A DNA stretch of 20,957 nucleotides, from positions 1-20,957 of IMG/VR virus record IMGVR_UViG_3300035172_000015. One strand, written 5' to 3'. Below, piece after piece: positions 1-20,957 of this stretch. The stretch's first letter is position 1, and the number at the start of each line of letters is the position of its first letter. A program made the translations under genes and the position numbers. This DNA is from a virus. The notes under the pieces are model-generated. The model had not been told where the DNA came from and ran no database searches. It was given only the letters and a program-made list of their open reading frames with translations.

Positions 1-466
1 TTGGCGGATAAGCAGCAAATGTATCCTTCCAGATATCAACAACAGCCGAACCTACTTGGTCAGCTAACAACCTAACCCTAGTAATCACACCTGCTACTGG
101 AAACGATTTATATCCTTTAGTTCCTGTAGAAATTGCTGAACCAGCACCATCTACTGTAATACCAATCTGATGTGTTCTTTGCGCAGTTGTAATTGAGCCT
201 GCTGGCCCCGGAGGTCCAGGGAATGGTAATGGTGGCTCATATACAACTTCTTCTGCTTCAACTACAAATGGAGCTGCTAGTTTAGCTACAGATGTAGAAC
301 CGGCGCCGCCTCCACCATCAGTATAGGTCTGCCAGGTAGTACCATCAGACCTTTCAGTAATAGATAAGTCACTTGAATAATACAGAGTTCCGGGTGCGAC
401 GGCTGTAGCTAATGGTCTAGCAGCCGACAACCCTCTCTGTATAACATCTTGTAATCTTGAAGCCAC
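1..466 (-). CDS. Tail appendage/fibre-like protein, 3' part missing at window edge
   Basis: An open frame of 155 codons runs off the left edge, so the C-terminus is not seen. The start is GTG, sharing its G with the TAG stop of the upstream gene (TAGTG), which suggests coupled translation. Residues 25-45 hold the motif APGTLYYSSD...ERSDGTTW, which recurs in the collagen-like protein at 1448-2107. A Gly-rich hinge lies at 50-56 and a very short collagen-like run (PGPPGPAG) at 83-90. From about residue 100 the sequence (GITVDGAGSAISTGTKGY, then LLADQVGSAVVDIWKDT) has the look of a beta-rich C-terminal module that I recall from many phage tail proteins. The inferred role is a distal tail appendage or adsorption protein. 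The exact function and receptor are unknown. Confidence 0.75.
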   Translation of the reverse strand, partial: MASRLQDVIQRGLSAARPLATAVAPGTLYYSSDLSITERSDGTTWQTYTDGGGGAGSTSVAKLAAPFVVEAEEVVYEPPLPFPGPPGPAGSITTAQRTHQIGITVDGAGSAISTGTKGYKSFPVAGVITRVRLLADQVGSAVVDIWKDTFAAYPP

Positions 467-810
467 TATCCAAGCGTAATTTCATCGCCAGAAACGGTGA
501 TATTGAGAATGTTGTTAGTACCGGCTGAAATAGTGAGAATTTCAGCAGCATCCATGATTTCATACATGAAGATATCACGTACAGAATCAGAAACTCCGGC
601 AGCAGCGGCTGGAATTGAATAGGTAGACCAAAGTCTAGTACCAGCAGCATCAGCACCAATCGATAAGGTGAATGTCACTGGTGAACCAGATGGATTCGAC
701 AAATGAATCTGTCTGATAATAGTCTTCGTAAGTGCTGGAACAGTATAAACAGTCGTTGGACCAGTAGCGATAAGAGCCGGTCCAACAAGTCGCTTTGGTG
801 TACGAGCCAT
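466..810 (-). CDS. Small conserved phage tail-region protein (114 aa)
   Basis: The ATG is preceded by AGGAG with good spacing, in a 15-nt gap after the 826-1446 gene. The protein opens with TPKRLVGPALI and a short TVYTVPALTKTIIRQIHLSN stretch, followed by GSPVTFTLSIGADAAGTRLW. This is a pattern I recognise from small proteins in phage tail-fibre regions, predicted to be a single beta-sandwich of about 110 residues. There is no signal peptide, membrane segment or catalytic motif. It lies between two tail-appendage genes in the same operon, so a minor virion component or a fibre-associated cap is the likeliest role. This is inferred from context and pattern; the biochemical function is unknown. 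Confidence 0.75.
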   Translation of the reverse strand: MARTPKRLVGPALIATGPTTVYTVPALTKTIIRQIHLSNPSGSPVTFTLSIGADAAGTRLWSTYSIPAAAAGVSDSVRDIFMYEIMDAAEILTISAGTNNILNITVSGDEITLG

Positions 811-825
811 TCTAATCTCCTAATT

Positions 826-1446
826 CTAATACCAACATTTGAGCGAAACTAGGTTAACTACCCACGCAGCAGAAGCACCAGGATTTACAGACAATCCAAT
901 GAACTGACCTCCAAGAGCATTGTTAGCAAATCCGGCTGATGTTCCCTCGTTGATAGCCATACCGGCTGGAGTATTAGCTAATCCTGTAATTTGAAGATTA
1001 TGTTGTAGCCACACAGCTCCCTGCAATACACCAGCACCGCTAACGCTACGGCAAACTACAATGATGCGAACAATACCTTGGTCAACAACTGCTGTTTGAG
1101 CAGGACCATTTATAGTCAATACTGCTGTATCAGCAATGGTTTGTGCAGCACCAATACGAATAGTATACGCCGGAGCAGCGACACCGGCTGTTTTTGAAAC
1201 TGGAAATACCCATTCCCAGGTCATACCTGGCTGCATAGAGAATGACGGTAACTGAATGCCTTTATAGTAAGTGTCGGCTGAATGTGAACCAATCGTTGCA
1301 ACGGCTGCTGTATTCAAGTCTCCTTGATATATACCAGCATCATTCTTCTGCGCCCACTGTTTATTACTACTGTCACCAAAGCATACTATCTGTCCAGCAG
1401 CAGGTGTACCGGGTGCAGATTCAGTATCAAGTAGGATATCAGCCAT
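826..1446 (-). CDS. Tail appendage protein with beta-sandwich C-terminal region (206 aa)
   Basis: The start ATG lies one base after the stop of the collagen-like gene. There is no clear SD; instead a hairpin (GAAGGC-tca-GCCTTC in plus-strand notation, 1456-1470) sits just upstream. Residues 10-40 (APGTPAAGQIVCFGDSSNKQW then DAGIY, quoted in parts) resemble the GTxY/ND-G motif at the N-termini of neighbouring tail proteins, possibly a virion-attachment element. Residues 60-206 are beta-rich: an LPSFSMQPGMTWEWVFPVSK stretch, then alternating hydrophobics (TIRIGAAQTIADTAVL; GIVRIIVVCRSV), as in jelly-roll-like phage fibre domains. A receptor-binding or capping role is inferred from context and fold-like pattern only. 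Confidence 0.75.
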   Translation of the reverse strand: MADILLDTESAPGTPAAGQIVCFGDSSNKQWAQKNDAGIYQGDLNTAAVATIGSHSADTYYKGIQLPSFSMQPGMTWEWVFPVSKTAGVAAPAYTIRIGAAQTIADTAVLTINGPAQTAVVDQGIVRIIVVCRSVSGAGVLQGAVWLQHNLQITGLANTPAGMAINEGTSAGFANNALGGQFIGLSVNPGASAAWVVNLVSLKCWY

Positions 1447-1447
1447 T

Positions 1448-2107
1448 TTAGTTCTGAAGGCTCAGCCTTCCAGTTCCCTGTATTGTAGCTCTATTTGAGC
1501 CGGTCATCTGCAACTGAAGAATCTGGATTCTAAAGTTTCCAGTTGGAATCGTAAATGATGACATTAAGTAAGTACCAGTAACGCCACTTGCTTGTGGTCC
1601 TGTTGGACCAGGTATTACATATGGCATCTCTGGGTCTTCAGCATCTAAACCTGTTGGACCAGGAGGTCCTTGTAATCCAGCAGGTCCTGTAAGTCCTGTA
1701 GGTCCTCTAGAACCTGTAGTACCTGGAATACTGATTCCATCTTCTCCATCGTTTCCATCAAATCCAGCAGGTCCAATAGTTCCGTTTGTTCCATTGATTC
1801 CAGCAGTTCCGGGTGTTCCTTGCGGACCTGTTGGTCCAACTACTGTAATACCATCTTGACCATCAACACCGTCTTGACCATCAAATCCAATACTACCATT
1901 GACTCCAGCAGGTCCAGCCGGTCCTGGTGCTCCACCGCCACCAAATGCTGTCCATGCTGCACCATCACTTCTGGTAATAGTTCCTGTATCAGTAGAAAAA
2001 TAAATAGTACCAATTAATACATCACCAGGAGCTGGTCTATTGGCAATAGTACCAGAACGATGAGTCTTATCGGTAGACCTAAAATCCTGTGGTGGATTAA
2101 GTGGCAT
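1448..2107 (-). CDS. Collagen-like tail fibre protein
   Basis: The chosen ATG at 2107 overlaps the upstream TAA by one base (TAATG), the same coupling used along this operon. A GTG nine codons earlier (2134) is possible but would overlap the upstream gene by 28 nt. Of 219 residues, 1-55 form a head with the motif GTIYFSTDTGTITRSDG (33-49). Residues 59-153 are Gly-X-Y repeats in three blocks separated by ITVV and by ISIP. Residues 160-219 form a beta-type C-terminal cap. Collagen-like repeats in phage proteins form thin trimeric stalks, so this is very probably an extended fibre or spacer of the tail. It lacks any enzymatic motif. Confidence 0.88.
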   Translation of the reverse strand: MPLNPPQDFRSTDKTHRSGTIANRPAPGDVLIGTIYFSTDTGTITRSDGAAWTAFGGGGAPGPAGPAGVNGSIGFDGQDGVDGQDGITVVGPTGPQGTPGTAGINGTNGTIGPAGFDGNDGEDGISIPGTTGSRGPTGLTGPAGLQGPPGPTGLDAEDPEMPYVIPGPTGPQASGVTGTYLMSSFTIPTGNFRIQILQLQMTGSNRATIQGTGRLSLQN

Positions 2108-2529
2108 TATACTGGAACTTGAACAATGATGCACTCACCATTAGCATATATCAACTCAGCCGCTGAGGTATCTCCATCTGATAATGGACTATCGTAATGA
2201 TTACCAAATGGTCCACCAGCAACATTGATAGTTCTCTGACCAGGTACTGCATCATTAAAAGTTATATTAGTTCCTGGTAGAAGCTTTCTAGAATTGATAA
2301 GTAATGCTGTTTCATCGTTTACTGTAAGATACGTAACTCCAAGAAGTTGAGCTAGGGACTGAGAATTGTTATTGTTCTGAACAACCAAAGAATCCCTGGA
2401 CTGTACAACTTCTTTAATAAGAAGGAATATAGTTTCATATAGAGAATTATTAGTCTGCTGTAGTTTAGTGTTAGCTAAAATTCCAAACAGATGAGAGAAA
2501 TCAGGCTGTCCAAAGTCTTTCTTAGCCAT
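2107..2529 (-). CDS. Tail-region structural protein, fibre-base-like (140 aa)
   Basis: The protein begins MAKKDFGQPDFSHLFGILANTK, with a helical N-terminal half up to about residue 60 (LYETIFLLIKEVVQSRDSL, then an Asn/Gln run). It is followed by a beta-type half with INSRKLLPGTNITFNDAVPGQRTINV, given here in overlapping parts. The combination of an N-terminal helix and a short LLPGTNITF/RTINV module is familiar to me from small proteins near phage tail fibres. The stop overlaps the start of the collagen-like gene, which suggests stoichiometric coupled synthesis. The start has no visible SD (upstream bases are AT-rich, at the end of the preceding gene). It is probably a tail-fibre connector or oligomerisation module; function is inferred from context. 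Confidence 0.7.
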   Translation of the reverse strand: MAKKDFGQPDFSHLFGILANTKLQQTNNSLYETIFLLIKEVVQSRDSLVVQNNNNSQSLAQLLGVTYLTVNDETALLINSRKLLPGTNITFNDAVPGQRTINVAGGPFGNHYDSPLSDGDTSAAELIYANGECIIVQVPV

Positions 2530-2850
2530 TTATGTATATACAGTAGATGGCCATTCCGTAAAGACAGGTCTGCTGAATACAATAATTCTATTAATCCTCA
2601 TATTCTCGTCAATACCAGTAGTTTTCACTTCGAGAGCGGCTCGATGTTCCTGAAAATTACATAATCTGGTTGGAACAATCCTAGTAGCCGCTGCCATTGT
2701 AAGTGGAACTAATGTAACAGATGTCACATCATCCAGTGAAAATAGAGCCAGTTGCAATGAACCAGAACCATTAACTCTAATTCTAACAGCGGAAAAATGG
2801 CTAATTACTTCTCCACCGCTACCACCTGATAGTACAGCACTTGCAGGCAT
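2530..2850 (-). CDS. Small tail-region protein of unknown function (106 aa)
   Basis: The ATG overlaps the TAA of the 458-codon gene upstream by one base. The product is predicted to be mostly beta: a Gly/Ser-rich start (SGGSGGEV), alternating hydrophobics (SLQLALFSLDDVTSVTLVPL), a central ALEVKTTGIDENMRINRIIVFS stretch given here only as a pattern, and a short Pro/Trp tail. It has no signal peptide, membrane segment, cysteine pair or catalytic motif. Its position within the tail-appendage block, with both neighbours touching it, suggests a minor virion protein. I do not recognise a family. Confidence 0.7.
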   Translation of the reverse strand: MPASAVLSGGSGGEVISHFSAVRIRVNGSGSLQLALFSLDDVTSVTLVPLTMAAATRIVPTRLCNFQEHRAALEVKTTGIDENMRINRIIVFSRPVFTEWPSTVYT

Positions 2851-4226
2851 TATTCACCAATCAGAGCGGTTCTAATCGTTGGATTCGGAATTTTTTTGTT
2901 GGCGGTGTTATAAGCATCATGAGTAGTAGTATCCATGAAATATACACCAGATAAATCAGGAGTGCCACCCATCATGACAAAGAATGGGCATGAGAATGAA
3001 TTACCAAATCTTGCTAATGGAGTAGCTGTCTGATGACCATTATAAGCGCCACCTTCATACTCCATCCATGTTCTTGTCGTAAGAATAGAACCATCACTAG
3101 CCTTGATGTTTCTAGCTACTGTTGAACCATTAGTAGAAACAACAATATGAGTAAACACCCAAAATGAATTGGGGTTATCTATAGCATATCCCATTCTTGG
3201 TTTGGTACTGCCTGTTTGAGCACCAAGAGGATAAGTATTTAGTAGAGCACCAGCAGCACTATACTGTTTAACCTGAACATCTTTAGTGCTAGAGTTATAA
3301 TAAAGAACAACAATAGTGCCATCAGCAAGTACGAGAATATCAGGACTCTGATAAGTAGCTACAGAACCCACTAAATCAGATAAAGCAATGTTGTTAACTA
3401 AATCCCACCGTTTGACAGGAACTCCAAATCCAATAGCACAATAATATAGAATTGCTTCAGCATTATCAGCAGCTAGGCTTTCAAGATTAGTTCCTGAAAG
3501 AGCGAATACGGTTCCACCTACGACACCAGCCTCTGTTATTACTCTAACATGTGGTGGACTTTCATCAGACCCAACATAAAACTTATTAACACCCCTGCAA
3601 GTTCTAACTCTTAAACTGTTCCCAGATATTGCTCTGGATACAACTAAAGCAAAATTCCTATTATAAATGTCTACACGAGAATTTGCACTATTCTCCAAGC
3701 ACATTATGCCATTAGTTGTAATATCTCCACCCTCACCGGCTGGCATTCCGGGAACAAATGCAATAGCAGTATTGTCAACAGATTGTGACATGACTGCTAG
3801 AGGAAATCCTACAGTATCATCCGGAACAGCAATAGTACCATCAGCAATAGCAGTATCAGGATGAACTATTAAGCTGATGTCAATATGTTCTGGACCAGCC
3901 GTATTCGTATTTTTAATAAACTCTAAGAAATATTCATTCCCAGGAACTACTGGAAATTGAACTGGAATATTCTGACCTGCAATAGATAGAATTCTTGTAG
4001 GGGAACCTACAGGACCATCAAATGGTTCACATGTTGGTTGATAACCTGAGCTAACATTTCCAGAGAATCCCCAAACCCCAACTACAGTAGAACCAACAGG
4101 AGCAATGAATCTATAGAAAACATTAAAGTTTGTTCCAGCATCATTAATGTCACTTTGAGTGAAAGTAAACGGAAATGTGCTAATGGTAACAGCCGTTGCG
4201 AATGTAGTATTAGCTGGAGGTGCCAT
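2850..4226 (-). CDS. Large tail appendage protein, beta-sandwich plus propeller-like region (458 aa)
   Basis: The ATG overlaps the TAA of the nozzle candidate by one base. Residues 1-125 (NTTFATAVTISTFPFTF, NVFYRFIAPVGSTVVGVW, then YFLEFIKNT) resemble beta-sandwich modules of the kind found at the ends of secreted bacterial proteins, with 'titre' strands and a YRF core. Residues 150-440 contain several repeated short units that look like propeller blades: NGIMCLENSANSRVDIYNRN, GVNKFYVGSDESPPHVRVI, SPDILVLADGTIVVLYYN, and GYAIDNPNSFWVFTHIV. The likely role is an adsorption or tail-tip protein working with the adjacent nozzle and fibres. The domain assignment is by eye; glycan binding is possible but not shown. 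Confidence 0.7.
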   Translation of the reverse strand: MAPPANTTFATAVTISTFPFTFTQSDINDAGTNFNVFYRFIAPVGSTVVGVWGFSGNVSSGYQPTCEPFDGPVGSPTRILSIAGQNIPVQFPVVPGNEYFLEFIKNTNTAGPEHIDISLIVHPDTAIADGTIAVPDDTVGFPLAVMSQSVDNTAIAFVPGMPAGEGGDITTNGIMCLENSANSRVDIYNRNFALVVSRAISGNSLRVRTCRGVNKFYVGSDESPPHVRVITEAGVVGGTVFALSGTNLESLAADNAEAILYYCAIGFGVPVKRWDLVNNIALSDLVGSVATYQSPDILVLADGTIVVLYYNSSTKDVQVKQYSAAGALLNTYPLGAQTGSTKPRMGYAIDNPNSFWVFTHIVVSTNGSTVARNIKASDGSILTTRTWMEYEGGAYNGHQTATPLARFGNSFSCPFFVMMGGTPDLSGVYFMDTTTHDAYNTANKKIPNPTIRTALIGE

Positions 4227-5734
4227 TAAACTACAGTACTCAAAGCACCAACGATAAGTTGGTTAATGTTTGTGAGGCAAAGTGAGCTAATATTGGCATC
4301 AAATATCCATCTAGCCCATTTAACAGTTTCTTTAGTTAGTCCTTCATTATAATCAATAAGAAGAATGTGATTCCTTGGAGATGGAAGTGTCATCCAAATC
4401 TTCTTACCAAGTGAATCACATACTATCTGAATAAATTCAAAATCATCTTTTGGCATATCAAACCAGTAATTCTCAATGTTGTATGACAGTGGCAATGTAG
4501 CGTATGAGCCATTGAAAATCATTAATCCAGATAAATCTGCAATCAATAGGTAGTCTACGTTAACTCCACCCGAATCTAGAACTGTAGCAATTCCGTGACA
4601 AGGACAGCCAATAGCTTCATCAACCTTGAATGATGCCCATGTAGCAGGGTCATCCTGATTGTCTGAATATCCTACAGTTGAACTAGCCTTAAACAAATAG
4701 AGAACATCTCTATATTCTTGACAATTGGTAAGTGGTCTACCATCGAGAGGAACAATCATTACTCCATCAACTTGGTTAATAGCTTCAGGTTCTCCAGCCG
4801 CAGAACCGTAAGCAACTGAGATATCAGTAAACGTAGTTGTGAGAATCAATCTACCGTGATATGTAGTAATTCCAACTCCAGCCGGAATCTGTGAGAAATT
4901 ATCAATTAAATGGCTTTGTTCTTCAAGTAAATCGATGTCGAAGAAGCTGACATCTATTGTCGTACTAACATTATCGTTAATAATACCATTAGGAATAGAA
5001 TAAAAAATAAACCCATCTTGGTTGCCATCATAATTCGTAATAGCTTTAGTAGCCAAAATATGGCGCTTAACAACAAAAGAATCAGGAGATACAGGGACGT
5101 TACTAATGTGATAACCGTGAGTAGTATCTGAAGCTGTAGCAGATGCAAATACCGCTGGTCCAAGGGCAGTAAGATAACCAGTATCGGTTTCATAGACAAC
5201 TGCAAAAAGATGAAATCCTAAATCAGCAAATCCGGCTGAGCCAAACGTAGCAATTAATGGCGTTCCTGTAGGTGGATTACCAGCGGCTTTACGAGCGGCT
5301 GTTCCATCGCCCTTGTATACATAAAGGAAATCATTCATTAATCCTTTTTCATATCCATCCACATCAGTAAAGAATGGAGTGATATAAGCTCTTCCATCAA
5401 TTGATGCAACGTTGAAATCTTTCATTGCTGGAATTGATAGAATTGGTCCAACTGTAACACTTGGACTCTTAATATGATAAATATCTCCTGATGTATTCAG
5501 AACCAGCAAAGAATGCTGAGTCTGCATAATATATGGATGAATCCTAGCAACATTTGTTAGCGTGGGACCACCAGTTTGATATACATTTATTGCATCACGA
5601 GTCTCAAATCCTGAGTAGAAATACTGAATATTGTCAGCCTGACTAAAGTGGTCTAGCGGACAAGATTCAGCATCTCCACGACTCCACCAACCATTGAAGT
5701 CTTCAATTACTACAGGATTATGGTCGCGACTCAT
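4226..5734 (-). CDS. Tail nozzle / tail hub-like protein (T7 gp12- or P22 gp10-type role)
   Basis: The ATG overlaps the adaptor gene's stop (AGGAG, then TAATG), so an SD lies inside the end of the upstream gene. At 502 residues it has the N-terminal signature of podovirus nozzle/stabilisation proteins: DFNGWWSRGDAESCPLDHF (12-30) followed by ADNIQYFYSGFETRDAI (33-49), i.e. the 'N-x-x-x-x-x-x-G-x-x-T/R-R' entry into a beta-propeller. Several propeller-like strands follow (DFNVASIDGRAYITPFF; YHGRLILTTTFTDISVAY; YRDVLYLFKASSTVGYS). The product would sit below the adaptor and close the channel after packaging. Order adaptor-nozzle matches short-tailed phages. Identity rests on position, size and pattern, so it is likely rather than proven. 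Confidence 0.65.
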   Translation of the reverse strand: MSRDHNPVVIEDFNGWWSRGDAESCPLDHFSQADNIQYFYSGFETRDAINVYQTGGPTLTNVARIHPYIMQTQHSLLVLNTSGDIYHIKSPSVTVGPILSIPAMKDFNVASIDGRAYITPFFTDVDGYEKGLMNDFLYVYKGDGTAARKAAGNPPTGTPLIATFGSAGFADLGFHLFAVVYETDTGYLTALGPAVFASATASDTTHGYHISNVPVSPDSFVVKRHILATKAITNYDGNQDGFIFYSIPNGIINDNVSTTIDVSFFDIDLLEEQSHLIDNFSQIPAGVGITTYHGRLILTTTFTDISVAYGSAAGEPEAINQVDGVMIVPLDGRPLTNCQEYRDVLYLFKASSTVGYSDNQDDPATWASFKVDEAIGCPCHGIATVLDSGGVNVDYLLIADLSGLMIFNGSYATLPLSYNIENYWFDMPKDDFEFIQIVCDSLGKKIWMTLPSPRNHILLIDYNEGLTKETVKWARWIFDANISSLCLTNINQLIVGALSTVV

Positions 5735-6447
5735 TACGTGAAGCTCCTACGCTTGTAAGCACTCATGAATGGTCTACGTCTCGTTTGAATGGATTGCTTG
5801 CCTTTAACGCCAATGCCAGTAACTCTGTCCAGTGACATAATAGCGTTACTGTTCAATGCTTCAGCTCTGGTTGCATTCTCACCAATGAACTGAGTACAGA
5901 GCGCAGCCGTTCTATAATACAAAAACGATTTAGCATCAATAACACCAATAACGGTGGCAGAAGTAGCATCAGTCGTAACGATTGCTTTGAGGTAGTCAAT
6001 CTTTACATCTCTGATGGTTAATGCACCAATAAATAGGATTCGTTGACCCTGATAAACCCAATACTGTAAGGCTTCAGTAGGAAGATTATCCAATGCATGG
6101 GGTAAGAACTCTCGTTGAACCATTGGAATATAAGGGTCTTGGCTTCCGCTGAGTCGTTCATACAGTCCTTGAATTTCTACTATATCAGACGGAAGTAAAG
6201 GTGCAGAACCTACACCAGGACCATCAACAGCATTGATAGCCACAGTACCAATTGGAACAACGATAGCAGCAGAAGTAGCATTGTAAATTGGAATATTATT
6301 CAACTGAAATGACTCTTGAAGTTCATCAAGAGCCATATTCAGGTATGGTTGCATAGCCGCATAAGTATAAGATGTTTTAGCTGCGTCATTCATCAAAGCC
6401 GCAGCTTTATCCATTACATCGGCAGCGGTATATGATGAAGTAGACAT
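5734..6447 (-). CDS. Head-to-tail adaptor protein (T7 gp11 / P22 gp4-type role)
   Basis: This 237-residue protein opens with TAADVMDKAAALMNDAAKT and YAAMQPYLNMALDELQE (to about residue 45), the helical start typical of adaptor proteins that dock under the portal. A beta-type middle follows with PSDIVEIQGLYER and VQREFLP. A helical segment near 170-205 (FLYYRTAALCTQFIGENATRAEALN) precedes a strongly basic C-terminal tail (QTRRRPFMSAYKRR), which could insert into the portal-DNA interface. It directly precedes the nozzle candidate in the transcript, as in T7-like and P22-like phages. The start lies immediately after the stop of the zinc-ribbon gene, with no strong SD. The role is inferred from architecture and order. 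Confidence 0.7.
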   Translation of the reverse strand: MSTSSYTAADVMDKAAALMNDAAKTSYTYAAMQPYLNMALDELQESFQLNNIPIYNATSAAIVVPIGTVAINAVDGPGVGSAPLLPSDIVEIQGLYERLSGSQDPYIPMVQREFLPHALDNLPTEALQYWVYQGQRILFIGALTIRDVKIDYLKAIVTTDATSATVIGVIDAKSFLYYRTAALCTQFIGENATRAEALNSNAIMSLDRVTGIGVKGKQSIQTRRRPFMSAYKRRSFT

Positions 6448-7179
6448 TTACTGTGCGAACTTCAGGCCAAGCATCAAAGCTTTAGCCGGGTCATCAATAG
6501 ATTTGCAATTCGGGCAGATTGGATAAGCTGGATTCTTGAGATGCCCACAAGCTTTGCAACGAACAAGGTCAACAACCTCAGCGTCAGCCAACCATTCCTT
6601 TTGAATAAGATTCAATTCACGAGCAGCCATTCGCATATCATCACTGATAGCAAGTGGACTACCGTTTGACCTAGCCCAAGAAGTATCAGCAGCTTTCACA
6701 AGCCACTGGAACCAATTGCGCTGCTTACGATTGGCTTCATCAAGAAGATGTTTCTTCTCTTTCTGAACCCATTCAATAGTAAGTGGCACATCCGGCTCAC
6801 CATGCTTATCATGCTTACAACCAGGAACAAAGAACAATCCAGGCATGTTCTCGCCCATGTCGCATCCGTAAATGCCGTTAGCCCAATCTTTTACAATTGA
6901 CTCAGCAATCTGTACAGATGATGCAGGGATTTCCAAAAGCGGCTGATTTTCATCCAGCTCTTTCCACCACGAGCTAGGACCAACGACCAGCACTCCAGGC
7001 TTCTCATAAGTACCGTATGGAATCTGAAATACACCAGGTGTAAGAGTCGGTTTAATCTCAGGTGGAATATGCTTTGGATAAATAGAAACAACAGAGCATA
7101 CATCCAGAGGATTCACAGGAGCGCGAATAGTTCTGCGCTTCAAATCCGACATCAATGGAAACTGTCCAACAACACCCAT
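6448..7179 (-). CDS. Virion-operon protein with C-terminal zinc ribbon (243 aa)
   Basis: The start ATG overlaps the upstream stop region and is preceded by AGGTGA with suitable spacing. The N-terminal two thirds is a mixed fold with no family that I recognise (PKHIPPEIKPTLTPG; IPYGTYEKPGVLVVGPSSW, which is Tyr/Pro/Gly rich). A helical, charged section follows at 135-195 with several Trp residues. Residues 208-225 form CKAC-X10-CPNC, a clear four-cysteine zinc ribbon. There is no nuclease or helicase motif. Zinc ribbons of this type usually act in protein or nucleic-acid contact, so a head-completion or packaging-associated role is plausible given the location between the enzyme gene block and the tail adaptor. 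The specific function is unknown. Confidence 0.75.
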   Translation of the reverse strand: MGVVGQFPLMSDLKRRTIRAPVNPLDVCSVVSIYPKHIPPEIKPTLTPGVFQIPYGTYEKPGVLVVGPSSWWKELDENQPLLEIPASSVQIAESIVKDWANGIYGCDMGENMPGLFFVPGCKHDKHGEPDVPLTIEWVQKEKKHLLDEANRKQRNWFQWLVKAADTSWARSNGSPLAISDDMRMAARELNLIQKEWLADAEVVDLVRCKACGHLKNPAYPICPNCKSIDDPAKALMLGLKFAQ

Positions 7180-7763
7180 TATTTCACCTGTTTTTCAAAG
7201 TTACGTGGAACGATAACAGCTTGTTTGTGAGCCAGAGCATCACCAACATATGATTCATTGCCGAACAGTTCTTTTTGAAGAGTATCGATTTCCTCAATTT
7301 TCTTCTCAAATTGCTGTTCTGTATCTAGACCTGCATCTGGGTCTTTATACTTAGCTACTGAACTCTTACCTTGAGCAGCATAAATCAAATCGATGGCAAA
7401 CTTAGCCGCTGCAAATTTCGGCGGCAATGGAATACCAGAGGTAGTTCTGAATGCATAAATCGGTTCATAAGACAGTTTCGTTGCCGGCAATTCTGGAATG
7501 TTATTATCTGGAACAACAACGAGCCGTTCAAGAACATAAACATTTGGCAACCACTGACTGTACTTAGGAACGTATCTAACTTCAGTAACTGTTCTCAGGT
7601 ATATCTCAGTGTTAGGAACAAAGTCGTCATAAGTACCGAGACGATGCTCAAATTGGTCTTCACTCCACACAACACGCCAAATCGGCTGGTTGGTAGAAGT
7701 ATCTAAACCAAAGTGGTCAACTAATCTTCGGTTAATTGATTCTATTTCTTCCGGAATTTCCAT
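7179..7763 (-). CDS. Conserved phage structural-module protein of unknown function (194 aa)
   Basis: The ATG follows CGGAG at good spacing, and TAATG overlaps link it to its neighbour. The sequence has a helical start (IPEEIESINRRLVDHFGLD) and then the well-patterned stretch PIWRVVWSEDQFEHR, VRYVPKYSQW and YVLERLVVVP. A central SYEPIYAFR precedes a lysine- and glutamate-rich helical tail (residues 125-170). I recall proteins with RVVWS-xDQ-E-R and PKY/YVLERL patterns as conserved neighbours of tail adaptors in environmental phages, but no function is known to me. It is likely a virion or assembly protein. No catalytic or membrane motif is visible. Confidence 0.75.
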   Translation of the reverse strand: MEIPEEIESINRRLVDHFGLDTSTNQPIWRVVWSEDQFEHRLGTYDDFVPNTEIYLRTVTEVRYVPKYSQWLPNVYVLERLVVVPDNNIPELPATKLSYEPIYAFRTTSGIPLPPKFAAAKFAIDLIYAAQGKSSVAKYKDPDAGLDTEQQFEKKIEEIDTLQKELFGNESYVGDALAHKQAVIVPRNFEKQVK

Positions 7764-8113
7764 TACATGCTCCGAAGACGATTCTGCATATCCCAGTATG
7801 GATGTCCAATACCGATATTGGATTCGATACCACCGTGGTCTTTAAGAATCTCTTGGATGTCCGCTAGCAATGCATCCTTGAGTTCCTTAAGCTTGTGCTG
7901 CTTAGGAGTAAGCAATACTTCCTTATGAACAACAGGTGCAGCCGGTGGTGCAGCAAGTCGTTCAGCAGCAGCTTTAGCCTCAGTAACATGCAAAGGTTCA
8001 ATCTCTCCACTCTTGAGTTCGGGTTCCTTTGCTGGTTCTGCAAAAGGTGGAACATACGGAGGATTGGAAACCTTCTTCTCGTCGTCCAATGGATTGTGAG
8101 TGTAATCAGTCAT
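7763..8113 (-). CDS. Small Ala/Pro-rich, charged protein (116 aa)
   Basis: The start chosen is the ATG at 8113, eight bases inside the end of the enzyme gene, preceded by GGTGGAAAG at good spacing. The frame is open to 8203, but that would overlap the enzyme by about 98 nt with no better ribosome site. The product starts MTDYTHNPLDDEKKV and continues with a Pro/Ala/Glu-rich unstructured part (residues 18-62). It ends in a lysine-rich helix near 70-90 (KQHKLKELKDALLADIQEIL) and a short C-terminal tail. It looks like a linker or assembly protein rather than an enzyme. I recognise no family. Confidence 0.7.
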   Translation of the reverse strand: MTDYTHNPLDDEKKVSNPPYVPPFAEPAKEPELKSGEIEPLHVTEAKAAAERLAAPPAAPVVHKEVLLTPKQHKLKELKDALLADIQEILKDHGGIESNIGIGHPYWDMQNRLRSM

Positions 8114-9302
8114 TTTCTTTCCACCAAATTGTGTCAACGTGGTTAACTTCGCCGAATCTTTCATCCACAGCCTTAACAACACCAGGCCACACCTTTGAAT
8201 CATAGTCGTGACCCGCTATGATTTTAGGGTTCATTGACATTGATTTCTCAATATCAAGTTTTACTGACTCATAATCATGTGCTGCATCAATAAAAATAAA
8301 ATCGGGCTGGAAACCGTTAGGCACATACTTCTGATAATCCATTCTATATGGAATTACTTTACCACTATCAATATGCTCTTTTAGATTCTTCTCAAAATCG
8401 GCGTAGGTGTCATCACTAGTCTTGTAAATTACCCTACCATCATTAGAGTGAACAATTGAATTCCAGGTATCAATGCAGATAAGTTTACCTTTAGTATTGT
8501 CAGCCATAACTCTAGCTGACTTACCTTTATAAGAACCAACCTCAAATAGGTACTCGTGATTCTTAGCTACAATGCCAAGAAACTCCAATTCCTTATCTGA
8601 CATCCATCCTTCAATCCGCTTCGCCATATCAACGTCAGCGGCTGGATAGGAGATAGGAAATTGACAATTACCTTTACCTCTAACATCGTAATTGATAGCC
8701 CAAACACCATCAACTTTACGATATCCAACATTGACCGTCATCATATGGTCAACAAGTACGTTGGTATCGCAGTACATCTTGATGCCTGCATCTCCAACCT
8801 TATTGAAGAATGCAATGTCATCACACCAACCATCAGATTCCAGTTCGCCAAGTGTAATCCAAGGCTTAGGAACCTTATTGAATACGTCCATCTTAATGAG
8901 AACGCATCCCAATCCACAGTTAGTAATTTCTACCAGACCGTCAACATCTCCGTTAAGATGGACATGCCTGTTAAATCCGTTGGGAAACCTCTTATCAAAT
9001 GCTACTGGAAAATGAGGAAAGTCCCGCATAGCATAAAGACCAGTTACTACGTCTTTATCATGCGCTAGCAATCGGTTAATGATATCCGGCTGAGGAATGA
9101 CATCATCATCTAGAAAGAAGATGTGAGTACAGTCATTATCAATTGCAGCCTGGATAATCATATTCCTGCCACGAGCCGGTGATTGGCCTCGTGCAAACAT
9201 ATGTAGAGTGCCTTCTGGTCTATCTAAGGCATTATAATAGTCATAGAAATTAGCGTGTCTTGCACCTTCGGCTGTAGGAACACCAACTAAAACTTTTGCC
9301 AT
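8106..9302 (-). CDS. Glycosyltransferase (GT-A)-methyltransferase fusion protein
   Basis: Two enzyme domains lie in one 398-residue chain. Residues 1-225 are a GT-A glycosyltransferase: MAKVLVGVPTAEG at the start, SPARGRNMIIQAAI (41-54), the metal/nucleotide-sugar motif FFLDDD (62-67), GWCDDIAFF (158-165) and a later DH (185-186), a typical metal-ligand position. Residues 235-398 are a class I SAM-dependent methyltransferase: FEVGSYKGKSARV (253-265, SAM loop), ICIDTW (275-280), FIFIDAAHDYESV (335-347) and AGHDY (363-367). It probably adds and methylates a sugar on a virion protein or polysaccharide, though the substrate is unknown. There is no SD before the ATG; the gap upstream holds two hairpins. 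Its placement between capsid and tail genes suggests virion modification. Confidence 0.85.
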   Translation of the reverse strand: MAKVLVGVPTAEGARHANFYDYYNALDRPEGTLHMFARGQSPARGRNMIIQAAIDNDCTHIFFLDDDVIPQPDIINRLLAHDKDVVTGLYAMRDFPHFPVAFDKRFPNGFNRHVHLNGDVDGLVEITNCGLGCVLIKMDVFNKVPKPWITLGELESDGWCDDIAFFNKVGDAGIKMYCDTNVLVDHMMTVNVGYRKVDGVWAINYDVRGKGNCQFPISYPAADVDMAKRIEGWMSDKELEFLGIVAKNHEYLFEVGSYKGKSARVMADNTKGKLICIDTWNSIVHSNDGRVIYKTSDDTYADFEKNLKEHIDSGKVIPYRMDYQKYVPNGFQPDFIFIDAAHDYESVKLDIEKSMSMNPKIIAGHDYDSKVWPGVVKAVDERFGEVNHVDTIWWKEND

Positions 9303-9370
9303 ATAATTAAATCTGCGTGATTAGAGTCATGCGCAGCCCGACTACCTGTTACTGGGCAAGTAACTAGGAT
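9303..9370 (-). promoter_or_regulatory. Structured intergenic gap with two hairpins
   Basis: This 68-nt gap is one of the few real gaps in the late operon. It holds a perfect hairpin GTTACT-gggca-AGTAAC (9348-9364). A second hairpin at 9313-9336 pairs CTGCGTGA with TCA-tg-CGCAG (8 pairs with a 2-nt bulge, loop ttagag). In the direction of transcription the second stem is followed by an AT-rich stretch that runs into the ATG of the glycosyltransferase gene, which has no SD. It may act as an attenuator, a processing site, or a promoter region that separates the capsid genes from the enzyme gene. No clean T-tract is present, so I do not call it a terminator. Confidence 0.4.
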
Positions 9371-9685
9371 TTAACCAGTGGCTCCAGTAACCACAGTGTA
9401 GGCAGCAGTAAGTGGGTTAAATACAAGCAAGCACGCTCGGCTTGCAACAGTAGTAGTTCCACCAACAACGTTTCCACCAGTTGTGAATCCAGTAGTAGTA
9501 CCTGGAACGATGCACAACATATGCGTTCCGGTAACAGGAGGTGTAATGGTGCTCACCGCTGTGTTACCAGAAAGAATAGTGAGAAACGTACTAGGTGCAA
9601 TAGTAGCCGCAGCCGTAAATGTTACCGGCTTTGGCTGACCAAGACCCTGAACAGTCGAAATGTCTTGAAAATTTAGGTCCGGCAT
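9371..9685 (-). CDS. Small capsid-decoration-type protein B (104 aa)
   Basis: A strong SD (AGGAGA) precedes the ATG in the 14-nt gap after its paralogue. It is a beta-rich, low-charge, Thr/Gly-rich protein: TAAATIAPSTFLTILSG, TITPPVTGTHMLCIVPG, GGNVVGGTTTV and LLVFNPLTAAYTVV. The C-terminal half matches the neighbour at 9700-10005 (TTGNVVGSGTFTV, VLVFSKLEQKWSV), so the two are probably tandem duplicates. Its place immediately after the capsid gene cluster suggests a capsid-surface or head-fibre protein. This role is inferred from position and composition; no enzymatic motif is present. Confidence 0.7.
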   Translation of the reverse strand: MPDLNFQDISTVQGLGQPKPVTFTAAATIAPSTFLTILSGNTAVSTITPPVTGTHMLCIVPGTTTGFTTGGNVVGGTTTVASRACLLVFNPLTAAYTVVTGATG

Positions 9686-9699
9686 TTCTTCTCCTTAGA

Positions 9700-10005
9700 C
9701 TACGTATCCTGACAAACTGACCACTTCTGTTCGAGCTTGCTGAACACAAGTACAGCCATTCTATTGTTAAGAACTGTAAATGTGCCAGAGCCAACCACAT
9801 TTCCAGTGGTAACAATAGTGATAGAAGCGCCGCTCTTATTCTGCAAGAAGCAGACCTGACTAAAACCAGCAGCACCCGGTACAATAGTAGTTAGTACCGT
9901 AGTGCTAGTAGTGTCAGTCACGCGAACGATATCTGATTTTGCAAAGATAGAAGCAGCCGCTGCTACGTTAGTCTCCGATAGCTTTGTTGTAAGACCTGGA
10001 ATCAT
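9700..10005 (-). CDS. Small capsid-decoration-type protein A (101 aa)
   Basis: The ATG has one of the best ribosome sites in the window (GGAGG, GGAGG-like run just before it), consistent with a high-copy protein. The sequence is beta-rich: IVRVTDTTSTTVLTTIVPG, FSQVCFLQNKSGASITIV, TTGNVVGSGTFTVLNNRMAV, and a WSV end. It aligns by eye with the following 104-aa protein over the whole second half. Residues 1-25 are different (helical LSETNVAAAASIFAKSD). The strong translation signal and position right after the capsid genes suit a capsid decoration protein. Confidence 0.7.
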   Translation of the reverse strand: MIPGLTTKLSETNVAAAASIFAKSDIVRVTDTTSTTVLTTIVPGAAGFSQVCFLQNKSGASITIVTTGNVVGSGTFTVLNNRMAVLVFSKLEQKWSVCQDT

Positions 10006-10030
10006 TCCTCCACCCTCCTAGATTCCAATG

Positions 10031-10246
10031 TTAGCTAATTGTCAGAGTCCAAACAGCAGCAGCCTTAGTGGCAGTCACTGTGGTAGCAGCGTTAATACTG
10101 ATAGCTGGCAGTGCAGTACCACCCTGAAACATAGTGATGAGGTTATTCACCGCATCAATAGTAAAAGAGGTGATATTGTTGAATACCGCAGAGGTCACAG
10201 TAAGACCAGCTCCGGCAGTTCCAGTAACCGTAATTGTAGCTGCCAT
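10031..10246 (-). CDS. Very small beta-rich protein after the capsid gene (71 aa)
   Basis: The start lies one base beyond the capsid gene's TAA, with GGGG seven bases upstream as the only SD-like signal. The 71 residues are Thr/Ala-rich with a regular beta pattern (TITVTGTAGAGLTVT, TSFTIDAVNNLITMF, PAISINAATTVTATK, then AVWTLTIS). There are no cysteines and few charged residues. It is not an obvious paralogue of the next two genes, although composition is similar. It is probably a capsid-associated or decoration protein; function is inferred from location and composition only. Confidence 0.65.
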   Translation of the reverse strand: MAATITVTGTAGAGLTVTSAVFNNITSFTIDAVNNLITMFQGGTALPAISINAATTVTATKAAAVWTLTIS

Positions 10247-10247
10247 G

Positions 10248-11495
10248 TTAGTACCCCGATGGAACGGCTAGCGTGTCAATGAATGAACAGCCAGCAGGGT
10301 TGTTAACAAACGTCTGAGTGCCAATAACCATGTAGAAGATTTCGGCAGTAGCGACACCACCGGAAGCTCCACGGATTTCAAAGATGTTACGGCCATCAGT
10401 AGTATAGAATCCAAGTGGGAGAATTTCACCACGACCCCACACAGAATCAGTAACGAAATCAATACGGGTTTTATCCCAATTGAATGAGCACTTAACAGGA
10501 GCACCAGCCATCTGCATCCCATCAAAGTAAACATTCAAGCTCTCATCAGACGGCTTCTTGAAGATAGTGGACATAAGCTGTCCAATTTCCTCATAAGCTG
10601 CCTTTTGAGCAGGATGCATCCATGCAGCAGGAGCGAAGTCATTGTCAATACCAATACGATTGCCAATCTTGTTAATGGCAAGGCGTGGCAGAGGCAATGT
10701 CAATGCAGCAGAAGCCGCGTTCACTCGATTTGCACGAATTTCAGGAGTGATAGCACGGCTAAAGCCAAGCCAAGTGCCAGTGGAAGCATTGCTGTGGTGA
10801 TATGGAACACCAAACAGAGCGGGCAATGCAGTAGGAGCACTGATACCGTTGGTAACAATAAAGTCACCACCAGTCACACCAGCAATCTGGGGAGTGATGT
10901 TGATAGTCTTGTTTTCAACGTCCCAGAAGGTAATAACTCCGCTGCCCCTGTTAGTAGCAAGAGTGGAATTGAATACCTGTACAGTCTGACCAAAACGCAT
11001 CAGACGAGCACCAAATCCATCAGTGGTCATAACAACAACGTTGCTACCACCGGCAGGAGTATCAGTAGTAACAGTGCCAATGACACCGTTACCAGCTTGC
11101 ATCATCTGAGCATCAAGCTGACGGCGAAGCTCATCCAATGCTGTAGCAGTAAGACGACGAACACCGTTGACAATAGACTTCCTATCATCATCGGTAGCCC
11201 ACTGTGCCAGCTTGGTGTATTCGATGTTCTCGGAAACGAATACGCAGCTAAGAACCGCCTTATCAAACGACGGCCCACCGCCACGACCCAAATCTCCGCC
11301 ATCAGGATTGAAATACTGAAAAGAACCACCGGGACGCAGTTCAAGAGGAACTCGCATCTGACGGTTGGAAATCTTCTCAACATCCCGCTTCTGAATGTTA
11401 GCGAAGAACTTGTCATCTCGCTCAAAGAGTGTCCGAATCTTCGGAATTACTCTTTCAAGCTCAAGTGCAGTAACCTGAGATTCAACTAGTGCCAT
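10248..11495 (-). CDS. Major capsid protein
   Basis: This 415-residue protein starts MALVESQVTALELERVIPKI after GAGGA. It has the usual features of a phage major capsid protein: an N-terminal helical arm; a long stretch with DKAVLSCVFVSENIEYTKLAQ and the helix LTATALDELRRQLDAQMMQAGNG (96-139); a central domain with VVVMTTDGFGARLMRFGQTV; a PAAWMHPAQKAAYEEI segment (about 289-304); and a C-terminal part with NWDKTRIDFV and RNIFEIRG. It lies directly downstream of the scaffold gene, as in most tailed phages, and is followed by decoration-type proteins. The HK97 fold is inferred; no cleaved prohead segment is evident in this gene. Confidence 0.85.
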   Translation of the reverse strand: MALVESQVTALELERVIPKIRTLFERDDKFFANIQKRDVEKISNRQMRVPLELRPGGSFQYFNPDGGDLGRGGGPSFDKAVLSCVFVSENIEYTKLAQWATDDDRKSIVNGVRRLTATALDELRRQLDAQMMQAGNGVIGTVTTDTPAGGSNVVVMTTDGFGARLMRFGQTVQVFNSTLATNRGSGVITFWDVENKTINITPQIAGVTGGDFIVTNGISAPTALPALFGVPYHHSNASTGTWLGFSRAITPEIRANRVNAASAALTLPLPRLAINKIGNRIGIDNDFAPAAWMHPAQKAAYEEIGQLMSTIFKKPSDESLNVYFDGMQMAGAPVKCSFNWDKTRIDFVTDSVWGRGEILPLGFYTTDGRNIFEIRGASGGVATAEIFYMVIGTQTFVNNPAGCSFIDTLAVPSGY

Positions 11496-11505
11496 GTTAA
11501 TGTCC

Positions 11506-12798
11506 TCAATCTCGCATCAAATAGTCTAAAGTGCTAGTCCCTTTTGGGATAGACCTAGCTTGGTCCTTTACCGTCTTTCCACTTTGAGGGGAGGTGGATT
11601 GACTCCGTGCTTTTCCAACAGGTAAAGGTCCACGTTTATCTTTCTTATCAGTATCTTCATCATCATCTCGAACTCTCTTACCGAGTCCTTTCAATGCTTC
11701 GTTACGTGCTTTCTTGATAATAGCTGGCAGTAGAGTCTTTGCCTTGGACGTGTAGGCAGATTTAATTCTGTCCATTGACTCTGTGCTAAAATCATCACTA
11801 AATGCTTTTTCCCAAAGCTTATCTAAAACAGCTCTAAATCGGCTATCAGCGGCGATAGCGTTCTCAAGATTATCGAATGCTTCACGAGTAGCATTCTTCT
11901 TAACATAATCAGTCATCGACCCATTGGGGTCAATATTCTTATCGATAGTAGCTTTCAGAACATTCTCTGTCTTACTAGTAACAGTGTCCTTAGCCGTGTC
12001 AAACTGACGTTGCTGAAATGCACGTTCACGTTCAGCTACTTCATCAGTTGCAGGATTCTTCGTGTCAGTAGAAAGCTTTTGCGGTGGAGTGAATGTTTTG
12101 GTGCCAAAGATATACTGATTAAGTACATCAGCGGCTCCAAGCAAATCCTCTACACCATTATCTCTTCCATCCTTAACCATAGTCATAATGGTATGCTTAA
12201 TGACATTACCGATAGTGTGATAATAAGCAGCTTCATTAACCTTGTAAAGTGTTGGAAGATAATTATCAATTACCTTGTCAAACGAATTCTTATCTGTGTT
12301 GAGAACAGCATTCAACAGGCTCTCAGTTGAGCCTTCCATGATTTCATTCTCATAAGTATCCAGCCGTTCAGATTTCTCGACAGCGGCTTTAGCATCTGCA
12401 ATCGTAGGAAGCAACTCAGTAAATGCCTTCTCACGATAGATAGATGATTCAAGTCCTGGAAAATCCTTAAAGATTTCAGGATACTTAGCTAGAATTTCCT
12501 TACGGCGGAGAGGAACAACCAGTTCCAGCCTATCTTCATCTGGCTCTGCAAGTTCTTCCTCAATCTCATCTTCTAAAGAGAGTTCTTTCTCTTCTTTAGT
12601 TTCTTCTTCGTCTTCTTTATCAGTTTCTTTAGAAGCCTTTTTCGCAGGCTTTTCCAGTTCAATAGTTTCTTGTTCTGGCTCGTCTTCACCAAGTAATTCA
12701 ATGACATCTTCTCTGCTCAGAGATTTATCTTCAATTGGACCAGTAGCCGTATCAACAGGAGCAAAGAACGGAATCAGATTAAGCTTGTGCAGAAACAT
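11506..12798 (-). CDS. Scaffold protein, highly acidic N-terminus and basic C-terminus
   Basis: Two ATGs are available, at 12804 and 12798. I choose 12798 because GGAG lies seven bases upstream, while for 12804 it is only one base away. Either way the gene begins inside the last codons of the portal gene. After a short head, residues 20-90 are strongly acidic with runs of Glu/Asp and Lys (DEPEQETIELEKPAKK; ETDKEDEEETKEEKELSLED). A long helical middle (110-340) follows, then a basic end (GKRVRDDDEDTDKKDKRG and GKARSQSTSPQSGK). Acidic helical body plus basic C-terminus is the classic layout of scaffolds that bind the capsid shell. No protease motif is seen. Confidence 0.75.
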   Translation of the reverse strand: MFLHKLNLIPFFAPVDTATGPIEDKSLSREDVIELLGEDEPEQETIELEKPAKKASKETDKEDEEETKEEKELSLEDEIEEELAEPDEDRLELVVPLRRKEILAKYPEIFKDFPGLESSIYREKAFTELLPTIADAKAAVEKSERLDTYENEIMEGSTESLLNAVLNTDKNSFDKVIDNYLPTLYKVNEAAYYHTIGNVIKHTIMTMVKDGRDNGVEDLLGAADVLNQYIFGTKTFTPPQKLSTDTKNPATDEVAERERAFQQRQFDTAKDTVTSKTENVLKATIDKNIDPNGSMTDYVKKNATREAFDNLENAIAADSRFRAVLDKLWEKAFSDDFSTESMDRIKSAYTSKAKTLLPAIIKKARNEALKGLGKRVRDDDEDTDKKDKRGPLPVGKARSQSTSPQSGKTVKDQARSIPKGTSTLDYLMRD

Positions 12799-15136
12799 TG
12801 TCATTCTCCGCCAAAGGCATATTAGTACCTGTTGGCTGTGGTGGTGTGGGTCCGCCGCCTGCTGGTGGCATTGGTGCTTGTGGAGCAGTACCCATACTCA
12901 TTTGAATTTGCTTCATATGTTCTTTCATGTGAAGCAGTACGTTCTTATACCCAAGAGGATTTTCAATCTTAAGCAGCCTACCAGCATCAGATACTAGATA
13001 TGTTCTGCAAACTTCAGCTTCAATATCGTGATTATCTAGGTCAGGGTCAATTCCAACAGATGGTTCTTCAGTATCAGGTGGTGGCGGCTGACCAGACATT
13101 ACAGCTTGCGCTGCTATCATCGGGTCAACAGGAATCTCAATAGGCTCAGAGTTAATTAGAAGTCTAATCTCCTCATATTGCTTCTGTCTATCATCCTCAC
13201 CCGGTACAGTAAAGTCATCAAGTCCGATAGCTTCGACGAGGGACTTAACATTCTCTGGGTCTGCAAGTGCTTTAAGGATTTCTGGATTCTGGAGCTTGAG
13301 TAGCTCCATGTAGGTATCCTTGCGCTGTGACCAGGTAATTGGGAGATTCTCATTAGCTTCTAGCTCAACTCTACCAATACGCCCTTCAAGTTCTGCCTTA
13401 CGAATGAACACGTTAATGAAGTTACCCTGTTCATTCCGTTCAGTAGATTTCTCATCTTCCTGAACTTCCTGAATATACATTGGAATTACTTTGGCAAAGA
13501 TTTGCTTCCACCAAAGAGTATAAGTCTTCCAAGTATTCTGTAGGCGCTGAAGTGCTTGCGCTCTACTCATTGAATACTCAGATGCAGTACGTGAGCCAGA
13601 AAGCTGACCACCAAACAACGACGGTTGAGCGCCAGATACAGACTGGCCGAGGGTCTGTATCATGTTGAAGAATGGCAATACTTCCTGGCTTAGGGTAGCC
13701 GTTCTAGTTTCAAAGAATCCATCTCCAACAGATTTACCAGTCTTCGGAACAGCAGGATAAATACCGCCGGGCATTGTTTCAGCCTCACGGTATTTCTCAA
13801 AGTTCAAAACTCCTGGGTCTGCAAACGTCTGTTGAATACCATGTTCAATGGTTTGCAGAACCAAAGAAATCAAATCAGAAGTAATGTCCTGAACGCTAAC
13901 CAACAGAGAGCCAGTTGGATAGTAATGAATGTAATCTGACAGAGGATTCTTAATGATAGTCCAGCAATCGTCAAGGCTTTCATTCTCATCAGCGGCCCAT
14001 TCATCATTGACCAGAACTAACTTAGCTCCATCAGGGTAATGCTTCTTGAGTAGTTTAGTATCTTCTTCATTCAGAACGTTGAACGCTGAAGGACGAAGCC
14101 AACAATTTCTAACAGTAACATTATTAAGAGGATACTCACCACGATACTGAGGTGACAACCTTGCCCACTGTTCATATGGGTCATACATTCCTCCACCAGC
14201 AGGACCAATCTTCTTGCCGTTGGAATCAAATTTATCTCTTAGATGGTCATATCTATCAAGGGCATTAGTGTAGTGAGTTTCATAACTAAAGATAAGATAT
14301 GGGCAATCAGCTTGCTTCATTGCATAGTTAGGCACCTTTACGTATAGACCACCGTATACTTCCATGCAAATTCTAGACTTTGGCACTTCTTTCTGGTCAA
14401 CAAATCTAGTAACAACAAGCGGAGATTTCTGCAAACTTGGGTCTAACTGCGCTGCGCACTGAGGACAAACAACCTGATTTTCATTAATAATCAGATTGTG
14501 CAGTTCAATATCATCGTCATCAGGTTGAAATTCGTCAATCTCCTGCTTAGTGAATAAGTCATCATCCAACTGATTCTTGCATATCGGACAGATGTAAGCT
14601 TCAATATTCTCTTTCTTGTATACATTCTCTTTATACGTTCCATATTCTTTATCGGACTTTGGGTATGAATACATTGCTGTCATACCTTCGGTCATGTTAA
14701 TGTATAGAGCGTGCAGCCAAAGAATCGGTGCATCGTTATGTCTATAAATCAGTTCAGCAATCTTATCACCAGCCTTAGCCGTTGACAAGTCAATAGGATT
14801 CTCTGCATCATCAGGAAAACATTTTATTGCAGGAATTGTAATAGAGAGAGCAGCAATAAGGGACTCCAAATAAGCACGGAATACATTAATAGGCTTATCA
14901 TAAAATGCTTGGTCGTTGTCGGCATTAGAAATTTCTTCATCCCAGATACGCCAGTCATGAGCTACTTCAGAATACCAAACTCGCTGAAATCCTTCCCAAA
15001 GAAGTTTGAGCCGCCGCCAATTACGGAGTTGGCGTTCACGAGCGGCTCTATCCTCTTGGTCGAAATTAGTCGCAACAGTCTTGAGAAGATTCTTAATCCT
15101 CTCTTGTGTTGGCTTATCGAGCTTGGTATTAGGCAT
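12779..15136 (-). CDS. Portal protein (P22-type, large) with zinc-ribbon-like insert
   Basis: A 785-residue protein, in the size range of large P22-type portals. Basic helical N-terminus (RAARERQLRNWRRLKLLWEG, 30-49) is followed by AFYDKPINVFRAYLESLIAALS (77-98, given as a pattern) and the portal core. Residues 183-186 (CPIC) and 224-227 (CPQC) make a four-cysteine zinc-knuckle-like insert with a very acidic linker between. Later features are SDLISLVLQTIEHGIQQTFA, then SGAQPSLFGGQLSGSRTASE and SMSRAQALQRLQNTW, the usual tunnel and stem helices. The C-terminal part is Pro/Gly/Gln-rich (about 745-775). It forms the DNA channel and docks the terminase. The start directly abuts the 50-codon gene. 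Confidence 0.85.
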   Translation of the reverse strand: MPNTKLDKPTQERIKNLLKTVATNFDQEDRAARERQLRNWRRLKLLWEGFQRVWYSEVAHDWRIWDEEISNADNDQAFYDKPINVFRAYLESLIAALSITIPAIKCFPDDAENPIDLSTAKAGDKIAELIYRHNDAPILWLHALYINMTEGMTAMYSYPKSDKEYGTYKENVYKKENIEAYICPICKNQLDDDLFTKQEIDEFQPDDDDIELHNLIINENQVVCPQCAAQLDPSLQKSPLVVTRFVDQKEVPKSRICMEVYGGLYVKVPNYAMKQADCPYLIFSYETHYTNALDRYDHLRDKFDSNGKKIGPAGGGMYDPYEQWARLSPQYRGEYPLNNVTVRNCWLRPSAFNVLNEEDTKLLKKHYPDGAKLVLVNDEWAADENESLDDCWTIIKNPLSDYIHYYPTGSLLVSVQDITSDLISLVLQTIEHGIQQTFADPGVLNFEKYREAETMPGGIYPAVPKTGKSVGDGFFETRTATLSQEVLPFFNMIQTLGQSVSGAQPSLFGGQLSGSRTASEYSMSRAQALQRLQNTWKTYTLWWKQIFAKVIPMYIQEVQEDEKSTERNEQGNFINVFIRKAELEGRIGRVELEANENLPITWSQRKDTYMELLKLQNPEILKALADPENVKSLVEAIGLDDFTVPGEDDRQKQYEEIRLLINSEPIEIPVDPMIAAQAVMSGQPPPPDTEEPSVGIDPDLDNHDIEAEVCRTYLVSDAGRLLKIENPLGYKNVLLHMKEHMKQIQMSMGTAPQAPMPPAGGGPTPPQPTGTNMPLAENDNVSAQA

Positions 15137-15289
15137 CTACTTCTTTGCAAACTGCTTACGCTTAGCAGCCGGTGTCTTCTTAACGAATTCTTCAGCTACT
15201 TGTGGTGATGGTCCCGGCCCTTTAGTTGGCTTCATACCATGTGCGATACCAGCCATAAATTTGTATTGCTTAGCTGATGTAGCAGGCAT
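15137..15289 (-). CDS. 50-aa protein with DUF3008-like pattern
   Basis: This short gene fills the gap between the portal and the 68-aa gene. The ATG at 15289 overlaps the preceding stop (TGATG) and has AAGGTG upstream; the TAG is directly followed by the portal ATG. The product reads MPATSAKQYKFMAGIAHGMK, then a Pro/Gly hinge and VAEEFVKKTP with a basic end. The 'S/T-KxQ-xxFM-x-x-AHG' start and 'A-EF' helix resemble small DUF3008-type proteins that I recall from phages and bacteria. It is highly basic and could bind DNA or a virion protein. Function is unknown. Confidence 0.7.
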   Translation of the reverse strand: MPATSAKQYKFMAGIAHGMKPTKGPGPSPQVAEEFVKKTPAAKRKQFAKK

Positions 15290-15495
15290 CAATCACCTTG
15301 TGTTGCGTCAGCACGCATTAGCTTCATCTTCTTATTACCGCCTTCACCCTTCTGCTTACGGACAGCAGCCATCTCCGGCCGTTTAATATTGTTGCCACCG
15401 CTTTCAGCATAACCACGCGATGACTTTACTTTCTTTTTCATAACAGCCGGGTCGAATACTTTCTTAAGCATTCCCGCCGATGGTCCAACAGGCAT
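15289..15495 (-). CDS. Small basic protein (68 aa)
   Basis: The start is the ATG at 15495, with GGAGG seven bases upstream. A GTG three bases earlier is in the same frame, but its spacing is worse. It overlaps the preceding stop (TGATG). The protein is Lys/Arg/Gly-rich: MPVGPSAGMLKKVFDPAVMK, then KKVKSSRGYAESGGNN, and a second basic stretch with AAVRKQKGEGGNKKMKL. It has no cysteine, membrane or catalytic motif. It is one of three small genes between terminase and portal, so a packaging- or portal-associated role is possible. I recognise no family. Confidence 0.7.
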   Translation of the reverse strand: MPVGPSAGMLKKVFDPAVMKKKVKSSRGYAESGGNNIKRPEMAAVRKQKGEGGNKKMKLMRADATQGD

Positions 15496-15944
15496 CACTT
15501 AGCCTCCTCAATACCGAGTTCTTCTTCCAGTGCTTTAATACTATCTTCTGTAGATACATCAGGAATAACTACTGATAGACCACCACTCTCACCTCGTGGA
15601 ACAGCTTTAGCAACAGCGGCTTTAGCAAGAGCCTCATCATTCCTTCTCTGCTCTTCAATGACTTGAAACTTCTTTCTATCCTCAGCCTCAAGCATCTGCT
15701 TACGAACAGCCCAAGGAATAGAATGAGGTCTAATACTTTGTGGTGGCTGCTGTACAACTGGTTCAGCAGGCTGAGATGGTTTAATTAGAGCATCAAGCAT
15801 TTGCTTGCGCTCATAATTAGCAATCTCAAGCTGCATCTTAAGTGTTTCACAGGACTTGCAAATTAATGCATTCTCCTGCATTTCAAGCTTTTGGCGCTTG
15901 AACTGATATCTAATTGATAGATATTCTTGTAACCAGTTAAACAT
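15495..15944 (-). CDS. Helical protein between terminase and portal (149 aa)
   Basis: The ATG overlaps the terminase TAA by one base. Residues 1-60 are a long helix with a CKSC pair (YQFKRQKLEMQENALICKSC, then ETLKMQLEIANYERKQML), likely a coiled coil. A Pro/Gln linker (57-72) leads to a motif PWAVRKQMLEAEDRKK (77-92), then an Ala/Arg-rich helix and an acidic tail (EDSIKALEEELGIEEAK). I recall the CxxC + ExxNYER + PWxxRKQMLEAEDR combination in proteins next to portal genes of environmental phages, with no assigned function. It may bridge terminase and portal. That is inference from location. Confidence 0.75.
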   Translation of the reverse strand: MFNWLQEYLSIRYQFKRQKLEMQENALICKSCETLKMQLEIANYERKQMLDALIKPSQPAEPVVQQPPQSIRPHSIPWAVRKQMLEAEDRKKFQVIEEQRRNDEALAKAAVAKAVPRGESGGLSVVIPDVSTEDSIKALEEELGIEEAK

Positions 15945-17560
15945 TAGTGTCTCGCATGATGAAATTTACGAATTGGTTTGTATGGGTCGCCAGATTCAGC
16001 CGTTCGCATTTGACGATAGAATCCAGTCCAGTCACCATCAGCACTTAACTTGTGAATTAAATCTTCCTGCTTTTGGATTCTCTTAAACTCATCACCAGCA
16101 ATTTCAAAATAGTTCTCTGCCCCATCGACCAAATAGCGTAGGCCGTCAATAGGGTCGTCACCTGAAAATGCCGCAATGTCTTCAATTTTCTTCTTATCGT
16201 AAGAGCAAGCTTTGATTGCGTCAATCAACATCTTGCATGAACTGAAAATTTGTAGCTTAGGGATATTGGTTTCTGGTTCAGGTTCAACCAGTGAATTCAT
16301 ATACGATTTATATTCGTCCATACTTCTGTTACGAAGAAGCCACATTGAATGCTCTTCGTTATAGACAGGACGTTCTTTAAGTACAGTAGGTCTAGGCTTC
16401 CATCTCATATACTCATGAATAAGCTGTTTGCCTGAGATGCGGCTTCCAGGTGAATTAGTAGTCAGTTCAATCTGTATTCCAAGAGCCTCACTGATTTGCT
16501 CTTGGATTGTATGCTCCTGTCCAACTTCGTTACCGGCTGATTTACAGAACTTAACCAGTCTAGGCTTATCAATTTCAATCAGCTCTTTAACAACTGGCGA
16601 CCATTCTGAAATCTTAGTCTTTACCCACCATTGTTCACGATAGATATAAAGACGTTTAGATGGACTAATTGCTCCCCATCCAATCCATGTCATAGCCGCA
16701 AATCCCCAGTCACCAATTACTATTCTAGGCCACCAAGCGGGGATTTCAAATTCATCAATTACATGTAGAGCATTCTCTGGTTCATCAGGATAAGCTCTGT
16801 CTCTGAATTCATCAAATACTTGACCAGAATAAGAATCCCAATCTCCGTAGAGTTTGGCTCGTTTCTCTGCTTCTGGTAATGCTTCAAGAGACTGTCTATA
16901 TCCTGGGTCAATGTGTGGGTTATCTGCTAACGTAGCATGAATATAAATTCTCTTGACTCCACCTCGACCAACAATAATAGTTCCTGGCGGAGCCGGTAAT
17001 ACAAATCGTTTGTTAACAAATGTATGCCCAACTCCACCAGGCATACCAGCCGCACGAATTATGGCCGGTAGTTCCTTGATAGAAGTACGTACACGAGTGA
17101 ACCCAACATACAAATAAATAAACTCAAGAAAAGAAGTAAGCTCATCGGGAGTAAAGAGATTGATTTCCATTGAATCATATTTGTGAACATCGTTTTCATC
17201 TTCACATTGACCAAGGAAAATCATTGCACCAGCATTGGTCATTCCTCTCCCGCCAAATTGGTCAGGAGCCGGAAACGTCCATGCCATATCTGATTTATTT
17301 AATGTAGCACCAAATTTAGGATATAACTGTCTAGAGCGAGGAATAACTTCGTTCCTCAACTCAGGAAATGTTCTACGCATGAATACTTGTTTGAATCCAG
17401 GATGCTTATGCCATCCATGAACTAAAGCGTAAATTAATAGAACGTCTGTCTTTGCGCTACCTGCACCACCACCGTATAAGGCTTCTTTAATTGAGAGTGG
17501 TAAGGATAGAAACCTCTCTTGCTTCTTTGTAGGTTTCCATTCCTTACCAGTGAAAGCCAC
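15944..17560 (-). CDS. terL: Terminase large subunit
   Basis: This 538-residue protein is the DNA-packaging motor. The start is GTG (TAGTG overlap with the upstream stop), with AAGG upstream. The N-terminal ATPase has Walker A ALYGGGAGSAKTD (27-39) and an adenine-binding KPTKKQERFL segment before it. The Walker B-like region is INLFTPDEL (133-141), where D139-E140 are the likely catalytic pair. The C-terminal nuclease half shows GDWGF (283-287, D284) and SGDDPIDGLRYL (466-477, with D468, D469 and D472), consistent with the RuvC/RNase H-type metal site. Residues 203-222 contain the YIHATLADNPHID packaging-motor signature, in part. Function and family are secure from these motifs. Confidence 0.95.
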   Translation of the reverse strand: MAFTGKEWKPTKKQERFLSLPLSIKEALYGGGAGSAKTDVLLIYALVHGWHKHPGFKQVFMRRTFPELRNEVIPRSRQLYPKFGATLNKSDMAWTFPAPDQFGGRGMTNAGAMIFLGQCEDENDVHKYDSMEINLFTPDELTSFLEFIYLYVGFTRVRTSIKELPAIIRAAGMPGGVGHTFVNKRFVLPAPPGTIIVGRGGVKRIYIHATLADNPHIDPGYRQSLEALPEAEKRAKLYGDWDSYSGQVFDEFRDRAYPDEPENALHVIDEFEIPAWWPRIVIGDWGFAAMTWIGWGAISPSKRLYIYREQWWVKTKISEWSPVVKELIEIDKPRLVKFCKSAGNEVGQEHTIQEQISEALGIQIELTTNSPGSRISGKQLIHEYMRWKPRPTVLKERPVYNEEHSMWLLRNRSMDEYKSYMNSLVEPEPETNIPKLQIFSSCKMLIDAIKACSYDKKKIEDIAAFSGDDPIDGLRYLVDGAENYFEIAGDEFKRIQKQEDLIHKLSADGDWTGFYRQMRTAESGDPYKPIRKFHHARH

Positions 17561-17784
17561 TAAACCTTACAAGCAAGCAGTGCATTAGTCGTGGTGCAAC
17601 GTACAAATACAGCGGTGCAATCAGCACCAGTAGTTGAGTTTGCTAGCGTTGCCCACGTAGAACCGTCAAGAGAGATTTCAATAGCCGCTGATGCCATTAC
17701 CCTTACTTGCCTAGCCGGTAATGCAAACGCAACGTTCTGCGTTAGCGTCTCAATTGGACCAATCTTAACCTGAGTAGTTGCCAT
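17560..17784 (-). CDS. Small beta-type protein paralogous to the C-terminus of its neighbour (74 aa)
   Basis: The ATG follows GAGG-TTCTA. The stop shares a base with the terminase start. The sequence (VKIGPIETLTQNVAFALPAR, then SAAIEISLDGSTWATL and ADCTAVFVRCTTTN) aligns by eye with residues 207-275 of the 290-aa protein immediately upstream: both have GPI, FAxPAR, a SLDGS/SLDNG strand and an F-xR or xxIR end. It is therefore probably a stand-alone copy of that C-terminal module. Small beta-sandwich folds of this kind often decorate virions. Its function and whether it is in the virion are unknown. Confidence 0.7.
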   Translation of the reverse strand: MATTQVKIGPIETLTQNVAFALPARQVRVMASAAIEISLDGSTWATLANSTTGADCTAVFVRCTTTNALLACKV

Positions 17785-18656
17785 TAGAACCTCGATTTAG
17801 TCTTCCTGAAAACGACTGTAATATCGGCAGATGGCCTAATGCAAGATGCAACGACACCAGCTACTGTTCTTAAGCCTGCACCTGGAGCTGTATCTATTGT
17901 AACAAAGTTATCTCCGTTATCAAGAGAAGCTTCTAGAATAGCTGCACCTGTAGTGGAGTATTCAATGTTGATAGCTCTAGCAGGCATAGCAAAGATAGTA
18001 TTGCCCGGTATCACGAATGCTGAGCCAATGGGACCAACTACCTTATTACCTGGGTTGGGTCCAATCAACTGCATTATGTGATAAATTGCAGCTCCTGAAC
18101 CGCCTGTATTTGTAGTTCCACTAAACAATCCAGCCGGGCTAATTACTGTGTTACTATCGAAAATGGAGGGGACGTTGACTGAGGTTGAATAGCTACCACG
18201 ATAGGTTAGGTTGGCACCGGCTGTTGGCGCCCCGCCAAAAGCATAGGCAGCTTGTGCAAATACAGCAAGACATTTATTAACACTTGAAGTTATAGAACTT
18301 GTAAAGGTTGTAGCAGCATTTGCAGATTGTGCAGTAGCTAATTCAAATAATCCAATTGGTTGATTGGGATGTTTGTACGAAGCTGAAATACAAACAACTG
18401 AACCAAGAGGAAATGTAACAGCGTTTGCACCAAGTAGGGGATTCTGAACTACATATAAATTAATAAAACCAAATGAGCTAATCGATGGGTCAGCAGCAAA
18501 CGACATCGATTTGAGAAGAGCCGCCCGAACTCCATTAACGAATGGAACCGTATCTCCACGAGTAACAAGAAAAAGAATTCGATTGTTACCCGCACACGTA
18601 TGGGTATAGAATGAACCACCACCGTCAACGAATGCATCAAGAGTAATATCAGCCAT
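17784..18656 (-). CDS. Beta-sandwich virion-type protein, possible adhesin (290 aa)
   Basis: It starts MADITLDAFVDGGGSFYTH with no clear SD in the few bases before the ATG. Residues 15-200 follow a pattern I associate with extracellular beta-sandwich proteins: CAGNNRILFLVTRGD, FVNGVRAALLKS, a central FINLYVVQNPLLGANAV (nP-GA-V signature) and SVNKCLAVFAQAAYAFGG. Residues 207-290 form a second module shared with the 74-aa protein (GPIGSAFVIPGNTIFAMPAR, given in part). Two modules in one chain and no catalytic residues suggest a binding or decoration protein. Its place between a packaging-region gene and the terminase is unusual for such a protein. Confidence 0.7.
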   Translation of the reverse strand: MADITLDAFVDGGGSFYTHTCAGNNRILFLVTRGDTVPFVNGVRAALLKSMSFAADPSISSFGFINLYVVQNPLLGANAVTFPLGSVVCISASYKHPNQPIGLFELATAQSANAATTFTSSITSSVNKCLAVFAQAAYAFGGAPTAGANLTYRGSYSTSVNVPSIFDSNTVISPAGLFSGTTNTGGSGAAIYHIMQLIGPNPGNKVVGPIGSAFVIPGNTIFAMPARAINIEYSTTGAAILEASLDNGDNFVTIDTAPGAGLRTVAGVVASCIRPSADITVVFRKTKSRF

Positions 18657-18662
18657 TGGAGA

Positions 18663-19079
18663 CTAATCAGTCATCTCAACAATGTTGAATGTATCTTCCG
18701 ATACAATCTGTGGTGCATAAATAATAATCTGAGCCGCTTGCACAGCCGGCATGTTTCTGTTCTCTACTGAGTCATATACCTTGCTCATATCAGCAATGAC
18801 TTTAGAAAGCTTATCCGGCTTACCAATCTCAGGAAGTTTCTCTTTGAGTTCGTCAAGTGCTGAACTCATAATGCCTAAAGCTTTACCTTTGATGGAACCA
18901 ATGGTAATCTTCTTCTCTATATCTTCAATAACTTCATCAGCAGATGGAGGCAAAGCCGGAATGTTAATAACCGGCAATGAAGATGTCCTATCACGAGACG
19001 TAGTGATGGTCTTGAGTCTATTCAGAAGATTAGAAGGAGACTCAATTCTCCTTTTCAGTTCCTCATCTTCTATTAGCAT
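18663..19079 (-). CDS. Putative small terminase-region protein (138 aa)
   Basis: The ATG has AAGGA upstream, and overlaps the end of the 67-aa frame by seven bases. The protein is helical and charged: EDEELKRRIESPSNLLNRLK, then PPSADEVIEDIEKKITIG, a conserved-looking SIKGKALGIMSSALDELKE, and DKLSKVIADMSKVYDSVE, ending in an AAQIIIYAPQIV strand. It is the most upstream secure gene of the late operon and precedes the terminase large subunit by two genes. This is the position expected for a small terminase, and the helical size would fit. No helix-turn-helix can be shown by eye, so the call is tentative. Confidence 0.5.
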   Translation of the reverse strand: MLIEDEELKRRIESPSNLLNRLKTITTSRDRTSSLPVINIPALPPSADEVIEDIEKKITIGSIKGKALGIMSSALDELKEKLPEIGKPDKLSKVIADMSKVYDSVENRNMPAVQAAQIIIYAPQIVSEDTFNIVEMTD

Positions 19080-19276
19080 TTCAAATCCTTCAGTAAATCT
19101 ATTAGAGATTGCCCGTAGGCGCGTAGTATACCGGGCTTCGCCCGAAAAGTCAAGAAGAAAATCGGCTGTTTTTGTTGAGAATTTGCTTGGAAGGTGATGA
19201 AAATTTCACTATTTGAATGATTCACGATTTCGATATGATGGAACCATTCAGGAATGAGTTGGTATTGGACTGACAA
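19073..19276 (-). CDS. Possible small protein, TTG start (67 aa)
   Basis: This open frame starts at a TTG two codons after an in-frame stop and ends inside the start of the 138-aa gene (7-nt overlap). It has no ATG and no good SD. The sequence looks protein-like rather than random: EWFHHIEIVNHSNSEIFITF, then PIFFLTFRAKPGILRAYGQS and LIDLLKDLK. Hydrophobic and charged residues alternate as in a small alpha-beta fold. It could be the first gene of the late operon. Without database support, and with a weak start, it should be treated as uncertain. Confidence 0.45.
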   Translation of the reverse strand: MSVQYQLIPEWFHHIEIVNHSNSEIFITFQANSQQKQPIFFLTFRAKPGILRAYGQSLIDLLKDLKC

Positions 19277-19345
19277 ACACTAGATTAATATCCGGCAAGG
19301 GTGTGCAGATATGGAACCTTACGTGCAGGTATATGCACCCCTGTA

Positions 19346-19365
19346 AAGGTACTCTAAGGTACTCT
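19346..19365. repeat. Tandem 10-bp direct repeat in control region
   Basis: AAGGTACTCT occurs twice head-to-tail with no spacer. The 10-bp period puts both copies on the same face of the helix. It lies next to the GTGCA/TGCAC dyad at 19323-19338 and within about 70-90 bases of the start of the late operon. A binding site for a regulator of the leftward promoter is a reasonable inference. Confidence 0.5.
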
Positions 19366-19636
19366 ATGATATGACTTAGTGGTATTCTTTGGTGATGTAT
19401 TGACGATTGACGTACTTTAACTACCCTTTGTCCCATAAAGCGAAACCCATCCACAACCTATTGGGGTTACACAAACTGTGATACACCAGTAATAGATAGT
19501 CAGCCAATCTGAGGCGAAAGTTTACATTAGTCTGCCTCACAGATACCACGACCACAAGATGTAGTGATACACAGTTTTGCAATACTAGGTATTGTGGTGT
19601 TTTGCTGGCATTCCTGATGCAGTTCTACTGTTCGAC

Positions 19637-19678
19637 GGTCGCGGCTAGCAGGTAGCACGAATGCTACCATGCCGGACC
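19637..19678. ncRNA. Long imperfect hairpin, candidate structured RNA element
   Basis: Fourteen pairs can be drawn in a 42-nt span: GGTC with GACC, a single bulged G, CGGC with GCCG, an asymmetric internal loop (tagca opposite at), then a perfect GGTAGC with GCTACC closing a six-base loop (acgaat). All helix pairs are Watson-Crick, so the stem is stable on either strand. It is not followed by a T-run and does not look like an intrinsic terminator. It lies mid-way in the divergent control region, upstream of the three stem-enclosed ORFs. Whether it is transcribed is unknown. Confidence 0.4.
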
Positions 19679-19937
19679 TCTGAACGGAGTGCTATGCTGT
19701 AGGTTTGACTACTCACCATTGGCTTACTGTTGCCAATTGTGTCTATCCTTTGATTAGGCCGTGCCGTATTCGATGCTATGCTGAGGTATAGCAGAGCCAT
19801 GCTAGGCTTGCACGCGTGACACGTAAAAACACGGCCCGATAAGCGCGGGTTGATAATGCCTACATAGTTGGGCGCACGCTGTTGGCTACCTTATGGGAGT
19901 CTGCATCCTTGAGCAGAGTTACCTAGCATGGGTAGTA

Positions 19938-20261
19938 GAATATAGGGTTTAGTAGGCTTGCCTAGCATGGGAGTTACCATGAAGCGCCAAATGAGTAAGA
20001 CGCCAGCAACCTACATGGAATCGCAATGGACGTATAGAAAAGGTCCAATTGAGAACGTAAGGTATGACCCGGAATTGAGAACACAGCACGCAAGGGCATA
20101 CGTGAACGTAGCACGATACAACGGTATTCAGCTACGGCGGAAGATTCGGCTAGCGAGTCAGCAGCCAATGACTCCGATACTGCGTAAGAAAGCGCCGTCA
20201 TTCACCAACAATCCTACCACAGTCTAGCATCAGCTAGGCAAGCGTATTAAATCCTATATTC
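19938..20261 (+). repeat. Cassette 1: inverted-repeat arms enclosing an 82-codon ORF
   Basis: The 5' arm at 19938-19966 is complementary to the 3' arm at 20233-20261 over 29 positions. I count 26 Watson-Crick pairs, two G-U pairs (G in the 5' arm) and one G-G mismatch. The mismatch lies 11 pairs from the inner end. The inner ends sit immediately outside the SD (GGGAG, 19969-19973) and the stop codon (20225-20227). Local alternatives exist: TAGGC-tt-GCCTA (19953-19964) and CTAGC-atca-GCTAG (20224-20237), which compete with the long stem. Confidence 0.85.
19979..20227 (+). CDS. Small basic protein of cassette 1 (82 aa)
   Basis: I choose the ATG at 19979 because GGGAG lies five bases upstream; an upstream in-frame ATG at 19958 falls inside the 5' arm and lacks a ribosome site. 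The product is basic and polar, with many Arg, Gln and Tyr: MKRQMSKTPATYMESQWTYR, then VRYDPELRTQHARAYVNVAR and a C-terminal LRRKIRLASQQPMTPILRKK. It has no cysteine, membrane or catalytic motif. Small basic proteins of this sort in phage early regions often act on host machinery, but nothing here shows that. No family is recognised. The ORF lies wholly between the two arms of cassette 1. Confidence 0.7.
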   Translation: MKRQMSKTPATYMESQWTYRKGPIENVRYDPELRTQHARAYVNVARYNGIQLRRKIRLASQQPMTPILRKKAPSFTNNPTTV

Positions 20262-20275
20262 GTAATATAAAACAA

Positions 20276-20291
20276 CCAAGTAAATACTTGG
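20276..20291. promoter_or_regulatory. CCAAGTA-aa-TACTTGG dyad before cassette 2
   Basis: Seven-base arms flank a two-base centre, partly overlapping the 5' arm of cassette 2. A second dyad, TATATT-cgt-AATATA, lies just upstream at 20255-20269, overlapping the 3' arm of cassette 1. The AT-rich interval between the cassettes (20262-20279) is the only spacer there and could carry a promoter or operator. No clear -35/-10 pair is visible. Confidence 0.35.
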
Positions 20292-20655
20292 GTTCTGTAG
20301 AGCCTATCAACATTCAACTAACGGAGAATGTATGAATAGCAAGCAACTCAATCGTATTCAGTTGTCCCTCTACAAAACGATTGTCGTCATGTTTCAGACT
20401 CTGTGCGTTACGCCGTCTGATGCAATCCCTGTTCTCCGTGCCATTGCTGACGATGCTGAGTTCTTCATCAAAGCAAAGGCGCAGGGAATGACGACCGAGG
20501 AAGCTGTTGAAGCTCGCTCAAATGATGAGATGAGCATCGGCAAGAGCAAGATGAGCGAATCACAGGAAGTGAAGATGCTCGAAAACATGCTCAATCTCGA
20601 CTCTATCAATTAAACTCAAATCAGTTGATAGGTTCCACAGAATCCAAGTATTTAT
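20280..20655 (+). repeat. Cassette 2: inverted-repeat arms enclosing a 93-codon ORF
   Basis: The 5' arm at 20280-20311 pairs with the 3' arm at 20624-20655 over 32 positions: 28 Watson-Crick pairs, three G-U pairs and one A-C mismatch. The mismatch lies 12 pairs from the inner end. The SD (CGGAG, 20322-20326) and stop (20611-20613) lie just inside. An alternative pairing exists: CTATCAA at the very end of the ORF (20603-20609) can pair with TTGATAG (20625-20631) of the 3' arm. Confidence 0.85.
20332..20613 (+). CDS. Small helical protein of cassette 2 (93 aa)
   Basis: The ATG is preceded by CGGAG at five bases. The protein is helical and fairly acidic: MNSKQLNRIQLSLYKTIVVM, then TPSDAIPVLRAIADDAEFFI, AKAQGMTTEEAVEARSND and a Met/Glu/Lys-rich end (SESQEVKMLENMLNLDS). 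It has one cysteine and no membrane segment. It is unrelated by eye to the proteins of the flanking cassettes. I recognise no family. The ORF sits precisely between the arms of cassette 2, and its last codons can pair with the 3' arm. Confidence 0.75.
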   Translation: MNSKQLNRIQLSLYKTIVVMFQTLCVTPSDAIPVLRAIADDAEFFIKAKAQGMTTEEAVEARSNDEMSIGKSKMSESQEVKMLENMLNLDSIN

Positions 20656-20683
20656 AGGATTGGTTGCATGGCTTGGTAGGTTG

Positions 20684-20696
20684 CCAGCTTCGCTGG
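20684..20696 (+). promoter_or_regulatory. Local hairpin overlapping the SD of cassette 3
   Basis: CCAGC-ttc-GCTGG forms a five-pair hairpin. Its 3' strand includes the first two G residues of the SD (GGAG at 20695-20698), and its 5' strand is part of the 5' arm. It therefore competes with the long-range stem: pairing of the arms would free the SD, while the local hairpin would hide it. Confidence 0.5.
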
Positions 20697-20703
20697 AGAT
20701 ACC

Positions 20704-20889
20704 ATGAAAGCATATGTTACGCTGTCAGGTTCTATGGTCGCTGTCGCAACTACTGAAGATAAAGCACTTCAGCAAGTAAACTCTATGTTGAATGCTGCAT
20801 CAGAAACTCTAGTATTCAAGGCTAGAGAGTTTGGTGAGCACAAAATGAGTGTCGCCATTCGCGTTTGCAACGTCGAAGTAAATCAGTAA
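20704..20889 (+). CDS. Small protein of cassette 3 (61 aa)
   Basis: The ATG follows GGAG at five bases. The product starts MKAYVTLSGSMVAVATTEDK and continues ALQQVNSMLNAASETLVFKA, REFGEHKMSVAIRVCNVEVNQ (in parts). The alternation suggests a compact beta-alpha-beta fold: strand 2-8, strand 11-16, helix 18-33, strands near 36-41 and 48-58. There is no signal peptide or membrane helix and only one cysteine. It is a small, probably cytoplasmic early protein with no recognised family, and it is unlike the proteins of cassettes 1 and 2. Confidence 0.75.
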   Translation: MKAYVTLSGSMVAVATTEDKALQQVNSMLNAASETLVFKAREFGEHKMSVAIRVCNVEVNQ

Positions 20890-20890
20890 A

Positions 20891-20902
20891 CTCGTTAACG
20901 AG
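20891..20902. repeat. Perfect 12-bp palindrome after cassette 3 ORF
   Basis: CTCGTTAACGAG is a perfect palindrome two bases after the stop codon of the 61-codon ORF. It overlaps the first two bases of the 3' arm of cassette 3. It could be a protein-binding site or a small hairpin that helps position the arm. No T-run follows, so it is not an intrinsic terminator. Confidence 0.5.
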
Positions 20903-20957
20903 CTGGCAACGTATCAAGCTATGCAGCTAATCCATTGGTAATGTAAGCACAATCGAG

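Follow-up and report, generated by a model that had tools for sequence, protein, structure and literature searches.

Long covarying helices around the first early cistrons of uncultivated tailed phages resemble rRNA leader-trailer stems and are likely cut by host RNase III

Why would the first early genes of a phage each lie between two sequences that can pair with one another across the gene? The question is raised by the right end of IMGVR_UViG_3300035172_000015, an uncultivated tailed-phage fragment of 20,957 nt, the whole of which is called the window here. Its minus strand carries the terminase, portal and head genes, and three small plus-strand ORFs occupy that end. An earlier note on this DNA had described each of the three as enclosed in its own long complementary stem. 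The features of the locus are as follows (window positions).

15944-17560, minus strand: terminase large subunit, the anchor for finding relatives; the early operon diverges from it
19455-19937, plus strand: leader ahead of the first stem, without a convincing plus-strand ORF and with no detected boxA-like sequence
19938-19966, plus strand: 5' arm of cassette 1 (26 Watson-Crick and 2 G-U of 29 pairs)
19979-20227, plus strand: cassette 1 ORF, 82 aa, no assigned function (start 12 nt after the arm, SD GGAG between)
20233-20261, plus strand: 3' arm of cassette 1, 5 nt past the stop codon
20280-20311, plus strand: 5' arm of cassette 2 (pairing extendable outward to 20270)
20332-20613, plus strand: cassette 2 ORF, 93 aa, no assigned function (from the ORF list)
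20624-20655, plus strand: 3' arm of cassette 2 (inverted-repeat search and stem score)
20657-20690, plus strand: 5' arm of cassette 3, abutting the preceding 3' arm of cassette 2
20704-20889, plus strand: cassette 3 ORF, 61 aa, no assigned function (from the ORF list)
20900-20933, plus strand: 3' arm of cassette 3 (inverted-repeat search and stem score)
20938-20957, plus strand: first 20 nt of the 5' arm of cassette 4, the rest of which lies beyond the window end

An inverted-repeat search over all 20,957 nt returned exactly the three claimed arm pairs as the longest inverted repeats of the window, namely 19938-19966/20233-20261 (29 nt, 90%), 20270-20311/20624-20665 (42 nt, 81%, including the 32-nt core) and 20657-20689/20901-20933 (33 nt, 85%). 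With G-U pairs and bulges allowed the stems scored 24.8, 26.9 and 28.7, compared with a best score of 18.0 in 60 dinucleotide shuffles of the whole window. Furthermore, RNA folding of 19931-20945 gave -360.6 kcal/mol versus -274.3 ± 7.4 kcal/mol for 60 shuffles (z = -11.7), and the minimum-free-energy structure holds all three stems, with 28 of 29, 31 of 32 and 33 of 34 arm bases paired to the partner arm. The stems thus stand at the positions first reported, and the shuffled controls proposed in the earlier note do not reach equal arm complementarity. The arms had also been placed just outside the Shine-Dalgarno (SD) sequence and the stop codon, and this holds: the ORFs of cassettes 1 to 3 start 12, 20 and 13-14 nt past the 5' arm and stop 5-11 nt ahead of the 3' arm, with GGAG SD sequences just inside each stem. 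A scan of 17500-20957 against Rfam gave nothing beyond a single weak match below threshold, to a snoRNA family.

Relatives were collected through the terminase, yielding about 90 related contigs, among them the window's phage on a longer contig (G002, IMGVR_UViG_3300046809_000089). In G002 cassette 4 is whole, its arms (14207-14236/15200-15229) enclosing an ORF of 211-222 aa; this fourth stem comes directly after the third, and the later early genes are closely packed and carry no such stems. The search for flanked small early ORFs in related phages that the earlier note had suggested was rewarded by stem-enclosed cassettes with strongly covarying arms: 12 further phage genomes with a related terminase carry between one and six of them each. 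The cassette-bearing genomes fall into two clades in the stem scan: clade 1, the window's own, consists of the window/G002 and G010, and clade 2, whose terminases are about 40% identical to those of the window's clade, consists of G019, G020, G021, G022, G023, G025, G026, G027, G035, G036 and L081. The position of the cassettes is constant: they are the first genes of the early operon, downstream of the terminase and on the opposite strand, and they recur across many separate metagenome assemblies. Gene calls were mechanical, and the limits of some cassettes may be off by a few bases; a few cassettes contain two ORFs or one unclear ORF. In G021 the first cassette is found at both contig ends (625-1326 and 48288-48990), which suggests that the contig is terminally redundant or a circular assembly, about 47.7 kb in length.

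No such array was detected in ten close relatives for which at least part of the early region is available (G003, G004, G006, G007, G009, G012, G013, G015, G016 and G017), and INPHARED contained no relatives by portal protein, early-region DNA or the 199-aa cassette protein. A pattern scan for the core motif of the arms over viral contigs gave 13 stretches, two of which belong to the known array phage; L186 has long inverted repeats of another kind, nearly all Watson-Crick paired, and the remaining stretches revealed no cassettes. A host search by terminase in GTDB genomes gave best matches of only 31-34% identity. In the literature covered (open-licence PMC papers) we found no account of stem-enclosed cistron arrays.

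For the covariation analysis the arms were trimmed to their common core and joined by an artificial GAAA linker. Among 24 non-redundant cassettes 93.7% of the cells were paired and double-sided changes occurred in 24 of the 25 pairs. The covariation score was 0.957; shuffles scored 0.260, and slid partners no more than 0.156. After a shift of the partner by a single column only 38-43% of the cells were still paired. Because the cassettes had been found by complementarity, covariation was recounted on eight cassettes whose sole selection criterion was a homologous enclosed protein of 180-230 aa, and there the score was 0.671 versus 0.287. In an arm-blind duplex test on ten homologs of this protein the gene's own downstream region was the best partner in nine. 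Consistently, when the 57 nt before each start codon were folded against the 60 nt after each stop codon, typical cassette genes gave -41 to -63 kcal/mol, compared with all-gene medians of -14 to -21 kcal/mol per contig, and -40 kcal/mol was reached by only 30 of 1,276 predicted genes. The same stem scan of T7, lambda and the first 50 kb of N4 gave no stem scoring above 18.1 and no comparable array.

The remaining mismatches indicate which strand is under selection. With arms delimited by Watson-Crick runs, the coding strand of the 24 cassettes carries 48 G-U and 11 A-C oppositions, G-U being in excess in 19 cassettes and A-C in none. The array list came in part from a G-U-favouring scan, and a symmetric scan recovers nearly the same cassettes. 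Since a DNA-level site would show no such bias, selection acts on the mRNA, and the formation of the stems as selected sense RNA is strongly supported. Pairing is also specific: cognate arms average -45.4 kcal/mol, non-cognate arms of the same array -14.2 kcal/mol.

As to the anatomy of the stems, the median distances are 19 nt from the 5' arm to the start codon and 11 nt from the stop codon to the 3' arm, and neighbouring cassettes overlap or nearly touch, most junctions measuring -4 to +7 nt. On the coding strand the junctions hold neither intrinsic terminators nor sigma-70 promoters. The earlier note had taken the arm sequences simply to differ between cassettes; this needs correction, as the arms form one family: they have in common a core, 5' TTGTGGGTTCnnTnGGTGGC plus its complement, and a weak spot in the middle. 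At the centre stands a U-A pair that hardly varies (23 U-A and one U-G of 24), with mismatches and G-U pairs clustered at the positions beside it. In a 33-position stem this centre is, by median, 17 positions away from the outer end and 14 from the inner one. Within one genome the arms of neighbouring cassettes mostly differ. Across genomes, G022, G027 and G020 have near-identical arms (25 of 25 and 23 of 25 core positions), yet the proteins inside, of 107, 73 and 66 aa, are unrelated; it is thus the slot, rather than the gene, to which the helix belongs. That the helices are cognate-specific and independent of the enclosed gene is accordingly supported. A two-bulge archaeal splice motif is not expected in these stems, because the arms pair almost without gaps. 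In G019 an alternative closure of one 5' arm is possible on sequence grounds: 34295-34344 can pair with 35004-35038 or with 35234-35265, past the first or the second ORF.

We propose that the array consists of rRNA-style leader-trailer helices around protein-coding cistrons, which are likely cut by host RNase III into end-sealed messages. The first early genes would be built as a row of stem-enclosed mini-messages on a polycistronic early transcript. Once an ORF is transcribed, its 5' arm would pair with its own 3' arm just beyond the stop codon, and the resulting leader-trailer helix of 25-45 bp would leave SD and start codon free in the loop; as neighbouring helices abut, hardly any single-stranded spacer would remain. 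In keeping with the use of leader-trailer helices in rRNA operons, host RNase III would then cut at or near the common central weak spot, and the freed mRNAs, both ends still base-paired together, would resist end-dependent decay. In seven relatives a boxA-type element before the first stem might in addition load a Nus-modified polymerase, as in rRNA operons. Of these steps, RNase III cleavage, end protection and polymerase modification by boxA are what we infer; cleavage by the host enzyme is favoured as the leading possibility because of the stem length, the common central weak spot, the early polycistronic context and the boxA elements. The RNase III must be assumed to be the host's, because none is recognisable among the proteins encoded by 30 phage contigs.

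The main rival to cleavage, to which we assign a small yet appreciable probability, is protection and insulation without cutting. Uncut stems would hold the two sides of a cistron together, leave little spacer for RNase E-type attack, block 3' exonucleases and insulate translation. Such a role would suit cassettes that mostly abut, so that unpaired spacer is nearly absent, and that keep SD and stop codon just inside the stem. Antideterminants are helix features able to block RNase III, and the central mismatches could act in this way, the weak spot hindering cleavage rather than directing it. However, plain protection needs no motif, whereas the common core, the near-invariant U-A pair and the mismatches at fixed positions point to recognition.

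The closest known system is that of the RNase III processing stalks of bacterial pre-rRNA, with boxA antitermination. In E. coli rRNA operons boxA is closely followed by boxC, the 5' arm of the leader-trailer helix, which overlaps the RNase III site, and models of the 16S and 23S pre-rRNA helices comprise 27-44 bp (PMC10250234), compared with 25-45 positions in the phages. In both, a long helix closes the whole unit, tandem units each have their own covarying helix, and compensatory changes conserve the flanking long-range helix, the mark by which an rRNA leader-trailer helix is recognised. Unlike rRNA, the phage units are translated ORFs of about 50-230 codons, up to six in number, and their arms are mutually orthogonal within an array. 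The resemblance to rRNA processing stalks noticed in the earlier note therefore stands, and it is strengthened by the boxA-like element found before the first helix in seven relatives.

This sequence is of the rRNA-operon type and occurs ahead of the first stem once per genome copy: exactly as GTTCTTTGACAACTGAAT in G019, G022 and G023, with one mismatch in G021 and G027, with two in G026 and with three in G025. It lies 4-8 nt from the stem in G019, G021 and G023 and 115-181 nt from it in G022, G026 and G027, and it overlaps the arm in G025; by chance 0.25 occurrences would be expected per 50 kb when up to three mismatches are allowed. For comparison, in several genomes of Bacillota, sequences with two to four mismatches to GTTCTTTGACAACTGAAT are mostly located 100-190 nt ahead of a 16S rRNA gene or else behind 16S, which is where boxA occurs in rRNA operons. 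A search for exact boxA in 149 Bacillota genomes gave three matches, none of them shown to precede rRNA. The feature is not general in the arrays, because near those of the window, G002, G010, G020, G035 and G036 the search yielded no boxA-like sequence, hence none in the window's own clade, a point of difference from rRNA operons; in the leader of the window no boxA was detected even when three mismatches were allowed in a 13-nt core.

Taken together, the analogy suggests that the array-bearing soil phages may treat their first messages as bacteria treat ribosomal RNA. The further idea that rRNA-operon logic as such was copied for mRNA, with a boxA-loaded polymerase, mutually orthogonal helices closing each message, gene-independent exchangeable slots and separate end-sealed mRNAs as the outcome, is offered tentatively and is rather doubtful as a whole. 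The ends of bacterial mRNAs are usually seen as set by promoters, terminators and local hairpins; with a long, orthogonal, covarying helix per protein-coding cistron, in part preceded by an rRNA-type boxA, a polycistronic transcript would be divided up in a distinct manner. Such an array would tie phage early expression to the rRNA processing pathway of the host. The arrays would moreover supply natural orthogonal RNA arms for uncoupled gene arrays, and their signature, an upstream region complementary to the downstream region, can be searched for gene by gene in other phages.

Two further RNase III systems share part of this layout. The early RNase III sites of T7 are likewise double-stranded elements at gene borders of an early polycistronic phage RNA, and the internal loop in the stem of R1.1 (PMC6121014) is comparable to the central weak spot of the arms. 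Unlike the phage stems, the T7 sites are local hairpins between genes and enclose none; the same scan found no ORF-enclosing stem in T7. Local intercistronic hairpins of the T7 type were rejected for the arrays, as adjoining arms of neighbouring cassettes pair weakly (mean -13.2 kcal/mol) compared with the -45.4 kcal/mol of cognate arms across the gene. In icaR of S. aureus the 5' and 3' UTR of one mRNA pair to form an RNase III substrate (PMC3868564), so that, as in the phages, sequences on either side of one coding region pair on the mRNA. There, however, a single gene is concerned, and the short pairing covers the SD sequence and represses translation, whereas the phage SD is free, the helix spans 25-45 positions and the units stand in tandem arrays.

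It is unlikely that the arms serve at the DNA level, as recombination or inversion sites by which genes are swapped or flipped. The near-identical arm pairs around unrelated genes in different phages would fit an exchange of genes between conserved arms, and invertible switches do have inverted repeats flanking a segment. However, such swaps are explicable by ordinary homologous recombination, the excess of G-U over A-C on the coding strand (48 versus 11) is unexpected for DNA sites, the assigned ORFs of all cassettes share one direction, and the arms are imperfect and differ within one genome. DNA-inversion switches, which have near-perfect inverted repeats free of strand bias in their mismatches and segments that occur in both orientations, were rejected on the same strand bias and single orientation. 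Integron gene cassettes, which have one folded attC per gene, do not match either, as here two arms pair across the gene and the junctions have no strong local hairpin. Insertion sequences, which have a transposase between similar ends, were discarded because no transposase occurs among the tested cassette proteins and neighbouring arms within one genome mostly differ.

The enclosed proteins gave no convincing PHROGs match, and none at all for the cassette 1 ORF, which by eye resembles ORFs of 48-57 aa in G010 and G003. The cassette 2 ORF is carried only by the near-identical G002 among 23 related contigs. Homologs of the cassette 4 ORF are stem-enclosed in G002 and G010. The earlier note had named relatives that keep the ORFs but not the complementarity as grounds for refutation, and the outcome is mixed: in the wider set stem and ORF mostly go together, while several close relatives, among them G003, G004 and G017 for the cassette 4 ORF, possess a homolog with no detectable stem. 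Homologous ORFs without stems are found in G003, G004, G017, G024 and others, and the stems are therefore not needed for the proteins to work; to judge from these sequences, genes may move in and out of slots.

Nearly all clade-2 genomes enclose in a stem a member of a divergent orphan protein family of 181-231 aa (for example L069:2527-3126, minus strand) with a basic N-terminal motif R-x-GKxxKG. Its predicted structure, a model of moderate quality, has four strands followed by helices. With this family in mind, the helix core may be pictured as a regulatory site bound by a phage or host protein, perhaps this clade-2 protein of about 200 aa, in a feedback on early expression. Both the common core of the arms and the presence of the 180-230 aa family with its basic RRGKAAKG stretch in most clade-2 arrays would fit; yet no homolog of the protein was detected in the window's own clade and its model matches no known fold, and we regard this reading as quite improbable. 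Chance complementarity or an assembly artefact is practically negligible as an explanation, being contradicted by the shuffles, the covariation, the recurrence in many metagenome assemblies and the lack of anything comparable in T7, lambda and the first 50 kb of N4.

Several other elements were observed. Among the structural genes of the window, 8106-9302 (minus strand) encodes a protein of 398 aa with a glycosyltransferase-like and a methyltransferase-like half. Four arrays, and no other part of the contigs searched, hold a conserved structured spacer between two cassettes. It is 101-115 nt long and folds into a covarying outer helix with two or three hairpins inside; the copy in G022 had no Rfam match.

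Structured spacer, oriented coordinates: G022 10998-11103; G027 33506-33620; G020 23389-23492; G036 12078-12178
Structured spacer, contig coordinates: L097:18904-19010; L120:14973-15081; L133:3389-3495; L159:5534-5641

Furthermore, inverted repeats that are imperfect, span about 400 nt and hold no convincing ORF occur close to the early region or beyond it.

Inverted repeats of about 400 nt, oriented coordinates: G003 28048-28471; G017 36437-36859; G019 35427-35836; G023 22585-23015; G026 614-1028

In several of them the G-U bias suggests that the opposite strand is transcribed, and a non-coding RNA or a terminator is possible.
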